Source: a virus
DNA length: 64,000 bases
IMG/VR virus record: IMGVR_UViG_3300010399_000035
Location: 1-64,000 of that record
Reading direction: 5' to 3' (one strand)
Within the stretch, counting starts at the first letter, position 1, and every line of letters begins with the position of its first letter. Positions 1 to 64,000 of the stretch are shown here, one piece after another. Under the pieces are notes generated by a model. It saw only the letters and a list, made by a program, of their open reading frames with translations, was not told where the DNA came from and searched no databases. The position numbers and the translations under genes are program-made.

Positions 1-245
1 ACGAGAGTTTCGAATCGGACGAGGTTGCACGAACCGGAATGGTGCCGCTGCCATCGCCCGAAGAAAAGGTAGTTGGAGGCCACTGCTGCGTCGTTGCTGG
101 ATATCGTACCGACTGGCGAACTTTCAAGGTTCGCAACTCGTGGGGTGCCGATTGGGGTCGTCAAGGCTACTGCCATATCCCCTTCGAGTATTTACTCAAC
201 AACGATTTGGCGTCGGATTTCTGGGTCGTAAGAATCGTTAAATAG
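1..245 (+). CDS. papain-like (C1) cysteine peptidase, 3' part only
   Basis: The gene is cut by the left edge of the window; the reading frame is open from base 3 to the TAG at 243-245. The visible 81 residues hold the C-terminal half of a C1-family peptidase: a His in GGHCCVVAGY that fits the catalytic histidine, then NSWGADWGRQGY, which matches the Asn-Ser-Trp-Gly active-site block of papain-type enzymes. The catalytic cysteine would lie outside the window. It sits directly upstream of the terminase genes, so it is probably phage-encoded. A role in virion processing or host attack is inference only. Confidence 0.75.
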   Translation, partial: ESFESDEVARTGMVPLPSPEEKVVGGHCCVVAGYRTDWRTFKVRNSWGADWGRQGYCHIPFEYLLNNDLASDFWVVRIVK

Positions 246-279
246 CCCTACGCTACATAAGCAGGTGTATAAATATATA

Positions 280-735
280 ATGGCTCTTCCCTTTAAACCC
301 GAGATTAAAGCGAGCATCATACGCCGGATGAAGGATGGCGAAGCAGTCTCAGACTTAGCCCGCGAGTTCCGTATCCTGCCCGGCACGATCCGCAACTGGC
401 TCAAAGCGGAGCAACTGGACCTCAAAGGCCTCAGTGCTAAGGAAAACGGTCAGGTCTTAGACGAGGCTATTTTCGACTATGTCGTAACGGCCCTCGAATG
501 CTTGACGATTCAAGCCCAAGTGTTTTCAGATGAAAGTTATCTCAAAACCCAATCAGCAGAGTCCAACGCTGTCCTCCATGGTGTCGTGGCGGACAAAGCG
601 ATTCGTATTCTCGAAGCAACCTCAGCCGTTGCACCAGAGAGCGACGGACTCAGCCTCGAGGATTTCGGGAACGAGGCTTTCCCCAACCACTACGAACCAG
701 CAACGGCAACTAGCGCAGTTGAAGCCGGAGCTTAG
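280..735 (+). CDS. terminase small subunit (probable)
   Basis: A 151-residue protein with an N-terminal helix-turn-helix (residues about 15-45, DLAREFRILPGTIRNWLKA), followed by a helical part and an acidic tail. The DNA-binding N-terminus, the length and the position directly before the large terminase subunit fit a small terminase subunit that recognises the packaging site. The ATG at 280 is chosen; a GTG at 265 in the same frame would add five residues. No good Shine-Dalgarno is seen. A TATAAATA sequence at 268-275 lies just before the ATG and matches a T4-type late promoter core, but this may be chance. Its 3' end overlaps the start of terL. Confidence 0.6.
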   Translation: MALPFKPEIKASIIRRMKDGEAVSDLAREFRILPGTIRNWLKAEQLDLKGLSAKENGQVLDEAIFDYVVTALECLTIQAQVFSDESYLKTQSAESNAVLHGVVADKAIRILEATSAVAPESDGLSLEDFGNEAFPNHYEPATATSAVEAGA

Positions 736-2203
736 CCTTCGCGCCTTCATTAAGCTAGCGTGGCACGTCGTGGAGCCAGGGAATCAGTTTGTGCCAAATT
801 GGCACTTGGACTGCATTAGCGAACATCTGGAGGCGTGCACCTTCGGGCAATTGCGCTCGCTGATCATCAACATGCCACCTAGGTGCATGAAATCCCTCAG
901 CGTGGCCGTTTTCTGGCCAGCATGGGTATGGACTTTCCGTCCAGGGAGCCGCTGGCTGTTCGCTAGTTACTCCGAAGCCTTCTCCACGCGCGACAGCATG
1001 AAGTGTCGCCGCGTGATTAAGAGCGACTGGTACCAACGTAGGTTCGGCCACATCTATACCATATCCCGCGACCAGGACGCGAAGATGAGGTTCGAGAACT
1101 CCGCTGCTGGGTTCCGGCTGGCTTCTTCCGTGGCAGGTATGGGCACTGGCGAAGGCGGAGACTTCATCTGCCCGGACGACCCTCACAAAGTGAAGGAAGC
1201 GGAATCCGACGTGATTCGTCAAGGCGTAGTAGATTGGTGGTTCGAGACTATGCCCACTCGTTTCATTGATCCGAAGACCGTAGTGAAAGTTGTCACTATG
1301 CAGCGGATCAAGGAGAACGACCTCAGCGGAGAGATCCTCTCCAGAGAATTGGGCTATGAACATCTTTGCCTCCCGATGCGTTACGAGGAGGGTAGGACGT
1401 TCTACGAAGTACCGATCAAGCTGGAAAACGGTAAGCGGGCTAGCGCGGATGGTACAGAGCTACCGAAGGATGCCATCATAGGAACCACGCTGCAACGACT
1501 CCGCCCTGAACTCCGTGATCCACGTAAGGAAGATGGAGAATTGCTATGGCCGCAGCGCCTAGACGAACTGTCGGTGTTGCAGATGGAGGGTTCCCTCCTT
1601 GAATACGGTACGGCCGGACAGCTGCAACAGCGCCCCGCCCCACGTGGCGGAGGCATGCTGCAACGAGATTGGTTCAAGCTGGTGAAGGCCGTGCCCCGCG
1701 ATAGCAAGTTCGTGCGCTACTGGGACAAGGCGGGAACCGAAGGCGGCACTGGGGCACGGACTGCAGGCGTGCTGATGGCGAAGTATCCGGACGGGCGTTA
1801 CTGCGTAGTGGACGTGGTGAAGGGTCGGTGGGGTGCTACGGGCCGCGAACAAGTGATCGTTCAGACTGCCGAACTGGATGCCAGAATGTACGGTCGCGTG
1901 GAGACCTGGATCGAACAGGAACCAGGCAGCGGTGGGAAGGAATCTGCTGAGCTAACCATTCGCGCCTTGGCAGGTTATATAATCTACGCGGAGATTGTCC
2001 GAGGCGACAAGGTCACGCGTGCGGAACCGTTCTGCTCCCAGGCCAAAGCGAAGAACGTTGATATCATGGATGGTCTGTGGAACATAGAATACTTTGGCGA
2101 GATGGAATCCTTCCCCAACGGACGCTTGAAGGATCAAATCGACGGCACCAGCGGAGCCTTCAACAAACTCGCTCCGCCCAAACTGGAGTGGATTACCCAT
2201 TAA
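719..2203 (+). CDS. terL: terminase large subunit
   Basis: DNA-packaging motor ATPase/nuclease. From a TTG at 719 the protein is 494 residues. It shows a Walker A-like MPPRCMKS (residues about 52-59), a Walker B/DDPHK region (GGDFICPDDPHK) and the C-terminal RNase H-like nuclease acidic residues in VRYWDKAGT, WIEQEPGSGGKES and NVDIMDGLWN. The frame is open back to an ATG at 530, but that stretch is low complexity and lies out of frame inside the terminase small subunit gene, so a start near the end of that gene is preferred. The exact start remains uncertain. Confidence 0.9.
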   Translation: MKPELSLRAFIKLAWHVVEPGNQFVPNWHLDCISEHLEACTFGQLRSLIINMPPRCMKSLSVAVFWPAWVWTFRPGSRWLFASYSEAFSTRDSMKCRRVIKSDWYQRRFGHIYTISRDQDAKMRFENSAAGFRLASSVAGMGTGEGGDFICPDDPHKVKEAESDVIRQGVVDWWFETMPTRFIDPKTVVKVVTMQRIKENDLSGEILSRELGYEHLCLPMRYEEGRTFYEVPIKLENGKRASADGTELPKDAIIGTTLQRLRPELRDPRKEDGELLWPQRLDELSVLQMEGSLLEYGTAGQLQQRPAPRGGGMLQRDWFKLVKAVPRDSKFVRYWDKAGTEGGTGARTAGVLMAKYPDGRYCVVDVVKGRWGATGREQVIVQTAELDARMYGRVETWIEQEPGSGGKESAELTIRALAGYIIYAEIVRGDKVTRAEPFCSQAKAKNVDIMDGLWNIEYFGEMESFPNGRLKDQIDGTSGAFNKLAPPKLEWITH

Positions 2204-2258
2204 CCAACCACATATACCACCCCTTCCAGAAAACTACGTCGGCCCCACCCACATTCAA

Positions 2259-2543
2259 ATGGGCGGGGTGGACTCGTTCGGCAATCCGGTTGGCCCTGGG
2301 TATCCCTTCGAAGCCCACGTGGAACCACCCGGACCCGTCGCTGTAGATCCAGATACTCTGATTGATGGCACCGGGGAACGGATACCTGCACGCTCTCCAG
2401 AAAACGCGGGGCTTTCGCCAGCCGCAATCGGCACGATAGCGGCGCTAACCTTGCCACTCGTAGCAATCGTTTATATCACGGTTTTCGTGAAACTGTTTAC
2501 TTGGATGCTTATTGCGTTTACAGGACTGCGTGTGGTTCTCTAG
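2259..2543 (+). CDS. small membrane protein
   Basis: A 94-residue protein with a polar, Pro/Gly-rich N-terminal half and a long hydrophobic C-terminal segment (about residues 55-94, one or two membrane passes). The linker ARSPENAGLSP contains a degenerate copy of the dispersed palindromic repeat (2388-2410). It lies between terminase and portal genes and overlaps the upstream extension of the portal frame. No family was recognised. A holin or other membrane role cannot be told from sequence. Confidence 0.5.
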   Translation: MGGVDSFGNPVGPGYPFEAHVEPPGPVAVDPDTLIDGTGERIPARSPENAGLSPAAIGTIAALTLPLVAIVYITVFVKLFTWMLIAFTGLRVVL

Positions 2544-2568
2544 GCGCCTATACATATACCACTACCTC

Positions 2569-4608
2569 ATGGGCTTCCTCTCACGCGCACTCACCCAACT
2601 TGGCAACGAAATTAAGGCTAACGTAAAAGTACCGTTCTCCATCTACGGCTCCTTGGGCCAAGGCGACGCGGGGATGGGCTATACCTCCTCGCGGGACATA
2701 GGCTACCTCTTCACCACGAACCCAGGAGCGCAGTACGACTACCTGACAGCTGCTGGTAATCTAGCCGAGAACTCCGTGGTAGCGGCGGCTAGCGAAGCTA
2801 TAGCTCGTGCATTGCCGGATGCACCCCCAATCCTGGAAGTCAAGAACAAGAAGGGCAAATGGGAATCCGCTGGGGACCACGAAGTATTGGACTTCCTTGG
2901 TTGGCCCAACGGCGCTCCCGACAAGGACGTTCGCGGGTACTCCGCAGCCCACCTTTGGGCGGCTACCATCCGCTCCGAGTATACGAACGGTAATGGCTTC
3001 TGGCGACTGGTGGTGGCCCGCGATGGCACTCCCCTTGAAGCCTGGTGGGAACCGTTCATGTCGCCCCGCTACAATAAGACGGAGTTCATCCAAGACTACG
3101 TGATTTACGTGGATGGCAAGCCCTACTACTTGCCAGTCGAACAAGTAGTCCACTTCCGCTTAGCGCTGAACCCATACAACTCGCGCTGGGGCTACACCCC
3201 ACTGTATACGGCTGTACGCCACGTAGACGGCGACAACCGAGCAGCCACGTTCCATACCGCGCTGCTCCGAAACGGAGCAGTGGGTTCGTACAGCGTATCG
3301 CTCAACGACTCCGCTGACTATGCCAAGGCGGGTATCACGCCCAAGCAATTCGACGCGACCTTAGCCAAGTGGGAGAAGCGACTACGTGGCGAGGGTGCGG
3401 GGCGAATGATCTCCAGTTCGCTGCCAGTGAAGATTGATAAGTTGGACTATTCGCCCAACGACCTGATGCTGGATAAGTTGGTGGCCTACTATGAATCCAG
3501 GATTTGCGCCGTGTTGGGCATCCCAGCGATGGTGATTGGCATATCTTCTGGAGACAGTACCAAGACCTATTCGAACTACGAAGAAGCACTGAAGGACTTC
3601 TGGCAGCGGACGATCAAGCCGCTTAACGGACTGCATGCTTCGGAGTTGGGAGCGCAGTTACTACCGCTGTTCGGCCTTAGCCCATCCGAGTATCGTATTA
3701 ACTGGGACTACAGCAACGTATCCGCTCTACAAGAATCCGTGGACGCAGTGCATACGCGGGCGCGAGCCAACTGGCAAGCAGACGGCATCACCCTGAACGA
3801 GTTCCGAGGCCACATCGGCGAAGAGACGAAACCGGAATTCGAGGATGTGTGGTACACCAACCAAGGTCCGAAGGAGATAAGTTCCTTCGACCCAAACGAC
3901 CCATCCAACCAGCCGCCCACACCCACCCCAACCCCACTCCCAAGCGGAGCATCCTCTCCAGAAGATGGGCCAACAACTCAAACTGACGAGGAGCAGTTGG
4001 CTGCGTTAGATAAGGGCGCGACGAAGTCGGAAGACGAACCACGCGACGAACATGGTAGGTGGACTTCGGAAGGCGACGACTCCACCACTCCTACTGAAGT
4101 CATAGCGCCACGCCCCGATACCAACCAGCCAACTTCCCGCTCCGAACTCTCCAAGTTGAACCACAAAGTCTCCACGAGGGAGAAGCAGCAATACGCGGAG
4201 CAGAACGAAGTCGACTTGGCGAAGCATCTAGGTGGATACTCCCTGGAAGATAACGAGCCGCCGGACATCATCGTACCGAATAAGTCCGGTAAGGGTCACC
4301 AGCCTATAGAGCTCAAGACGATGCTGGACAACGACCGCGATCGCATTACGTTGCATGCGGATTCCCTCGCTCGCAAGCAGCAGTATGCACAGGATAACAA
4401 AACGACGTTCCATACGGTGGTATTGGACCACCGCGATCGGTTCGCTGGAGGCGTGAACGCCCACCAGCACTCCGGGCACGAGATCTACTATCGACGGGGG
4501 CTAGGCAGCTACAAGCTGTCTGCAATGTACAAGGTGAAGGACCACGCCGAGTTGAACAAGCTAATCCATATGAGCAACAGCAAACTTCCGCTAGGAGCGC
4601 GACCATGA
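2569..4608 (+). CDS. portal protein fused to a nuclease-like C-terminal domain
   Basis: A 679-residue protein. The first about 445 residues read as an HK97-type portal (MGFLSRALTQLG start; APPILEVKNKKGKW, VVHFRLALNPYN and AVLGIPAMVIGI regions), the dodecameric ring through which DNA enters. A Pro-rich linker follows, with an in-frame repeat copy (SGASSPEDGPT, DNA 3944-3971), then the acidic motif DEPRDEHGRWTSEG (about residues 489-502) and a further about 175 residues. That last part has PPDIIV...HQPIELKTML, a D...(E)xK pattern like PD-(D/E)XK nucleases. ATG 2569 is preferred over a TTG at 2512. The stop overlaps the next start (ATGA). The nuclease assignment is an inference from a short motif. 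Confidence 0.85.
   Translation: MGFLSRALTQLGNEIKANVKVPFSIYGSLGQGDAGMGYTSSRDIGYLFTTNPGAQYDYLTAAGNLAENSVVAAASEAIARALPDAPPILEVKNKKGKWESAGDHEVLDFLGWPNGAPDKDVRGYSAAHLWAATIRSEYTNGNGFWRLVVARDGTPLEAWWEPFMSPRYNKTEFIQDYVIYVDGKPYYLPVEQVVHFRLALNPYNSRWGYTPLYTAVRHVDGDNRAATFHTALLRNGAVGSYSVSLNDSADYAKAGITPKQFDATLAKWEKRLRGEGAGRMISSSLPVKIDKLDYSPNDLMLDKLVAYYESRICAVLGIPAMVIGISSGDSTKTYSNYEEALKDFWQRTIKPLNGLHASELGAQLLPLFGLSPSEYRINWDYSNVSALQESVDAVHTRARANWQADGITLNEFRGHIGEETKPEFEDVWYTNQGPKEISSFDPNDPSNQPPTPTPTPLPSGASSPEDGPTTQTDEEQLAALDKGATKSEDEPRDEHGRWTSEGDDSTTPTEVIAPRPDTNQPTSRSELSKLNHKVSTREKQQYAEQNEVDLAKHLGGYSLEDNEPPDIIVPNKSGKGHQPIELKTMLDNDRDRITLHADSLARKQQYAQDNKTTFHTVVLDHRDRFAGGVNAHQHSGHEIYYRRGLGSYKLSAMYKVKDHAELNKLIHMSNSKLPLGARP
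3944..3971 (+). repeat. palindromic element, half unit, inside portal gene
   Basis: GCGGAG, CA, then TCCTCTCCAGAAGATGGGCC. It is read in frame as SGASSPEDGP within the portal linker, between the structural part and the RD-GRWT motif. Confidence 0.85.
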
Positions 4609-5789
4609 CTTACGAAGCATATCTCAACGGCGAGTATGCCGGTCCCGCTGCTACGGTTAAGGGATGGGGGAACTTTGGTAGGTGGACAAGATGCTTGCCA
4701 GAAGACCAGTACCCAACGCTTAGCGAACTAGAGAAAAGTGGACGCATATCGAACGCCCATCTTCTGGCAGGAGAGCTCCGCCAGGGCATGCAGCAATTCC
4801 CGCCCCGCGAAGCGGTGCGGTCCACGGCGGAAGGATTGCTGGGATATGTAGGGGATGCCAGCGAAGGCGCGGTGTTGGAGATTAGCGATGGGACGGCGGA
4901 TGATGCGGACAACTCCGATCCAGGAGAGACTAAATCCGTAGATGACGAACCAAGGGACGAACGAGGCAGGTGGACGAGTGCTGGGTCCGACCAAGAAAAT
5001 AGAGTTTCTGAATTTTCTGCTGAGCAAGGAGGAAAACACTATGACTCTATAGTACTTCCACCTAGGACGGACGGCCCTAATGTGAAGTATACTGGTCCGG
5101 GCGAGTTCGACTATGAGCTAAAGACAGAGGATGGGAGTGATAGGCTAGCTTCCAACTATAGAGCTATATACCCGGACGAGCCTCACACAGTCAGAGATAT
5201 AACATGGCCTCAGATTTACGGAAAAGGTGGTGGGGCGGTAGATACTAGTCCAGAGAACCCAAGGGTCCCGGAACAAGTATTTAAGTTTTGGGCTACTAGC
5301 GGATTTCCTGTAAACCAGAAGAATGGTATTAACCCCCACCATCATCTAATTCGTGCTGCAGCCGATAGAATACTAGGAATTCATTCTACGTCTCCAGACC
5401 CAAAAGATTTTGGCAAGACCCTAAAGCCTGAGGAATACGATAACTTGGCTAGGAAACTGATAGAAGGTATCAAACAATCACCTGCCGAGCAACCTACTCT
5501 ATGGCGTGGTATAGGCTCTGACCAACTTAAGGCACTAGAGTCGGCTAGTCCTGGAGACGAAGTACAGTGGTCTCTCGCATCTACGAGCAGGGATCCGAAT
5601 ATAGCTTCTACGTACTCTACTTCAGGTATATTGAGAATAAAGTCCGGATCTAAGGGCATAGCAGTCAGAAGTCACTACCCACAGGATCAAGAAGTGATCT
5701 CCGGAGGCAGATATAAGATTCTTGGGTTCTCGAAAACGAGAGACGGAGTTACTGTAGTGGATGTAGAGCAGACAGGAGTTCATCAGTGA
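4605..5789 (+). CDS. ADP-ribosyltransferase with virion-type N-terminal module
   Basis: A 394-residue protein. The N-terminal about 110 residues are of unknown fold. The motif DEPRDERGRWTSAG is at residues about 114-127. The C-terminal third has the arginine-type ADP-ribosyltransferase signature: R in TLWRGIGS, the STS block in WSLASTSRDP, and a catalytic-loop glutamate in PQDQEVISGG. It would transfer ADP-ribose from NAD to a host target. The first residue of the usual ExE is Asp here (DQE), so target specificity is unclear. ATG overlaps the portal stop (ATGA). Codon use in 4980-5780 is more AT-rich than in the neighbours, which suggests later acquisition. Tailed phages such as T4 inject similar enzymes with their DNA. 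Confidence 0.8.
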   Translation: MTYEAYLNGEYAGPAATVKGWGNFGRWTRCLPEDQYPTLSELEKSGRISNAHLLAGELRQGMQQFPPREAVRSTAEGLLGYVGDASEGAVLEISDGTADDADNSDPGETKSVDDEPRDERGRWTSAGSDQENRVSEFSAEQGGKHYDSIVLPPRTDGPNVKYTGPGEFDYELKTEDGSDRLASNYRAIYPDEPHTVRDITWPQIYGKGGGAVDTSPENPRVPEQVFKFWATSGFPVNQKNGINPHHHLIRAAADRILGIHSTSPDPKDFGKTLKPEEYDNLARKLIEGIKQSPAEQPTLWRGIGSDQLKALESASPGDEVQWSLASTSRDPNIASTYSTSGILRIKSGSKGIAVRSHYPQDQEVISGGRYKILGFSKTRDGVTVVDVEQTGVHQ

Positions 5790-8281
5790 TAATCAGTCTC
5801 TCTGGTCTAGATAGCAGACAGCGGATTCCCGTAGTTCCGTTACCATCAATGGAGTTGAAGTCCTTCAACGGCTACTCCTACGCCTCCACGCAGGTGAATC
5901 TCCCCGAACCACTCGCAAGCCAAATCACGGATTGGGCCGCAGCCAATATCCCTGCCGATTCGCTGCACCCCGAATCCCAGGGTCAAGACGTGCCCCACAT
6001 CACTGTAAAGTACGGAATATTGGATGACTCGCCAGCGAGTTCGGAGGCGGCATTGAAGTTTACGGGTCCACTACAGGCTACGCTCCGCGCAATGAAGGTA
6101 TTCCGCTTTTCGCCTAACTATGACGTCCTCGTAATCGCTGTAGACAGTCCTGACCTGCACAATGCGAACAGCACGTTGAAGGCGTCTGTACCAACCGTAG
6201 ATACGTTCCCCACCTACGATCCCCACGTGACGGTGGCTTACGTTAAGAAGGGCGAAGGGGAGGCGTTCGATGGGAATGCCGAGTTTTCTGGGCAGGATCT
6301 GCAGTTCGGTAGCGTGATATTCAGTTCGAAGGATGGGCAGGAGTATGAAATCCCGTTGAATGGATACGACTTCTATTCGCCATACTCCTCCGATCCAGAA
6401 GATGCGCCTGACTTCCAATTAGATCCGACAGCAGTAAAGTACTCCGACGATGAGCCCCGCGATGACTCTGGTAAGTGGACCGCTGGAGGCTCCGAACCGA
6501 CCCACGAAGTAGACCCAAACTCCGCGCCGTATCCCAGCAACATAGCTATACAATCGGCGTTCGACGGAGGTCTCTCCAAGGATGAGTACCTCGAGCTAGC
6601 TAAAGATACGCCACGGCTACGCAACGAAGCCCAAGACTACGAAACCTTCGAGAAGGCGAATGATGATTGGGTGCGGAACGCTTCTGGAGAAGCGAAGACG
6701 GAAGTGGCCCATATTCTGGCGACGAACTCAGCGGTACGGACGCTATCCCTCCACGACGCCTGGCAGCAATCTGCTAAAGCGGGAGAGAAGTTCAGCGATT
6801 GGTTGGATCGGCCCCAAGAATTGCACCGCTACGGGTCGTTGTCCGGAGATCTAGTGTCCTTCGCGGCATCGGAAGCCAGAGCGAAGGATGCCTCTGGAGG
6901 CGAAGGCACTGGTGGCCACTCCACGGTACGGTTGGCTCCGAAGTATTGGTTGGGAGCGGGGCGGGGAATGGGCGAAGTGTACGTTGATCCCTCCATTCTT
7001 CGCAATGCTTCCGAGACCAAATCATGGGAAGACGAACCCCGCGACGAATCCGGCAAGTGGACCACTGGCGATGCAGACACCGACCGCAAGCTAGCCGCAC
7101 TGCGTTGGGAGGGGCGCAAGCTACGCGAGACGCTGAAGACTCACGAAGCGAAGCTGAAGGACGCCCGCTCACGCGGCGACGAAGCTGCCATTAAGGAGCA
7201 CGACGCCAACCACCGCCGCACCGCTATAGAACTGCGCAAGCTACGCGAGCAACACCATCAGTTGGCAGGCAAGAAAGAATATAAGAATCCGTACGAGAAA
7301 CGAGCGACGGACAAGGGTAGCGGAGACTCGCTCCAGAAGAGTGGGCCAACTTCGAAGCCAGAGGCCCAAGCAGTCAGGGAGCAAATACTCTCTGAATACA
7401 AATCTGTTTCGGATAATCTAGAGAAGCTTGGATCTGATGTCGTGTCTCACCAAATGGCCCAAGGTATCCTCACTGCTCAGATCAAGCAGATGCAAGATGA
7501 GAACGACGAAACTCCAAAGTATTCAGTTAGCCAAATGCTGGATCGTCTTCGTCCACTACAGGACAAGCGAAGCGAACACTATGAACAAATGACGGTCGCT
7601 CAAGGTAAGATAAACGAACTGAACAAGAGCTTAACCGATAAGCTTCGACAGCACTTGTATCAACCAGTATCAGTCAATGACTACAAACCGTATATCAGCA
7701 ACGAACTGCGGCCAAAAGAGCACCACATACAAGCAGGATTAGATTCATTTCACAGACTGGCTGGGGATTCTATACCCGCTCCTAAAGGCATTGCGTTCCA
7801 GAAAACCAAAGGTAAGGAACGATCCAACGCTACAGCCGCTCAAGTTTCTCTGGATCCCAACGCTGAAGAGTCTGTAGTAGTGCACGAACTCGGTCATGTT
7901 CTGGAGAGCAACAATCCTCAGTTACACGAAGCAGCGGTGAAGTTCCTGGCGAAGCGGACGGCTGGGGAGAAGTTGGAGTCGCTAAAGAAAGTTACAGGAT
8001 TCCGATACGGAGCGCAAGAGAAGACGAGGAAAGATAAGTTCATCAACGCCTACATGGGCAAAGACTATACTCCTCAGTATTTTCAGGAATTACGCAAACA
8101 AGTACCCAAAGGCGAAATCCCTGTCGAGTACTATACAGACCCGAAAATAAACCAATATACCGAAATCATCTCTATGGGTCTGGAGTATATGCATTCCCAG
8201 CCTCATGTTCTGGCAGAGAAGGATCCGGAGTACTTTGACTTCATGTATAACGTATTAAGGGGCAATTACGATGCTGTTTGA
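5786..8281 (+). CDS. 2H phosphoesterase / zinc metallopeptidase multidomain protein
   Basis: An 831-residue mosaic. Residues 25-200 form a 2H (LigT-like) phosphoesterase with both HxT motifs (HITVKYG at 71, HVTVAYV at 147). Two acidic motifs follow, DEPRDDSGKWTAGG (about 222) and DEPRDESGKWTTG (about 417), with an unknown domain between them. A Lys/Glu-rich coiled coil spans about 430-640. The C-terminal domain carries HELGH (H700, E701, H704), the zinc-binding helix of gluzincin/metzincin peptidases. GTG 5786 overlaps the upstream stop (GTGA); an ATG at 5849 is also possible. The enzymatic domains look like cargo delivered with the virion; this is inference. Confidence 0.75.
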   Translation: MIISLSGLDSRQRIPVVPLPSMELKSFNGYSYASTQVNLPEPLASQITDWAAANIPADSLHPESQGQDVPHITVKYGILDDSPASSEAALKFTGPLQATLRAMKVFRFSPNYDVLVIAVDSPDLHNANSTLKASVPTVDTFPTYDPHVTVAYVKKGEGEAFDGNAEFSGQDLQFGSVIFSSKDGQEYEIPLNGYDFYSPYSSDPEDAPDFQLDPTAVKYSDDEPRDDSGKWTAGGSEPTHEVDPNSAPYPSNIAIQSAFDGGLSKDEYLELAKDTPRLRNEAQDYETFEKANDDWVRNASGEAKTEVAHILATNSAVRTLSLHDAWQQSAKAGEKFSDWLDRPQELHRYGSLSGDLVSFAASEARAKDASGGEGTGGHSTVRLAPKYWLGAGRGMGEVYVDPSILRNASETKSWEDEPRDESGKWTTGDADTDRKLAALRWEGRKLRETLKTHEAKLKDARSRGDEAAIKEHDANHRRTAIELRKLREQHHQLAGKKEYKNPYEKRATDKGSGDSLQKSGPTSKPEAQAVREQILSEYKSVSDNLEKLGSDVVSHQMAQGILTAQIKQMQDENDETPKYSVSQMLDRLRPLQDKRSEHYEQMTVAQGKINELNKSLTDKLRQHLYQPVSVNDYKPYISNELRPKEHHIQAGLDSFHRLAGDSIPAPKGIAFQKTKGKERSNATAAQVSLDPNAEESVVVHELGHVLESNNPQLHEAAVKFLAKRTAGEKLESLKKVTGFRYGAQEKTRKDKFINAYMGKDYTPQYFQELRKQVPKGEIPVEYYTDPKINQYTEIISMGLEYMHSQPHVLAEKDPEYFDFMYNVLRGNYDAV

Positions 8282-8322
8282 TTTGCCGAGCGTTGGCGGA
8301 CGGATTCGCGAAGGGGTTCATT

Positions 8323-8745
8323 ATGTCAGTTAAAGTACGCTTGGCCTCCGGCGAAGAAGCGATCGTGGACGGCTACGAATGGGTGGCGGCGGATCCCTCC
8401 TTGCGGCGAATGCTGAACTCCTTCCGCCAGCCATACGGCCCCTCCGCGAGCGACCCCGACCCGGACTATTCGCTGGCGGAAGCAGCCGTGAAGTTGTTCG
8501 GAGGGGAGATTATTAGTGCAGACCCACCGCTGGACCCACCCCAATATGGTAGCACTAGCGCCGAAGGCGCTGGTGTGGGGAGCGGAGCACTCTCCCCAGA
8601 GAACGGTCAAATAAAATCCACATCTCCTGACAGCGACGTACCCGACTTCACGGATCCCAACGTCCAGAAAAGTACCGCATCCGAATCCTATGCGCAAGCG
8701 TCTGCACCACTTAAAGAGCTCCTCGCGGCGGACGTGGTGGACTAG
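8323..8745 (+). CDS. hypothetical head-region protein
   Basis: 140 residues. The N-terminal half is compact (SVKVRLASGEEAIVDGYEW). The C-terminal half is disordered, rich in Ser/Pro/Asp, and contains the repeat-derived GSGALSPENGQ. ATG 8323 follows a purine-rich GAAGGGG; an upstream TTG at 8278 overlaps the previous stop. No family was recognised. Its place between the effector genes and the gp7-like gene suggests a structural or accessory head role. Confidence 0.5.
   Translation: MSVKVRLASGEEAIVDGYEWVAADPSLRRMLNSFRQPYGPSASDPDPDYSLAEAAVKLFGGEIISADPPLDPPQYGSTSAEGAGVGSGALSPENGQIKSTSPDSDVPDFTDPNVQKSTASESYAQASAPLKELLAADVVD
8582..8608 (+). repeat. palindromic element, half unit, in coding region
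   Basis: GCGGAG, CA, CTCTCCCCAGAGAACGG. It is read in frame as SGALSPENGQ in the hypothetical head-region protein. Confidence 0.75.
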
Positions 8746-8747
8746 CT

Positions 8748-9380
8748 ATGGACTTCAAGCCAAAGAGTCTGCTGCGCTATTCGCGCAAGCTGCTGAAGTA
8801 CCTAGACCAGGACAATAAGGTGCTCTCCGCGAAGGCCGTGCGGAAGATAGTAGATGGCGATATAGAGGCTACCGCAGGTAGACTCTACTCTCTACTCCAA
8901 GACTTCCAGTCGGGCCAACTCAGTGAAGAACAGTTCCGTAAAGACTTCAAGAAGTCAGTGGCCAACCTTCATCTTGCTCACGTAGCCGCTGCTCAAGGCG
9001 GCTTCCGCAATATGACGCAAGCTGCCTGGGGCTTCGCGGGGCAGCGGATCCGACAGCAGTATGGGTACGTGGATGGGCTGGTTAGCGATATACAAGCAGG
9101 TAAGTTAAGCGGACCAAACGGCCTGGTCCGCATGAAATTATGGGCCTCCAGCGCGATGGATTCGTACGAGGCTATGCTTCAAAAAGTGCATAGTCCAACT
9201 GACTTCCCCTTCGCGGAGAACTTGTTGAACCAGCAGAACATTAGCGAGAAGAACTGCCCGATTTGCACCGGACTGACAGCCATTGGAATAACCGACCGCG
9301 ACGACATACCGCTCCCAGAAGACCGGCACTTCGGCTGCAATTGCGGCATTGCTTACCACCGTACGCTTGACGGAGATTGA
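8748..9380 (+). CDS. minor head / morphogenesis protein, gp7-like
   Basis: 210 residues, mainly helical. The C-terminus has a cysteine-rich block, NCPICTGLTAIG...HFGCNCGI, resembling the metal-binding end of SPP1 gp7/Mu gpF-type minor head proteins, which act at the portal during procapsid assembly. Gene order (portal, effectors, this gene, prohead protease, capsid) supports that role. It starts 2 nt after the previous stop. The assignment rests on the Cys pattern and position, not on a full match. Confidence 0.5.
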   Translation: MDFKPKSLLRYSRKLLKYLDQDNKVLSAKAVRKIVDGDIEATAGRLYSLLQDFQSGQLSEEQFRKDFKKSVANLHLAHVAAAQGGFRNMTQAAWGFAGQRIRQQYGYVDGLVSDIQAGKLSGPNGLVRMKLWASSAMDSYEAMLQKVHSPTDFPFAENLLNQQNISEKNCPICTGLTAIGITDRDDIPLPEDRHFGCNCGIAYHRTLDGD

Positions 9381-9383
9381 ATT

Positions 9384-12050
9384 ATGACTGCTACCGCTTC
9401 GCTATACGAACCAACCGACTTGGCGCTGAAGGAATACGGCTTCGGTGGCAGTGCCACCTACGGAGGCCAATCAGCTTCCGACAAAGCTGCACGGAGTGAA
9501 TTTATGAAAACTGCCGCCGATGTCCTTATTAGCTACGGATCCGAACTCAAAGCCGAAGGAACTGACGCCAATGGCGACTTCCACTTCGGCGGCTACTTGG
9601 TGCTGTTCGATAGCCACGATGTCTCGCGTCAGCGGGATAAGTATCTGAAGTCTACCGATTACGACTTCGAGGATGGGGACAAGACCACCATCTATTTCCA
9701 TCACGGATTGGACGAGACCCTCAAGGCCACCAAGCTAGGCACCGGCAAGTTGTACATGAAGGATGCTGGCGTGTGGATGGATGGAATCATCAAGGCCCGC
9801 ACGGACTACCTCGCGAAGCACGTAGACAAGATCAAGGACGGGATTAAAGGCGGGGTATTTGGGCTGAGTAGCGGCGTCCCCGCTCATCTAGTGGAGCGTA
9901 AGGCCGTCCCCGCTGGCCACGAAGTGCTGACCTGGCCTCTAGGCAAGGATGCTTCCATTACGCACATCCCCGCCGAGCCCAAAACGATGTGCTTTTCGCT
10001 CAAATCACTTATGGAAGAGGAGAGCGGAGAAGCTCTCCCAGAAGATGGCCCATTTTCTGGAGCGGATGACCTCGAACTGAAATACTCCGACGATGAAGAG
10101 AGGGATGATCATGGTCGGTGGACTTCAGGTAGCGATGAGGCCGACCAAGTACATGGTGCTACCAGCGAGGCTCGTTCAGCTACTCAAGCTGCGATAGGGT
10201 CGACCTCCGCTATTAAGGCGTCGGCAGGACGTGCGGCTACGCAATCTATGTCTGCATTAGGTGCGACTACCTCTGGCGAGGCCGAAGAAGCCCACAATAA
10301 GGCTGCTCGCTATCATTTATCCACGGCAGCCATGCATACGGAGCATGCCAAAGCGCTAAATGCTTCTGGTTCCGCAGACTCTGCGAAAGAAGCCCAGGAG
10401 CATACAGCTGCAGCTACTTTACACACAACAGCAGCTACTATGCATCGAGCCATGGCTCGTAAGGCTGGGCAGAACGCATTCAGTAATATTAACCTGGCGG
10501 AAGATGTGGTGGGCCGAGCCTTAAGAGGCAACTACGGCTTGTCTACCAAGACTGATGCGGTTAAGTCAGCCCATCGACTGATGCGAGGAGCTCAGATTAT
10601 AGTTCCTGAATCCCATCCCGCTAGACCTCACATAGACGACGCCAAGGAGTCTCTAGAGAAAGCTGTTCACTCAAACGGAGAGCGGAGGGACGCTCATTTG
10701 AGGGAAGCCAAGCAGCACATCGCCAAGGCGTACGAAAAAGGTGTGGCTGCCCCATTCAATAGATATGTTGATCCGGCGTCGGGAGTAGCTAAGAAGGATG
10801 ATGGGTCAGATGACCTCGAACTGAAGTACTCCGATGACCAGGAACGCGACGATCGTGGCCGCTGGACAGCTGGTGGGGCGAGCGATGCAAAGGACGCATC
10901 TGACAGCGCTCACGAAGCTTCGACGGGAGCCCAAGGCCCACTTTCGTCCAAGGCGTGGCATAGCTCCGATAAGGCGAAGACCTTCGCTGCCATGGCAGGT
11001 AAAGCAACCTCAGATAACAGTCGCGAAGCTTACCATGGCAATGCAGCAGCCTATCACGAAGAAGCTAGCAAGACGCATAGCGACGCTGCAGTTCGCGCTG
11101 GAGCTCAAGGCGACCATGAAAGCCAGACTGCCCACTCGGACGCCGCTGCTAAGCACACCACCGCAGCCGCAATGCACCGTGGTATGGCGAAGGCGGCTGC
11201 CGTGAGCCAAAGCTACGAGGTAAACCCTCATAGTTTGGTTAATAACACGGCAGAGCAGCTATCCTCCGTTCACGCAGGTAGGGAGACAATCCATTCGTTT
11301 GCCCAGAGGTTGAAGCAGTCTCATGATAGACTCTCGCAAGCCGTTGATCATGTCAGTACCGACCATCCAGCATATGCACACTTAGTGATGGCTAAGGAGT
11401 CTACGAACAAGGCTCTCCACTCCCGAGGGGACACTCGGAAGCAGCACGTGGCAGAAGCTATGAACCATGTGCGGAATGCTCAGATGAGTGGTATCGGTCG
11501 AGCAGCCAAATCAGAGGACGACGACAACGAAGGTGCATTCAAGTCCGAAAGCATAATTACTCCTGACGTTATACAGGTTCTGGCGGATGGTCGGCATGTA
11601 GGCCTCCGCTTCCAGGACCACCCAAAAGTGGTGCTTGCAGCCATGAAGGGATTCGTACATCGCTTGTTCGATTGGCACGTGGATCGAACTGCGAGTCGTA
11701 AGTCGGGTCAGGTATACTCCGGTGATAACTGGGATATGCACGACACCATTTGCAACGGAATGGCGCAGATGGTGCAGCAGTACCGTAATCACCTGGACGA
11801 CAACTGCCCGCCTGGACGTAAACCGTGCAAGGTCCCTGTAGTGCAACTAGGTACCGCAGCCCCACTGTCGTGGTCGGAATCGGGTGGAGCGTTAGGTACC
11901 GACCAATTCAAGGCTGATGCAGCCGACGCCAGCGCCGACGCGCTGGAACGGATGGAAGCTGAGTTGCTCGAACGTCAAGCCGCCTTCGCCCGCCTTCGGG
12001 CCGATGGGTTGCTGATCCAAGAGCGAATGGTTGCAGCTGCGGTTGACTAG
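9384..12050 (+). CDS. prohead protease with duplicated helical modules and scaffold-like tail
   Basis: 888 residues. Residues about 50-210 are an HK97-type (S78) prohead protease: candidate catalytic His in YFHHGLD (106/107), Ser in FGLSSGV (162/163), and ITHIPAEPKT, the usual end of the domain. An in-frame repeat copy (SGEALPEDGPFSG) leads into two tandem modules. Each begins DDLELKYSDD-x-ERDD-x-GRWT (about 230 and 478) and continues with an Ala/His-rich helical repeat (HTTAATMHRAMARKAG versus HTTAAAMHRGMAKAAA). The C-terminus is a charged coiled coil fitting a scaffold or delta domain. The protease would mature the capsid and possibly cut at the acidic motifs. Confidence 0.85.
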   Translation: MTATASLYEPTDLALKEYGFGGSATYGGQSASDKAARSEFMKTAADVLISYGSELKAEGTDANGDFHFGGYLVLFDSHDVSRQRDKYLKSTDYDFEDGDKTTIYFHHGLDETLKATKLGTGKLYMKDAGVWMDGIIKARTDYLAKHVDKIKDGIKGGVFGLSSGVPAHLVERKAVPAGHEVLTWPLGKDASITHIPAEPKTMCFSLKSLMEEESGEALPEDGPFSGADDLELKYSDDEERDDHGRWTSGSDEADQVHGATSEARSATQAAIGSTSAIKASAGRAATQSMSALGATTSGEAEEAHNKAARYHLSTAAMHTEHAKALNASGSADSAKEAQEHTAAATLHTTAATMHRAMARKAGQNAFSNINLAEDVVGRALRGNYGLSTKTDAVKSAHRLMRGAQIIVPESHPARPHIDDAKESLEKAVHSNGERRDAHLREAKQHIAKAYEKGVAAPFNRYVDPASGVAKKDDGSDDLELKYSDDQERDDRGRWTAGGASDAKDASDSAHEASTGAQGPLSSKAWHSSDKAKTFAAMAGKATSDNSREAYHGNAAAYHEEASKTHSDAAVRAGAQGDHESQTAHSDAAAKHTTAAAMHRGMAKAAAVSQSYEVNPHSLVNNTAEQLSSVHAGRETIHSFAQRLKQSHDRLSQAVDHVSTDHPAYAHLVMAKESTNKALHSRGDTRKQHVAEAMNHVRNAQMSGIGRAAKSEDDDNEGAFKSESIITPDVIQVLADGRHVGLRFQDHPKVVLAAMKGFVHRLFDWHVDRTASRKSGQVYSGDNWDMHDTICNGMAQMVQQYRNHLDDNCPPGRKPCKVPVVQLGTAAPLSWSESGGALGTDQFKADAADASADALERMEAELLERQAAFARLRADGLLIQERMVAAAVD
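10024..10066 (+). repeat. palindromic element, near-full unit, inside prohead protease gene
   Basis: Left arm GCGGAG, AA, GCTCTCCCAGAAGA; centre TGGCCCA; degraded right arm TTTTCTGGAGCGG. It is translated as SGEALPEDGPFSGAD between the protease domain and the first GRWT module. Confidence 0.85.
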
Positions 12051-12052
12051 TA

Positions 12053-12076
12053 GTTCAACGAACTAGTTCGTTGAAC
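12053..12076. promoter_or_regulatory. 24-bp perfect palindrome before the capsid gene
   Basis: GTTCAACGAACT followed at once by its exact reverse complement AGTTCGTTGAAC, in the gap between the protease stop and the capsid ATG. It could be an mRNA hairpin (processing or stability) or a protein operator. It contains the TTG at 12071, which argues against that codon being the capsid start. Confidence 0.65.
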
Positions 12077-12106
12077 AGTAGCATAGTAAAGAGGAATGCA
12101 AGCACA

Positions 12107-13459
12107 ATGCCAACTTTAAAAGAGAAAAATGACCAACTCGCGAAGCTGCGAGCGGATCACCAGAAGCGGTTCGAGGCGTTCGACGCCGAAACCAACAGCG
12201 GACGCAAGTCTGCTATCCTGCAGGAAATCAACCGGGCTGAAGTGGACATCAAGTCCCTCAGCGACGAAGTGGCGCAGGAAGTCCAAGTCGTCGAAATGAA
12301 GCGGCGCAACGAGCAGGAGATGAAGGGTCTGCGGATTCCCGCTGGCGTCGGGGTGCCCTTCCCCGAGCGTGGCGGCAAGGACGGCGAGCTTCATGGCGAG
12401 CGCATGAGCGCCATCAAGTCCGTCGGTCAGTCCCTGATCGACGACAAGTCGGACATCATGCACAAGTTCCGCGAGTACAACGAGAAGTACGACGTGGTCT
12501 ACGAGTACCCGTTCCGCTCCGTGGGTGAATGGAAGGCTGCGATCCAGGCGGAAATGAAGACCACCCTCACTGAGAGCGGCTTCACCTCATACGATCGTCT
12601 GCCGAACATCATCACCCTCGGCGCTCAGGTGCCGATGGTCCGCGACTTGATCCCTCAGGGCCAGACCACCGCGATCACCATCCGCTACCCACGTGAAGTA
12701 TCGTTCACCAATGGTGCGACGAACGTCGCGGAAGGTGGCCAGAAGCCGGAAGCCGCATTCAACCTCGCTGAGGTGGATGCTCCCGTTCGGAAGATCGCCG
12801 TCGTGGCTCGTGTCACCGACGAAATGTTCGCTGACTTCCCGGCTGTCCGCGACTATATCAACATGCGGCTCCCCTTCATGGTGGAGCAGCAGGAAGATAA
12901 CCAGATCCTGAACGGCAACGGCACCAGCCCGAACCTGCAGGGCATTCTGGGCACCACTGGTGTGCTGTCCGGCGGCGCGTTGAACCAGTCGGCTGATCCG
13001 CAGAACGACCCGATCGTGAACGTGATCCTGCGTGCGATCACGCGCATCCAGGCTGAGTCCTTCTTCCAGCCTACGGGTATCGTGATCAACCCGTTCGACT
13101 GGGAGAACGTCCGCCTGATGCGTTCCGGAACCGGCGATGCTGCCGGTGGCGCGAACCGTGGGCTGTACCTGTTCGGTAACCCGGACGGTATGGGGATTGA
13201 CTCCATCTGGGGTCTGCCTGTGGTGAAGACCGTATACTGCCCTCGCGGTAAGGTACTGGTCGGCGCGTTCTCCTTGGGAGCACAGATCTTCCGTCGCGAA
13301 GGCATCACCATGCAGATGTCGAACTCCGATGGTAACGACTTCTCTTACAACCGCGTTGCTTTGCGGGTGGAAGAGCGTCTCGCTTTGGCTGTGTACCGCC
13401 CGAGCGCCTTCGGCGTCTGCACCCTGCATTCGAGCGGCGAAGCTTCCAGCAGCGCATAA
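12107..13459 (+). CDS. major capsid protein, HK97 fold
   Basis: 450 residues. The N-terminal about 75 residues are a charged coiled coil (scaffold-like delta domain, normally removed by the prohead protease). The HK97-type body follows, with VTDEMFADFPAVRDYINMRLP, a Q-E-D-N-Q-I-L-N-G-N-G block (typical E-loop/spine-helix region) and a C-terminal IWGLPVVKT...VLVGAF...ALRVEERLALAVYRPSAF, very typical of the P-domain end. ATG 12107 has AAAGAGG upstream. Base use is more GC-rich and regular than in the neighbours, as expected for a highly expressed gene. Confidence 0.95.
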   Translation: MPTLKEKNDQLAKLRADHQKRFEAFDAETNSGRKSAILQEINRAEVDIKSLSDEVAQEVQVVEMKRRNEQEMKGLRIPAGVGVPFPERGGKDGELHGERMSAIKSVGQSLIDDKSDIMHKFREYNEKYDVVYEYPFRSVGEWKAAIQAEMKTTLTESGFTSYDRLPNIITLGAQVPMVRDLIPQGQTTAITIRYPREVSFTNGATNVAEGGQKPEAAFNLAEVDAPVRKIAVVARVTDEMFADFPAVRDYINMRLPFMVEQQEDNQILNGNGTSPNLQGILGTTGVLSGGALNQSADPQNDPIVNVILRAITRIQAESFFQPTGIVINPFDWENVRLMRSGTGDAAGGANRGLYLFGNPDGMGIDSIWGLPVVKTVYCPRGKVLVGAFSLGAQIFRREGITMQMSNSDGNDFSYNRVALRVEERLALAVYRPSAFGVCTLHSSGEASSSA

Positions 13460-13490
13460 TCCCGGCACCCAACCGGTACTACTTTCTAGC

Positions 13491-13530
13491 CCTAGCCCAC
13501 TCCTCGATTCTCGGCGGGGAGTGGGCTAGG
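13491..13530 (+). terminator. hairpin terminator after the capsid gene
   Basis: CCTAGCCCACTCC pairs perfectly with GGAGTGGGCTAGG (13-bp stem, 14-nt loop), 32 nt after the capsid stop. The run after it (TTCGTACCTACC) is not T-rich, so it may weaken rather than stop transcription, or protect the capsid mRNA. Confidence 0.65.
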
Positions 13531-13592
13531 TTCGTACCTACCACCTACGCCCAAACCCCGCCCCAACGACTATTGTTCACTATATCCTAGTC

Positions 13593-13620
13593 GCGGAGAG
13601 ATCTCTCCCAGAAGATGGCC
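13593..13620 (+). repeat. palindromic element, half unit, intergenic
   Basis: GCGGAG, AG, ATCTCTCCCAGAAGATGGCC, between the capsid terminator and the glycan cassette. Confidence 0.85.
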
Positions 13621-13646
13621 CTGAAAATCCGAGCAACCGAGAACCC

Positions 13647-14546
13647 ATGCAACGTAAGTATCTCCTGACTACCCAGAGCGATCCCAACGACAGGCTCCCT
13701 CGCTATCGCCCCACCATTGGGCAAGCAGCTATTTACGATAGTCATGATAGGGAAGTCAACTTCCGCGATATGTTCGTTGGGTACAGTTGCTTCCTGCTCT
13801 GCGGTGGCCCTTCGCTGGCCAGGACAGACCTCGATCCGCTCCGCGAACGTGGTATGCTAACGATGGCGGTGAACAATGCCGCTTCAGTATTCAAGCCAAA
13901 CTTATGGACGCACATGGACGCTCCTGGTCGGTTCTTGGAGAACAATTGGCTGGATGCTACGGTCATGAAGTTCTCCATGTTCTCCCACCATTGGGCGAAT
14001 ATTCGCCAGCGGGACAGAGAAACCGGAGAGCTCCTGCTAAGCGATCTGACCGTAGAGCAACTGCCGAACACGTGGTTCTACCACGCCGACGAATACTTCG
14101 ATCCTAATACCTACCTGACGAGCCATGCATTCTCTTGTGGGTGCAAGGATGGCGCTACGGATAGCTTGGGCAACGTAGGTTCAAGGTCCGTAATGCTAAT
14201 CGCCCTCAAGTTGCTCTATGTACTTGGTGTACGCACAGTATATCTCGTTGGGTGTGATTTCCGGATGCAGCATGCTACGGACGGCCATACAGCCCAGAAT
14301 TACGCCTTCCCGCAGAACCGCGCCCCAAGCACAATCGACGCCAACAATCGGGCTTACAGCACGCTTAACAGCCGCCTGAGTGCACTGCGGCCGAAGTTCG
14401 AGGATGTGGGCTACAATGTCTTCAACTGCACTCCCAATAGTGGACTGGAGGCGTTCGATAGGGTGCCGTATGAAGTGGCCGTGAAGAGCGCAAGCAAGGT
14501 CTGCAATGAACTGCCGATCATCACAGAGGGGTACTACGATACTTGA
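13647..14546 (+). CDS. Rossmann-like protein of glycan cassette (DUF115/sialyltransferase-like)
   Basis: 299 residues. CFLLCGGPSLAR, then TMAVNNA, matches the nucleotide-sugar-binding GGPSL/NNA pattern seen in DUF115 and CST-type sialyltransferase-like proteins. SRSVMLIALKLLYVLGVRTVYLVGCDFRM is a second Rossmann-like half with the typical GCDF end. It begins a five-gene block inserted between capsid and connector genes, with a methyltransferase and two glycosyltransferases. It probably modifies a glycan or a virion protein; the substrate is unknown. Confidence 0.55.
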   Translation: MQRKYLLTTQSDPNDRLPRYRPTIGQAAIYDSHDREVNFRDMFVGYSCFLLCGGPSLARTDLDPLRERGMLTMAVNNAASVFKPNLWTHMDAPGRFLENNWLDATVMKFSMFSHHWANIRQRDRETGELLLSDLTVEQLPNTWFYHADEYFDPNTYLTSHAFSCGCKDGATDSLGNVGSRSVMLIALKLLYVLGVRTVYLVGCDFRMQHATDGHTAQNYAFPQNRAPSTIDANNRAYSTLNSRLSALRPKFEDVGYNVFNCTPNSGLEAFDRVPYEVAVKSASKVCNELPIITEGYYDT

Positions 14547-15162
14547 ACCCACCTCAACTACTCCACCTACCCCAGCTATAGGTCCACAACCCGAATGCTC
14601 CCCGCCTACCCGCCTTTGCCCTCACCCAGAAAACTGGCGCATGTACGATGGCGAGACAGCGGAGCTCGAAGTGCTCGCTTTTCTGGGCAGCATGGTTCGG
14701 CTACTGAAGCCGTCTATCGTAGTGGAGACTGGTTCGGCCTACGGGTACAGTGCCCTCAACATGGGTCAAGTTCTCCGTTTAAATGCAGACCGCTATAATT
14801 CGCCCGGACACCTGTTTTCATACGAGGCCGATCCGGTCCGAGCCCGCGAAGCAATGGGGCGGTGCGAAGGACTTCCGGTGAGCATTCTGAACTGCCATAC
14901 GTTGGAACCGGAACCAATCACGTGGGGCGTGGGGCCGATTGACCTACTCTATTTGGATAGCGACTTAGGCGCTAGGGTGCGGGAACTCAAACTCTTCCGC
15001 GAGAACCTATCTCCACGACACGTGATCCTGCTGCACGATACTGGCGAGACGCATGCTAGTCCACGACAGCAGTTAGAGGAGTATCGGGCAGAGCACCAGT
15101 TGCAGGTAGTAAACTTGGCTACTCCGCGTGGGTTGTCGATACTACAGTTCCCCAAACTATAG
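14506..15162 (+). CDS. class I SAM-dependent methyltransferase
   Basis: 218 residues. After a Pro/Thr-rich N-terminus (with repeat-like CPHPENWR) comes a methyltransferase core: VVETGSAYGYSALNMG (SAM-binding motif I), LFSYEADP (acidic end of strand 2), IDLLYLDSDLG and VILLHDTG. The layout resembles class-24/CmcI-type O-methyltransferases, which act on sugars or small molecules. It overlaps the previous gene by 41 nt; an ATG at 14641 is an alternative start just before the core. It likely works with the neighbouring glycosyltransferases. Confidence 0.75.
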   Translation: MNCRSSQRGTTILEPTSTTPPTPAIGPQPECSPPTRLCPHPENWRMYDGETAELEVLAFLGSMVRLLKPSIVVETGSAYGYSALNMGQVLRLNADRYNSPGHLFSYEADPVRAREAMGRCEGLPVSILNCHTLEPEPITWGVGPIDLLYLDSDLGARVRELKLFRENLSPRHVILLHDTGETHASPRQQLEEYRAEHQLQVVNLATPRGLSILQFPKL

Positions 15163-15164
15163 CC

Positions 15165-15761
15165 ATGGAAACTAAGTGCTTCTTTCTCACTCCAACCCAC
15201 CGAGCAATCCTCGAGTTGCGAAGGTATTCCAGCACCAAGTGCCCAACCCCACATGGATACCACAACGCCACCACGAACTTAGGCGAAGTCTCCACCGACT
15301 ACAGCGGAGAGGCTCCTCCCAGAGAATACCCAAAATGGCCTAGGGCGTGCGAATGTGGGTACGTCTTCTTAGACACTGACCAGTGGCAGCAGAATAAGCA
15401 TACACTGTACGAACGTTCGGATGGTGGAGCGCCCACTACTCTGGGAGAGGCTCCGCCTGGGGCGATGTGGTATGCGGATTGGCTCCTGATTAGAGATCCC
15501 GCTCCAGGGCTGGAGAACTACAATCGCGGCCCGGATGGGCATTGCTTGATGGTTCGCTGTCCGGACGGCCACGACTGGTGTGTAGATGGACAGTGCAATA
15601 ACTGCACTATGCCAACGGACTACGTTCACAAGTGCTGGGTTCGCCACGGCACACCACCGGATATCACCGTGGACAAGAATGGCAATACTTGTGCTGCTGG
15701 AGCGGGTAGCATACAGACTAGATCGTGGCATGGATTTCTGCGGAATGGGGTGCTCGCTTGA
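15165..15761 (+). CDS. conserved phage hypothetical protein (Cys-rich)
   Basis: 198 residues, rich in Cys, His and Trp: ACECGYVF, RCPDGHDWCVDGQCNNCTMP and HKCWVRHG. The last block resembles a family common beside actinophage-type virion genes, but no function is known to me. Two repeat-derived segments are in frame (SGEAPPREYP at 15304-15331; TLGEAPPG at 15439-15457). The stop overlaps the next start. Confidence 0.55.
   Translation: METKCFFLTPTHRAILELRRYSSTKCPTPHGYHNATTNLGEVSTDYSGEAPPREYPKWPRACECGYVFLDTDQWQQNKHTLYERSDGGAPTTLGEAPPGAMWYADWLLIRDPAPGLENYNRGPDGHCLMVRCPDGHDWCVDGQCNNCTMPTDYVHKCWVRHGTPPDITVDKNGNTCAAGAGSIQTRSWHGFLRNGVLA
15304..15331 (+). repeat. palindromic element, half unit, in coding region
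   Basis: GCGGAG, AGG, CTCCTCCCAGAGAATACCC, read in frame as SGEAPPREYP. A matching inverted fragment (CTGGGAGAGGCTCCGCC) lies 110 bp downstream in the same gene. Confidence 0.7.
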
Positions 15762-16579
15762 AGCTTGCAGCGATATACAACTGTTGGGACGGCGAGGAAT
15801 TGTTAGAAGCCTCCATCCGGCAAATTCGCGCTCACACGGAAATCATCTTGGTTGTCTATCAAGAGCAGTCCAACTTCGAAGAGCCATACTCTCCGCTGCC
15901 AACGATTGAACGGCTCCAGTCTATAGGTCTGGTAGACTGTGCAATTCCCTTCCTACCAACCTTCAACATAGGCAGGGGTGGGGGTACGGTGAACGAAACT
16001 GTCAAACGGAACCTTGGCTTAGCGCAAGCCCGAGAACTGAATGCCACTCACTTCCTCCATATAGACTGTGATGAATTCTATGATACTGATCAATTCCGTC
16101 GTGCCAAAGCAACCCTGGAGCGTGGTTGGTTCGAGAGTTCAGCCTGCCATCTACAGACCTATTATCGCCGCCCACAGTACCAGTTATCCCCTCCAGAAGA
16201 ATACGGCGTTCCATTTATCCATAAGTTATATCCAGGTACCCACTGCGGACATCAGACGGGCGCAACCAGATACCCGGTTGAATGCGACCCGACCCGCTCA
16301 GTCTCGCACACTGAGGAGAACGGCAACGTAGGCAACTTCAAGCTTTTCAGTCGCGACGAGCTAGAAATGCACCATATGTCTTTCGTGCGTAAGAATACTG
16401 AATCCTTTAAGCGTAAATTACGTAATCATAGTAGTTGGTGGAAGCTAACCGAGAACCTGGAACAGGACGCTACGATGTTCGAGCAGTATGAGCCTGGACA
16501 ACCTCTGGTATGGTTCAAAGGCCATTCGCTGCTTAGCGTCCCGGACCAGTTTGGAATAGAGGGGATTTGTGAACAGTAA
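15758..16579 (+). CDS. glycosyltransferase, GT-A fold
   Basis: 273 residues from a TTG that overlaps the previous stop (TTGA). LKLAAIYNCWDGEELLEASI is a typical start of this family; a GTG at 15725 is also possible. ATHFLHIDCDEFYD carries the metal-binding D-x-D of GT-A enzymes. Later HKLYPGTHCGHQTGATRY and a WWKLTENLEQD region follow. It transfers a sugar from a nucleotide donor; the acceptor is unknown. It is part of the cassette 13.6-17.8 kb. Confidence 0.75.
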   Translation: MKLAAIYNCWDGEELLEASIRQIRAHTEIILVVYQEQSNFEEPYSPLPTIERLQSIGLVDCAIPFLPTFNIGRGGGTVNETVKRNLGLAQARELNATHFLHIDCDEFYDTDQFRRAKATLERGWFESSACHLQTYYRRPQYQLSPPEEYGVPFIHKLYPGTHCGHQTGATRYPVECDPTRSVSHTEENGNVGNFKLFSRDELEMHHMSFVRKNTESFKRKLRNHSSWWKLTENLEQDATMFEQYEPGQPLVWFKGHSLLSVPDQFGIEGICEQ

Positions 16580-17837
16580 TACCGTACGTGTCAGACAAGT
16601 AGTACCACCAGCTGATCCAACACAGCAGGCCCAAACAGCTACAGGATTGGTGCGCACTCCGACACAGCAGCCAACCAAACCGACCAACTCTACTCCAACT
16701 CCACTCGCATCTAGCGCTAGGCCGCTCGTCACCGTCATTACAGCAACTCGCAACCGACCCGAGGCGTTCGAACTACTCGAAATCTGGATGGGAATGCAGA
16801 CCTATATCCAAGAGGAAATGGGGCCGCTAGAGTGGATCATCGTAAATGACGGCAAGTGGCAATACCCAAGCTCTACTCCACTAGCCGAGTTCCCACTTTG
16901 CTCTGCCCAGAAAATCGCGCGAACTCACGATTCGATGTCCGGCCATTCGATGTGCGGCAATCTTCTGGCCGCGATGGATGCATCCCATGGAGAAATCTTC
17001 GTGATAGCCGAGGACGATGATTACTTGGCTCCAGAATACATAGAGCGATTGGTACGGGCGCTGAACGAAACCTGGAACGATGAACAAGGAATGCGGACCG
17101 TTCAACTAGCCGGTTCCGCTCCGGCACTCTACTATAACCTCTACCTTCGTAAGTGGCGGGATATTCTGAACGAAGACCACTGCTCCCTAGGCCAGACTGG
17201 ATTCCGTAGTTCCGTGCTCCCACTGATGCGCGAGATTTGCACGCGTGGCAACCCGCTAGTGGACTTAGCAATCTGGGCAGAGTATGAGGGCCCCAAGGAG
17301 ATCTACCCTAACGACAACCTCCATGTCTCGATGAAGGGACTTCCTGGAGAACCAGGCATTGGGGCGGGGCATGGCGCGTGGCGTGGGTTCAGTAAGGACA
17401 CGCCCCGATTCGACAAACTCGAAGAGTGGATTGGGGATGATGCCGACCTTTATCGAGACTTATACAACCGTATGCTGTTCCGCAACGGTGTACAGTATTG
17501 GGTGGCCGACCAGGAGTACTGCTATAACCGCGATGAGACGAAGATAGTTTCCTCCCGCCATCGAGATGCTCACCACCTACTGGTGGCCGCAGGCGTAGAG
17601 CTGCCCCTCGCGGACGCCCAACGGATAGGCGTAGTCTCTCCAGAGAATTGGGCTCCATCGAAGAAGCCACCCATCCAGTTAGAACCGCGTAAGGAAGACG
17701 TGGAAATGGAGATGCGGCAGCAGTTTGCTGCTCGCCCATCCGTAATTAACACGATTGAGCGTGGTCCCATCGACCTTCGCACCGGACTTCCGCCAGGGCA
17801 AATCGCTCCGCTACCAACTGAAGATACCGACAGCTAA
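16569..17837 (+). CDS. glycosyltransferase, family 2-like
   Basis: 422 residues from GTG 16569, overlapping the previous gene by 11 nt. A Pro/Thr-rich leader of about 50 residues precedes VTVITATRNRPEAFELL (GT2 nucleotide-binding start), EWIIVNDG and IFVIAEDDDYLAPEY (DxD metal site). The C-terminal part has repeat-derived VSPENWAP (17634-17653) and a charged tail. It may glycosylate capsid or tail proteins, or host glycans; inference only. Confidence 0.8.
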   Translation: MNSNTVRVRQVVPPADPTQQAQTATGLVRTPTQQPTKPTNSTPTPLASSARPLVTVITATRNRPEAFELLEIWMGMQTYIQEEMGPLEWIIVNDGKWQYPSSTPLAEFPLCSAQKIARTHDSMSGHSMCGNLLAAMDASHGEIFVIAEDDDYLAPEYIERLVRALNETWNDEQGMRTVQLAGSAPALYYNLYLRKWRDILNEDHCSLGQTGFRSSVLPLMREICTRGNPLVDLAIWAEYEGPKEIYPNDNLHVSMKGLPGEPGIGAGHGAWRGFSKDTPRFDKLEEWIGDDADLYRDLYNRMLFRNGVQYWVADQEYCYNRDETKIVSSRHRDAHHLLVAAGVELPLADAQRIGVVSPENWAPSKKPPIQLEPRKEDVEMEMRQQFAARPSVINTIERGPIDLRTGLPPGQIAPLPTEDTDS

Positions 17838-17842
17838 AGCTA

Positions 17843-18532
17843 ATGGCAGATCCAGACTACACCCAATACCCCCAACCTACCGACATCCAGCAGTTGCTTG
17901 CGCTCACCAACCTATGGCCATCGCAGCCCACGGATGGAGCCAAGCAATCAGCACTGCTGGCGGAGTTCCAGATTCAACTGAACTCTGTGAAGCGGACCAT
18001 TGCGGAGAAGACAGGCTGGAAGCCATTCCTAGCGGACCCAACCCCATCTACTAGAACCTTCGACGCTTCCGATGGGTTCGGGTTTCTAGACCTCACGCCA
18101 GCGGAGACCGGCATAGTAGACGCGGCGAATAACCCTCCCACCATCATCATAGATGGTCGAACGCTAGTATTGAATACTGACTTCTTCTTGCAGACCAGCG
18201 ACGACGCAGCGGAGCTATGGCCGTACGATGGCATCCAGTTTGTCTCCGCGCCCTATGCAGGGCAGGTATTCGCCCTACCCAACAAGATTGCCATCACCGC
18301 CAGATTTGGATTCTGTAGCTCTCTCCCAGAAAATCTGTGGAGCGCCATTCGCGGCGAAGTCGCCGCAAAGACACTGAACATCATGGGCCTGACCTCCTTC
18401 CAGACAACGGTGCGTTCCCGGTCGCAAGAAGGCTTCTCCGAAACCTATGACTTTGGACCACTGATTGCGGATCGAATCAAGAGTTGGAGCGACGACTTCA
18501 AGGTAGCATACAGTCCGTACATACGACCATAG
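17843..18532 (+). CDS. head-tail connector protein (probable)
   Basis: 229 residues. The N-terminal helical part and a C-terminal helical part (IRGEVAAKTLNIMG...IADRIKSWSDDFKVAYSPY) resemble head-completion adaptor proteins that bind under the portal. The position directly before further connector and tail-completion genes supports this. A repeat-derived SLPENLW (18318-18345) lies in a loop. Confidence 0.5.
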   Translation: MADPDYTQYPQPTDIQQLLALTNLWPSQPTDGAKQSALLAEFQIQLNSVKRTIAEKTGWKPFLADPTPSTRTFDASDGFGFLDLTPAETGIVDAANNPPTIIIDGRTLVLNTDFFLQTSDDAAELWPYDGIQFVSAPYAGQVFALPNKIAITARFGFCSSLPENLWSAIRGEVAAKTLNIMGLTSFQTTVRSRSQEGFSETYDFGPLIADRIKSWSDDFKVAYSPYIRP

Positions 18533-18536
18533 ACCA

Positions 18537-19208
18537 ATGCCTTCCTACTTAGCCCGAGGTTTCCTCAACCAACTCGCTAATGGCGATCCGTATCGCCTCT
18601 GGCAGGCTATCACCGTGGGTGCGGAGAACCCCAGCACCGGCTACCGCGCCCCAGTCAAGGCGACTGGGCAAGCCAAGGATGGCAGAGTTTACGTCGAGGT
18701 GCCGTTGCCCTCAACGGCGCGTGCGCTGAAGATTCGGAGCTCTATCGACATCGATTACAGTGCCCAAGGAATGGGCTTCTATCCGAAAGGTTCGCTAGCG
18801 GTACGGCTGGATCCCAACATTGCCTGGCCTGCCCATATGGATCGAATTACCTTGACGACTAGGTATCGATCAGCACGGATCAATGGGATTAACCGAACTG
18901 CTGGCAATAGTACGGACAAGTTGAAGCATCCGTTCATTAGTCAGATTCAACAGGTTCGCCAGTTCGATCAGATTTACGTGTTGGGGACGGACTACCAACT
19001 GGTACCCAATACTGACGTAAACGCGCCGTTCGCTTTCGATAGTATAAATTGGATAGGTAGCAAACCTGCCGACAACACATCCTACGGTATTAGCTACTTG
19101 TGGACGCCATATTACAACTTCCTATCTACGCCAGACAGCGAACCGATGCTTGGACTGGATAATCTGTGGCTGCCCATCACTGGTGTGTTGGATCAAGTGC
19201 TGACGTAG
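18537..19208 (+). CDS. hypothetical head-tail junction protein
   Basis: 223 residues, largely beta, with no recognised motif. It lies 4 nt after the adaptor candidate and before a small beta protein and the gp10-like gene, a usual place for head-completion or tail-terminator proteins. Confidence 0.45.
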   Translation: MPSYLARGFLNQLANGDPYRLWQAITVGAENPSTGYRAPVKATGQAKDGRVYVEVPLPSTARALKIRSSIDIDYSAQGMGFYPKGSLAVRLDPNIAWPAHMDRITLTTRYRSARINGINRTAGNSTDKLKHPFISQIQQVRQFDQIYVLGTDYQLVPNTDVNAPFAFDSINWIGSKPADNTSYGISYLWTPYYNFLSTPDSEPMLGLDNLWLPITGVLDQVLT

Positions 19209-19246
19209 TTTTCTATTTTTAGCGCCGTTTTTCTGGAGAGGACCTA

Positions 19247-19624
19247 ATGCAACATAACATCGCCGTGACGTGGAACAATGGTGGGAGCCCGAAGCAGGGT
19301 AACTTCGCCAAGACCGGAACCGCTGAACTCAACATCGATGAGTCGATCGCAGGTAGCACTACGAATCAACTCATCCCCTTCGCACTGACTCGCTCCCAGC
19401 TGGCGGCGTTGTTCATCGTGAGCGATCAAAACCTGGTGCTGAAGGCGAACTCGTCCAGTTCACCTACTACCACGCTCACCATGGTGGCCAACGAACCACT
19501 GATCTGGATACCCTCCAACAACACTACCGACCCAATCACCGCTGATATTACGACCGGCCTTTACGCTACTAATGCTGGAACAGTAGCCGCCAATCTGACC
19601 ATTCGCGTTCTGCTCAATATCTAA
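19247..19624 (+). CDS. small beta-rich virion protein (decoration or junction candidate)
   Basis: 125 residues, rich in Thr, Ser and Asn with alternating beta pattern. It could be a decoration, cement or fibre-like protein. It has a clear ribosome site, GGAGAGGACCTAATG, and that GGAGAGG comes from a fragment of the dispersed repeat (TTTTTCTGGAGAGG, 19228-19242). No family was recognised. Confidence 0.45.
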   Translation: MQHNIAVTWNNGGSPKQGNFAKTGTAELNIDESIAGSTTNQLIPFALTRSQLAALFIVSDQNLVLKANSSSSPTTTLTMVANEPLIWIPSNNTTDPITADITTGLYATNAGTVAANLTIRVLLNI

Positions 19625-19656
19625 CTCCGCTATATACTGCTCGCTATTTACGGATA

Positions 19657-19684
19657 GCGGAGCATCTCTCCCAGAAGATGGCCC
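19657..19684 (+). repeat. palindromic element supplying a start codon
   Basis: GCGGAG, CATC, TCTCCCAGAAGATGGCCC. The ATG within AGAAGATGG (19678-19680) is the apparent start of the next gene. Confidence 0.9.
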
Positions 19685-20562
19685 AACCTCGGAACCTCTT
19701 CGAACTCGCTCAAGGTCATGTACCTGGGTTGCCCGCTCTTTCTGGGAGAGGTAGTCATAGCTCTGCGCAACGAGCTCGTCGTTCAGCAGACTTGGGAGCG
19801 ACCGCTACCAATCTGTTCCAACGAGCGGGGAGCTACGTAGCTAGTGTTAGTGGAGCTCCATCCATTCAGCTAGAGTCTCCGCAAATGGGCGGGGTGGAAG
19901 CTACCTTGCGCCGCAACTTAGATGGTATCGAACTCCTTGAAAAGGACGATTACTTCGAAGCCAACCAAGTGATGGACGAGATCGTGGCGTTGGCGCGGAA
20001 CTTGTCGCATGGTCCATTCAAGCAGCAGCAGTTGAACGAACTTGGGCATCCGTACAAGCAGCAAGGGAGAGCGCCACTCCCACGAGCTATGGCGGCGCGG
20101 TTGCGGCATGCTCGCGGAGTACGGGGTTGGGTACCATCCCTGACGATAGTCAACGAACAAAGCGGAGACCTAGCAGATTCGTGGTATGGTCGCATTAGCG
20201 TGGACGAGGGTGGCGTTAATTGGATTCTTGGGAACTCCTCTCCAGAATCCGTCTACGTAGCCTACGGTACGAACCGGATGATTGCCCACGGACCGTTCAC
20301 GTACGCACTCTTACAATATGAGAACCGCATCGCTTCGGTGATGGGTAAGTTACAGTATGGAATCCAACAGCTACGCCAAGCGTTAGCTGACTCGGCAGCC
20401 CAAGCGGAATCCAATGGGGAGCAGGTATCTGTTAATCAGGCTGGGGAGCCTATCGAAGCTCCAGCGGACGGTGTGGAGAATCTGCTGGGAGAAGTCGTGT
20501 CGCTAACTGCTGAAGAGATAGAAGAGTTCGTGGTGGCTGGGTTCGAAGTGTTCTTGTTGTAG
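19678..20562 (+). CDS. tail-completion protein, HK97 gp10-like (tentative)
   Basis: 294 residues. The central part (RGWVPSLTIVNEQSGDLADSWYGR, then VYVAYGTNRMIAHGPF) recalls gp10-type tail-completion proteins, with a minor-groove of conserved Gly-Thr near the end of the core. N- and C-terminal extensions are longer than usual; the N-terminus contains a second repeat fragment (PALSGRGSHSS). The start ATG lies inside a repeat copy, and no other upstream start fits. The order after the connectors and before the tail tube supports the role. Confidence 0.5.
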   Translation: MAQPRNLFELAQGHVPGLPALSGRGSHSSAQRARRSADLGATATNLFQRAGSYVASVSGAPSIQLESPQMGGVEATLRRNLDGIELLEKDDYFEANQVMDEIVALARNLSHGPFKQQQLNELGHPYKQQGRAPLPRAMAARLRHARGVRGWVPSLTIVNEQSGDLADSWYGRISVDEGGVNWILGNSSPESVYVAYGTNRMIAHGPFTYALLQYENRIASVMGKLQYGIQQLRQALADSAAQAESNGEQVSVNQAGEPIEAPADGVENLLGEVVSLTAEEIEEFVVAGFEVFLL

Positions 20563-20582
20563 GTATAGTAGTATAGTATATA

Positions 20583-21134
20583 ATGCCCTACTCTCCTCGC
20601 AATCCCTCCGATGCCGACATCGATGCCTCCCTGTCTCTGTTGGGTGGGCGGCTTTCGGTGGCTTGCAATGAGGTGCTCCGATTGCTAAGGGACAATGCTC
20701 CAGCGCAAGTGGCGCGGAAGGCAACGGAATTAGGTATCGACATTGCTCCACCGGAGAACTTCTTCCTAGATCCTGGTGACCTATCCGACATTACCTTAAA
20801 CACAGTACTGGTAGGCTTCAGCACTCGCTATCAGACGGAGTCGCCACGCACGCTGAAGAAGGTCACGCGAATCATGATCTTCTGGGTACAGGAAGCTGCC
20901 GTCACCGGGATGCAATCAGCGATTGATGCCCGCTATGATGGCGGCGATATTCTGGCAGCGATCCTGCATCCATATATCAACGGACAGAATGACCCATACG
21001 GCCGCAAAGCGTGGAACCACCTGATTGCGGCGAGCGCCGAGATGTTGCCCAACTGGAGACAATACTCCGGACCGTTAATTGGTTTTGAATTACATCAGTT
21101 CCCCGGCAACAATAGCTGGGATGCGGTTAGCTAA
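20583..21134 (+). CDS. hypothetical neck/tail-terminator protein
   Basis: 183 residues, mixed alpha/beta, no recognised motif. It sits between the gp10-like gene and the tail tube gene, the usual place for a tail terminator. The ATG follows an AT-rich stretch (TAGTATAGTATATA) without a clear Shine-Dalgarno. Confidence 0.45.
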   Translation: MPYSPRNPSDADIDASLSLLGGRLSVACNEVLRLLRDNAPAQVARKATELGIDIAPPENFFLDPGDLSDITLNTVLVGFSTRYQTESPRTLKKVTRIMIFWVQEAAVTGMQSAIDARYDGGDILAAILHPYINGQNDPYGRKAWNHLIAASAEMLPNWRQYSGPLIGFELHQFPGNNSWDAVS

Positions 21135-21181
21135 TCTATTAGCTACTACCTTGGATTAGCAGCGATAGTTCAGGAGATACT

Positions 21182-22180
21182 ATGCCAGCACCAGCTATTA
21201 ACATCATTGGTGGGGATCAAGCAATTGTACGCTTCTTGCCTGAATCCACCGACCTAAGTCTATACCCATTCTCTACCATGCCTTCGGTGCCGGGTGGAAC
21301 GCCACAGCTGTTCGGCGTGACTCGCGTACCGCAAAAAGACCGTCAGCGGAGCAACAAGAAACTGTTCTCGGCGGGATCTCCGTTCGGCATTGCCAACGTT
21401 CGCGGCGTGCGAGCGTACATGGTGAATGTAGAAATCAACATTGCCAACTTGGCAGTGTTGGCTTATTGCGTTCGCAACGGCTACAACAATAGCGTACAGA
21501 CTACAGGCTATAAGGGTCTACCCGACCTATGCTTGTTCATCGACTATGTAGACACCTATGGCGAGGGCAACGGGTACTCCTGGATCATTCGCTATGCCAA
21601 GTGCGACACCGGCTCCATCTCCATCCAGATGAACGGGCCGGAAATTACGGCACAGCTTCGCTTCATTGGTATTGCAGAGTATCCGAATGGTTCGCCGCTC
21701 TCCATGACGATGTCCCAGCTGGACACCGCCATCCGCACCTTCGGCGAAGCACTGACTTACCACCATTTGGTTTCGTTGACGGTGGGTAGCGATCTCCGCC
21801 CAATCCTGAGCGGCATCAACTACCAGTTCAACAACAACGTGCACGGTTCGCAAGCAGCCCGCCCCTCTTCTGGAGCGGACGGTCGCTTATGGAACACGCA
21901 CTACTCGCTGAAGCCTGGGAACCTGAACGTCTCCGCAGACTTATCCTTGGATAGTGATATTCCGGCAGCCCTAGCTACCAGTGCTTTCACGTCAGACGCA
22001 TGGGGCGACATCATTGCAACCATCAACAATGCGGGGACTGGCGGATCCAAGGTACAGGTAATTACCCTCACAGATGCACTGCTAGGCACCGACTCTGCTG
22101 GAGGCGGAGATTCTGGCCAGGACATCCCCTTCTCCGCCAACGTGACCGGCGACGCATTGGTGATTGCGAATACGTTCTAA
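21182..22180 (+). CDS. major tail tube protein (probable)
   Basis: 332 residues, beta-rich, with FPESTDL-like opening, IRYAKCDTGSISIQMNGPEITAQLRF and a Ser/Gly-rich C-terminal domain. A good ribosome site (AGGAGATACTATG) suggests strong expression. It lies immediately before the frameshifted tail-assembly chaperone, the standard place of the tail tube subunit. Assignment is mainly by order. Confidence 0.6.
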   Translation: MPAPAINIIGGDQAIVRFLPESTDLSLYPFSTMPSVPGGTPQLFGVTRVPQKDRQRSNKKLFSAGSPFGIANVRGVRAYMVNVEINIANLAVLAYCVRNGYNNSVQTTGYKGLPDLCLFIDYVDTYGEGNGYSWIIRYAKCDTGSISIQMNGPEITAQLRFIGIAEYPNGSPLSMTMSQLDTAIRTFGEALTYHHLVSLTVGSDLRPILSGINYQFNNNVHGSQAARPSSGADGRLWNTHYSLKPGNLNVSADLSLDSDIPAALATSAFTSDAWGDIIATINNAGTGGSKVQVITLTDALLGTDSAGGGDSGQDIPFSANVTGDALVIANTF

Positions 22181-22186
22181 CCGAAA

Positions 22187-22213
22187 GCCCATCTTCTGGG
22201 AGAGATGCTCCGC
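22187..22213 (-). repeat. palindromic element, half unit (inverted)
   Basis: GCCCATCTTCTGGGAGAG, ATG, CTCCGC. It faces the next copy across 44 bp, so the pair forms a large inverted repeat between the tail tube and chaperone genes. Confidence 0.85.
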
Positions 22214-22257
22214 GTTCTTTGCTACCTACAACAGCTTGCTGTATACTGGTAGTGTGT

Positions 22258-22283
22258 GCGGAGATCTCTCCCAGAAGAGGGCC
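22258..22283 (+). repeat. palindromic element, half unit
   Basis: GCGGAG, AT, CTCTCCCAGAAGAGGGCC. Partner of the inverted copy at 22187. Confidence 0.85.
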
Positions 22284-22322
22284 ATAAATTCGACTAAATC
22301 CGAGAGTAGTTGAAAAGGAATC

Positions 22323-22898
22323 ATGCCCGACGAACCGACCAACCTATCCGAGAAGATGGCCGCAACTGCTGCTAGTGATCCAGAAGCTGCATCCTACCTA
22401 GAGCGCAAGGCCCGCGAAGCTGAACAGCAGCAAACGAAGTCCGTCGTGGGTGATACCAAGCGGCTGAAGTTCACTTCGGTGAATGGCAAGCCAATGAAGT
22501 ACATCACGCGCCCTTCGCAACGTACCGAGGATACCTACGAACTTGTGGTGCATCTGGAGCCTGGGTTTGCGGTGGCCATTGATATCCTGCCGGAGATTAC
22601 CTTAAGGGAGCGTACGCGTGAGCTCCAGCGTATCCAATCCGATGGGCGGGCGTTGGCGAATGTGGATATGAAGGAGTTAGATAAAGCCTATGATAGGGCT
22701 GACGAGTTAGCGGACGAAGAGAAGGCCCTCTACGTAGATGTCATCCGTAGCCAATGTAAAGGCTGGACTAATCCGGAACCGTTCAACGTAGATGAGTTGC
22801 TGGCCGACTTGAACGCTATCGGCCGCACCACGCTTGGCGACGAGATCATTGGATCCTCTTCGACAGGGCGTCCGGGCACTGTGCCGCTAAAAAACTAG
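22323..22898 (+). CDS. tail assembly chaperone, short (unshifted) form
   Basis: 191 residues, charged, with coiled-coil character (LRERTRELQRIQSDGRA, ELADEEKALYVDVIRSQ). It corresponds to the gpG-like chaperone that coats the tape measure before tube assembly. It terminates at TAG 22896-22898, directly after a slippery heptamer. The longer product is listed separately. Confidence 0.75.
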   Translation: MPDEPTNLSEKMAATAASDPEAASYLERKAREAEQQQTKSVVGDTKRLKFTSVNGKPMKYITRPSQRTEDTYELVVHLEPGFAVAIDILPEITLRERTRELQRIQSDGRALANVDMKELDKAYDRADELADEEKALYVDVIRSQCKGWTNPEPFNVDELLADLNAIGRTTLGDEIIGSSSTGRPGTVPLKN

Positions 22899-23149
22899 TC
22901 TACCGGGTCGTTGAACAGGGTGAACCGGCACTCCAGAAACTTGGTCGTGGAGAGACTCAAGCAGACTTAGACCTACTGAAAGACTTCCTGTGGTCCTTGG
23001 GCTCACCGGAAGTCTTTTCGTTAGAGGAGATGACCCAGACGAATAGGTTGCGATTGCGCGACTTGGCCGTATCCTGGCATTTGAACCAAGCCCATATCCT
23101 ATTCGATATAAGGAAGTTGCTGTTGAAGTTGCTGCAGAAGCCGGTGTAA
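22323..23149 (+). CDS. tail assembly chaperone, -1 frameshift fusion (gpGT-like)
   Basis: At 22889-22895 the sequence is A AAA AAC in the zero frame (CTA AAA AAC TAG). A -1 slip continues for 84 codons to TAA 23147-23149, giving a fusion of about 275 residues. The added segment (VVEQGEPALQKLGRGETQADLDLL...LRDLAVSWHL) is a continuous, protein-like, helical sequence with no start of its own, ending 13 nt before the tape-measure gene. This gene order and slip are the hallmark of siphovirus and myovirus tail chaperones. Confidence 0.85.
22889..22895 (+). promoter_or_regulatory. -1 ribosomal frameshift site A AAA AAC
   Basis: A canonical X-XXY-YYZ heptamer placed so that the zero-frame stop follows immediately. 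No exceptionally strong stem is obvious directly downstream. Confidence 0.8.
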
Positions 23150-23162
23150 CCTATAACTGCTA

Positions 23163-24953
23163 ATGGCCTGGTTTAACAACGTAGCTTCGATCCGTACCAG
23201 AGCCCGCATCTCCAGCCACGGAGTTGGCGGGACCATCTCCGGCAATGCCCTCGGCGGCGCTATCGCGGCACGCGCTCGCTTGGGGGCACACCCCAGCCTG
23301 ATGCTGGGTGGCAACCCAGACACGGCCCTGGGTAGTGTAGTGCAGATGTCGGTGTTGGCGTTGGGCTTGTTCGGCACGGCGCTAGGCAGCATTGTGCTCA
23401 CCGTTCACAAAGTTGAACGCGCGATGAGCGAGTTCTCCAGCAATATTCAGACCCTGTCCAATAATACGGGGATGGGGTACGGTCAATCTATTGGCGTACA
23501 GGGTCGCTTCGGGGCGTTCGGCATGAATGCGGCGGAGATGTTCTCTGGGACGGAGAGCATGCCGATGTTCTTCCGCGCCAAGGCCCAAGGCTATGGTCTG
23601 CCAGGGTACGAGGATCCCCATTTTATATCATCGCTAGCACAGAGGTATCAGGCCCAAGCCAGCCAAGGACCTACTGGCCTGCTCATGGCGCGGACCATGC
23701 TGCAGAATCTGGGGCTGGATTCACCGCAAATGCTGAATACGGTGAACCTCTCTCCCAGAAGAATCCGCGAACAAGAACAGTTCCAGACTCGGATGCAGAG
23801 TGCTTTCGGATTGAACCCTGCGGCCATTCGCCGTTGGGCGGAGGAATTCCCGCTGCTTCAGGCCAGGGTTGGCTCGTTCTTCCAACTGCTTTGGGTGAAG
23901 ATAGGTACGCTAGTTTCGCCCTATATTCTGGGAGCACTGAACTTAGCTACAGCGCTCATGGAGCGGTTTGGCGGGGTTATTGGGCGTGGGCTGCAGAAAG
24001 GTGCGGAAGTTGGCACGTACTGGATTGGTAAACTATTCGGACTGTTCTATGTATACGGACCGCTGGCGTTCCTAAGTATGGAATCTGCAGCACTGAAGAT
24101 GATGAGCATTATCGGCCATCTTGGCATCATGATTGCGGCGCTCTATAAGAATACTATAGGCAGGTTCCTTAGTCCAACGCTTGGTTCTATGGCCGCTCAA
24201 GTACCGCAAGCCTTGGGGGACGCTTCCTTGGGTGCGGAAGCCGTCACGAACTGGGTTGCCAATAAGGTAGGCGGGGCTGTCGTAGATCCGTGGCAGCCAG
24301 GCAGCCCAGCTAAGTCTAACCAAGTGCCAGCAGCCGTTAAACACAGAGCCACCCATTCGGTACATAATCGTATAAAGTCACGCCATATGGGCTTCGATCC
24401 GTTCGGTATAGACGAAGCCTTGAATCCAATGCTGCAGCACGGTATAGACAATCTGAAGTTCTGGTTTCGGCCGCTACCTGACCATCACTACGGTCTGGAC
24501 GATCTGACGGAGGGCTACCGCTATATGCGTGGCGGTGGTGGAGGCCACCAGCAATATATCCAGAAGCGGTCTGCCGACATCCAGCACCAGCAGCGAGCTA
24601 TAAAGCAGTGGCAAGCTAGCGGAGCGAATCCACGTACACGTCCAGTTACGCCCGATATCCCTTCTGCCCAAGGCGGCAACCAAGGACCAGAGGACTCCAA
24701 CTTCATCACCGCTTTCACCGATCCCAAGATTGCTGAAATCGATAAGCAGATCGCCCAAATCAACACAGGCTCTCGCCAGAAAGACTGGGACAAGATATGG
24801 GGCGATATGCTGAACGAGATCAAGGGTCTCCGCCAGGATATCGACGAGAAGTCAGGTGCGGTTGGCTTCCCTGAGTTCCGTGCCCTGATGAAGTTGCTAG
24901 GTCGGGAGATGGGCTCCGATATTCTGCGAACCTCGTATAAGGGTGGTGGGTAG
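23163..24953 (+). CDS. tape measure protein (probable)
   Basis: 596 residues. It follows the chaperone pair, as tape-measure genes do. It has hydrophobic segments (about 55-85, VLALGLFGTALGSIVL; about 245-345) separated by helical regions, and a charged Gln-rich C-terminal coiled coil. Using the usual 0.15 nm per residue, the tail would be about 90 nm. A repeat copy is read as NLSPRRIREQEQ (23746-23767). The length is short for the family but acceptable. Confidence 0.75.
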   Translation: MAWFNNVASIRTRARISSHGVGGTISGNALGGAIAARARLGAHPSLMLGGNPDTALGSVVQMSVLALGLFGTALGSIVLTVHKVERAMSEFSSNIQTLSNNTGMGYGQSIGVQGRFGAFGMNAAEMFSGTESMPMFFRAKAQGYGLPGYEDPHFISSLAQRYQAQASQGPTGLLMARTMLQNLGLDSPQMLNTVNLSPRRIREQEQFQTRMQSAFGLNPAAIRRWAEEFPLLQARVGSFFQLLWVKIGTLVSPYILGALNLATALMERFGGVIGRGLQKGAEVGTYWIGKLFGLFYVYGPLAFLSMESAALKMMSIIGHLGIMIAALYKNTIGRFLSPTLGSMAAQVPQALGDASLGAEAVTNWVANKVGGAVVDPWQPGSPAKSNQVPAAVKHRATHSVHNRIKSRHMGFDPFGIDEALNPMLQHGIDNLKFWFRPLPDHHYGLDDLTEGYRYMRGGGGGHQQYIQKRSADIQHQQRAIKQWQASGANPRTRPVTPDIPSAQGGNQGPEDSNFITAFTDPKIAEIDKQIAQINTGSRQKDWDKIWGDMLNEIKGLRQDIDEKSGAVGFPEFRALMKLLGREMGSDILRTSYKGGG

Positions 24954-24973
24954 CTCCAGCTGGAGCGAGTAGT

Positions 24974-26905
24974 ATGGGGACCTTCCGCGCATATACACTT
25001 AATAGCAAACAATACGTAGAGATAATTGCTACTGCTCTACCCGCCACAGATCGTAAGTGGGCAGGACTGTATGCACCTACTATACTAGGTAATATGGTAG
25101 ACGGCGAATGGTTCTACTTTTGGGGCGCATACGCTCACTATGATTCATTTACTATAGACCTAGATCACCCGCAGAATACAGGGCCTTTCGTCTGGAGCAG
25201 CAGAGCACCGCTACCCAACTTCGTGACTATCACAGACCTAGGTGGAGGTAACTTCAATTGGACTGTGCTCGTTAGCGGACCCAACTTCGACAATAGTAAC
25301 GCTCAGCTGCCTGGAACGTTATACTTGATGAGCGGTGGGGTGCTATATCGCGCATATGTTGAAGTTATGACTGATAGCGAGAATGCATTCGTTCTGTCCG
25401 GTAGCGCTATGAGACGGAGGTTTACCGCAGAAATAGTATGGCGGCCTGGATTCCAGTATGTATCGTTTCCAGGGCCTACAACATTAGGGGCTCCAGCAAC
25501 CTACGAGTGGATAGTGGTTCACGAAGATGGGAGCTCTGAATCGGTTTCTACGCTCCCAAAGCTAGATATAGACCCTCTCAAGCCAGCGTCGGGTGGGTTG
25601 TACAATACAGGACAAAGTCCATATCTACCTAAGCTATACGCTCACACCTTAGACAGCCACGGTACAGAGGCCGACTGGTATCCGTCGAATGCTGGAGGTA
25701 TCTTTGGATCATTTGGGTTCTACTGGAACTACTTCATCCCTACCGCCAAAATCAAGGTAGATAACGGTACTAACCTCGGTTCCGGTAACTGGAGCGTGGA
25801 CGACACCTTGGCTATTCTGGACGCTTCGGACTCGTTCGATCCCGACGGTACTATCGTAAACTATCATTGGATGATTGGATCTCCGCTCCAGAAAACGTAT
25901 GATACTCCGGGACCCATCCTTCCGCTTGACTTCGACGAAGGCTATCATAACTTGATTCAAGTACAGGTAACGGACAACGAAGGCTTCCAAGCTACTAGTC
26001 CGTATATCTCGCTACAGGTAGGAATCCGTGCTCGGCTGCTCTACGATAAGCATCTTCGTGCCCTATACTACTTCTATGCGGGATATCCGTTGTTCGTCAA
26101 GTGTGCTACTTCGTTCAACTTGGCTAGCTTCGATACTTCCCAGGCAGTGTACACGTATCTGCACTTCTTTACCTTCGGAGAGCAGGCCATAGCGGCCACT
26201 AGCGCACTAGCAGCCTTCATGCTAGGCTCCATGCCTGCAGTAGCCTATACCTCCGGAGACTACGGTATCCAGTTATTCTACTCCAAGGATCATGGCGCGT
26301 CGTTCGTGCATACTCCGCTCTACGCAAACGCAGGGCTTTACGGCGGACTTTACAACGAACACACACGATCGCTCTTCATGCTGGGTATCACTACATACGG
26401 AGGACCTATTCGCCGCTTTTGCGCCCGCTACAATGGAGCGAACTGGACCACCGAACCAGCCGTAGACATACCTACGCTACCTTCAAGCAGCGTGGCGAAT
26501 TGGCACCTTTTCTGGAGAGGCTCCACGTTGATGGTTGTGGTGGAGCACGACTCCGTAATCGAAATGTATGCCTCCAAGGATGACGGCTATACCTTCACCC
26601 TCCAGCACACCATTCCTGGCGGATATTCCCCGATGAGCGCCCGGTGGAATGATCATACACTGTCGGCGTATATCCTGTCCAGAAAAACGGGCGACCAAAC
26701 CAACGTTTATAGGATCGTGGCCCGCACCAATGGCAATGGGGATTGGGCGCATGACGATATAGCCCCAGTTAGCGGGATTCTAGCCGACTCTACGGGACTG
26801 GCGCACGAGATCGGCCAAGGGTCCGCCTATGCGATTTCTCGCGCTGGAACGGCTTTAAACGCTGTGATTTCGAAGGATGAAGCATACAGCTACTCGGGGA
26901 TTTGA
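24974..26905 (+). CDS. tail protein with PKD-like domain and Asp-box propeller
   Basis: 643 residues. The N-terminal about 250 residues are beta-rich and of unknown fold. A PKD/Ig-like domain (about 278-350) has LAILDASDSFDPDGTIVNYHW and VTDNEGFQA. The C-terminal region has Asp-box-type turns, FYSKDHGASF (about 435) and YASKDDGYTF (about 531), suggesting a sialidase-like beta-propeller, and a repeat-derived HLFWRGST (26506-26526). It is probably a tail-tip or receptor-binding protein acting on surface glycans. Enzymatic activity cannot be judged. Confidence 0.6.
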   Translation: MGTFRAYTLNSKQYVEIIATALPATDRKWAGLYAPTILGNMVDGEWFYFWGAYAHYDSFTIDLDHPQNTGPFVWSSRAPLPNFVTITDLGGGNFNWTVLVSGPNFDNSNAQLPGTLYLMSGGVLYRAYVEVMTDSENAFVLSGSAMRRRFTAEIVWRPGFQYVSFPGPTTLGAPATYEWIVVHEDGSSESVSTLPKLDIDPLKPASGGLYNTGQSPYLPKLYAHTLDSHGTEADWYPSNAGGIFGSFGFYWNYFIPTAKIKVDNGTNLGSGNWSVDDTLAILDASDSFDPDGTIVNYHWMIGSPLQKTYDTPGPILPLDFDEGYHNLIQVQVTDNEGFQATSPYISLQVGIRARLLYDKHLRALYYFYAGYPLFVKCATSFNLASFDTSQAVYTYLHFFTFGEQAIAATSALAAFMLGSMPAVAYTSGDYGIQLFYSKDHGASFVHTPLYANAGLYGGLYNEHTRSLFMLGITTYGGPIRRFCARYNGANWTTEPAVDIPTLPSSSVANWHLFWRGSTLMVVVEHDSVIEMYASKDDGYTFTLQHTIPGGYSPMSARWNDHTLSAYILSRKTGDQTNVYRIVARTNGNGDWAHDDIAPVSGILADSTGLAHEIGQGSAYAISRAGTALNAVISKDEAYSYSGI

Positions 26906-26907
26906 TC

Positions 26908-27354
26908 ATGGCAGACGAACCGGCTACCAAGATCGAACTAGATCGAATGGAGGCACACTTTCGCGAGCTACTGACGGCAGAGCGGGATGCTCGCCAGACA
27001 CAACAGACTACCAATAAAGAAGCCTTAGACTTGCAGGCGAAAGAGTATGGACGGCGATTAGATGAGCTGAACCATGCACACGCGACTGCCCTAGAGGTAC
27101 AATCCAAGACTGTAACGAGAGAGATGTTCGATCAGTATCGAGAGAGCCAAGCGAAGGAACAAGCCTCGTTCGAGCATGAGATTCAAACGTTCAAGGATTC
27201 AGTGAATCGATTCATCACCCAAGAAACGACTAAGTCGATGGAGTATGCGGGACAGTCTGCTCGCAGTTGGGCGGTTGGAATGTTGATTCTGTCGGTGATT
27301 GCTACTGTCATTCTGCATTTTATTTTCCCTGCAACAACCGCATTTCCTAAGTAA
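26908..27354 (+). CDS. coiled-coil protein with C-terminal membrane anchor
   Basis: 148 residues from ATG 26908 (a TTG at 26902 overlaps the previous stop). Residues 5-115 form a charged coiled coil (ELLTAERDARQTQQTTNKEAL); residues about 122-143 are one membrane segment (AVGMLILSVIATVILHFIF). The shape resembles XhlA-type lysis accessory proteins, but its place inside the tail module also allows an injection role. Confidence 0.55.
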   Translation: MADEPATKIELDRMEAHFRELLTAERDARQTQQTTNKEALDLQAKEYGRRLDELNHAHATALEVQSKTVTREMFDQYRESQAKEQASFEHEIQTFKDSVNRFITQETTKSMEYAGQSARSWAVGMLILSVIATVILHFIFPATTAFPK

Positions 27355-27356
27355 AA

Positions 27357-30047
27357 ATGCCCTACAATCAATCCACGGAAAACCGAATACGGGTCTACAA
27401 TGCGAACTCCATCCCGAACTTGGATCGTAACTCCTACGCACACGCGGTGGACCTCACCAGCGTAATGGGCCGCAACTTCGGGCAGAGTGCGGATAACCAG
27501 AATGTAGGCATGGGCTTGGCTGGCATTGGCAACTCGCCGAACACTTGGTACGGACAACCACAGTTCAATGCGAACGAACTGTCGTGGTTCCGCTTGGGGC
27601 CGGATGGTACCTTCTATCAGGGGATGGATTCGCTGGGGCATACCAACGAACTCGGGCTCCAAGGCTTCATGCTGGTGCGACGAGAGTTGCCGTACGACTG
27701 CCAGATCATCCCCGCGAAGACTGGCGATACGCAGCCCATCGGTGCCCTCGGCTTCAACCCGATGCATTGGATTCCCACAACTGGACTTACACTACCAAAT
27801 GGGCAGAGTGCATGGAAAACGGTAGGTTCATCTACCAGTCCACTGGCCACGCGGATTGCCCACCTTACGCAAGCGCCCAACCAACGCGTGATTGCAACTA
27901 GTGTGGAGTCGGCTCCAGCGGACCTATCCTTCATGGTTCCGATCGACTTCATGGGGATTGCGGAAGGACATCTAGTCCCACCCTACCTCCGCTATACGTG
28001 GGCGAATGGGAAGTATGCCATCCTCTTGATGCACAATCACTACCCAGTGATTGAACGGTGGACTAACGATCCCGCGTGGAATAATGGCATTCCCAGTTTA
28101 GCGCCCTGGCGAACGCTCTCCGCTACGGCTAAGATTCGCATGGATGGCCCTAAGCAGCACTCCCATATGGTGCTGATTGTGCGGCAAGTAGGCGGCATGC
28201 TGGTCGTAGACTTGGACTTCGGCGACTTCTGCTATCGCGAATGGATCGCGGACATCATCGCGCCCACACTCTCTGCGGACACCCCATGGGGTAGCCCAAG
28301 CAACCAAGATATCCGCATTCGGGATATCTCGTGGGATCAAGGCGTATACTCTGTAGAGCTCTACGGTGCACTGGCCACTGTGGGCTACGCAGCTATTGTA
28401 TATCGAGATGTACTCGTCCCAGGACAACCGGCAACCGGACTGTCGGGCACATTCGAACAGTTCATCGCCACTACCTACGCTCCACCAGGCGGGTCTGCCA
28501 GTGGGGGCGGATCGGCAGCTGGTTGGATCCGTAAGAACACCAACGTAGACATTCAGAGTACCTGGACCACGGCCAACAAAGGTGGCTTGCTGCATACCCG
28601 CGTGACGCTGAATGCCGACGACCCTGAATATGTAGGGGCTGCTCCCGGTATCCATACTCCGGTTGTCTATAGATATGTAACTAGTACTACCAATCTTCTT
28701 GCTCCGGGAGGCCCACCCTACTTGGAGCTCCAGCAGTTCCTGAAAGGGTCGGGTAGTATTCAGTCTGGGGAAGAAGATGCCGTAATGGCGGAGGCAGACT
28801 TTACCCTCGACCGTGACCGGATGCAAGATACACCTGGGTATAGCACATGGCAAACATATCTGCAGGATCGACATCTGGTGACCTGGGAGCAGCAATGGAC
28901 GGACTCCGCCCAGACTCCAGGCGGCTTCGTAGAACTCTTCCGTGGGTACATCTCCGGTATTGACGAGACTTCCGGATCCGAACCGTTCGAGTTCGACGCC
29001 ACCGTCCACATGCAGGACATGATGATGTGGCTAAGCGAAGGCTACGCGGTTGTAGATGAGCGATACTTGCCGCTGGATTGGTTAGTGATGCAAACTGGCG
29101 AACCTCTCTATGGCACCGCTGGCTTCCGCTACATGATTAAGCTGGTGTTTGGTCAGGACGAAGCGGACAAGGTCAACGGTGGACCAGACAACGATCTACG
29201 TTGGTTCTCCGCAGGACATGCGGCCCTGATTGACGGCATCAACGATCAGTATGGTATTGTTCCTTCGCTGACCACGCTCCAACTCCAACCAGCCACGCGC
29301 AGTGGATTTAAGTACCCACCGCCACGTGGAGATAGTGTGCTCTCGTGGGCGAACACGATCCGCGAACAAGACAGGGCCGTGATTATATATGGCATCCCTC
29401 CGGGGCAGACCACGCGCTGCTTCATGTATGGGCGGCTGGACCTCATCGAAGCGGAACGGGCTGCTCAACCATTGATCGAACTATTCGATACGAACTACAC
29501 CACCGCTTCGATCAACGGTCTGCTGGGCGAGATGTCTACGCATACCCTCCCCGGTACCTCGTACAACGTGATCGAAATCATCTGGGGCGGAGGCGTGAAG
29601 GCTAGCCAGATGGGCATCCTTCCGCCAGCTTTCGTTGTCAGCGCACGCTTGCCGGACACCGATCCATACAACTCTCCTGCTTTAACCGGCGAGCGGAAGC
29701 TGGTGATGCAACTCGAGTGGGTCACGGATCGGCGTATGGCGCAGGAGATTGCAGACTACACGGTCAGCTTGTTTGCTAACACTCGTCACGAAACTATCCA
29801 ATTGAATGCTTTGCGTGGCGTGCAAGGGACAGACTTCGGCAGACTCTGTGCACCGCGCCTGAACGGAACCTATTCGGATACTACGATCAACTTAAACGCC
29901 TACGGCAGTGGGAGCACAGTTCAACCAGACAGCGAGTTGCTAATCATGCACTATCGCCACGACTTCGCCTTCGATGGCGATAGTCCGGACAGAGCGTTCA
30001 CAACTAACCTAAGTTGCCGCTTCAAGACAAGAGTCGCGGGGGTATAA
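27357..30047 (+). CDS. large tail-tip / baseplate hub protein (probable)
   Basis: 896 residues, beta-rich. Features include a Gly/Ser linker at about 378-390 (APPGGSASGGGSAAGW) that divides the protein and a C-terminal half with DSVLSWANTIREQDRAVIIYG and LVMQLEWVTDRRMAQEIADYTVSLF. The latter resembles hub-type domains of distal tail proteins. Position and size fit a tail-associated protein. Confidence 0.55.
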   Translation: MPYNQSTENRIRVYNANSIPNLDRNSYAHAVDLTSVMGRNFGQSADNQNVGMGLAGIGNSPNTWYGQPQFNANELSWFRLGPDGTFYQGMDSLGHTNELGLQGFMLVRRELPYDCQIIPAKTGDTQPIGALGFNPMHWIPTTGLTLPNGQSAWKTVGSSTSPLATRIAHLTQAPNQRVIATSVESAPADLSFMVPIDFMGIAEGHLVPPYLRYTWANGKYAILLMHNHYPVIERWTNDPAWNNGIPSLAPWRTLSATAKIRMDGPKQHSHMVLIVRQVGGMLVVDLDFGDFCYREWIADIIAPTLSADTPWGSPSNQDIRIRDISWDQGVYSVELYGALATVGYAAIVYRDVLVPGQPATGLSGTFEQFIATTYAPPGGSASGGGSAAGWIRKNTNVDIQSTWTTANKGGLLHTRVTLNADDPEYVGAAPGIHTPVVYRYVTSTTNLLAPGGPPYLELQQFLKGSGSIQSGEEDAVMAEADFTLDRDRMQDTPGYSTWQTYLQDRHLVTWEQQWTDSAQTPGGFVELFRGYISGIDETSGSEPFEFDATVHMQDMMMWLSEGYAVVDERYLPLDWLVMQTGEPLYGTAGFRYMIKLVFGQDEADKVNGGPDNDLRWFSAGHAALIDGINDQYGIVPSLTTLQLQPATRSGFKYPPPRGDSVLSWANTIREQDRAVIIYGIPPGQTTRCFMYGRLDLIEAERAAQPLIELFDTNYTTASINGLLGEMSTHTLPGTSYNVIEIIWGGGVKASQMGILPPAFVVSARLPDTDPYNSPALTGERKLVMQLEWVTDRRMAQEIADYTVSLFANTRHETIQLNALRGVQGTDFGRLCAPRLNGTYSDTTINLNAYGSGSTVQPDSELLIMHYRHDFAFDGDSPDRAFTTNLSCRFKTRVAGV

Positions 30048-30048
30048 A

Positions 30049-30270
30049 ATGGCCGACGTCACCGGACACCAATGGCAAGAACGACTTCGCGGGATGGCCG
30101 TACGCAAGGCCGTAGACCAATCCATCAAACTAGGGCCGCTACGCGAAGCAACTCTGTCGGGCTCCAACCCACCCAGCGTAGGTACCAGCGGCATGTTTGA
30201 GCAAGACGGCACCTTCAAAGGCTGGATGCGTTGCGGAGATTTGCCAGGCTCCGCGAAGCCATTGATATAG
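30049..30270 (+). CDS. small hypothetical protein
   Basis: 73 residues, basic N-terminus (HQWQERLRGMAVRKAVDQSIKL), no recognised motif. It starts 2 nt after the hub gene and ends 3 nt before a complete palindromic element. Confidence 0.5.
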   Translation: MADVTGHQWQERLRGMAVRKAVDQSIKLGPLREATLSGSNPPSVGTSGMFEQDGTFKGWMRCGDLPGSAKPLI

Positions 30271-30273
30271 AAC

Positions 30274-30323
30274 GCGGAGCACTCTCTCCAGAAGATGGCC
30301 GCTCTTCTGGCAGAGATCTCCGC
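30274..30323. repeat. palindromic element, complete 50-bp unit
   Basis: Best full copy: GCGGAG, CA, CTCTCTCCAGAAGA; centre TGGCCGC; TCTTCTGGCAGAG, AT, CTCCGC. The two arms pair over almost their whole length, so the element can form one long hairpin. It lies between the small hypothetical gene and the fibre gene. Confidence 0.95.
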
Positions 30324-30345
30324 CCGACTCGTATAGGATACCATA

Positions 30346-32748
30346 ATGACTACCACACCAGCATTACAATTAGAAAATGACTTCATTGACGGAACTTCAA
30401 TATCGTTCCCGAATGGTACTCCTATACCCGCTGGATATCTGAATCAGATATCCAATGACTTAGATACGTTCAGCCAGAGTCTCTGCGCGGCACTTGGGGC
30501 GGGGTTGTTGGCTTGGCCTTCCAATACTTCGTTCGCCCTTAGCTTAGGTACTGGGGCGAATGTGAACGTAGCTAGCGGAGCAGGAATTGCCTATTCCTCG
30601 GCCCATGGCGCATGGGTACCTCTACGCAGCGCGTCCGGGCGTTCGAATGCGGTGGCAGGTGGTATCCCCGCTGGTACTTGGTTCCTCTTCGCTGCGGCCG
30701 GATTCTCCAGCACACCTACGCTGGACTCCATGCAGAGTGGGTATAACACTATTGCCTACGGTGCCACAGCGGTGATGGACGGCGGAATACTACTTGCCAA
30801 GGCAGTCTCTACTGGGAGTGCCATAACAACATTGACGGACATGCGCGATCAATCTAGGTTGGTGCCCTGGGATCCGTTCGGTATGGACCCGAATACTTCT
30901 ACTGGTCTGGTTTTTGGTACTAAGAAAGGTGTAACTAAAGACAGTAGTAGCGTGTACCACTTAGTAGCCGCCACTACCTCCACCCTAGCTGCCAGCACCG
31001 CGAATCAGTTCCTGCAGGTGAACCCAGCTAACGGAGCACTCTCCGTCACCACCACGCCCAACAACGCCTACGTATCGCTCTGGAGTTTTGACACTGATGG
31101 CGCTAACATTACGAGGGCGGATAGACTCTTCCCCGCAGCACAAATTGGTGGGGCTGCTGGAGTCGCCACCCTAGGTACCACCGCACCAGTTACAAACACG
31201 GGCACTTCAACCAACCCAGTAGTAGCCTTGACTGCTGGTGGAGTCGACGATAGCTTCCTAGGCAACCGTACTATTGACCAGACGCAAGTTCCGGCTACGG
31301 ATACCGACACGCCCACGAAGTTGCTGTCTTACCTGGCGAACCGGATTAAACATATCACCAACAAGGCCAACTGGAAGACGGATGGCGACATCCAGTTAGA
31401 CGCCGTGGCAACTCACGTAGCGGCAGCGGCTCCACACTCCGGACACTTGAAGGCGGACGGCTCCGTGGCACTGAGTGGGGCGCAATCTCTTGGTGGACAT
31501 AAACTCACGAACGTTCAGGATGGTTCCTCAGCGCAGGACGCCGCTACCTACGGACAGCTGACTGCTGTAGCCGGTGGGTTCCTGCCTCGTCTAGCTGCAG
31601 TCTGCGCTGCTACAGGTAACGTGAATATCTCCAGTCCAGGGACCAACGTCTTCGATACCGTCTCAGTCAGCAATGGAGACAGCGTTGCGCTCATCAACCA
31701 AACGACTACAACCGAAAACGGTATCTATATATTCAATGGCAATTCGTCCGCCATGACGCGTCGTTCGGACTTGGATAGCTCTGGAGAGCTCGTGCCTGGC
31801 ATCCGGGTACCGGTTAGCAGTGGGGCCACGTACGGTCACAAAGCCATCTATATCTACTCCGCTGGCACAATGGGTACGGACCCGATCCTCTGGACAATAG
31901 ATGCTTCCAATGCGGGCGGGGAAGCGAACACTGCTTCCAGCCAAGGCTCAGGACAATCTCTCTTCTACCAGAAGAGCGGAGTTGACCTTCAGTTCTATGG
32001 GATTGCTGCGGCAGACAGTACGGTTGCAGTAGCGTTGGATGGCACCAATAAGAACGTGACAGTGGGTGTGAACCAAGCGAACCTGGACGTGGCGAACTTC
32101 ACCAATCCAGTCGGGCCAACCAAGGGTGGAACCGGGCTGAGCGCGTTCGGCATCGGCAGCTTCCTGATTGCCACGGCAGCAAACGTATGGAGCGCGCTCG
32201 CAGGGAACACCACTACAACGCGCAAATTCCCGGTTAGTGTAGGGGTAGCTGGAGTAGCGACCGCACCTTTTCTGGACACGATTCAGCCGGGTGACCTACC
32301 TGTCATGGGGGCCAGCGGGGGAAGCCACGCACCAGGGGCCGCGCCCGATCCGGGGGCTACTGCGGGAGCGGTGCGCTTCCTATGTGAAGACGCAACTTAT
32401 AAGATTCCTGGAGCCGCGACCACGCCAGCAGCCGTGCCGCTTACAGATGCTGCTACAATTGCTACCGACGCGTCTACTGGAGTCGTGTTCTTCGTGTCCA
32501 GTGCAGTAGACCGCACCATGGGCGTACCAACAAATGCTGCGGTTGGAATAGCCTACAATTGGTTCTGGAAGAATACGGATAGCTCCGCACATACACTAAC
32601 TCTAACGACCAGCGGAGCAGGCAGCTTCCGCTATGGGAACAATGTAACAGTACTCCCTTCGGTACCAGCCGGCAAACTGCTCCGCTTTACTGCAATGTTA
32701 GATCCAATAGATGGCAAGTTGGGCGTATCGGCTTACGATATTTTCTAA
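30346..32748 (+). CDS. tail fibre / appendage protein (probable)
   Basis: 800 residues, rich in Thr, Ser, Ala and Gly. The N-terminus (NDFIDGTSISFPNGTPIPAGYLNQ) is of the kind that attaches fibres to the tail. The centre has VALSGAQSLGGHKLTNVQDG and AATYGQL, typical short fibre repeats. The C-terminus (TLTTSGAGSFRYGNNV...VPAGKLLRF) resembles a trimeric fibre tip. It is likely host-binding. Confidence 0.7.
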   Translation: MTTTPALQLENDFIDGTSISFPNGTPIPAGYLNQISNDLDTFSQSLCAALGAGLLAWPSNTSFALSLGTGANVNVASGAGIAYSSAHGAWVPLRSASGRSNAVAGGIPAGTWFLFAAAGFSSTPTLDSMQSGYNTIAYGATAVMDGGILLAKAVSTGSAITTLTDMRDQSRLVPWDPFGMDPNTSTGLVFGTKKGVTKDSSSVYHLVAATTSTLAASTANQFLQVNPANGALSVTTTPNNAYVSLWSFDTDGANITRADRLFPAAQIGGAAGVATLGTTAPVTNTGTSTNPVVALTAGGVDDSFLGNRTIDQTQVPATDTDTPTKLLSYLANRIKHITNKANWKTDGDIQLDAVATHVAAAAPHSGHLKADGSVALSGAQSLGGHKLTNVQDGSSAQDAATYGQLTAVAGGFLPRLAAVCAATGNVNISSPGTNVFDTVSVSNGDSVALINQTTTTENGIYIFNGNSSAMTRRSDLDSSGELVPGIRVPVSSGATYGHKAIYIYSAGTMGTDPILWTIDASNAGGEANTASSQGSGQSLFYQKSGVDLQFYGIAAADSTVAVALDGTNKNVTVGVNQANLDVANFTNPVGPTKGGTGLSAFGIGSFLIATAANVWSALAGNTTTTRKFPVSVGVAGVATAPFLDTIQPGDLPVMGASGGSHAPGAAPDPGATAGAVRFLCEDATYKIPGAATTPAAVPLTDAATIATDASTGVVFFVSSAVDRTMGVPTNAAVGIAYNWFWKNTDSSAHTLTLTTSGAGSFRYGNNVTVLPSVPAGKLLRFTAMLDPIDGKLGVSAYDIF

Positions 32749-32755
32749 GGATACC

Positions 32756-33091
32756 ATGCCAAACTACGTAGTAAGCGGAGCAGGGGATGCGGGATATAAC
32801 GGTACCTACATTGATATAGGAGTAGCCTACCCAGGTTTCACTCCATATGTTGTCTACCAGTTGGACAGCACTCACTTCCTGTTCAATTCCAGCGGATTCT
32901 GGTATCTGTCTTCCTCGGTGGATAGCGCTGGTATCAGCGGAAACACCCATTACTACCAGAGCGATGGCGGCAACCCATCAGTAGTAATACTTGGACCCTA
33001 CGTGAATGCAGGCGGTATGACAAATCCTGCACCCACCGTTGCCGTCGCGGGGGCTGCAACCCACACAGGTGACATGTTCCTTGGCGGATAG
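32756..33091 (+). CDS. small tail-associated beta protein
   Basis: 111 residues, rich in Gly, Tyr and Ser (YVVSGAGDAGYNGTYIDIG). The ATG follows AAGGATACC. It resembles small fibre-tip or adhesin-like modules, and as the last + strand gene it may be a fibre accessory protein. The stop overlaps the next palindromic element. Confidence 0.5.
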   Translation: MPNYVVSGAGDAGYNGTYIDIGVAYPGFTPYVVYQLDSTHFLFNSSGFWYLSSSVDSAGISGNTHYYQSDGGNPSVVILGPYVNAGGMTNPAPTVAVAGAATHTGDMFLGG

Positions 33092-33141
33092 AGGAGATCT
33101 CTCCCAGAAGATGGGGCCATTCTTTGGAGAGGGTCCTCCGC
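33091..33141. repeat. palindromic element, complete unit
   Basis: GAGGAG, AT, CTCTCCCAGAAGA; centre TGGGGCCA; TTCTTTGGAGAG, GGT, CCTCCGC. It starts at the last base of the fibre accessory gene. Confidence 0.9.
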
Positions 33142-33271
33142 TGTTGGTGCTCTGTTCGGCCGTAGCCCGCTTGGGCCGACGACGGGCCGCTCGACCAAAA
33201 CCGGCGAGCCCACTTGGGTGGTTGGGCGTGAACTCGGCGGTTTTGGAAGCGGAAGCGACAGCCATTAGAGT

Positions 33272-33307
33272 AGCGATAGAGCAGCAAAGCCGCTCTATCG
33301 CTGTTTT
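33272..33307 (+). terminator. intrinsic terminator between converging operons
   Basis: AGCGATAGAGC (33272-33282) pairs with GCTCTATCGCT (33292-33302), an 11-bp stem with a 9-nt loop, followed by GTTTTA. It ends + strand late transcription. The bases 33142-33271 hold no convincing gene. Confidence 0.85.
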
Positions 33308-33504
33308 ACGTTTGCGGCGTCTACACGTTCCACTAAACGCAGATCTTCCTCGGGGAAGCGGACTTTCCAGTCTACGTTATACCCCGCCAATCGCACAGTC
33401 AGCCCACCGTGCTCGCCATGAACAGCAGAAACTTCGCCAACGTCCCCATGGACCTCAGAATGGTCCAGCACTTGTACCATATCTCCAACTTCGAATTTGC
33501 TCAT
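33295..33504 (-). CDS. small SH3/KOW-like protein
   Basis: 69 residues: FEVGDMVQVLDHSEVHGDVGEV is a typical KOW/SH3-like opening (small beta-barrel that binds nucleic acid or protein). Similar modules appear at the C-terminus of the ssDNA-binding protein candidate (44762-45505) and in the 63-residue protein at 63389. The upstream sequence GGGGTATATAATG lacks a good Shine-Dalgarno. The stop lies in the terminator stem. Confidence 0.6.
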   Translation of the reverse strand: MSKFEVGDMVQVLDHSEVHGDVGEVSAVHGEHGGLTVRLAGYNVDWKVRFPEEDLRLVERVDAANVKQR

Positions 33505-33520
33505 TATATACCCCGCAAGC

Positions 33521-34273
33521 TTACTCTATGTAGGCGGCTTCCCCGAAGGCTTGCGCCATGTACGGTGGAACGCCGTTGCCTATAGCACGATATAGCTCAA
33601 TCTCCCACTTGGTATATGAGCCTTCGAACCACGTAGGTTTCCTGTACCACTGCTTGGGAATCTCGAAGCCCATGTAGTAGGCGCACTCTTCAAGAGTAGG
33701 TTTGCGGCCGAACCAACGAGAAGCACGGCGACCGTCGGTAGCGCACCCCTTATACTCCGTAGCGCCAATTCCAGGACAGAGATCGTATTCGTGATAGTAT
33801 CGCTTGTAAGGCCTATGAACCTGTGGCTCTGGATACCTACCCCCAATGATACGGTTCCGGCACATGTTGGGCGTTGGGAGGAATTGAGCAGCGTTGTAGG
33901 CTCTACCCCATGTATTGCCGCTCTTGTGCTGTGTAGTCACGTTCTCTACCCAAAGAAGTGGATGCGGAAGCTGAAGCGAATACTCCAATAGGTCCGTCAT
34001 ATCTCGCGTGAAGGCTATCCCAGCAAAGTCACCTGTAGGAACTCCGGCTGTTCGCGATGATGAACGCCACTGACAAGGCGGGGAGGCCCAAATTCCTTCG
34101 TATCCCGATAGGTCTTGATCCAGCACATCCCCAATAATACACTCGCCAGCGCCAACGAATGTAGAAAGGTAGTGGGCGATCGGGTTGAGTTCAATACCTA
34201 CACAGAAGTGGCCAGCCCACTCCAAACCTTGGCGAGCCAGCCCAGCGCCGTCGAAGAGAACCGCTATTTTCAT
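33521..34273 (-). CDS. C5-cytosine DNA methyltransferase, compact
   Basis: 250 residues. Motif I MKIAVLFDGAGLARQGLEWAG; catalytic Cys67 in ASPPCQWRS; Glu110 in WVENV; CRNRIIGG (motif VIII-like); and the C-terminal IGNGVPPYMAQAFGEA (motif X). It methylates cytosine in DNA, probably to protect phage DNA from restriction. It is smaller than bacterial Dcm enzymes because the target-recognition part is short. It starts 2 nt after the upstream gene. Confidence 0.85.
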   Translation of the reverse strand: MKIAVLFDGAGLARQGLEWAGHFCVGIELNPIAHYLSTFVGAGECIIGDVLDQDLSGYEGIWASPPCQWRSSSRTAGVPTGDFAGIAFTRDMTDLLEYSLQLPHPLLWVENVTTQHKSGNTWGRAYNAAQFLPTPNMCRNRIIGGRYPEPQVHRPYKRYYHEYDLCPGIGATEYKGCATDGRRASRWFGRKPTLEECAYYMGFEIPKQWYRKPTWFEGSYTKWEIELYRAIGNGVPPYMAQAFGEAAYIE

Positions 34274-34275
34274 AC

Positions 34276-34542
34276 TTAAGTAAGGATCAGTCGGTTAACC
34301 AATTCAATGATTCGGTTAGCGTCGGTACAGTCGGGGCCATCTACTGCGAAGTTCCACACTATGGATTCCTCTGGCAGGAGTTCGTTGGCATCCAGCCGGT
34401 CGTGGAGGCACGAGAATGGTGTATTCGCAGACTCTCCCGCATTTGTACGGCGGATAGACTCTTCTCGCGCGTATTGCCGATCAGAGTCAGATAGCGACGC
34501 GTAGATGGCGTTCGCGGCAGCTTGGATTTCTTTCAGGGTCAT
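34276..34542 (-). CDS. small hypothetical protein
   Basis: 88 residues, acidic helical (AANAIYASLSDSDRQYAREESI). The ATG overlaps the stop of the upstream 50-residue gene (ATGA). No family was recognised. Confidence 0.5.
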   Translation of the reverse strand: MTLKEIQAAANAIYASLSDSDRQYAREESIRRTNAGESANTPFSCLHDRLDANELLPEESIVWNFAVDGPDCTDANRIIELVNRLILT

Positions 34543-34691
34543 GAGAGCACCTGCTTGCTTTTGGCGAACAAAACGAACATCATGTGAGGCTCCCCAGCCT
34601 CTACTTGCTTGCGCATTTCGGATTTATCCGCTTCGCTAGCGCGTAGTTTTTCAATGACTTCAAGCGCACGTTCCTTGGTGAATGGCTTCAT
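34539..34691 (-). CDS. very small protein (50 aa), first gene of its operon
   Basis: Translates as a charged helical peptide beginning MKPFTKERALEVIEKLRASE and ending AKSKQVLS. The ATG is at 34691, with GGGAG about 11 nt upstream, and the stop forms ATGA with the next gene. It is the first gene downstream of the promoter at 34733. Confidence 0.55.
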   Translation of the reverse strand: MKPFTKERALEVIEKLRASEADKSEMRKQVEAGEPHMMFVLFAKSKQVLS

Positions 34692-34732
34692 TGATTTGGA
34701 GCTCCCGAACAGTTATTCGACCGTCACCAATC

Positions 34733-34792
34733 ATTATAACCGATCAACACTCGTTTGAGGGGCTTTTCCAGAAAAAATAATATTATTTTTTC
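34733..34792 (-). promoter_or_regulatory. - strand promoter/operator, copy 1
   Basis: Read on the - strand: a 22-bp perfect AT-rich palindrome (34771-34792, arms GAAAAAATAAT), then AGCCCCTC, exactly 18 nt, then TATAAT (34733-34738). It shares its layout with the units at 49270, 61930 and 63620, and nearly its whole core with the 63620 copy (GATCGGTTATAAT). It drives the 34691-33295 operon. Confidence 0.75.
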
Positions 34793-34826
34793 AACCCCCT
34801 CCTCGGGAGAGAGTACTCCGTGTGGT

Positions 34827-36983
34827 TCATTCAGCCCTCCGTACCTTCACTCTCCTAATTCCAGGCTTCGTAACAGGCGTGGCCTTCTTCAATCCAGCCG
34901 CTTCCCACAGATTCACTATATGGTCCGTAGCCCCATATAAGTAACGCGGAGCGCCCCGCCCAAATGGATTCTCCGTGCGGGTCTTGGTGACTGCTCCCAG
35001 AAGATAGAGGTCTTCCAGTTGGTCGCGCAATGTTGAGAGGGGAATATCCAACTTCTCGCAGAGCGGTTCGATGAAGAAGTCTCCGTCATTACAGAATGCG
35101 GCCACCGCTTCCAGATTAAACCCCACGCAAGTATCCAAGGCTACGCGACTTACGATAGAGTAGTTGTCTTCGTCCAGCTTAGGTGTGTGGGACAGCAGCG
35201 AGAGCCCGTAGGTTAGCTTAGTCAATTGCTTGCCAATGCGGGTACCCATTTCATGCTGGGGACGGTACTGCAACTTCTCTTGCCCGCCCGACCAGGCTCG
35301 GTTCACATTAGCGCGAAGGATGCCGACCAGCGAAGCCAGCGCTACAATCTTCGTGATGAGCCACTCCGGCATGGCGGGTAGCGTATACGGATCTATCTTT
35401 ACCTCCACGAACCTACGTACGATGTCGTGAAGGTCCTCGCGCATGCCAATCTCTTGGCCTACGTTGCCTATGGCGGTGCGGATGGCGGCGTCCGCGTTCG
35501 GGTTGTGGCCTACTCCCTTGACCAAGTGGAACATCAAGAACCGCTCGCCAAGGGCTGCGGTTCGCTCACCGAACACGGCATGCGTCACGCCGCTGATCAT
35601 GTTGAATTGGACTTCGTAGTTGCGCACCAATCCGTTGCCGTAGTGCTTGGTGACGGAACCGTCGTAGGCTCCGCGTAGGGTGCCGTAGATTTCGTCGCGT
35701 TGGGTGGCAGGCAGGTTCAGTATCTCGGTGAAGTCCTTCAACACGAATGTCTTCTTGTTCAGCCTGGGGAGCAGGGACGGATCCCCACCGCCCCGCGTAG
35801 CGAAGCCGCTAACTAGGCTATGCGCCGTCAAGGTACTGGCGAAGTAGCAACTAGGGCAGCCGCTGAGAGGCATCAGGAGTTCCGTCTTCGCCGTCCCTGG
35901 AGGAGATACGATATGCATCCAGAGCGGATCCCCACCGATCTGGTTCGAGAGCACCACGGCGAAGATTAGCTTAAGGCCCGTCACCATATCGTCCGACATC
36001 TTCAGGTGCTGCCGGAACACAGATAGTACTTGGTCGAAGGTTGGGCGTTCGGTGGAATCTGGGGGCGGAAGCGATTCTATATGGGCAGCTTGCTCCGCTT
36101 GTTCGTTGATTTGGGCTTCGGAGACATAGATGGTAACTAGGGATTGGAGTTCCTGGTAGGTACCTCCGCTAACCACAAAGTCGCGGATGTCGAACTTATT
36201 AGGAAGAGAGGATGGCCACTTGACATGAAGGAAATCTTTGGCATGTCCGGCGAGTTTGCCGGCCAAACGATCGGTGCCCTTGACTCCGCCCGCGTCATGG
36301 TCGAAGCAGCATATGACGGTCCGCCCCGACACATACTCCGACCAACGATCCTTCCATACTCCTGCTCCGGGCACACCAATTACAACGCCTTCAGCGGAGC
36401 TCTGCTCCAGAAGATGGCGTAGGGCTATCGCATCCCATTCACCCTCGCAAACGTAGACAGGTTCGCAAGCCTTGGCTAGGTCCAGCAACGCAGCCAAGTT
36501 CCATATAGAGAGTTCCAGACCCCAGATGGACTCTAGCTTGAAGTCTTCGCCGCACCGACGAAAGTTAACGATTTTTCCGTGGCCATTGTAGATCGGGATG
36601 TACCAATGGACGCCATCGTGAACAATGCCAGTTGATTGTAGGACTTGCGGTGGTAGGTGGCGGCTAGCGGCTAGTTCGGCTAGCCATTCGGGCACCAGAC
36701 TAGAACTTAGTTCAGTCCCATTTAGTTGCGCGGTGGGAGTGGGCTGCGCGTACATGCGGTACCACTCCGCTAAGAACGTATAGGTATTACCGTTCAACCC
36801 ACAGGAGCCAGCCTTGCAATCCCACTGACCCGTTGCGGCGTTGATGTACAGCTTCTTGCGTCCTCCACAAAAGAGGCAGTCGCCGTAGTATTCGTCTCCC
36901 GCATGATTATCCGCGTGATATTCGAAGCCTAATGCGATGAACGGTCTAAGTTTGGGAGGAACTTCGGATGAGCTCCTCGCCAT
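34827..36983 (-). CDS. primase-helicase
   Basis: 718 residues. N-terminal CHC2-like zinc finger (C36, C39, C56, C61); TOPRIM primase domain with VYVCEGEWDAIAL (E180) and CCFDHDAGG (D228, D230); an AAA+/helicase part with Walker A SPPGTAKTELL (about 360-370); and a C-terminal winged-helix region (IPLSTLRDQLEDLYLLGAV). It makes primers and unwinds DNA at the fork. The ATG overlaps the upstream stop (TAATG), preferred over an ATG at 37052. A repeat copy is translated inside TOPRIM as LLEQSSAEG. Confidence 0.85.
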   Translation of the reverse strand: MARSSSEVPPKLRPFIALGFEYHADNHAGDEYYGDCLFCGGRKKLYINAATGQWDCKAGSCGLNGNTYTFLAEWYRMYAQPTPTAQLNGTELSSSLVPEWLAELAASRHLPPQVLQSTGIVHDGVHWYIPIYNGHGKIVNFRRCGEDFKLESIWGLELSIWNLAALLDLAKACEPVYVCEGEWDAIALRHLLEQSSAEGVVIGVPGAGVWKDRWSEYVSGRTVICCFDHDAGGVKGTDRLAGKLAGHAKDFLHVKWPSSLPNKFDIRDFVVSGGTYQELQSLVTIYVSEAQINEQAEQAAHIESLPPPDSTERPTFDQVLSVFRQHLKMSDDMVTGLKLIFAVVLSNQIGGDPLWMHIVSPPGTAKTELLMPLSGCPSCYFASTLTAHSLVSGFATRGGGDPSLLPRLNKKTFVLKDFTEILNLPATQRDEIYGTLRGAYDGSVTKHYGNGLVRNYEVQFNMISGVTHAVFGERTAALGERFLMFHLVKGVGHNPNADAAIRTAIGNVGQEIGMREDLHDIVRRFVEVKIDPYTLPAMPEWLITKIVALASLVGILRANVNRAWSGGQEKLQYRPQHEMGTRIGKQLTKLTYGLSLLSHTPKLDEDNYSIVSRVALDTCVGFNLEAVAAFCNDGDFFIEPLCEKLDIPLSTLRDQLEDLYLLGAVTKTRTENPFGRGAPRYLYGATDHIVNLWEAAGLKKATPVTKPGIRRVKVRRAE
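36393..36418 (-). repeat. palindromic element, half unit, inside primase gene
   Basis: On the + strand GCGGAG, CT, CTGCTCCAGAAGATGGCG. It is read on the - strand as RHLLEQSSAEG, in a loop of the TOPRIM domain. Confidence 0.7.
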
Positions 36984-38008
36984 TAGATAGTTGCTCCCTC
37001 CAAAAGTAGACCGCACTCGCGCAACTTGTCCAGCAGATAGGTGCCCATGCAATCGTCTACCAACTTCATAGTGGTGCCGAGTTCGTCATACGAAGAAATC
37101 CACGAAGGCTTGAGCGGCTCCGGGAAGTACATCTTGGCTCCCTCAATCCACCCTTCGCGAATCCACCGACCAAGCTGCTCAGCGGAGGGACGGTCACGGA
37201 GGGCTAGCTGGGCAAGGTCGGATAGCGTCAAGCCGGTATTCTTCTGAACTTGAACCACGCGATCATCCCATAGGGACTGCATGCGGAAGTCCTTCACGTT
37301 CGTCACCGGCAACTCTAGGCCAATGTGCTGCGCGCACCACTTCTCGACTACATCCCTGGCCTTAGAAGCATCGCGGGTGGGGTCGTCGCGGACGGATACC
37401 CGACTGGTGAAGATCCGCACGTCGTGGCCGCTGCAAACCCACTCGCGCACCCTAGAGACCATAAGCGGGATCGGTTCGCCAATGTAGTTGATACCTTTCC
37501 AAGAATCATACTCGGCCAAGGTACCGTCGAGGTCTACACCAATCCAACCATGCCGCTTGACCATCTCTCCCAGAAAAACCGGAGCTCCATTTTTCTGGGC
37601 AGCATTCACCGCGTACTGCTGGAGGTTATGGAGAGTGTGGTTTGGGTCAGTGGGGTGGGGTTTGGCTTCCATCCACAAATAGACATCCTTGGCTCCTTCC
37701 ACTTCGCGGAGGTAGCTACAGAACTTGGCTAGGTCCAAGCTGGGGCGGACTACATTCTCAGGCTGGAGGAAGTATGGCTTGGTGAGGGCGAACATCTTCG
37801 TGGTGCCCGAAGGCGTCCACATGAGCATCTGGTGCATGCGGTCCGAACGGACCTTGCGAATGGCGAACAAGCAGCCATCATACTGCCCGACGCCGCTGGT
37901 AATCTGGAAGCGATGGTCGGCTTCCTCGAGTTGGATGCCTTTTGGCTGTGGGGTGGGGGCGGGCTGCGGGGTTTCGGTGGACTCGGTTGAACTAGTTGTC
38001 TGACACAT
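36983..38008 (-). CDS. HAD-family phosphatase-like protein
   Basis: 341 residues. A low-complexity Pro/Thr N-terminus is followed by an unknown domain and, at about 153-265, a HAD domain: GWIGVDLDGTLAEYDSW (nucleophile DxD), VRIFTSRV (motif II T/S) and LWDDRVV (motif IV DD). It may act as a nucleotide or polynucleotide phosphatase. The start has AAGGAG 9 nt upstream. A degenerate repeat lies at about 37561-37588. It is coupled to the primase-helicase. Confidence 0.7.
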   Translation of the reverse strand: MCQTTSSTESTETPQPAPTPQPKGIQLEEADHRFQITSGVGQYDGCLFAIRKVRSDRMHQMLMWTPSGTTKMFALTKPYFLQPENVVRPSLDLAKFCSYLREVEGAKDVYLWMEAKPHPTDPNHTLHNLQQYAVNAAQKNGAPVFLGEMVKRHGWIGVDLDGTLAEYDSWKGINYIGEPIPLMVSRVREWVCSGHDVRIFTSRVSVRDDPTRDASKARDVVEKWCAQHIGLELPVTNVKDFRMQSLWDDRVVQVQKNTGLTLSDLAQLALRDRPSAEQLGRWIREGWIEGAKMYFPEPLKPSWISSYDELGTTMKLVDDCMGTYLLDKLRECGLLLEGATI

Positions 38009-38043
38009 AAATATAGGCTCCTTCTACGGCTTATCCGACTTGG

Positions 38044-40197
38044 CTATACGTCGATCGCTACCTTATCATCCCAGGACGACACGCAACGCTTAAACTCAAC
38101 CGGCATGGGGACATCAATGCGGCCTTCGTTGTCGGACATGATATCAATCATGCCGCGAACCAGCCAACGGTAGGCATCTTCCTGGTGTACTTCGAAGATG
38201 ATTTCGTCATGCACTGGCATGACAACGTAGGCGCGAGCGCCAACCTCCTTGAAGTACTTCTCGCACCGGACCATGGAATCCTTCACCATACAGGCTGCGG
38301 TGGATTGAATCATGTAGTTGACCGCTTTGTAAGGCTTATCTTCCTCGATGTGAACCTTACGACCGTATGGGTTCACGATGTACCCATCCCGCGATGCTTG
38401 CTTGATGAGCATATCCATATACTGCCGCATCTCTGGGAGCGCTCCGCTCAGTTCGCGGAGGAATTGGGTGGCTTCCTGGAGCGAACAGTAGAGGAGCTCC
38501 GTAATGGTGCTTGGCCCTCCACCATAGATCATAGCGAACATGATGACTTTTGCTCGACCCCGACTGTTACTCTTGCCGACGGACTTCTCTGCCTTGACGA
38601 TGTCGTAGTTATGTCTGGCCAGAAAATGGTCCGCCAACTCCTGGGAGCGTTGGGAGTAGAATCCATAGGTCATAGCGGCCTTGGAGTTCCACTCATACTC
38701 CTGCCAGAGCGCGGCCACTTCTGGGGACGAAGGTTCGTTTCGACCTAGGTCCAGCGCATACGAAGCCGCCTTCAACGCGGAGGGATTGTTGCGCCCACCC
38801 CAAGCCTTGTTTGCGCAAGCGGAGTTGGGGTCTCGTCCGGCGGATATCTCTTGGAGTAGGAAGGGGATTTGCCCAATGGAGGCGAAGAGACGCAACTCCT
38901 GCTGTGCATAATCTCCAGCGTACCAGACGTGACCAGCACGAGGGCCGAAAGGTATCCTTGGACGATAAGAACCAATGTTCGCGTGTGCTGTCTTCGGGTT
39001 ACCGACTTGCTGTAAGTTCGGATTGTTGCAACTGAGCCGGAACGTGGTAGTTCCGCATTGATTCACCGATGGGTGGACGCACATACCTCCCGGTGCCAGC
39101 GGGTCCGGCAGCATGAGTTCAAGATACTTATCGAAGAAGAGTTTGATCGCCTGCTCCGCAGCCCGGTAGCCTACGAGCTCCAACACGAACGGTTCCGTCA
39201 TGAGTTCGCGGAGGGCATTCTTGTCGGTGGAATATTCGCCGCTGTCCGATGTTCGCGTGGTCGTTAGGCCTAATCCACCTTGCTCTGGCGGGTTGTACAG
39301 CAAGCGGCGAAGCTGAAGCGGAGAGTTGGGATTGAATACCAAGTCTTCAAGACTAACTACAGTGGCATATGCTTCTGGACTGTGCGGCCGCAGCCCTTTC
39401 TCTTCAATCATCCGCAACATCGATTGATGGTGCTTGTTCAACGCCGTTCGTGCCTTGGCCAATTCCTCTTTGACTTTTTCTGGTGAGAGTCGCATCCCTC
39501 GGCGTTCCAACTTCACCATGATCGGCCAGAGTTCACGCTCCGCCTCGTACCCCGCTGCCAGCAGAGGATCGTTGGCGAACTTCTCCTGATAGTAGAGATG
39601 TAGCCCCATGGTACGGAAGGTATCCATGCGACAGTACTGCTCGCAGCCTTCGGAATCCAGATTGAAGCACTTAGGGAGCCAGTAGTCCTGTTCCGCTACT
39701 TCGCCAAGTTTAATTAGCGGAGAGTTGGTTTTAGCAGCTTGCCGATTGAGCGATTGGCAATGTCGCCGCCACTTCTTCACTTCCTCGCGAAGGGTAGACT
39801 CATCGTCGATCGGGATGCCGAGATACTTGCGGGCGAGCGGCTTGAGTTGGTAGGTATACTCCAGATTGTAAGCCACGCGGGCCTCAATGTGGGTGTCGTG
39901 GATTGGCCCGGCCATGGGGATACCCAGTGTCTCCAGCATGAAGCAGTCGAACTTCGCATTATGGAAGATTTTCGGTAAGTCGCTCCGGGCACACAGTGCC
40001 CGAAGCCACTCTATATCTTCTTCCACCACTTCTGGTTCCCTGGTATACGGATCCACACCCCACTCCACATAAGCGGTGTTGCCATCTTGATCGCACAGTC
40101 CCACGGCGAACGGCTTATCGCCGTGCCAATGCATAATTCCGCTTGTTTCGGTGTCTATGGCGACAGCTTCGGTTGGGTTGAACTTGCCTATGTCCAT
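38044..40197 (-). CDS. DNA polymerase, family A
   Basis: 717 residues. N-terminal 3'-5' exonuclease (D15, E17 in AIDTETSG; later FHNAKFDCFMLE). Polymerase motifs: TTFRLSCNNPNLQQVGN, motif A YAGDYAQQELRLF, motif B RGRAKVIMFAMIYGGG and motif C PVHDEIIFEV. It replicates the phage genome. A repeat-like segment (SGALPEM, 38427-38447) is in frame. The start follows GACTATATA with no clear Shine-Dalgarno. Confidence 0.95.
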   Translation of the reverse strand: MDIGKFNPTEAVAIDTETSGIMHWHGDKPFAVGLCDQDGNTAYVEWGVDPYTREPEVVEEDIEWLRALCARSDLPKIFHNAKFDCFMLETLGIPMAGPIHDTHIEARVAYNLEYTYQLKPLARKYLGIPIDDESTLREEVKKWRRHCQSLNRQAAKTNSPLIKLGEVAEQDYWLPKCFNLDSEGCEQYCRMDTFRTMGLHLYYQEKFANDPLLAAGYEAERELWPIMVKLERRGMRLSPEKVKEELAKARTALNKHHQSMLRMIEEKGLRPHSPEAYATVVSLEDLVFNPNSPLQLRRLLYNPPEQGGLGLTTTRTSDSGEYSTDKNALRELMTEPFVLELVGYRAAEQAIKLFFDKYLELMLPDPLAPGGMCVHPSVNQCGTTTFRLSCNNPNLQQVGNPKTAHANIGSYRPRIPFGPRAGHVWYAGDYAQQELRLFASIGQIPFLLQEISAGRDPNSACANKAWGGRNNPSALKAASYALDLGRNEPSSPEVAALWQEYEWNSKAAMTYGFYSQRSQELADHFLARHNYDIVKAEKSVGKSNSRGRAKVIMFAMIYGGGPSTITELLYCSLQEATQFLRELSGALPEMRQYMDMLIKQASRDGYIVNPYGRKVHIEEDKPYKAVNYMIQSTAACMVKDSMVRCEKYFKEVGARAYVVMPVHDEIIFEVHQEDAYRWLVRGMIDIMSDNEGRIDVPMPVEFKRCVSSWDDKVAIDV

Positions 40198-40218
40198 TAT
40201 ATAGTCGATTCGCTAGTC

Positions 40219-40269
40219 GCGGAGCATCTCTCCCAGAGAATGGGCCATCCTCTGGCAGAGGCGCTCCGC
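40219..40269. repeat. palindromic element, complete unit
   Basis: GCGGAG, CAT, CTCTCCCAGAGA; centre ATGGGCCAT; CCTCTGGCAGAG, GCG, CTCCGC. It lies between the polymerase start and the next upstream gene. Confidence 0.9.
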
Positions 40270-40276
40270 GTGCCAC

Positions 40277-40594
40277 CTATAGTACCCAGAACTTATCGTA
40301 CAATGCTAGTGCGCTCGCCCGTTCGTCGAGCGTCATAGCCCGAAGTAGGTTAATACACCGCTGGCACACGTCGGCAAGATGGGTGGATTCTGTCGGGTCG
40401 GTTCGCGCTTGGTTAACCTGCTGCTGGCAGAAGTCTAGGTGATCATCTTCGAGGTTCCAGTCGTCGATCACGATATGTAAGTGGCCACCTGTACTGTGTA
40501 AATTGTATACCTCAGCAATTGCGGTGGCCGATTGGTATACCAAGGTGTTGTCGAGCATAGGAGCGCCATACTTCTGCCAGCAGCCGTAGCACAT
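40277..40594 (-). CDS. hypothetical Cys/His-containing protein
   Basis: 105 residues. MCYGCW at the start and DVCQRCINLL near the end give two CxxC pairs, suggesting a zinc site. The ATG overlaps the stop of the SDR gene (TAATG). No family was recognised. Confidence 0.5.
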   Translation of the reverse strand: MCYGCWQKYGAPMLDNTLVYQSATAIAEVYNLHSTGGHLHIVIDDWNLEDDHLDFCQQQVNQARTDPTESTHLADVCQRCINLLRAMTLDERASALALYDKFWVL

Positions 40595-41349
40595 TAGACG
40601 CCCATCCCTCCCGGCATAGTCAGTACGGTGCCGGAGCACTGTTCGGGCAGACTGTTCACGGCGAAGTCGTACAGCTTCCAGACTTCCTCGAAAGTACATC
40701 CGCGTCCGAATGGGCTCTGGGAGAAGTACTTGGTGGCTTGCTCTTCGGACATGCCCCGCGTCCGCTGGAGCTCACGGATGGCTTGCGCCTTCATCTCCGT
40801 GTCGTCAATGCCGCCAGGGGCGATGGAGCACACAACGATGGGCAACCGCCCCGCGAACTCCTTCGCGAAGACCTTCGTCAAGGCATCCAGTCCAGCCTTC
40901 GAAGCACAGTACCCAGGGCTAGCTCGGAGGCTAATTTTGGTGCCCATGGACGAAGTGTTCACAATGCGGCGAAGTCGTTCTCGGGGGACGGATTCGTCGT
41001 TTTTAACTCGACGGGCGAATTCCCGGCAGAAAAGGAACGGAGCCACCAGGTTCACATTTAAAACGGCGCTGAAATCCCCCAAGGAATGGTTCTCGAGGAA
41101 GTCGATCTTGGTCATGCCTGCATTGTTAATGAGGACGTCGATTGGGCCACCCATGGAAGCTTCAGCCTGGTCGAAGATGTGGTTAAGTTCTTCTTCGAAC
41201 GAGTATGGTTCGGGGTAGGTGGCGTTGAAGTCGCTCTCGAAGTCCGGTCCGCCCAAGCCCACGCCGAACACCTCATGCCCTTGCTCCAGCAGTCGTTCCC
41301 GGATATAGGCTCCAATGCTGCGCGAGCAGCCTGTCATTAAGATTCTCAT
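40594..41349 (-). CDS. short-chain dehydrogenase/reductase
   Basis: 251 residues. Classical SDR: TGCSRSIG cofactor loop (6-13), LINNAG (73-78), Ser133/134 and YCASK (Y147, K151). It reduces or oxidises a carbonyl/hydroxyl with NAD(P). The substrate is unknown, and the enzyme is uncommon in phages. Placement beside nucleotide-metabolism genes suggests a small-molecule or nucleotide-sugar substrate, but this is inference. The start is coupled to the upstream gene. Confidence 0.85.
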   Translation of the reverse strand: MRILMTGCSRSIGAYIRERLLEQGHEVFGVGLGGPDFESDFNATYPEPYSFEEELNHIFDQAEASMGGPIDVLINNAGMTKIDFLENHSLGDFSAVLNVNLVAPFLFCREFARRVKNDESVPRERLRRIVNTSSMGTKISLRASPGYCASKAGLDALTKVFAKEFAGRLPIVVCSIAPGGIDDTEMKAQAIRELQRTRGMSEEQATKYFSQSPFGRGCTFEEVWKLYDFAVNSLPEQCSGTVLTMPGGMGV

Positions 41350-41702
41350 TCTTTCCGTTCCCTTCTAGTGTCTACCTGCTTCGACAAGCGGGAGAAATTC
41401 TCCATATCGTCGTAGGTGTCTTCGTTGTAGTCGTACGGTCGAGCCGCACGGACAGCCTTGATCATGACCATGACCAATCCCGCTACATGTGGCGGAATGG
41501 CGTGTGGTAGCTTGATGTTGTAGTGTGCCTCGATGAGTCCAGTGAGCGCGATGCCCGTAGCGCGGAAGGAGTCGTTGGCGTCGCCGTAGACCTTGGACCT
41601 CTCGGCGGTGATGGCGTCTAGCTTTCCGTTGCCATTTAAATTGCGTTTAGAGCCATTTACAGGCGACTTGGGCGGTTTGGCGAAGGAAGCGCTGTGGCTC
41701 AT
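41346..41702 (-). CDS. DUF6378-like phage protein
   Basis: 118 residues from the ATG that overlaps the stop of the ThyX-like gene (ATGA). The core ITAERSKVYGD, then PPHVAGLVMVMIKAVRAARP and NEDTYDDMENF, matches my memory of the DUF6378 pattern found in phage genomes near nucleotide genes. Function is unknown. Confidence 0.6.
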   Translation of the reverse strand: MSHSASFAKPPKSPVNGSKRNLNGNGKLDAITAERSKVYGDANDSFRATGIALTGLIEAHYNIKLPHAIPPHVAGLVMVMIKAVRAARPYDYNEDTYDDMENFSRLSKQVDTRRERKE

Positions 41703-42934
41703 GATTGGTCTCCTGGAAGGCCATTCATGGCGTCGAAGCCCCACACTTCGGAGAACTTGGCCGCGTTACGTTCCAGCATCTCGGCTTCGACGGGTCGGGT
41801 GGGGGTCCAGTTGCGGATATCCTTCGCCTGCTCAAGGTCATCTCGACCGTTACGCGCCATCCAAGCTGGGTTGTCTATTCCGCTAACTTTTCCGGAGAGC
41901 GCATCGTCTACAGCCTGCAGTGCCTCTTCCGTCTGATATCGTATGAAAATGGGGCAAGGTGGCATACCATCACTACCCTGGATCCGCTCCACATTCGTCC
42001 CGGCGACGGGGCAGCCAACGTACTTCCCCTTCTTGATGCACTTGGGCAAGCCTACCACCGCGAAGAGCGGATCGACTTCCACCAAGCATTTGCGCATGCC
42101 CATGATGACAGGTTCCCAAAGGCCAGCCTGTGCGACCCAAGATGCGCGCTTCCCCAGAATATGGATCATCGCGGCCAGATTCACGCTCCACGTGATGTCT
42201 CCGGTGGCACCGACGGGGACGAGTTGGCGGCAGTCTTCGATGTGGACTCCTGCTTTCTGCAACTTGCGGTATGCGTCCTGTAGCTGCTTCATTACATCCC
42301 GGTAGAACTTCTCCGCCGGAATTGGCGCTGGTACCCAACCATTCTCTCCGTCGTGGACGTGGTTCTCTACCATCTTCCCCTTCAACGACTCCGGCACTAT
42401 GTACCGACCTTCGTCGTAGAAGGTATCGAATGGGATTACACGCGAGGTCTGCGCCCACCAACTCGAATCGTGGAAGTTGGGAATCTGGTCCATGTGCTGC
42501 AACCCCTCCCCAGCCAATAGGTGCTGTATGGGTTCGGGGATGATATCCACCCCAACACGCGGATCCAACTTCGTGCCCAGACGATGGCGCACCAACTGTT
42601 CGCGGAGGGAGATCGGGATACCTTGCAGATGGAAGACGAAGTTGAGGTTCTCTACAACTGGGATGCTCTCGGCGAGGATCATCTCGACTTCGGCGCGGAT
42701 GGAAGCGGCGCAGTCACGAACTGCGTTGGTATCCTTATCGAATCCAAGCATTCTACAGTCGGACAGGACTGCATCGTGCTTCCAACCAAAGGTTGGCATT
42801 CCGTCCTTACTGGCTTTCAGAATGCTTTCTATATCCTCGGGGCTCGGCAGTGGCTTGTTCGAGCGCGACTGACGCCAAATGTAGAACAGCGTGCCAACAG
42901 GGTGGGATGGGGCGGAGATGAGACTGACTTTCAT
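41699..42934 (-). CDS. ThyX-like flavin-dependent thymidylate synthase, divergent
   Basis: 411 residues. LQGIPISLREQLVRHR and WWAQTSRVIPFDTFY look like the two halves of the ThyX signature, separated by about 35 extra residues. RQLVPVGATGDITWSVNLAAMIHI is the later ThyX block. ThyX makes dTMP from dUMP with folate and FADH2. The protein is nearly twice the usual 220-250 residues, so a changed substrate is possible. ATG 42934 has AAAGGAAC upstream; the frame further upstream is a repeat copy. Confidence 0.7.
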   Translation of the reverse strand: MKVSLISAPSHPVGTLFYIWRQSRSNKPLPSPEDIESILKASKDGMPTFGWKHDAVLSDCRMLGFDKDTNAVRDCAASIRAEVEMILAESIPVVENLNFVFHLQGIPISLREQLVRHRLGTKLDPRVGVDIIPEPIQHLLAGEGLQHMDQIPNFHDSSWWAQTSRVIPFDTFYDEGRYIVPESLKGKMVENHVHDGENGWVPAPIPAEKFYRDVMKQLQDAYRKLQKAGVHIEDCRQLVPVGATGDITWSVNLAAMIHILGKRASWVAQAGLWEPVIMGMRKCLVEVDPLFAVVGLPKCIKKGKYVGCPVAGTNVERIQGSDGMPPCPIFIRYQTEEALQAVDDALSGKVSGIDNPAWMARNGRDDLEQAKDIRNWTPTRPVEAEMLERNAAKFSEVWGFDAMNGLPGDQS

Positions 42935-42960
42935 GATTCTCGGTTCCTTTTTAACGGCTT

Positions 42961-42987
42961 GGCTATCTTCTGGGAGAGATGCTCCGC
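42961..42987 (-). repeat. palindromic element, half unit, before ThyX-like gene
   Basis: GGCTATCTTCTGGGAGAG, ATG, CTCCGC, between 42991 and the ThyX-like start, about 30 nt from its Shine-Dalgarno. Confidence 0.85.
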
Positions 42988-42990
42988 AGT

Positions 42991-43308
42991 TCACGTAACG
43001 GGTACTTTGGCGGCGGAGGTTGGTGGGAAGTCCATCCAGCCGTGCTCGACAATACGGACATCCCAGTATTCAGGCATTTCGGCGCACATGAGCTCGGCAG
43101 ACTCGCGGTCCGCGAAGTGGAGTCCTTTGTTGGGATCGGTGGTCCAGCAGACGCCTTGGGTGTGCTGGTCGATCCGCCACGATATGAATCCGGTGACTCC
43201 GTTCGGTGTGTCCGCGATTAGTTCCGGAGTGTACTTGTCCAGGCGCGGTTCGAATGGCGTGCCTTGGAAGTACTGCTCGATCATCCAACAGGTTTGTCCT
43301 GGTTCCAT
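42991..43308 (-). CDS. hypothetical protein
   Basis: 105 residues, Trp- and acidic-rich (GVTGFISWRIDQHTQGVCWTT). No recognised motif. It probably belongs to the nucleotide operon between the ThyX-like and HD genes. Confidence 0.5.
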   Translation of the reverse strand: MEPGQTCWMIEQYFQGTPFEPRLDKYTPELIADTPNGVTGFISWRIDQHTQGVCWTTDPNKGLHFADRESAELMCAEMPEYWDVRIVEHGWMDFPPTSAAKVPVT

Positions 43309-43340
43309 AATTTCTCTTCTGTGGTTGGGTCGGGTTGGAG

Positions 43341-43964
43341 TTACAAGCTAATGGAATGCCCTGCCCGCTTCATGATTTCCTTGACGAGCTCCACCGTCTG
43401 GTCAACTAAGGGACGGATGAAGTCGTACCGAGGGTTCATGAATATGGCGGTGTAGTCGCGCATAGTTTGGTAGTTTTCTACCACGGTGGAGTTAGCGTTC
43501 GTGACCTCAGCGTAGAGGTAGCTCACCACGGACAGGTAGTCGGCGAAGGCTACGATGGCACCCTCGTTAGTGGAGTCCTTCGCGTTGGCCCACATTACCG
43601 CCATGCGCGTGGCGTAGGTCGGGTCTGGGTAGAGCACACTAATGAGGGTCTCTATCTCCTTTTCCGCAGCTGCATCCAACGCATCTTTAAGTTGCGGATT
43701 GGAGTATTTGAACGGCCTCTGAAAATCGCCTGTGCGGGCTTCGTCCATGTCGTGAATCAACGCACGACGGAGCACCTGCAGTTCGTCAACGTCGGTGCGG
43801 TGGGTCTCCTTGCGAATCCAATCGCAAATGAACATGGAATAGACGGCAACGTACGCGGTGTGCTCTGCAACATTCTCCCGATGCAACACCAAACTGGTCG
43901 AATGCCGGTTCACATAGCGAAGCCGGTTCACGTCGCCCGTCAGCAGTGTTCGTATGTTTAGCAT
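43341..43964 (-). CDS. HD-domain 5'-deoxynucleotidase (YfbR-like)
   Basis: 207 residues. HRENVAEHTAYVAVY and ALIHDMDEARTGDF give the H...HD...D metal-binding set of HD phosphohydrolases, arranged as in YfbR. This enzyme removes phosphate from deoxynucleoside monophosphates and would adjust dNTP pools. It overlaps the upstream gene by 7 nt. Confidence 0.8.
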   Translation of the reverse strand: MLNIRTLLTGDVNRLRYVNRHSTSLVLHRENVAEHTAYVAVYSMFICDWIRKETHRTDVDELQVLRRALIHDMDEARTGDFQRPFKYSNPQLKDALDAAAEKEIETLISVLYPDPTYATRMAVMWANAKDSTNEGAIVAFADYLSVVSYLYAEVTNANSTVVENYQTMRDYTAIFMNPRYDFIRPLVDQTVELVKEIMKRAGHSISL

Positions 43965-44683
43965 TCGGCCTCCACTTCAACCATACGCGGAGTATCCTCT
44001 CCAGAGGAGGGCCCAGTTTCTGGTAGGGTTTCCTGCTGGGCAGCCCAGGCTTCGCAAACGGACCAGTTGAAGTGTTGGGCCTTCACCGGCAAATTAGCGA
44101 GCTCACCACTGATGCCATATACGCTGGTGAGACGGCTACGATCGTAGATAGAGTTGGGGATGCAGCCGCTGAGTTCGGAGTCCAGGAACAGTGCCAACCT
44201 GGAGTACCCAGACAGGAGCCCGTCGCAGCCATGCGTCAACATAACGTTCAAGTGCTCAGCCTTCTTCGTTGGGTGGAAGCCGACGACAAGCTTGCCTAGT
44301 CCTCTGGCCGTACCCATCTCCCAAACTGTACCTGTGTCGGGGAGTTCGAGCTCCCTTATAGGCACGGTGATATCCACCTTCAAATCGGTGTATTCGCTGT
44401 GCTTCGGTTCCAACTTGCAAGCGCAAATGCGCTCGTTCGGCGGTAACGCATACGCAAGCACCGCCAAGAGCAAATCACACTCCTGGATGGACTGCTCGTT
44501 CCAGTTGAAGAGGGGGAGCCAAGCGGCAGGATTCTTGCGCTGGTCCTTCGGGGGTAGGAAGGGCTCGCTGCCGAGTCGAGGGGAGAGGAATTCGTGTCCG
44601 GCAGAGGTGATTATGTCTTCAATTGTGGCAATGATGCCGCGTTGGGGCTCGTTGAAGAGCGGTGCGGCTATGTAGATTTTCAT
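43958..44683 (-). CDS. nucleoside 2-deoxyribosyltransferase-like protein
   Basis: 241 residues. MKIYIAAPLFNEPQRG and the ELPDTGTVWEMGTARGLGKLVVG block (catalytic Glu and Gly-rich loop) match the nucleoside 2-deoxyribosyltransferase fold, which exchanges or hydrolyses nucleobases. The last about 20 residues (ETLPETGPSSGEDTPRM) are a translated palindromic element. AAGGAG lies 6 nt before the ATG. Confidence 0.75.
   Translation of the reverse strand: MKIYIAAPLFNEPQRGIIATIEDIITSAGHEFLSPRLGSEPFLPPKDQRKNPAAWLPLFNWNEQSIQECDLLLAVLAYALPPNERICACKLEPKHSEYTDLKVDITVPIRELELPDTGTVWEMGTARGLGKLVVGFHPTKKAEHLNVMLTHGCDGLLSGYSRLALFLDSELSGCIPNSIYDRSRLTSVYGISGELANLPVKAQHFNWSVCEAWAAQQETLPETGPSSGEDTPRMVEVEAEC
43987..44036. 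repeat. palindromic element, full but degenerate unit, in coding region
   Basis: GCGGAG, TATC, CTCTCCAGAGGA; centre GGGCCCA; degraded second arm GTTTCTGGTAGGGTTTCC. It encodes the C-terminal tail of the deoxyribosyltransferase-like protein on the - strand. Confidence 0.8.
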
Positions 44684-44704
44684 TATACTCCTTGAACGGC
44701 TTAC

Positions 44705-44737
44705 CCAGGGAGTAGCGCCTACGGCGCTACTCCCTGG
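44705..44737. terminator. 15-bp perfect hairpin between operon segments
   Basis: CCAGGGAGTAGCGCC, loop TAC, GGCGCTACTCCCTGG. It lies between the ssDNA-binding protein candidate and the deoxyribosyltransferase-like gene. There is no T-run on the - strand side, so it may stall or protect mRNA rather than end it. Confidence 0.7.
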
Positions 44738-44761
44738 TTTAGTTGTGCAACGAACAAACGA

Positions 44762-45505
44762 CTACGCCGTTGGAACTTCCAAACCTTCCGGTTCGACTTC
44801 GAGATCGGAGTAAGCCACTTCATGCTTCACGAACTTTCCGTTCGCGCCCGGCACCTTGATCAGGGCAATCTCGGTATCGTCGTCGAGGGAGTCCACGGTG
44901 CCTTCGGTGCGAGCACCGTCCAAGTCGAAGAAGGCCTTCATGCCCTTGCGGAGCTCTACTTCCTCTGGAGCAGAAGGTGGTTGCTGCGCCGAAGGCGCGG
45001 CAGCCGACTGCTGCACACCATTGGAAGTTGCGGGGGTTGGCCGCTGCACTGGGGCCGGTTCCCCTTCGTCTTCGGCATTGTAGTTGGGGAGCAACTTCAC
45101 GACCCTTAAGTTCTGAAAGTCGGAGTTGGGTGGGGTCTTGAGCGTGATCTTCATCACCAGGTGCTGCTCGACGAGATCTTCCAGTACGGTCTCGAGTTGG
45201 GTCAGGTCAATAGCGGCAGCATCCACACCTAGTGCGGAGAGTCGCCACACCAGCGGCTCCAGGCCACGCTGGCCTTCCAAGCCCAAGTACTCGTACTTCG
45301 TGGTGCCAGCCTTGTCACCTTCGAGGAAGGTGTAGCCCCAGCGGATCTGGATCTTACCGGAGTTCTTGGACTCGTCCAAGTCGGCGCTGGTGAGCTCCGC
45401 AATGTAGGAGCCGTCCGGTGGGTTCTCGAAGTTGCCCTTCTTGGCCTTCTCGACGGTTTCGGCCCATTCTTGGTTTGCGTTCTTGAGGAATCTGTTGAGG
45501 TTCAT
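44762..45505 (-). CDS. DUF669-like ssDNA-binding protein candidate
   Basis: 247 residues. The N-terminal half (GNFENPPDGSYIAELTSADL, KIQIRWGYTFLEGDKAG) follows the DUF669 pattern of phage replication/recombination proteins. A Pro/Ala/Gln linker leads to a KOW/Tudor-like barrel (LRKGMKAFFDLDGARTEGTV) and an acidic C-terminus typical of ssDNA-binding proteins. It lies beside the Sak4-like recombinase. Confidence 0.65.
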   Translation of the reverse strand: MNLNRFLKNANQEWAETVEKAKKGNFENPPDGSYIAELTSADLDESKNSGKIQIRWGYTFLEGDKAGTTKYEYLGLEGQRGLEPLVWRLSALGVDAAAIDLTQLETVLEDLVEQHLVMKITLKTPPNSDFQNLRVVKLLPNYNAEDEGEPAPVQRPTPATSNGVQQSAAAPSAQQPPSAPEEVELRKGMKAFFDLDGARTEGTVDSLDDDTEIALIKVPGANGKFVKHEVAYSDLEVEPEGLEVPTA

Positions 45506-45600
45506 TCCATGTACCCTTTACCTTTTCGTAGGTATACCTTTGCGTAGATTTGTTGACATTGTGGTGCCGGTCGTACAGCTTGAGTGCAGGTAGTTTTTAG

Positions 45601-45626
45601 GCCCCTCTTCTGGAGAGAGTCTCCGC
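45601..45626 (-). repeat. palindromic element, half unit, intergenic
   Basis: GCCCCTCTTCTGGAGAGAG, T, CTCCGC, in the 157-bp gap before the ssDNA-binding protein candidate gene. Confidence 0.8.
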
Positions 45627-45662
45627 AGTCCATAGGTAGTTGTGTGCGCATAGCGCAACCAA

Positions 45663-46571
45663 CTATCGCCTTCCGGCAGGAAGCTTCGCCTTCGTCTCAG
45701 AGAGGCCGGTGCGGACCTTCGGTTCCATCGTGTCCGCTTGGAGGTTATTGAAGGCGTCCAAGATGTTGGAGTAGCCTTCGGCGGCTGAAGCGCCCATGGG
45801 GATAGAGTGGATTCGCTGTTTGGGATCCTCAGAAGAAACGAAGTGACCATCGACGCGATGGCCGGCATCAACCATATCGCTCCCAGAAATCGTGAGCAAC
45901 CGGTCGTGACCGTAGTAGCCGTAGTAAGCAATGATGTCTACGAAGCCGGTCACGAACTTGCGCGCTTGTCCGGGCATGGTGGGGATAATCTTGTTGTACT
46001 TCCCGCCAGAAGCTTCCTGGAATTCGGACTCCGTGGCGTGGCTGAGGAACATCACGCCACGCCCTGTAGCAATCAGTTCCAGAATGGTGCTGGTGAATTC
46101 CTGCTTGATGATGCTCCAGGTCTTGCCGAAGTCGTTGTTGTCGGAGGGGTGATCGAAACCTTCGCGTCGCCCCACGAACTGCACGCACCGCTCGTAAGCG
46201 ATGTCAATCGTGTCGATCACGATGGTGGAATACTGACTAGTGCCCTTCAGCGCCTTCAGGTAGCCTTTGAAAGCATCCCAAGACGGACACTCCACTTGGT
46301 AGATGGAGAGCCCCTTGCCGCCAGGCTCGAACATCATGAAGAGTGCCTCGGGGAATTGAGCCGCCAGGGAGGTCTTGCCAATCTTCCGCTCCCCGTAGAT
46401 GAGCCAGGTGTAGTCGCCGAGTTCCGGTTTGGGTTCGGAGCGAGTGGTGGGCAAGGCGAAGGCCCCACCGCTAGATTGGGTGGGGGTAGCACCATTAGAT
46501 GGTGCGAACCGGTTAGTGTCGGTTGGTGGCTGATTGAGCGGGGTACTACTTCTTACGGGGACGGATGCCAT
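45663..46571 (-). CDS. RecA/Sak4-like ATPase, single-strand annealing or recombinase
   Basis: 302 residues. After a disordered N-terminus comes a RecA-fold ATPase: Walker A YGERKIGKTSLA, FMMFEPGGKGL, Walker B STIVIDTIDI, VMFLSHATE. It matches the AAA_24/Sak4 group that phages use for recombination with their own ssDNA-binding protein, encoded next door. The stop region has a hairpin (45630-45660). Confidence 0.75.
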   Translation of the reverse strand: MASVPVRSSTPLNQPPTDTNRFAPSNGATPTQSSGGAFALPTTRSEPKPELGDYTWLIYGERKIGKTSLAAQFPEALFMMFEPGGKGLSIYQVECPSWDAFKGYLKALKGTSQYSTIVIDTIDIAYERCVQFVGRREGFDHPSDNNDFGKTWSIIKQEFTSTILELIATGRGVMFLSHATESEFQEASGGKYNKIIPTMPGQARKFVTGFVDIIAYYGYYGHDRLLTISGSDMVDAGHRVDGHFVSSEDPKQRIHSIPMGASAAEGYSNILDAFNNLQADTMEPKVRTGLSETKAKLPAGRR

Positions 46572-46890
46572 TGAAATACATCTCCTTTAACTGCTTTACT
46601 GACGGTGGTTGGCTACGCTGTTGGTCTATGAGCGGGATGTCAACATCGTAGCGTATGTAAATGAAACGACAGTCTTCATGGTGAGGTCGGTGGCGGTTGG
46701 GGCACTGGAGGCGGAGCTCGGATGGCGTTAGCTTCTTGAAGAGACCTTTAGTGTCGTCTTCCCTTTCCAACACAACCGTAGCCCCACAAGCTGAACACCT
46801 TCCAGTTCGGCCAACCCACCACTTGTTAGGTAGACGGGTAGGGTTCAGCTTGTGGGGTTGGGTGGTTGGGGCGGTTGCACTAAACGACAT
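46546..46890 (-). CDS. zinc-ribbon hypothetical protein
   Basis: 114 residues. CSACGATVVL and QCPNRHRPHHEDCRF give a likely four-ligand zinc site. It overlaps the Sak4-like gene by 26 nt and the upstream gene by 11 nt. Function is unknown. Confidence 0.55.
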   Translation of the reverse strand: MSFSATAPTTQPHKLNPTRLPNKWWVGRTGRCSACGATVVLEREDDTKGLFKKLTPSELRLQCPNRHRPHHEDCRFIYIRYDVDIPLIDQQRSQPPSVKQLKEMYFNGIRPRKK

Positions 46891-47179
46891 CGGTACCTAC
46901 CAAAGGTTCACCGTCCGTGCCGACCGCGACCACATTCTGCTCCTGAAGGATCCGCTGATCCTCTGGAGAGAGTTTGGGTTGCTTGCCTGCGGCCTTGCGC
47001 TCCGCAATGGCCTTAGTGCAAGTCGGGCAGAGATCGATAATCGACTGCAGCTTCCAACCTGCAGCGACGGCTTGCTGCTTCGCTTCGGCTGCCGAGGCAG
47101 CTTCGTAGTTAGCAGTGGAGCCCTCGTGCGGGTCGCCGTTGGAACACTGGAGCGAGAGAACGAATCTTCCGTTTTTCAT
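46880..47179 (-). CDS. hypothetical protein
   Basis: 99 residues with a CPTCTKAIAERKA motif, an Ala-rich N-terminal half and a repeat-like LSPEDQRI (46957-46976). AGGTGAT precedes the ATG. No family was recognised. Confidence 0.5.
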   Translation of the reverse strand: MKNGRFVLSLQCSNGDPHEGSTANYEAASAAEAKQQAVAAGWKLQSIIDLCPTCTKAIAERKAAGKQPKLSPEDQRILQEQNVVAVGTDGEPLVGTDVV

Positions 47180-47187
47180 AATATCAC

Positions 47188-47349
47188 CTACTTCCGTTGC
47201 GTTCGATACATATCCGAAGGTTGAGTTGTCTTAGTAAGTTCTTCCAGACACTTCGCTATTCGAGAGAGCGGTTCGTGGACGTACATCGCTCCCAGAAAGA
47301 TGGAGGCTGAAAGAAGAAAAATGGCGGAGGCTATCAGAAGGGATTCCAT
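47188..47349 (-). CDS. tiny membrane protein (53 aa)
   Basis: Begins MESLLIASAIFLLSASIFLG, a single membrane segment, then a polar cytoplasmic-type tail ending YRTQRK. It starts directly after the stop of the 22-residue peptide gene (TAA ATG). A repeat fragment (CTTTCTGGGAGCGATG) encodes part of the end of the membrane segment. It could be a lysis or membrane-modifying peptide. Confidence 0.5.
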   Translation of the reverse strand: MESLLIASAIFLLSASIFLGAMYVHEPLSRIAKCLEELTKTTQPSDMYRTQRK

Positions 47350-47418
47350 TTATCGAGCTCCAAGATATGAGCCAATGAAAATGGCTATGCAGCACGCGAC
47401 TATAAGAATAGGTTCCAT
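47350..47418 (-). CDS. tiny hydrophobic peptide (22 aa)
   Basis: MEPILIVACCIAIFIGSYLG plus two residues; one membrane span. It starts 2 nt after the stop of the nuclease gene and its TAA abuts the next ATG, as expected for coupled translation. It may be real because it fills the gap exactly, but evidence is thin. Confidence 0.35.
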   Translation of the reverse strand: MEPILIVACCIAIFIGSYLGAR

Positions 47419-47420
47419 AA

Positions 47421-48800
47421 TCAATCCACCGTCGCCACCAAATCCCCATCGAGTTCAGGGAATACGTGCTCCCGACTGGTTAGGTTACTTGTGTCTTTGT
47501 ACGCACACAGCCGCAGATACTCACAGGGGCGGTTCCACATCTGGCACGCGCCTGAGTTGCGGTAAGTATGGTCTGGGTTGTTAGCCCAACGGTATAGATG
47601 GGCCATCATTCGCTGAAGGTCTCTATTGGCCCACTCGTCCAGTTCGTCGGGCGTAACGGACACGTTGTAGCGTACGAAGTATTCTTCTGGACGAGACTGG
47701 ACATCTGCCGTAATACGATCGCAGAAGTCATCTAAGGATTCCTTCACCTTCTGCCTTAAGAGGGGCCGCTTCACGATGTTGTATAGCACTCCGCGTGGAG
47801 TTTCGCCGTAGGTCTGTTTCATGGCCCACAGGTAGAGCATGACTTGTAGCTCGAAGTTGAGGCGATCGGACAGAGACTGTTCGTCAATGTAGGACTTGGT
47901 CTTGGTTTCGAAGAGCCACAAATCCCCGGTTGGCGAAGTGCTGGTAGGTATGGAACGGAACACACCATCGAACTTGCCACGAACTGGGAACTGGACGGTG
48001 TTCGTTGGGGCGTTGAACGGATAGCCGAAGCCGGGGTCTCCTGGTTGGAGTTGGTGGGTATATTGAACGCGGAAGGTGCGCTCTAGGTCTACCCAGTTCA
48101 GTTCGCGAAAGTCCGTCTCCCAGTGGCGGAAGTACATCCGCAGCATAACCTTCGCCAAGGAACAGTTTACTTCAAGGGCGATGAGTTCCGTGGGGGAGGC
48201 TGTACTTTGGAGTAGTGTAGTTCGGTCCGTCTGGTAGATCTGGATGATGGCATCTTCCACGAACGAGTCCATGTTCGTGATGAAGAACTCTGGAACGTAT
48301 TCGCTTCCTTGTTCCGCCTTCGCTAGACCATAGACGTTGTCTAGTGCACGGTGGAACACATCCCCGAAGGCTAAGGCTCCGGACTTGCTTGGGCTGGAAA
48401 GCCCCTGCTTCATTTTGATTGCCGCTTTTTCTGGACAGAGTGCCACGAGGGCGAGTAGTCCTTGCGTGACGCCATCGCGGGTCAGTTGCCAGAAGTCGGT
48501 GGGTGGTTGGGTATCTATGGGCGGCGCAGTTGGGATGGTAGAAGAGACTGGTACGAACGATTGCATCCGCTCCAGAATAGCAAGCTCTTCTTCGCAGCTA
48601 AGCGGTCCGCCGAAGAACTCCGCCTGGCCAGCCGCCACTATAGGGTCTGGCGTGCCAACTGTAGCGGCCACGAGGTCCATGGCTTCCTTGGCGGGGAGAC
48701 CGTCCAGGTTGGGAGCCCCACAAGGCAGCAAGGAATCCGCTAGGGCTTCGTTCTCCTCGATTATGGTTGGTTGGGTTGAGCGGACTTTAACTTTAGCCAT
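47421..48800 (-). CDS. Cas4/AddB-like PD-(D/E)XK nuclease with Fe-S cysteines
   Basis: 459 residues. GDVFHRAL (H150), GKFDGVF (D278), LWLFETKTK (E298, K300) and QVMLYLWA (Q319) form the nuclease site. C122 (ALCPEKA) plus C419, C426 and C432 match the four cysteines of the iron-sulphur cluster in Cas4 and AddB. It probably resects DNA ends for recombination with the Sak4-like ATPase and ssDNA-binding protein candidate. Confidence 0.85.
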   Translation of the reverse strand: MAKVKVRSTQPTIIEENEALADSLLPCGAPNLDGLPAKEAMDLVAATVGTPDPIVAAGQAEFFGGPLSCEEELAILERMQSFVPVSSTIPTAPPIDTQPPTDFWQLTRDGVTQGLLALVALCPEKAAIKMKQGLSSPSKSGALAFGDVFHRALDNVYGLAKAEQGSEYVPEFFITNMDSFVEDAIIQIYQTDRTTLLQSTASPTELIALEVNCSLAKVMLRMYFRHWETDFRELNWVDLERTFRVQYTHQLQPGDPGFGYPFNAPTNTVQFPVRGKFDGVFRSIPTSTSPTGDLWLFETKTKSYIDEQSLSDRLNFELQVMLYLWAMKQTYGETPRGVLYNIVKRPLLRQKVKESLDDFCDRITADVQSRPEEYFVRYNVSVTPDELDEWANRDLQRMMAHLYRWANNPDHTYRNSGACQMWNRPCEYLRLCAYKDTSNLTSREHVFPELDGDLVATVD

Positions 48801-49050
48801 TGGATTGCTTCTTCACTAACTGTTCAATTCGCGCATTATCTTCTTCAGTAATCGGATTCCACCACAGGATCATGCCTGGATCTTCACCATTCAGGAACTG
48901 CAGCACATCTTTAATGGCTCGTTCGTACCCGTTGTCAAAGCCCTGCTTCATACAAGTACCGGGATGCCCGCTATTGTAGTGTTTCAGGATAACCTGTTCG
49001 ACTTCGCGGAGCACCTCCCGTAACTTAGCGCGTACTTCAGCATTGGTCAT
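48793..49050 (-). CDS. small hypothetical protein
   Basis: 85 residues, helical N-terminus (AKLREVLREVEQVILKHYN) and ITEEDNARIEQLVKKQ end. It overlaps its neighbours by 8 and 4 nt. No family was recognised. Confidence 0.5.
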   Translation of the reverse strand: MTNAEVRAKLREVLREVEQVILKHYNSGHPGTCMKQGFDNGYERAIKDVLQFLNGEDPGMILWWNPITEEDNARIEQLVKKQSNG

Positions 49051-49265
49051 GGCGTTTCGATTCGTTTCCTAGAGATCACCTTATACTGATCGGGGCGGAG
49101 CACCATACGGTACCCCTTCATCACGACTTCAACGGAGCCGTTCGCCAATAGCTGCTTTACTTGATACTCCGACCCCTTCCAGAAAAGCTGCTCGTTCCGC
49201 CGAACATTGCAGCGGAGTTGTATACGAGTCGGAACTCTACGAAGAATTGGATTGTTCGGTGCCAA
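49047..49265 (-). CDS. small basic hypothetical protein
   Basis: 72 residues from a TTG 4 nt after a GATAAT box; no ATG lies nearby, so the mRNA may be almost leaderless or the start may be wrong. A repeat-derived NEQLFWKGSEYQ is in the middle. The C-terminus (MVLRPDQYKVISRKRIETP) is basic. Confidence 0.45.
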   Translation of the reverse strand: MAPNNPILRRVPTRIQLRCNVRRNEQLFWKGSEYQVKQLLANGSVEVVMKGYRMVLRPDQYKVISRKRIETP

Positions 49266-49269
49266 GGTA

Positions 49270-49330
49270 ATTATCCCTCTTTCAGCGGCCTTTGAGGGGC
49301 CGTTCAGAAAATAGATTGCGGGTTATTTTG
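49270..49330 (-). promoter_or_regulatory. - strand promoter/operator, copy 2
   Basis: On the - strand: AT-rich inverted repeat (AAAATA ... TATTTT, 49308-49329), GGCCCCTC, exactly 18 nt, GATAAT (49270-49275). It heads the 49265-34827 operon (nuclease, recombination, nucleotide, polymerase and primase genes). Confidence 0.7.
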
Positions 49331-49612
49331 CTACTTGTTGGCGCAGTGCGACGTGTGTAGAAACTTTCTACGCAAGCGAGCAGTTGCTTCGGCTTGAGTA
49401 CGGGCACATTGCGCCTCGGGCACCACGTTCGCCAAGGCTTCGGTGGATTGCTTGGGTTGATCCAATTGCCAAGCAGCTATAACCATAGCTACGGCTTGGT
49501 CGCGGGTGTAGCGAAGCGTTTGTAGGGCGGTGAGTATAAGTTGTATATCTTCCGCCGTGTAGAGCGGTGCGGTATGTCGGGCGAGTTTAATCGCTGTGCG
49601 TGAGAGGTTCAT
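49331..49612 (-). CDS. small hypothetical protein
   Basis: 93 residues from the ATG in ACAATGAAC, a start context shared by many genes of this arm; another ATG lies 12 nt upstream. Helical, with AEDIQLILTALQTLRYTRDQA. Overlaps the upstream gene by 26 nt. It is the last gene of the 61924 operon. Confidence 0.5.
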   Translation of the reverse strand: MNLSRTAIKLARHTAPLYTAEDIQLILTALQTLRYTRDQAVAMVIAAWQLDQPKQSTEALANVVPEAQCARTQAEATARLRRKFLHTSHCANK

Positions 49613-50186
49613 TGTTGATACCATGATTGGTAGCGGAGAGATCTTCAGTTAGCTTGTCGCCTGGGACAGGTTCGTAGCGGATAGGTTCGTTATCCATGTC
49701 GTGTAGCGGTATAACTGCGCGGCTCAGCGGAGTCGTTGTTGGCGGATAGGCTAATAACGATGGTGGCATCCGAACTGGTTGAACTTTGTACTTCGGATAG
49801 CGTACCTTCACTCCAGTCTGCAAGTTCCACGTTTCGAAGTATTCGCGGTATTCCAGAATCACGTGTACGTTGTCCAACCACGGACACAGCACGACTTCAA
49901 TCGGGCGAAGGTAGGCGACTGGTTTGCTGGGAGCAGTCCGTTCTTCTAGGAGCGATAGCAGATGGTGGTTCATTCGAACGGAGAGTGGAATGCTGTCGGC
50001 TATATGGCGAAGCTCTTCCATTCGAGTTTGGAGATCCTCGAAGGTGGTCGGTTTGGTGGGTGCGGAAGCGGTGGTGGCATTCAACGCGAACAAGCCTGAA
50101 GGCGATTCGTGCTTTGGCCGTTGGCCGACGTACTCAGCGAACTCGGCTGGTATTGGATTAGTTGGGTGGTTTGATTCAGAGTTCAT
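49587..50186 (-). CDS. hypothetical protein
   Basis: 199 residues. Disordered N-terminus with Asn/Pro/Thr, then a core with PIEVVLCPWLDNVHVILEYREYFETW. No recognised motif. ATG at 50186 overlaps the next gene. Confidence 0.5.
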   Translation of the reverse strand: MNSESNHPTNPIPAEFAEYVGQRPKHESPSGLFALNATTASAPTKPTTFEDLQTRMEELRHIADSIPLSVRMNHHLLSLLEERTAPSKPVAYLRPIEVVLCPWLDNVHVILEYREYFETWNLQTGVKVRYPKYKVQPVRMPPSLLAYPPTTTPLSRAVIPLHDMDNEPIRYEPVPGDKLTEDLSATNHGINNEPLTHSD

Positions 50187-50481
50187 TGTTAGTAGCAAAC
50201 CTTTCCATTCGTTCTATCTCTTCCATCGTCTGCGCGATGGGGCCGCAGAAACCTAGGTAATGGTCCGGGGCATCAGTATGCACCATGACCACGATACCTG
50301 CCTGGGCAAGGTCTATCAAAGTTTCTCGCCATTCTTCTGGGCAGGATACCCAGGCGTTCAGCGAGACCACGATCATGCCTTCGGGTGGTGGGTCGCTGGG
50401 GCGGGTGGGTATCAGTTGCCGTAGCTTGCCCATAGTGAGCAGGCCGATTTCGCGGGTGTGGTCTGGGTCGAAGAAGGGCAT
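50176..50481 (-). CDS. hypothetical alpha/beta protein
   Basis: 101 residues, with alternating strand/helix (MIVVSLNAWVSCPEEWRETL, GIVVMVHTDAPDHYLGF). A repeat-like SCPEEW lies at about 50330. No family was recognised. Confidence 0.5.
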   Translation of the reverse strand: MPFFDPDHTREIGLLTMGKLRQLIPTRPSDPPPEGMIVVSLNAWVSCPEEWRETLIDLAQAGIVVMVHTDAPDHYLGFCGPIAQTMEEIERMERFATNNEL

Positions 50482-50488
50482 TATGTAG

Positions 50489-51187
50489 TTACTGAGAACC
50501 TTTAGGTAGTGCAGCTGGCGGCATTGGTCCAGGGGCCATCGCTTCGCGGAGGTCTTCTATATATTGCTGGGTAGCGGCGTCCTTATCCAATTGGCGGACC
50601 ACCCACGATGGGTGCCGCACGGCGCGTAGCCGGAACGTATGGCCGGAACGCTGTGCGATGTTGGGTGCGTAGTCTAGCGGAACTTTGCCGGTTACAATGA
50701 TGATTCGCGGTTGGAGTAGGCGAACGAGTTCGGTTAAGCGGGGCGCGCAGGCCTCTATTTCATTATGGTCCGGAGCACGGTTCGCTGGATGGCTGGGGCG
50801 GAGTGCCCATGGGCGGCAAGCCAGTAAGTTGGTCAGGGTATAGGGGGCGGTGTTGCCAGTGGCAGCGATACACTCCCGCAGAAGCTGCCCTGCAGGGCCG
50901 ACGAAGGGCCGTCCAAGGACGTTCTCCCCAACTCCGGGCCCTTCGCCGATAAACATGAATGGGGGCTTTAAATCGGCGTGTACACCATATACGGGCGTGG
51001 TGGGGGCGGACGTCGTCGCTGTAGTATTCGGTGGCAGTTCGGCTAGCGGTGGCTGAGCCGGGACCACGATTTCGAACAGCACATGATGCTTCGCGGAGAC
51101 TCCTAGTGGGCAGCGTTGGCAGGTAGACCACTCATTTACGAGCGGTTCAAGGATTGGGAGGGAGCGGAGGATGGTGTCGTTAGACAT
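50489..51187 (-). CDS. uracil-DNA glycosylase, iron-sulphur type (family 4/5-like)
   Basis: 232 residues. C23/C26 (STCQRCPLG) plus C124 (LLACRPW) and C147 give four cysteines for an Fe-S cluster. FIGEGPGVGENVLGRPFVGPAG is the family active-site loop and VRHPSW the C-terminal motif. It removes uracil (or another modified base) from DNA. In a phage it may repair its own genome or act on host DNA. An insert of about 35 Thr/Pro-rich residues follows the first cysteines. Confidence 0.85.
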   Translation of the reverse strand: MSNDTILRSLPILEPLVNEWSTCQRCPLGVSAKHHVLFEIVVPAQPPLAELPPNTTATTSAPTTPVYGVHADLKPPFMFIGEGPGVGENVLGRPFVGPAGQLLRECIAATGNTAPYTLTNLLACRPWALRPSHPANRAPDHNEIEACAPRLTELVRLLQPRIIIVTGKVPLDYAPNIAQRSGHTFRLRAVRHPSWVVRQLDKDAATQQYIEDLREAMAPGPMPPAALPKGSQ

Positions 51188-51471
51188 TAGATTGGTTCGT
51201 AGGACCGGGCGAATTCGTCGGGAGTTAAGACTCCGAAGTGCTTACTTTCGACATGTTGAACTACCCAGTGATCCGGTGGGATTTCTAGTAGGCTTGTTTC
51301 CAGCTGAATCACAAATAAACCATTCTTATGGGCGAACACTGCGCCAAATGTCTCTGGAGCTCTATAAAATCGGTCGCGGAACCATGTCGGCCATTCCAGG
51401 TGAGCGTTAGCCTCGTACTTCATCTGGAAGGCTTCAATTAAGATTGGGCGGTGGCGGTATCGTTTAACCAT
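51187..51471 (-). CDS. conserved small phage protein
   Basis: 94 residues from ATG 51471, coupled to the upstream stop (TGATG). The pattern RHRPILIEAFQM...FVIQLETSLLEIPPDHWVVQHVESKHFGVLTPDEF...Y matches a widespread small phage family that reads 'PVxIEA ... GDWIIxGV.GE.YPC.P..F'. Function is unknown. Confidence 0.65.
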   Translation of the reverse strand: MVKRYRHRPILIEAFQMKYEANAHLEWPTWFRDRFYRAPETFGAVFAHKNGLFVIQLETSLLEIPPDHWVVQHVESKHFGVLTPDEFARSYEPI

Positions 51472-51691
51472 CAGCTGGGTCCTCTCCACGATGATAGTTG
51501 TCTGCGAGTAGCTGGCGGCGAAGGAACTCACCGGCTCCTTCTAAGTATCGTGGATGCGGATATCCTACTACGAACTCAGGCAGTCCAAGCGCCGCACAGC
51601 AGCGTTCCTCCGCGAAGTGCTGTAGGCGAAGAAGCTCGTCCAGAGAAGGGGCATCCACTTTGAGTGGAATGAACTGGATTGAAGTAGCCAT
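51464..51691 (-). CDS. small hypothetical protein
   Basis: 75 residues, with DAPSLDELLRLQHFAEERCCAALGLPEFVVG. No recognised motif. Coupled to both neighbours (TAATG upstream). Confidence 0.5.
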   Translation of the reverse strand: MATSIQFIPLKVDAPSLDELLRLQHFAEERCCAALGLPEFVVGYPHPRYLEGAGEFLRRQLLADNYHRGEDPADG

Positions 51692-51921
51692 TAAGATTGC
51701 TTCGGGAGTACCAATGGCACGTTGCTCTCGCACCCTGGCGTCGGACAGCCGATGTACCGCTTCAGGACCTTGTCGTGATGGTCCTTCACTTCCACTACGC
51801 GGCTTGTATCAGTAGGTTCGAGTTCGAACTGCGTGCCGCACTGGGGACAGGTACCGGTCGCGCCGACAAGGGGCGAGACAGATTTGTGCTGGGAGATCTT
51901 GCCTGGCTTGGTGATTTTCAT
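51691..51921 (-). CDS. zinc-ribbon protein
   Basis: 76 residues. CPQCGTQFEL and IGCPTPGCES give a classic zinc ribbon. It starts in the context ACAATGAAA. Likely nucleic-acid binding; target unknown. Confidence 0.6.
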   Translation of the reverse strand: MKITKPGKISQHKSVSPLVGATGTCPQCGTQFELEPTDTSRVVEVKDHHDKVLKRYIGCPTPGCESNVPLVLPKQS

Positions 51922-51930
51922 TGTGGTTTT

Positions 51931-51959
51931 GGGCGCTCCTCTGGGAGAGATGTCTCCGC
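51931..51959 (-). repeat. palindromic element, half unit, intergenic
   Basis: GGGCGCTCCTCTGGGAGAG, ATGT, CTCCGC, between the zinc-ribbon gene and the next upstream gene. Confidence 0.85.
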
Positions 51960-51982
51960 GAATAGTAAATAGCTAATGATAG

Positions 51983-52531
51983 TTAGGTATCGGTAGATCG
52001 GGCGGGCTTCGGTTTAGTCCTGTCAAGTAGGTCCACTACATACTTCAAGCGGAGAGAGTTGCGTTCAATGTCGTCCAAGATCTCATGAATGGGGCGCAAG
52101 TTTACGTATACAGCGAGCGCCTCCTTGGTCAGTTTAGCTTCCGTCACCATCCAGTAGTTTGGGCGGGTGATGGCGTCGATGCCGGATAGTTTCTTCTTGA
52201 GCTCCGCGAAGGCGTTGAAGTAGTCGGTGAGTTCGGTGCGGAGTTGCTGCAGTCTGTCGTGCAACTGTTCCTGCTCCGCCAGTAGTAGTGCCCGTTGGAG
52301 GATCGTGAGCGACTGTGGTTCGAGGTTATCTGGATTGGTGATGGTGCTCTGCAGGAATTCGTACATTGCAGAGTCGTAGGCAAGTTGAGCCATTTCATCC
52401 GCTTCGTAGTACTCTTGACACGCTCCAGGATAGGATTGGAACTCCATCATACACTTCTGAAGCCGTTGAGCAGCTGCAATACGCTGTTCGTTCAGGTCGA
52501 TTAAAGACTCAGGGATTATGGGTTCGGACAT
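51983..52531 (-). CDS. coiled-coil hypothetical protein
   Basis: 182 residues, nearly all helical (LLLAEQEQLHDRLQQLRTEL). No recognised motif; perhaps an oligomer-forming accessory protein. Confidence 0.5.
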   Translation of the reverse strand: MSEPIIPESLIDLNEQRIAAAQRLQKCMMEFQSYPGACQEYYEADEMAQLAYDSAMYEFLQSTITNPDNLEPQSLTILQRALLLAEQEQLHDRLQQLRTELTDYFNAFAELKKKLSGIDAITRPNYWMVTEAKLTKEALAVYVNLRPIHEILDDIERNSLRLKYVVDLLDRTKPKPARSTDT

Positions 52532-52549
52532 GGGCTTGGTTCGGTTGGA

Positions 52550-53020
52550 CTAATACTTCTTGCCTCCGTCAAGCACTCTATTGGCTGGCTTATGGTCCTC
52601 GCGGACGGAGTTGTAGGCCAACTTCTCCGCCATGATTTCCGGTAGGTCCGGGGCATATTCGCCCGCCATATCATAGATGCGAATCAAGCAATCGGCAAGT
52701 TCGGTGGCGAACATGGAGCGGTGGGGCAGCTTATCATCTTGGAGGCCTTTGCGATGGCCTTCCATGGCTTCGGCGAGTTCGCTCACCGTAAGCATGAGCA
52801 GTTCGCCAATGTTGCGCTGGAGGGGTTGATGGGTGTGTGGATCGTTCCACCAACCACAGGCAACCGCATTGCCGTGGCATTGGGCGACTAGGATTTGGGT
52901 GGCACCAGAGACCGCGACTGGATCTAGAGCGAAGGTGCCAGTGGAGGGATCATACGGCGCGGCGTCGAAGCGGTCGGTTTGGTACAGCGGTTGCGAGGCG
53001 TTCTCGGTTGTTTCGGACAT
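52550..53020 (-). CDS. MazG-like nucleotide pyrophosphohydrolase (probable)
   Basis: 156 residues from ATG 53020 (AAAGGAATCAACAATG); a GTG at 53092 overlaps the upstream stop and is an alternative. NIGELLMLTVSELAEAMEGH and FATELADCLIRIYDMAG give the ExxE...ExxD metal-binding set of all-alpha NTP pyrophosphatases. It would clean nucleotide pools or lower alarmone levels. Confidence 0.65.
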   Translation of the reverse strand: MSETTENASQPLYQTDRFDAAPYDPSTGTFALDPVAVSGATQILVAQCHGNAVACGWWNDPHTHQPLQRNIGELLMLTVSELAEAMEGHRKGLQDDKLPHRSMFATELADCLIRIYDMAGEYAPDLPEIMAEKLAYNSVREDHKPANRVLDGGKKY

Positions 53021-53088
53021 TGTTGATTCCTTTAAATAGTGTTCGCCGAGGAGTTCCAGGTATGGATACTCCGATTCAAGTAGCTTTC

Positions 53089-53616
53089 TCACTGTTGATT
53101 GAAGTGCCCCTTCAGGTACAGACCCATCCCCACACTGTCCGATATATGCTCGTCGAACTTCATGCCTAGCCGATGCTCAATACGTCGATCTACCACCTTC
53201 TTCGGCATGGTTCCCTTCCACTCGTTCACTGGAAGGAAAGAGTAGTACCCACACCTGCTCTGGGCCACTTGGGCCAGGCGACCTACCATCACGGCTAGCT
53301 TCACTAGGTCGCCTCGGGTGGCCGTGACCGCTCCACCGGACAGCATGAGCGCAGGGTATTCGATGTGCACGATAGTGACTTTGGACTCTTCGGTGCCAGG
53401 AAACTGGAGCGAGATCATTAGGTCGGTGAACTGAGATATGATGGAGTCACATCGCTCTTCCCAGGTGCCCCCATTCGTCCAAGTATTAGCATGGGCCTTG
53501 GCGGGGCGGAAGCAGTCCACGGTTACTGGCGGTACTAGGTCGGGCCACAATGGATTACTCCACTGGGCAACTCCGGTGCCGCCTACGCCTGGGTCAACGG
53601 TTAGCGTAAAGTACAT
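53089..53616 (-). CDS. RuvC-like Holliday junction resolvase
   Basis: 175 residues. RNase H fold: FTLTVDPGVGGTGVAQW (first Asp), IVHIEYPALM (Glu), and HISDSVGMGLYLKG (His/Asp). It cuts branched DNA before packaging. Start ATG overlaps the upstream stop by one base. Confidence 0.7.
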   Translation of the reverse strand: MYFTLTVDPGVGGTGVAQWSNPLWPDLVPPVTVDCFRPAKAHANTWTNGGTWEERCDSIISQFTDLMISLQFPGTEESKVTIVHIEYPALMLSGGAVTATRGDLVKLAVMVGRLAQVAQSRCGYYSFLPVNEWKGTMPKKVVDRRIEHRLGMKFDEHISDSVGMGLYLKGHFNQQ

Positions 53617-53849
53617 TAGGTAAGTTGTTGGACCTCGGCAATCGCCAAATCAAATACGTCCATCAAGTCTACCAATTCATACTCTCTCAACATGAGAGTC
53701 ATCTGATCTCCGCTCCCATCTAGACACTTGAGACTGAAACCAATTAGCCCAGGAGTAGCGCTATCCACTGTCAGAGTGATGTAGTACTTTCCGTCTAGAT
53801 CAGATGTATATTGGTTTATTGTTCGAGTTGCCTGTAGTTCTTGGTTCAT
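53616..53849 (-). CDS. small hypothetical protein
   Basis: 77 residues, N-terminal beta strands and an acidic C-terminal helix (YELVDLMDVFDLAIAEVQQL). Overlaps neighbours by 1-4 nt. No family was recognised. Confidence 0.5.
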   Translation of the reverse strand: MNQELQATRTINQYTSDLDGKYYITLTVDSATPGLIGFSLKCLDGSGDQMTLMLREYELVDLMDVFDLAIAEVQQLT

Positions 53850-54181
53850 TTTGTTGGTTGGTTCCTCGGCAGCAACCGGCTATGCGCCTCTATCGAGGCA
53901 ATCTCATTAGCCTCGTTCACCTTCAGTAGAGGTTCGCAGAATTTGGCATCATAGGCGGCAATCCAGGCTTCTACGATAGCTATCACGAATGATTTGGTAA
54001 TGTGGCCGCTGGTTCGCTGGAAGCGGATGCAGGCTCGCGTTAGCACCGCTTGGAGGCGTGGGTTCAGCTTCCATAGTTCGAATGGTGGATCGTCGGTGTG
54101 GGCGTCGAATAGATATAGGCGGGCGAAGTCCAGGGCTTCGCCAAGGGTAAGTCGGGTGATGGGTTTGGTGATCGGATCCAT
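53846..54181 (-). CDS. hypothetical helical protein
   Basis: 111 residues. LGEALDFARLYLFDAHTDD, then LQAVLTRACIRFQ. No recognised motif. Confidence 0.5.
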   Translation of the reverse strand: MDPITKPITRLTLGEALDFARLYLFDAHTDDPPFELWKLNPRLQAVLTRACIRFQRTSGHITKSFVIAIVEAWIAAYDAKFCEPLLKVNEANEIASIEAHSRLLPRNQPTK

Positions 54182-54225
54182 TAGCTTTGATGGAGACGGT
54201 TCTATGTGGTGGGGGCTCCGCTAGT

Positions 54226-54528
54226 TTATTGATTTTTGGGCCCATCTTCTGGGAGAGATACTCCGCTATCCGTTTGGGCGTGGGTATCGATGAAGTCTGC
54301 TATCTGATGTAGGAACCGGGCGCGTTCGCAGCGGAAGTGGCTGCCTGATGGGGTGGGTTCATCATCATAGATGGTGGTGAAGAGTAGCGCGTTCAGGACG
54401 CTTTCGGCGTCTAGTTCGACGTACTCATACGGTGGGTCTTGGTTGGGTCGTGGGATGGATAGTTTGGTTCGGTGCATAGTAGGTGCGGAGCTCCTCCCAG
54501 AAGATGGGGCCTTTGGTTTAGTCGTCAT
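54226..54528 (-). CDS. hypothetical protein bracketed by two palindromic elements
   Basis: 100 residues. Both ends are repeat-derived: KAPSSGRSSAPT near the N-terminus (54485-54511) and SGVSLPEDGPKNQ at the C-terminus (54238-54266). The core between them (YEYVELDAESVLNALLF) is acidic and helical. ATG 54528 overlaps the upstream stop; a later ATG at 54477 would exclude the first repeat. Confidence 0.5.
   Translation of the reverse strand: MTTKPKAPSSGRSSAPTMHRTKLSIPRPNQDPPYEYVELDAESVLNALLFTTIYDDEPTPSGSHFRCERARFLHQIADFIDTHAQTDSGVSLPEDGPKNQ
54238..54266 (-). repeat. palindromic element, half unit, encodes protein C-terminus
   Basis: GGGCCCATCTTCTGGGAGAG, ATA, CTCCGC. Translated on the - strand as SGVSLPEDGP. 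Confidence 0.9.
54485..54511 (+). repeat. palindromic element, half unit
   Basis: GCGGAG, CTC, CTCCCAGAAGATGGGGCC. Translated on the - strand as APSSGRSSAPT. Confidence 0.85.
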
Positions 54529-54736
54529 CGAATTGAGTGTCGGTTGGCGGCTGATTTCCCTCCAAAACCCACGCCAGGGCAACGGCAGGCCAGAACAAAA
54601 CCCAGCCAAGGAAGCAGCATCCAGCGGCTGCTGCGGCCAAGAGTTGAGTGGGGGCGGACCGCTGTCCGGCGAACAAGCGGAGGGAGAATAGGACGGAGAC
54701 AACGATACCGACTAAGATGTAGAGGAAGAATAGCAT
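54518..54736 (-). CDS. small membrane protein, two spans
   Basis: 72 residues: LFFLYILVGIVVSVLFSLRL and LLAAAAAGCCFLGWVLFWPA are two membrane segments with a short basic loop, and the tail is acidic. The shape is holin-like, though it lies among early-type genes, so another membrane role is possible. Confidence 0.55.
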   Translation of the reverse strand: MLFFLYILVGIVVSVLFSLRLFAGQRSAPTQLLAAAAAGCCFLGWVLFWPAVALAWVLEGNQPPTDTQFDDD

Positions 54737-54796
54737 GGTTGTTAGTCTGATTCCTCTCCGCGAGCATAGGTCTCCGGAGATTTGTGTGCTGGGCAC

Positions 54797-55072
54797 TTAC
54801 ACTCGGAGGCGGTCTCTTCGCCGTCGAACGGCCAATAGTACCACTCCCCCAGCTTGATCGCAGCCTTCTTCCTCGCAGAGGTATTCGATAGGGAAGGGCG
54901 ACGTAAGCGGACCGGACCACTCTCCGTCTACAGCACCAAGCAGTATTTCTCCCGTGAGGCCGATTGAAGACACCATCGGGCCATCAGGTGTGCCGAATCC
55001 AGAGACGAACACTATTTCAGGTGTGCCGCCTTCTTCCTTCAACCAGTAGTAGCCGTCTTTAGTGGGTTTCAT
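54797..55072 (-). CDS. small hypothetical protein
   Basis: 91 residues beginning MKPTKDGYYWLKEEGG, a start seen in small phage proteins of unknown role. A CEEEGC motif and basic C-terminus follow. ATGA overlap with the helicase stop. Confidence 0.5.
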   Translation of the reverse strand: MKPTKDGYYWLKEEGGTPEIVFVSGFGTPDGPMVSSIGLTGEILLGAVDGEWSGPLTSPFPIEYLCEEEGCDQAGGVVLLAVRRRRDRLRV

Positions 55073-56655
55073 TGTTGACTGTTTAGTTGCCTCCTCCAGA
55101 AGTTTGCGTCAATTGCCGCCATGAATAGCTTTGCGTTCGTTACCTTGGCGTTGACGGCGGCTACGATATCTTCGTCGATGGTGCGTTCGGTGACGAGATC
55201 GATGTAGAGCAGCGGCGTGGTCTTGTGTGGGTGGTAGATCCGATCCTCGCTTTGGGCGTTCACTTCGCAGCTGTAGGAGCGACTGTAGTTGATGATGGTG
55301 TCTGCAGCGGATAGGTTCAGGCCCATCTTCACGAGGGTTACTTGGCACAGGAGCACGCGGTTGGGTGGAGAGTCGGAGGAGGCGAACCACTCCAGTATTC
55401 GGGTGCGCTCCTTGGTGGTGGTTGAGCCAATCAGGATATCGTTCGGTATATTGTTAGCATTCAATAGTTGGGCGACGTGCCGCAGTTCGCTGTTGAAGCG
55501 GAAGTAGACTACTACCGGTTGATTCGCCAGTTCGCTGGTTAACAGGCGTAGAAGTTCGTTGCGTTTGCCGGGGTAGAGTAGGTTGCCTTCGATGTCGCAC
55601 CCCCCAGCTAGGCGAGCCAACCAGAGTTGCTTCACAATCACGTGTTGCGTCTCGTGGCGGATGGTGAGCGGTGGACAGTTACCGACGATTGTATGGTTGG
55701 TGGATTCGGTGTCGAAGCCTTCTAAATCCAGTATGGCCGGAGGCCGGGGTTGGGCTGGGTTGGGTGGTTGGACGGTGGAATGGGTGCGGTGGGCGATATC
55801 GGTGACCAGAGCAGCGAATTCCTTCTCGATCATCCTATACTGCTTGAGTTGCTCTGGGGTGGGTGGTATGGTGTAAGTCTCCCGGACTTTATGGTTCGGT
55901 AGGTTCACGTCCTGGCGGCGGAGCACGAAGGAGCGGGTGTGGACGGCATCATGGATGGTTTGGCGGGTGTGGGGGAGGGGATCCCAACCGTCGCGGGAAT
56001 CTATACCATTGGCGGGGGTATAAAACTTAGCGCGGAAGTGGTAGTAGTTGTCGCAGCCTAGGAACGTACTGTGAAGGAACTTGAACTGTTGGAATAGGTC
56101 CAGGTCAGACTCGGGTGATGGTAAGCCGGATAGGATCATACGATGAGGGACGGTACGGAAACCAGCGCACATCGTGCGGGAGATCTGCGCTTTGGGGTTA
56201 CGGAAGCAAGTTGATTCGTCGGCGATCACGACCTTCCAGGACATCGCGGCAATGGTGGGGTCAGCACGTAAGGCTTCATAGTTCAGCAGCACCCAGCGGC
56301 GTTGGTACCCGTTAGTAATAGAAGGGCGAAAGGCCCACTGCATGCGGAAGCGCCGTTTTTCTGGAGAGAGTCCAGTCGATAGGATGAAGGTTTCTTGTTC
56401 TTCGGTGAGTTCGGTGCGCCAAGCGTTAAGTACAGTTAGGGGAGCTAAGACTAGTACGGGGACGGGAGTGGTGGCCGGGGTCGGATACCACTGCTGAACG
56501 GTACGTATACTCAAAATCGTTTTTCCTAACCGCAAATCGAGGAGGTACGCGGGGTGGCGAATACTGTTAGTGGTCAGCCACCGCAACGCGTCCTGCTGGT
56601 GGAGCATGAGGGTACGTTTGGGTTTGGTGGTTGGGGTGGAGTGGGTGGTGGTCAT
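55069..56655 (-). CDS. SNF2-family DNA helicase
   Basis: 528 residues. Motif I LLDLRLGKTILS, Ia VLAPLTVLNAWRTEL, II VIADESTCFRN, III MILSGLPSPES; second lobe VVYFRFNSELRHVAQL, VLLCQVTLVKMGLNLSAADTIINYSR and a Q/S-E-D-R-IYHPHKT motif VI. ATP-driven DNA remodelling, likely in replication or recombination. ATG 56655 overlaps the upstream stop (ATGA). A degenerate repeat lies at 56352-56374. Confidence 0.85.
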   Translation of the reverse strand: MTTTHSTPTTKPKRTLMLHQQDALRWLTTNSIRHPAYLLDLRLGKTILSIRTVQQWYPTPATTPVPVLVLAPLTVLNAWRTELTEEQETFILSTGLSPEKRRFRMQWAFRPSITNGYQRRWVLLNYEALRADPTIAAMSWKVVIADESTCFRNPKAQISRTMCAGFRTVPHRMILSGLPSPESDLDLFQQFKFLHSTFLGCDNYYHFRAKFYTPANGIDSRDGWDPLPHTRQTIHDAVHTRSFVLRRQDVNLPNHKVRETYTIPPTPEQLKQYRMIEKEFAALVTDIAHRTHSTVQPPNPAQPRPPAILDLEGFDTESTNHTIVGNCPPLTIRHETQHVIVKQLWLARLAGGCDIEGNLLYPGKRNELLRLLTSELANQPVVVYFRFNSELRHVAQLLNANNIPNDILIGSTTTKERTRILEWFASSDSPPNRVLLCQVTLVKMGLNLSAADTIINYSRSYSCEVNAQSEDRIYHPHKTTPLLYIDLVTERTIDEDIVAAVNAKVTNAKLFMAAIDANFWRRQLNSQQ

Positions 56656-56825
56656 GCGTTCAGGATATCCCAACCGAATGGATCGTACAAGTCGTAGCCA
56701 TCCCAGCCTTCCGTGTCGGGCGGAGAGTTCTCTCCAGAAGACGCGCCCGAATGCTTGGCCCAAACTGCGAGTAGGATGCCGGCGAAGAGCAGAGAGGCAA
56801 GCGCGATTAGGAGTGATCGGTTCAT
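56652..56825 (-). CDS. small membrane/exported protein (57 aa) with in-frame repeat
   Basis: MNRSLLIALASLLFAGILLA is a membrane or signal segment; AKHSGASSGENSPPD comes from the palindromic element at 56720-56748; the rest is acidic (YDLYDPFGWDILNA). It is coupled by ATGA to both neighbours, which supports that it is translated. Confidence 0.55.
   Translation of the reverse strand: MNRSLLIALASLLFAGILLAVWAKHSGASSGENSPPDTEGWDGYDLYDPFGWDILNA
56720..56748 (+). repeat. palindromic element, half unit, in coding region
   Basis: GCGGAG, AGTT, CTCTCCAGAAGACGCGCC. Read on the - strand as SGASSGENSPP. Confidence 0.8.
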
Positions 56826-57181
56826 GACTTCGCTTTGGTTGGTGGTGGTTCGGTAGTGCTATTTAGCTTAGAGCGGAACTTCGAATCCACCTTGTTCAAG
56901 TCGAGCACTTGGTTCCCTGGCTTCGAGAGTTCATTGATTAGGATGCGGGCTAGCTTATGGCCTGTCTCTATGGCGGGAACAGAGATAAGCGGAATCGGGC
57001 GCTCATCGTCGGTTAGCTTGCAGTAAAGGATTGGGGTTTTGGTGTTGGTAGTGTGGGCCGTCCATAGCTTCGATACGTGGGCGAAGTTAATGGTAGTGTG
57101 TAGGGTGGTGATCACCCATTTCTGGGTGAGCTCCATTGGCATGGGTGCTATCGGTGGTTGGGGTTGGGGGTGGAGGGCCAT
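56822..57181 (-). CDS. hypothetical protein
   Basis: 119 residues. Pro-rich start, then WVITTLHTTINFAHVSKLW and ISVPAIETGHKLARILINEL. No recognised motif. Start overlaps the upstream stop (TAATG). Confidence 0.5.
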   Translation of the reverse strand: MALHPQPQPPIAPMPMELTQKWVITTLHTTINFAHVSKLWTAHTTNTKTPILYCKLTDDERPIPLISVPAIETGHKLARILINELSKPGNQVLDLNKVDSKFRSKLNSTTEPPPTKAKS

Positions 57182-57360
57182 TAGAGTTTGCTACTGAAGT
57201 AGTTATCGCGTTGGAGTGCCTTGGCGGTTCGCTTGCGGCGGAGCGTGTTGCGAAGCCGGGGCACGAAGAACGGTACATGGGAGCCCATACCGACGCGGTA
57301 TGATAGGTAAAGGATTGTTAGTGCGAGCGGCGGGAGGGTGTAGTGGATTAGGGTGTTCAT
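57181..57360 (-). CDS. small membrane protein (59 aa)
   Basis: Begins MNTLIHYTLPPLALTILYLS (one span), then a very basic tail (RLRNTLRRKRTAKALQRDNY). The start has the common ACAATGAAC context and the stop forms TAATG with the next gene. Confidence 0.5.
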   Translation of the reverse strand: MNTLIHYTLPPLALTILYLSYRVGMGSHVPFFVPRLRNTLRRKRTAKALQRDNYFSSKL

Positions 57361-57370
57361 TGTAGTTTGG

Positions 57371-57396
57371 GTGGTATTCTGGGAGAGATGCTCCGC
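57371..57396 (-). repeat. palindromic element, half unit
   Basis: GTGGTATTCTGGGAGAG, ATG, CTCCGC. Its outer end forms part of the adjacent hairpin. Confidence 0.85.
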
Positions 57397-57426
57397 TCTC
57401 GGTTTGGGTGGCGGCGAGAGCGGAGC
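57390..57426. terminator. 12-bp hairpin after the DUF932-like gene
   Basis: GCTCCGCTCTCG (57390-57401) pairs with CGAGAGCGGAGC (57415-57426), loop 13 nt. One arm reuses the end of the palindromic element. No strong T-run. Confidence 0.6.
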
Positions 57427-57444
57427 TAGCTGTGGGTTGGTTAG

Positions 57445-58272
57445 TTAGTTAAAAGAAAGGTGGATTTCCTGTTGGTCGGCGGCGACTTGAGTGTAGTCCG
57501 AAACCAGACTACGGAGTTTTTTCAGCGTGTTAAATTGCACCGCTGGGCTGAAGTTCTTCGCCACTTCCGTGAATGCATTGTAAGCGGAGAAGAGGGTCCT
57601 TGGTTCGAACTCGGGGTGGGGCGGGTTGGTCCACAGATGGTATACGTCCTCAAGGTGCCGCCACTTGAAGATTCCCCGCTCCCCAGCCTTCATGATGGCA
57701 TAGGAGGCGTCGCGGTCGTCCATCGGGACTTGCTGCATGCCAACTGCCAGCAGTTGCACGGAGTCCAGTTCTTGGAGGTAGTTTTCCACGCCCTCGGCTA
57801 CGGTCTCTTCCAGGTAAAGGCGGGATAGGTCCTCGGGGCTGAGTTCGGGGGTTTTGGATTGGGTGTAGGTATTCGGTTTGAGATGCCGATGCTTTAGCAC
57901 GAAATCTCCGGAGAACATCCCATTGGCGCAGACAGCAATGCGCGCACCCACCGCGAAGGAGATCGCGTAGCGACCCAAGTTATCATGGCGGACGCCGAGG
58001 GAGAACGTGGCGGGGGAGCCGGGAATGTTTAGGTGGAAGTCGGTGTTAGAGGTATCCAAGTCGATCGCGCCGAAGAGGGCGCTTCCGTTGGGGTTGGTGT
58101 ACCAACCTTCAGACTGGATAGAAAGGCCAACTTTGGTGCAGTAGTTGACGATGGTGTCCGCCAGGACGCCATGGTTCACGCCTTCCCAGAGGCGACCTAC
58201 GTCGGTTCGCGGTGGCACTGGCACTTCGTGGAGTTGGGCTCGGGTCTGGGCGATGCCTGAGTTGTACAGCAT
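57445..58272 (-). CDS. DUF932-like phage/plasmid protein
   Basis: 275 residues. SLGVRHDNLGRYAISFAVGARIAVCANGMFSGDFVLKHRH follows the DUF932 signature (conserved N, G-x-R-V-x-V-C-x-N and F-S-G). The family is widespread in phages and plasmids near replication or anti-restriction genes; its action is unknown. LSPEDLSRLY is repeat-like. Confidence 0.7.
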   Translation of the reverse strand: MLYNSGIAQTRAQLHEVPVPPRTDVGRLWEGVNHGVLADTIVNYCTKVGLSIQSEGWYTNPNGSALFGAIDLDTSNTDFHLNIPGSPATFSLGVRHDNLGRYAISFAVGARIAVCANGMFSGDFVLKHRHLKPNTYTQSKTPELSPEDLSRLYLEETVAEGVENYLQELDSVQLLAVGMQQVPMDDRDASYAIMKAGERGIFKWRHLEDVYHLWTNPPHPEFEPRTLFSAYNAFTEVAKNFSPAVQFNTLKKLRSLVSDYTQVAADQQEIHLSFN

Positions 58273-58328
58273 TTGGGTGGGCTCCTTTGGTAGGGTCGGT
58301 CTTGGTACGACTTGGTTGACAGAGTATA

Positions 58329-58715
58329 TTATGCCCGATCTTGGGGTGTTTGGGTGGGGTTTATTGGGGTATTTTCGGAATTATTTGATGGTAGGTTTCG
58401 TACCCAGAAATCTTTGATGGCGGCTTCCTGGTTTTCGTAGGTATAGGGAAGTGTGGTTAGTGACTGATTTGGGGCGGTTGGCAAGTATTCGCGTAGTAGA
58501 TCGACGTAATAGTCGCATAGTCGCTCCACTGATTTCAGGTATTTAGCTTGCCGTTGGCAGCGGCGATAGGCGTGATGTGGGTTGCGGAGCCTTGGGTTGC
58601 TGATGAGTTTGGGCGTTCTTCTGGGAGAGATGCTCCGCGTTCGATATATAGTGTTTAATTGCCGCGAATAGGTTGGGTGGCCGTATATGGTGGAAGGGTA
58701 GGTTGGGTGCTTCAT
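58329..58715 (-). CDS. basic hypothetical protein with in-frame repeat
   Basis: 128 residues. TRSISPRRTPKL is the palindromic element (58611-58639) in a third reading frame. The central part YLKSVERLCDYYVDLLREYL is helical; the C-terminus is Asn/Pro/Thr-rich. The stop of the upstream gene overlaps the ATG. Confidence 0.5.
   Translation of the reverse strand: MKHPTYPSTIYGHPTYSRQLNTIYRTRSISPRRTPKLISNPRLRNPHHAYRRCQRQAKYLKSVERLCDYYVDLLREYLPTAPNQSLTTLPYTYENQEAAIKDFWVRNLPSNNSENTPINPTQTPQDRA
58611..58639 (-). repeat. palindromic element, half unit, in coding region
   Basis: GGGCGTTCTTCTGGGAGAG, ATG, CTCCGC. Read on the - strand as RSISPRRTP. Confidence 0.9.
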
Positions 58716-58936
58716 TTCGATTGGTGGGTGCGGGCTAACTGAGCTTTATAGTTTAGTGCGACAGTCTTCCACTGATCCCGCTCCCAGGTGCGAGTTTCGA
58801 GGATCATTTGTGTAGTTTGAAGTTGGTGGTTGGCGGACTGATGTTGCAATTCGTCAACGATCATAAACGCGGTAACCAATGCGGCTAGCACAAGCTGAAC
58901 CAGACCTATAAACATAGTGTCGTTGCGTGGTTTCAT
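58712..58936 (-). CDS. small membrane-anchored coiled-coil protein
   Basis: 74 residues: one N-terminal span (FIGLVQLVLAALVTAFMIV), then a coiled coil (LQTTQMILETRTWERDQWKT). Shape like i-spanin or other anchored periplasmic proteins. ATGA overlap upstream. Confidence 0.5.
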   Translation of the reverse strand: MKPRNDTMFIGLVQLVLAALVTAFMIVDELQHQSANHQLQTTQMILETRTWERDQWKTVALNYKAQLARTHQSK

Positions 58937-59883
58937 TGTGGCTCGCTTGGCTGGCTATGGTGGTAGCGGAGGGCTTGTTGGATGAAGTCATGGACGTGGT
59001 CCGCTAGATTCACGGATTTAAGGAACTGAACTTCTTTCAACTCTAGACAGTTAAGGCTGCCTGGGTGGTTTCGTTCCGCCTCGCGGAGGGAGTCATACGG
59101 TACGACTGTGTAGAACAAGTGGATTTGGTATTGGGTTGGTTGGGTTTGGTCGGGTTGATACGCTGGGAATGCAGAGTAGTAAGTCCAATCATCGTAGCTG
59201 GTAGAAAGGCCGGTCGTGGCTTCGAAGACCTCGGCCATAGCGTGGTTGAACGAGTAGGCTGGATCGGTTTGGGTGGTTTGGGTGGTTTGGGTGGGCGGGT
59301 AGAGAGTACCTACCCCGCTCCACAGATGATCATCGTTAAGCGGAGGTAGGGTTAGCTTGTCGGACTCGCGCAGGAGTACGCGTTTGAAGTCGGGCGTGAA
59401 GGCGAAGCCAAGTACGTAGTCGGTGTGGGATTGGGATGGTGTGAGCGGATGGTTATCTAACAAAGTTATGAATTGGTCCGCCATTGCCACTGCTCTGGAT
59501 AGGGCCGCTTGTTGGTCGGTGTCGGTGTTGCGAATGAAGTGGGTGGCGAACTTCAGAGCTATCTGGTCGCGGCGGGATAGTTGAGTAGGCGCGGCCCAAG
59601 CGGATATGGCTGTGAGTTCGCTATCGTTATTAGTAATTGGGGTGAGTGTGGGTTGAGTGAATGGGTTCGGTTCGGAGCGGGGCGGAGTGTATGGTGCTTC
59701 GGGATCGGTAGAGGCGTTGGCTTCCAATAGCGATAGATAGTCTAGGAAGCCAGCGTAGTCGAAGGTTAAGTATTCCTCCTTGCCTAGTTCGTGAGAGCGA
59801 ACTCTACCTTCGTGGATGGTGGCGCGGAGACCTAGTGCGGTGGCACGGTCGAGGGTTACTTGTTCGTTGGTAGTTGGTTCCAT
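58933..59883 (-). CDS. large hypothetical protein
   Basis: 316 residues. Pro/Thr/Gln-rich segments (YPPTQTTQTTQTDPA comes from a 9-bp tandem DNA repeat at 59268-59295) alternate with helical parts (DQIALKFATHFIRNTDTDQQ). No recognised family. Confidence 0.5.
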   Translation of the reverse strand: MEPTTNEQVTLDRATALGLRATIHEGRVRSHELGKEEYLTFDYAGFLDYLSLLEANASTDPEAPYTPPRSEPNPFTQPTLTPITNNDSELTAISAWAAPTQLSRRDQIALKFATHFIRNTDTDQQAALSRAVAMADQFITLLDNHPLTPSQSHTDYVLGFAFTPDFKRVLLRESDKLTLPPLNDDHLWSGVGTLYPPTQTTQTTQTDPAYSFNHAMAEVFEATTGLSTSYDDWTYYSAFPAYQPDQTQPTQYQIHLFYTVVPYDSLREAERNHPGSLNCLELKEVQFLKSVNLADHVHDFIQQALRYHHSQPSEPQ

Positions 59884-59893
59884 GGTATTTTTA

Positions 59894-59922
59894 GGGTCGT
59901 CCTCTGGGAGAGATCCTCCGCG
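59894..59922 (-). repeat. palindromic element, half unit
   Basis: GGGTCGTCCTCTGGGAGAG, ATC, CTCCGC, in the 111-bp gap before the 316-residue gene. That gap has no convincing gene. Confidence 0.85.
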
Positions 59923-59994
59923 TTCGAGCCTTTCGCGTTAGTAGTTAGTGTTGATTTGGCGAGTTTGCATAGGAGCATTCGGTGGGTGGGCTCA

Positions 59995-60459
59995 TCATGG
60001 TTGTTTGAATCGGTTCCAATTATGTATAGCTGTCGCGTTCGTGTAGCATTCGGGGCCACGCGCTGCGCACCGAGGGCAGCGAACGTAGAGGATTGGTTTG
60101 TAGGTTGGGTGGGTATTTTCACGTTGGACGGCAGGAAGTGTTTTGTCGTCTTGGCAGAATGGGCAAGCGGAGATTGTGGGTAGTTCGGGTGTTGGTTCTG
60201 TGGTATTGGTATTGGTATTGGTATTGGTATTGGTATTGGTATTGGTGGTGGGTTTATATATTGCTTGGAAGTAGACTGGTGGGTATGGATCTCCGGGGCG
60301 GGCTTCGTTCGGGTTGGGCTGAATAATGGCAATGCCGCCGATGGGTTGCCAGCCGGTGTTGTGGGTGGCTTGGGCGACTTGCTGGCATAGCTCATAGCAG
60401 CCGTCAGCGGAGATGATGCGATAGTTGATATCGTCTGGTATTTGAATTGGTGGGTTCAT
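59995..60459 (-). CDS. DUF1737 + Lar-like zinc-finger protein
   Basis: 154 residues. N-terminus YRIISADGCYELCQQVAQ...GWQPIGGIAI fits DUF1737. A (Asn-Thr)n linker follows, coded by a hexanucleotide microsatellite. The C-terminus ACPFCQDDKTLP...YVRCPRCAARGPECY...AIHNWN matches Lar-type restriction-alleviation zinc fingers. It may counter host restriction. A longer overlapping frame (59856-60395) looks non-coding. Confidence 0.7.
   Translation of the reverse strand: MNPPIQIPDDINYRIISADGCYELCQQVAQATHNTGWQPIGGIAIIQPNPNEARPGDPYPPVYFQAIYKPTTNTNTNTNTNTNTNTTEPTPELPTISACPFCQDDKTLPAVQRENTHPTYKPILYVRCPRCAARGPECYTNATAIHNWNRFKQP
60202..60246 (+). repeat. hexanucleotide microsatellite (GGTATT)x7.5
   Basis: Seven and a half perfect copies; on the - strand they code for alternating Thr-Asn. 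A unit of six keeps the frame, so copy-number changes only alter linker length. Confidence 0.95.
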
Positions 60460-60461
60460 TA

Positions 60462-61034
60462 TTATTGTTCGCTTGGTGGACGCACTCGGACCACCCGCCT
60501 CGGTTTCGGTTGGTATTCGATCATTCGCTTGAGTTCTATGTCTACTTCAATCGCGCGGGGATCGTCCGGAGGGTAGCAGTCAAGCTTCACAAGTAGCTTG
60601 TAGAGTTCGAGGATATAGGCTAAGTTGGGAATGGTGGGATCGCATAGATTGATAAGAATGGAACGAGCGGTTTCGATTCGCCTGGCACGGTGGCGAGCTT
60701 GAGTCTGGGGATTGGTGAAGGTGGCGGTGAAGTCTATGGTTGGTGGTGGCGGTTCGTAGGTGGGCGTGGGCTGGTCGGTGGAATCTGTGGGTTGGGTTTG
60801 GTATAGTTTGGTGACCTCTTCTAGCTCGGTGTAGATGTCGTCGAGAGCGGGGTCTTCCTCGTCCAATGCTTCTATCTTACCTAGCAGATAAAGCATCCGA
60901 TAGACGGACTTAACCTTGGTAGTATCGGGTAGGGTGGGGTCCGCTAAGATTTCGCGTAGATTGTTTACGGATTCAGCCCGTTGTATTTCCTTAGCAGTTG
61001 GTGGTTGGTTGGGTAGAAACTTATTCAGGTTCAT
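60462..61034 (-). CDS. hypothetical protein with internal duplication
   Basis: 190 residues. Two similar helical halves: SVNNLREILADPTLPD...YTELEEVTKLYQ and TARSILINLCDPTIPN...DIELKRMIEYQ, joined by a Pro/Thr linker. The start MNLNKFL resembles that of the ssDNA-binding protein candidate (MNLNRFL). Function unknown. Confidence 0.5.
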   Translation of the reverse strand: MNLNKFLPNQPPTAKEIQRAESVNNLREILADPTLPDTTKVKSVYRMLYLLGKIEALDEEDPALDDIYTELEEVTKLYQTQPTDSTDQPTPTYEPPPPTIDFTATFTNPQTQARHRARRIETARSILINLCDPTIPNLAYILELYKLLVKLDCYPPDDPRAIEVDIELKRMIEYQPKPRRVVRVRPPSEQ

Positions 61035-61407
61035 TCTCGGTACTCTCCTGTGGTGGTCTCTTTGGAGGATTTTCGTATGGGAATGCAGCTTCTAGACGTT
61101 CGTTATCTTCGATGTACTTGGCGCGGCGGATAGCGGTTTGGTAGGCTTTACACTGTTTGCGCAGATTATACTCAACTATTGCAACGGCTTTCTTGTGGCA
61201 GTTCTCGCAAACCATCCGCTGCTTAGTCATGTAGCGATCGTTTATGTGGTCATGCTGGGAGTTGATTCGCTGAACATATTCGGTGATGTAGCAGAAGTTA
61301 TACGATCCGCAGTAGTGGCAGCAGAGGAGCTCGCTGAGTTTCCTGCCCACTTCAGCTTCGCCTTCCAGTGTGACGTCGGCGACAGGCAAGTGGATATCGT
61401 TAGGCAT
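61021..61407 (-). CDS. zinc-finger hypothetical protein
   Basis: 128 residues. LCCHYCGSYNFCYI and MVCENCHKKAVAIVEYNLRKQCKAY suggest a zinc site next to a basic helix. It overlaps the next gene by 14 nt. Possibly nucleic-acid binding. Confidence 0.55.
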   Translation of the reverse strand: MPNDIHLPVADVTLEGEAEVGRKLSELLCCHYCGSYNFCYITEYVQRINSQHDHINDRYMTKQRMVCENCHKKAVAIVEYNLRKQCKAYQTAIRRAKYIEDNERLEAAFPYENPPKRPPQESTENEPE

Positions 61408-61450
61408 CTTATGATTTACCGAATTATAGGCTCTAGAAGTTGTATGAATT

Positions 61451-61924
61451 CTACTGTGGTTTTGTTCGGTTCTTGTAGGCTTTCATCAGGTCGTTGAATA
61501 GTTCAAGGAAAAATTCAGCGTGCATGGTGGGGTCCACTTCTAGGAATAGTAGCTTGAGACGTTCGAGGGTTTCCGTGTGGCTATCGGTGGCTGCTAAATC
61601 TGGGTTCCGTAGCGCGTTATATAAGGAGAGCGGGCGGATCTGCGTGATGGGCTTGGCCCAACCGGAGCGCTTGCCTTGTTTGATTGCGCGTGGCGTGGCG
61701 GGCTTGCCGTAGACGATATCTCCTGGTTCGGCGTCGCAAAGCGGATACTCCAGCGCCAGCGTATGATCCTCGAGCAGCTGACGTGGCGAGCGATGCTCCG
61801 CTCGTTGCCCGCGTAGGAAGGCACATTCGCGCGACACCACAGTATATACGTGTCGATTTGGCGCTCCGCCCAAAGTCAGGTACCCGAGGTACACGTAATA
61901 TTTGCTTTGCAATTCGCCCTCCAC
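61451..61924 (-). CDS. hypothetical protein, first gene of its operon
   Basis: 157 residues from GTG 61924. SKYYVYLGYLTLGGAPNRHVYTVVSRECAFLRGQ opens a compact domain; EPGDIVYGKP follows. GQRAEHRSPRQLLEDH resembles the palindromic element. The GTG lies 6 nt after the CATAAT box, so the mRNA may be leaderless. No family was recognised. Confidence 0.5.
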   Translation of the reverse strand: MEGELQSKYYVYLGYLTLGGAPNRHVYTVVSRECAFLRGQRAEHRSPRQLLEDHTLALEYPLCDAEPGDIVYGKPATPRAIKQGKRSGWAKPITQIRPLSLYNALRNPDLAATDSHTETLERLKLLFLEVDPTMHAEFFLELFNDLMKAYKNRTKPQ

Positions 61925-61929
61925 CAGAA

Positions 61930-61990
61930 ATTATGCCTCAATCTGAAGCGGCTGCGGGGCCTGTGAGAAAATAAATTGGAGGTTATTTTC
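61930..61990 (-). promoter_or_regulatory. - strand promoter/operator, copy 3
   Basis: On the - strand: GAAAATAA ... TTATTTTC inverted repeat (61967-61990), GGCCCCGC, exactly 18 nt, CATAAT (61930-61935). It heads the 61924-49331 operon. Confidence 0.7.
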
Positions 61991-62018
61991 GTACCACAAT
62001 TCGACAGCGTCAAGTTTT

Positions 62019-62045
62019 GGCCCATCTTCTGGGCAGGATTTCCGC
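62019..62045 (-). repeat. palindromic element, half unit, gene-free region
   Basis: GGCCCATCTTCTGGGCAGG, AT, TTCCGC. Confidence 0.75.
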
Positions 62046-62187
62046 TGTGGTGGGCCGCGTGGCAGGCGAAAACAGGGTACGGACATGGACTCGTCCGTAA
62101 CTTAAGACTGACTGGGCTTAAAGCTGGGTTGGCTCATTTTGAGTGCTCCGGTTTTAATCGGCCTCGCCAAAATACGACCAAACCTTA

Positions 62188-62262
62188 TTAAAACGGTGTT
62201 TCAAAGGGGCGAGACGAAGGACTGAAAATCGCCCCTCTCGCAGGGCTGTGTCACCGTTTTAA
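62188..62262. other. nested inverted repeats in gene-free region
   Basis: Outer arms TTAAAACGGTG (62188-62198) and CACCGTTTTAA (62252-62262) are perfect 11-bp complements. Inside lie AGGGGCGA (62205-62212) and TCGCCCCT (62229-62236). The whole could form a branched hairpin in RNA or a cruciform. A third CACCGTTTT occurs near 62402. Candidate origin, packaging site or small RNA. Confidence 0.65.
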
Positions 62263-62311
62263 AGATTTCTGTTCGGAGTTCGAGCAAATCTGCGAGTATC
62301 CTGGATTAAGG

Positions 62312-62662
62312 TCTAGAAACGGTCACCCCAGAAGTTGGGACAGCGCACAGAAAATGTGCGTTTTTGGGCTCATCTGCGGATTTTGTAGATGGCTCAAATT
62401 CCACCGTTTTGGTTTTTGTATTTGGCAATTATTTACTTAAATTGACCATATATTAAAATATGATATTACTTAAAAATATCATGACAAAAAGCAAAAAGCG
62501 CATGACGAACGATACCCACCCATCCAGCAGTCGCAAGCGAACTCCCTGTCGCCGTTACCATAAGACGGACCAGGCGAAAACAGGGCTGGCCCGGTTCGGG
62601 GGCACCCTCGCCGCCCAACGCATCCGATGGCTGTCCCAACTTTCAAGGTGACCGTTTCTAGA
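62312..62662. mobile_element. 351-bp segment with 33-bp inverted ends (MITE-like or origin)
   Basis: 62312-62344 and the reverse complement of 62630-62662 agree at 29 of 33 bases (both begin TCTAGAAACGGTCACC and end AAGTTGGGACAGC). The inside is AT-rich at 62395-62490 and has no transposase. No clear target duplication flanks it. A 63-codon frame at 62460-62651 (+) runs into the right arm; it is basic and unlikely to be a gene. Confidence 0.5.
62344..62365 (+). terminator. intrinsic terminator in gene-free region
   Basis: CGCACA, loop GAAAA, TGTGCG, then TTTTT. A short stem with a perfect T-run on the + strand. Confidence 0.6.
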
Positions 62663-62762
62663 GTTCGACCTTTTCAGCGAGAAAAACGGAATTCCGCACA
62701 AATCCGCCAAAACCGCCCACTTCGCGCCGCGCCCAACCCGCCACCACTCGCTAACTATCAAC

Positions 62763-62790
62763 GCGGAGGATCTCTCCCAGAAGATAGGCC
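62763..62790 (+). repeat. palindromic element, half unit
   Basis: GCGGAG, GAT, CTCTCCCAGAAGATAGGCC, adjacent to the terminator of the small operon. Confidence 0.9.
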
Positions 62791-62797
62791 AAAAGAA

Positions 62798-62826
62798 AAC
62801 CCCAGCAGTGTGTAGCTGCTGGGGTT
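62798..62826 (-). terminator. intrinsic terminator of the 63580-62846 operon
   Basis: On the - strand AACCCCAGCAG pairs with CTGCTGGGGTT (11 bp, 7-nt loop), followed by TTCTTTT. Confidence 0.85.
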
Positions 62827-62845
62827 GCTCCAAACTACCACGACT

Positions 62846-63223
62846 TCATAGACGATCCAACAGCCCACCTAACAGATGCACCATCATCGCGGCAGCTGCA
62901 GCCTCACGGAAGTGGGCCACTTGCCAGCCATCGCCGTTGTGGGAGATGGAGCCGGTGTGCAACCCGAGCAACTTGTTTAGGGCGTAGTCGTAGTCGCGCT
63001 GGACGGACTCCTTCAACTTGTCCTGCTCCGGATACTGCAGCGCGATTTCGGTGGAGCGAATGTAGCTCAGCTTCGCCTTGGCGATGATCCAAGCTTCGGT
63101 GTACATCTCCAACGACTCGGCGCTGGTGTAGCGATTTGGCACGACTTCGCACACAGCTTCCTTCGCGGACACTTCCGCTTGGTGCAACGCTTCTACGACT
63201 TCGGCCACGGACTCTAACTTCAT
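62846..63223 (-). CDS. hypothetical helical protein
   Basis: 125 residues from ATG 63223 with a strong ribosome site (AAGGAGACATCATG). Helical and acidic (MKLESVAEVVEALHQAEVSA); C-terminus Ala-rich (REAAAAAMMVHLLGGLLDRL). GC-rich and highly biased codons suggest strong early expression. No family was recognised. Confidence 0.6.
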   Translation of the reverse strand: MKLESVAEVVEALHQAEVSAKEAVCEVVPNRYTSAESLEMYTEAWIIAKAKLSYIRSTEIALQYPEQDKLKESVQRDYDYALNKLLGLHTGSISHNGDGWQVAHFREAAAAAMMVHLLGGLLDRL

Positions 63224-63388
63224 GATGTCTCCTTTGTTTTCGCTGTCGGTTTCAGGTCGGGATTCCGCCCCAAGGCCGGTTTGGGGCACTGGGGCGGAAG
63301 CGGGTAAAAGTGGGGGCTAAAGGGGCGCTGAGTGTCCGGAGCGGCCAAGTCAAGTTGGGTCGCTCCCGCACGGATTGCACGCCACCGA

Positions 63389-63580
63389 TCAGAACTCGTC
63401 GTCCTCGTCGGACGGCGGCAAGACTACGACGGTCTTATACCACTTAAAGGTCTTGGTACCGTCGGCATGGTGCACGATGATGTCTTTGCCGACCCGCTCC
63501 ACCTTGGTCGCCTTCACGGTCCGACGGTTGGATATCAGGACCTCCATCCCGCGAACGATTTCGTATGCTTGGACTTCCAT
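63389..63580 (-). CDS. small KOW/SH3-like protein, early
   Basis: 63 residues with GGAGG 7 nt before the ATG. AYEIVRGMEVLISNRRTVKATKVERVGKD reads as a small beta-barrel; the C-terminus is acidic (PSDEDDEF). First gene after the 63620 promoter. Possibly nucleic-acid or polymerase binding; inference. Confidence 0.55.
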   Translation of the reverse strand: MEVQAYEIVRGMEVLISNRRTVKATKVERVGKDIIVHHADGTKTFKWYKTVVVLPPSDEDDEF

Positions 63581-63619
63581 TGCTTGCCTCCGTTGGGCCT
63601 GTCGCCCTTACCATTAATA

Positions 63620-63681
63620 ATTATAACCGATCGGTACAGGTTTGGGGGCCTTTTTAGAAAGTATTTTCGAAAATACTTTCT
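63620..63681 (-). promoter_or_regulatory. - strand promoter/operator, copy 4
   Basis: On the - strand: perfect 26-bp palindrome (63656-63681, arms AGAAAGTATTTTC), a GGCCCCC box, exactly 18 nt, TATAAT (63620-63625). It heads the 63580-62846 operon. Nearly identical core to the 34733 copy. Confidence 0.8.
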
Positions 63682-63963
63682 GGCCGCTACCCGCCTAGGG
63701 CCTGTAGAAGGTGTCGCTGTTGAAAACTTCGTCTGTAGTGGGTCTATATTGCGCGTTCGCGGGGCGGGCGGAGCCTTGGGGCTGAAGGCGGGCAAACGGC
63801 CCTAGAAATGGCGCTGAGCGCGAAGAGCGGGGTATTTGGGGGTGTGGGGCGGGCGAATGGATGGTCCAAGCCACGCGGCGACCAAACATCGCACGAGGTA
63901 GGTGGACACCACCACGGCGATTGGGCCACACCAAGATGATTCGCTAATTTCCAAGCGTGGTCA
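63682..63963. other. gene-free stretch
   Basis: No convincing gene on either strand; open frames here lack ribosome sites and are Pro/Arg/His-rich by composition. GC-rich (GGGGCGGGCGGAG and similar). Confidence 0.5.
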
Positions 63964-63992
63964 GCGGAGGTATCTCTCCCAGCAGATGGGCC
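63964..63992 (+). repeat. palindromic element, half unit
   Basis: GCGGAG, GTAT, CTCTCCCAGCAGATGGGCC, at the right edge of the window. Confidence 0.85.
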
Positions 63993-64000
63993 TAAAGACG

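What the first reader, a model, noticed from the sequence alone, without database searches (positions are those of the whole stretch)
5786..8281. 2H phosphoesterase fused to a zinc peptidase through two tag motifs
An RNA/nucleotide-type 2H domain and an HELGH peptidase in one polypeptide, separated by tag motifs and a coiled coil, is an odd domain mix. 2H enzymes can cleave cyclic signalling nucleotides used in anti-phage defence, so an anti-defence role on injection is possible.
Basis: partly seen in the sequence, partly recalled or inferred. Interest (0 to 1): 0.65.

Follow-up and report, generated by a model that had tools for sequence, protein, structure and literature searches.

The report
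Phage head cargo with tagged enzyme modules
A soil phage carries, inside its head-assembly gene block, a multi-part protein whose first enzyme is related to known phage enzymes that destroy bacterial alarm molecules and whose last is a protein-cutter; a short repeated peptide separates the parts and marks where they are swapped between relatives, so it looks like packaged, injected anti-defence cargo, although nothing has been tested in the laboratory.

Summary
ORF 5786-8281 (831 aa) holds a 2H phosphoesterase domain, two copies of a tag (consensus xxDEPRDExG[RK]WT), a long coiled coil and a C-terminal HELGH peptidase. Both HxT motifs are invariant in 65 diverse relatives; HExxH is kept in every complete peptidase relative. 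The 2H domain's closest experimentally characterised relatives by sequence profile are anti-CBASS Acb1 enzymes, but it scores below the curated Acb1 cut-off and seems to lack the Acb1 lid residues. It is therefore a sister type, not proven Acb1.

The mix fits a published class, 'polyvalent proteins' (Iyer 2017), whose authors already proposed the defence-nucleotide role for 2H domains. The less familiar part is the tag. All six copies in the 85-kb record lie in four genes of the head block. A close relative lacks exactly the module between two tags. In other phages the same tag separates portal, prohead-protease and major-capsid domains from Acb1, ADP-ribosyltransferase, zeta-toxin, topoisomerase IB and other domains. 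I found no description of it in the open literature. Best reading: head-packaged, injected effector cassettes joined by processable linkers. Packaging, cleavage and activity are inferred.

The parts
5786..8281 (+). The finding's ORF, 831 aa; GTG start coupled to the stop of ORF 4605-5789 (GTGA), SD AGGAG
5852..6340 (+). 2H phosphoesterase domain (residues ~23-185)
   Evidence: PF13563 above cut-off; AF2 pLDDT 91.5; Foldseek hits all 2H
5996..6007 (+). First catalytic motif HITV (H71, T73 of the ORF)
   Evidence: invariant in 65/65 relatives
6224..6235 (+). Second catalytic motif HVTV (H147, T149 of the ORF)
   Evidence: invariant in 65/65 relatives
6431..6490 (+). Tag copy AVKYSDDEPRDDSGKWTAGG
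6491..7006 (+). Middle module (residues ~236-407), unidentified; exactly the segment missing in relative L004. ART-like motifs by eye only
   Evidence: absence in L004; no family, no relatives
7013..7069 (+). Tag copy ETKSWEDEPRDESGKWTTG
7073..7705 (+). Long coiled coil / helical stalk
   Evidence: AF2 helices, pLDDT mostly 85-97
7709..8278 (+). C-terminal zincin-type peptidase domain (residues 642-831)
   Evidence: PHROG 33618 1e-28; 209 related viral contigs; C-terminal in nearly all
7883..7897 (+). HELGH zinc-binding motif; third ligand Glu of TEIISMG at 8162-8164
   Evidence: invariant columns H473 E474 H477 E566 of A5
4605..5789 (+). Upstream ORF: N-domain + tag (4953-4975 core) + putative ADP-ribosyltransferase (R-S-E motifs by eye); fused to the 2H protein in relative L004
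   Evidence: weak PHROG 832 match
2512..4608 (+). Portal protein (PF04860) with tag (4042-4064 core) and a C-terminal extra module
9384..12050 (+). Prohead-protease-like protein (weak S78 match) with two tags (10101-10123, 10845-10867 cores) and helical scaffold-like segments
12071..13459 (+). HK97-type major capsid protein
   Evidence: PF05065 6.7e-36; HK97 gp5 structures

Best explanation
The ORF is a head-packaged polyvalent effector protein made of interchangeable cassettes. Its parts are a 2H phosphodiesterase, an unidentified module, and a coiled coil with a zinc peptidase, joined by a conserved peptide tag. The protein is made with the head proteins, enters the procapsid, is cut into modules near the tags (by the prohead protease, by its own zincin, or by both), and is ejected with the DNA. 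The 2H enzyme then most likely degrades defence nucleotides (CBASS-type cyclic di- or trinucleotides or 2',5'-linked oligonucleotides). The zincin does the processing or attacks a host protein. Shown: anatomy, conserved active sites, genomic position, module exchange at tags, and Acb1 domains among tag-linked proteins elsewhere. Inferred: packaging, cleavage, injection and substrate.
For: Active sites are conserved across 65 2H and about 100 zincin relatives. The gene lies between portal and capsid. All tags of the record lie in the head block. Close relative L004 lacks precisely the middle module, and one tag there aligns to both flanking tags of the window (L004 12001-12050). L029 fuses three tags to prohead protease and major capsid protein in one 1938-aa ORF. 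L098 is portal + Acb1 (6e-44) + tag; L073 is tag + Acb1 (6e-35) + tag. Portal proteins with an Acb1 domain occur in cultured phages such as phiPSA1. 2H profile against PDB: Acb1 first at 4.7e-6. The zincin is related to phage P1 DdrB, which is found in the P1 head (PMC9024508), and to MuF-type minor head proteins.
Against: No proteomics and no activity. The 2H domain is below the Acb1 cut-off and lacks recognisable Acb1 E141/W147 lid residues. Its best structural matches include RNA-end phosphodiesterases and Usb1. The zincin model had no Foldseek match. Cleavage at or near the tag has no direct support.
Confidence: 0.55

Rival explanations
1. The same injected polyprotein, but the 2H domain acts on RNA (2',3'-cyclic phosphate processing or RNase like Usb1), for instance repairing or destroying tRNA in a defence conflict, and not on cyclic defence nucleotides.
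For: PF13563 scores higher than Acb1 (65/65 against 62/65 members, and better E for the window domain); Foldseek places Usb1, CPDases and LigT alongside Acb1. Iyer 2017 gave this as one of two options.
Against: Best PDB profile matches are Acb1, ahead of LigT-type proteins; true Acb1 domains occupy equivalent tag-linked and portal-linked positions. Iyer 2017 never saw these 2H domains with RNA ligases.
Confidence: 0.3
2. The protein is mainly structural or morphogenetic (a minor head protein): the zincin matures head proteins, the tag is an assembly or protease site, and the 2H domain is a passenger with little role in infection.
For: The zincin is usually the C-terminal domain of minor-head-like proteins; tags sit in portal and protease.
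Against: 2H catalytic residues are strictly conserved; tag-linked modules are mostly effector-type enzymes and are swapped between close relatives.
Confidence: 0.12
3. The tags are only recombination scars or flexible linkers with no function of their own.
For: They mark exact module exchange points, and a Gly/Ser-rich stretch follows the motif.
Against: The tag is nearly invariant as a peptide (R, D, G, W, T near 100%, partly fixed by the search pattern) while its codons follow gene background at the invariant Gly (p 0.17; some other positions deviate modestly). Its upstream [FY][DN]P element was not part of the search pattern, yet recurs.
Confidence: 0.2

Closest known systems
Polyvalent proteins of phages (Iyer et al. 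2017, PMC5512222), including P1 DdrB and N4 virion RNA polymerase
   Same: Several unrelated enzyme domains in one polypeptide; zincin peptidase as hub domain; 2H, ART and GNAT partners; encoded with head genes; predicted to be packaged and injected.
   Different: Modules here are separated by a conserved tag shared with portal and prohead protease. The words 'linker' and 'low-complexity' do not occur in that paper, and no tag of this kind was found in the passages read.
Acb1 anti-CBASS phosphodiesterase (T4 gp57B; PF23474; PDB 7t26/7t27, PMC9117128)
   Same: 2H fold, HxT/HxT tetrad, aromatic residues at positions aligning with Y12, W74 and F107.
   Different: Below the curated Acb1 score; no clear E141 or W147 lid; embedded in a virion-region polyprotein whereas T4 Acb1 is a free protein.
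Portal proteins with an Acb1 domain (e.g. Pseudomonas phage phiPSA1 gp44, Rhizobium phage RHEph04 portal)
   Same: An Acb1-type 2H domain on a head structural protein.
   Different: phiPSA1 carries it as a C-terminal extension of the portal; I did not check these cultured phages for the tag.
Tunturiibacter phage Tunturi_5 gp321 (PP885688; annotated MutT/NUDIX hydrolase)
   Same: Related 2H domain plus an HExxH peptidase-like region in one protein lying among head-tail genes.
   Different: Domain order peptidase first; ART-like and GNAT regions; no tag.
MuF-type minor head proteins with C-terminal zincin (Flavobacterium phage pippi8-1 gp28, Bacillus phage vB_BboS-125)
   Same: Same C-terminal zincin family.
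   Different: No 2H domain and no tag in these two.

Membership tests
Polyvalent proteins | Two or more enzyme domains of unrelated activity in one polypeptide | tested here: met
   2H and zincin with invariant HExxH+E
Polyvalent proteins | Genomic context of a portal-terminase phage head module | tested here: met
   Between portal 2512-4608 and protease/MCP 9384-13459
Polyvalent proteins | Packaged in the virion and transferred with DNA | not testable with these tools
   Needs virion proteomics; L029 fusion to protease and MCP is indirect support
2H phosphoesterases (PF13563) | Score above curated cut-off and two HxT/S motifs | tested here: met
   31.4 vs 27 bits; HITV/HVTV, 65/65 invariant
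Acb1 (PF23474) | Score above curated cut-off | tested here: not met
   20.4 vs 27 bits whole protein; 24.6 for the domain alone; relative L146 passes with 39.1
Acb1 (PF23474) | HxT/HxT tetrad | tested here: met
   alignment with T4-type gp57B proteins
Acb1 (PF23474) | Base-stacking aromatics Y12, W74, F107 | tested here: met
   Y, F, F at aligned positions (residue roles from PMC9117128); the third varies H/Y/F in the wider clade
Acb1 (PF23474) | E141 contact and W147 C-terminal lid | tested here: inconclusive
   No Glu/Trp in register in the alignment, but the C-terminal part aligns poorly
Acb1 (PF23474) | Hydrolysis of CBASS cyclic di/trinucleotides | not testable with these tools
   needs enzyme assay
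Zincin-like metallopeptidases of polyvalent proteins | HExxH and a downstream helix with a Glu ligand | tested here: met
   A5 invariant columns H473, E474, H477, E566
Zincin-like metallopeptidases of polyvalent proteins | Fold match to a solved zincin | tested here: inconclusive
   No PDB match with E<=0.001 for the 604-aa model and none by sequence profile

The most novel reading that the evidence does not exclude
The DEPRDExG[RK]WT tag is a general cargo-cassette marker of (mostly uncultivated) tailed phages: a peptide recognised during head assembly, by the prohead protease or as a packaging signal, on which phages hang interchangeable effectors including Acb1-type enzymes. Anti-CBASS activity would then be delivered with the DNA, before any phage gene is expressed.
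Probability: 0.3. Interest if true: 0.75.

Novelty: new variant of a known kind. Interest (0 to 1): 0.52.

Why it matters
If the reading holds, some phages deliver signal-degrading enzymes in the particle itself, ahead of host nucleotide signalling. Known Acb1 of T4 is made after infection (own knowledge). A short peptide that marks cargo cassettes would also let effectors be found systematically in phage dark matter, and would turn the question of how phages choose and release packaged proteins into a testable one.

Tried and rejected
Middle module as ADP-ribosyltransferase: motifs look right by eye, but no family match, no relatives and a low-confidence, helical model; left unidentified. E-x-K|S before the tag as an HK97-like cleavage site: fits this phage (ETK|S, ATK|S; HK97-type capsids are cut before a Ser), but the logo of 154 tags from other phages shows no conserved E-x-K; kept only as a guess for this phage. 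Tag as DNA site: rejected, because codon choice at the invariant Gly follows gene background. Tag in cultured phages by tblastn: two short, weak hits (E 4 and 3), a Nocardia phage capsid maturation protease and an F-form in a Helicobacter prophage HI1409-family protein. Literature searches for tag strings found nothing. PADLOC: no matches. 'Prohead protease' label of Roseobacter phage DSS3P8 gp129 (150 aa): probably a mislabelled Acb1-type protein. Host of the window's phage: not determined; nearest capsids in cultured phages are about 30% identical.

Full report
WHAT IS THERE. The window is the first 64 kb of an 85,035-bp virus record. The ORF at 5786-8281 sits in a head-assembly block: terminase 530-2203, portal 2512-4608, ORF 4605-5789, the finding, two small ORFs, a prohead-protease-like gene 9384-12050 and an HK97-type capsid 12071-13459. 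The start is GTG at 5786 with AGGAG upstream, overlapping the previous stop. Reading from the N-terminus, the 831-aa protein has a 2H domain, a tag, a ~170-aa unidentified module, a second tag, a long coiled coil and an HELGH peptidase.

THE 2H DOMAIN. Pfam 2_5_RNA_ligase2 passes its cut-off; Acb1 is hit below its cut-off. One scan with a six-sequence profile found relatives in 254 viral contigs. In 65 non-redundant ones H49, T51, H125, T127 (segment numbering), G55, A129, Y130 and K132 are invariant. Many of these relatives lie inside very large polyproteins of 1,000-4,000 aa. Against solved structures the profile finds Acb1 first (4.7e-6), then other 2H proteins. The AlphaFold2 model is confident (91.5) and matches 2H enzymes of several activities: penguinpox cGAMP phosphodiesterase, Usb1, RNA cyclic phosphodiesterases, Acb1. 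In an alignment with T4-type gp57B proteins the catalytic tetrad and the aromatic positions are kept, while the Acb1 lid Glu/Trp are not visible (residue roles from PMC9117128). So: a sister type to Acb1, with an undecided substrate.

THE PEPTIDASE. A profile scan found 209 related viral contigs. The domain ends within about 10 residues of the C-terminus in nearly all of them, with HExxH present in 100 of 110 script hits; the other 10 are fragments or partial hits. Relatives include MuF-type head proteins and, weakly, P1 DdrB. DdrB is found in the P1 head by mass spectrometry (PMC9024508) and was reported to be processed before packaging (PMC5512222). No solved structure matched by sequence or by model.

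THE TAG. The core pattern occurs six times in the window with none expected by chance, and nowhere else in the 85-kb record: portal 1, ORF 4605 1, this ORF 2, protease 2. A collection scan found 106 DNA stretches with the tag in IMG/VR. In 154 non-redundant copies the consensus is [FY][DN]PDEPRDExG[RK]WT followed by Gly-rich sequence (the core is partly fixed by the search pattern, the flanks are not). Successive tags are 101-815 residues apart, never closer, and codons at the invariant Gly follow gene background, so it is a peptide motif spaced by whole modules. Tag ORFs match MuF, portal, prohead protease, Acb1, zeta toxin, topoisomerase IB, ADP-ribosyltransferase, RelA/SpoT and GNAT families. 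In the multi-tag proteins examined one by one, tags lie outside the recognised Pfam domains. L029 joins three tags to prohead protease and major capsid protein in one ORF. L098 is portal-Acb1-tag. L073 is tag-Acb1-tag.

MODULE EXCHANGE. The close relative L004/L005 has one 883-aa ORF in place of the window's two. DNA alignment shows matching 2H and tag, no middle module, then matching tag and coil; L004 12001-12050 (the tag) aligns to both flanking copies of the window. This is what exchange by recombination between tags would leave. The module upstream of 2H also differs, with the break just after the tag of ORF 4605 (protein match ends at residue 125).

HOW IT PROBABLY WORKS. Position, fusion to head proteins in relatives and the P1/N4 precedents argue for packaging and injection. 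The tag at protease-scaffold, portal-cargo and cargo-cargo junctions suggests a processed linker or packaging signal. The zincin could do the processing (Iyer 2017) or be an effector. The 2H enzyme most likely removes defence nucleotides, with RNA as the main alternative. None of these steps was measured.

KNOWN AND NEW. The combination belongs to a published class, and the idea that its 2H domains may degrade defence nucleotides was stated in 2017 (PMC5512222). Acb1-bearing portal proteins exist in cultured phages, though three literature searches for virion or portal Acb1 gave no paper describing them (open-access only). The tag as a shared cassette boundary between head proteins and effectors is, as far as these tools reach, undescribed.

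Noticed in passing
L004 1379-4549 and window 3-242: A papain-like protease gene upstream of the terminase in L004/L005 appears to carry two intein-like insertions, one at the active-site Cys (QNALGC/CFSGETEV...VHNC) and one at the His motif (GGH/CFTGDTKV...VHNC). The window's homologue (C-terminal part, frame 3) lacks the second insertion and reads GGHCCVVAGYRTD directly.
   Followed up: partly
L004 6445-8082; L004 14384-14600: Two further cargo-like segments of the relative carry a different recurrent motif (GRWVTIDGTHVFIKDG, GWRTIDGRHVYFGDDG), possibly a second family of head-protein tags; the first lies in a 545-aa protein with an ADP-ribosyltransferase match (1.5e-7) inserted between terminase and portal.
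   Followed up: partly
window 3943-3976, 8581-8614, 10023-10056: A second short repeat (SGxxxPEDG-like peptide) shared by portal, ORF 8278-8745 and protease, upstream of the tag in two of the three.
   Followed up: no
L029 2142-7955 (-): A 1938-aa ORF of three tagged segments, DUF7178, prohead protease and major capsid protein: a head polyprotein of unusual size.
   Followed up: partly
L281 3989-4441 (Roseobacter phage DSS3P8 gp129): Annotated as prohead protease but only 150 aa and covered by an Acb1 match; probably a mislabelled Acb1-type protein.
   Followed up: partly
L139, L141, L183 and similar: Many free-standing ~190-aa 2H proteins of the same clade in IMG/VR contigs, a possible pool of uncharacterised nucleotide phosphodiesterases.
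   Followed up: no
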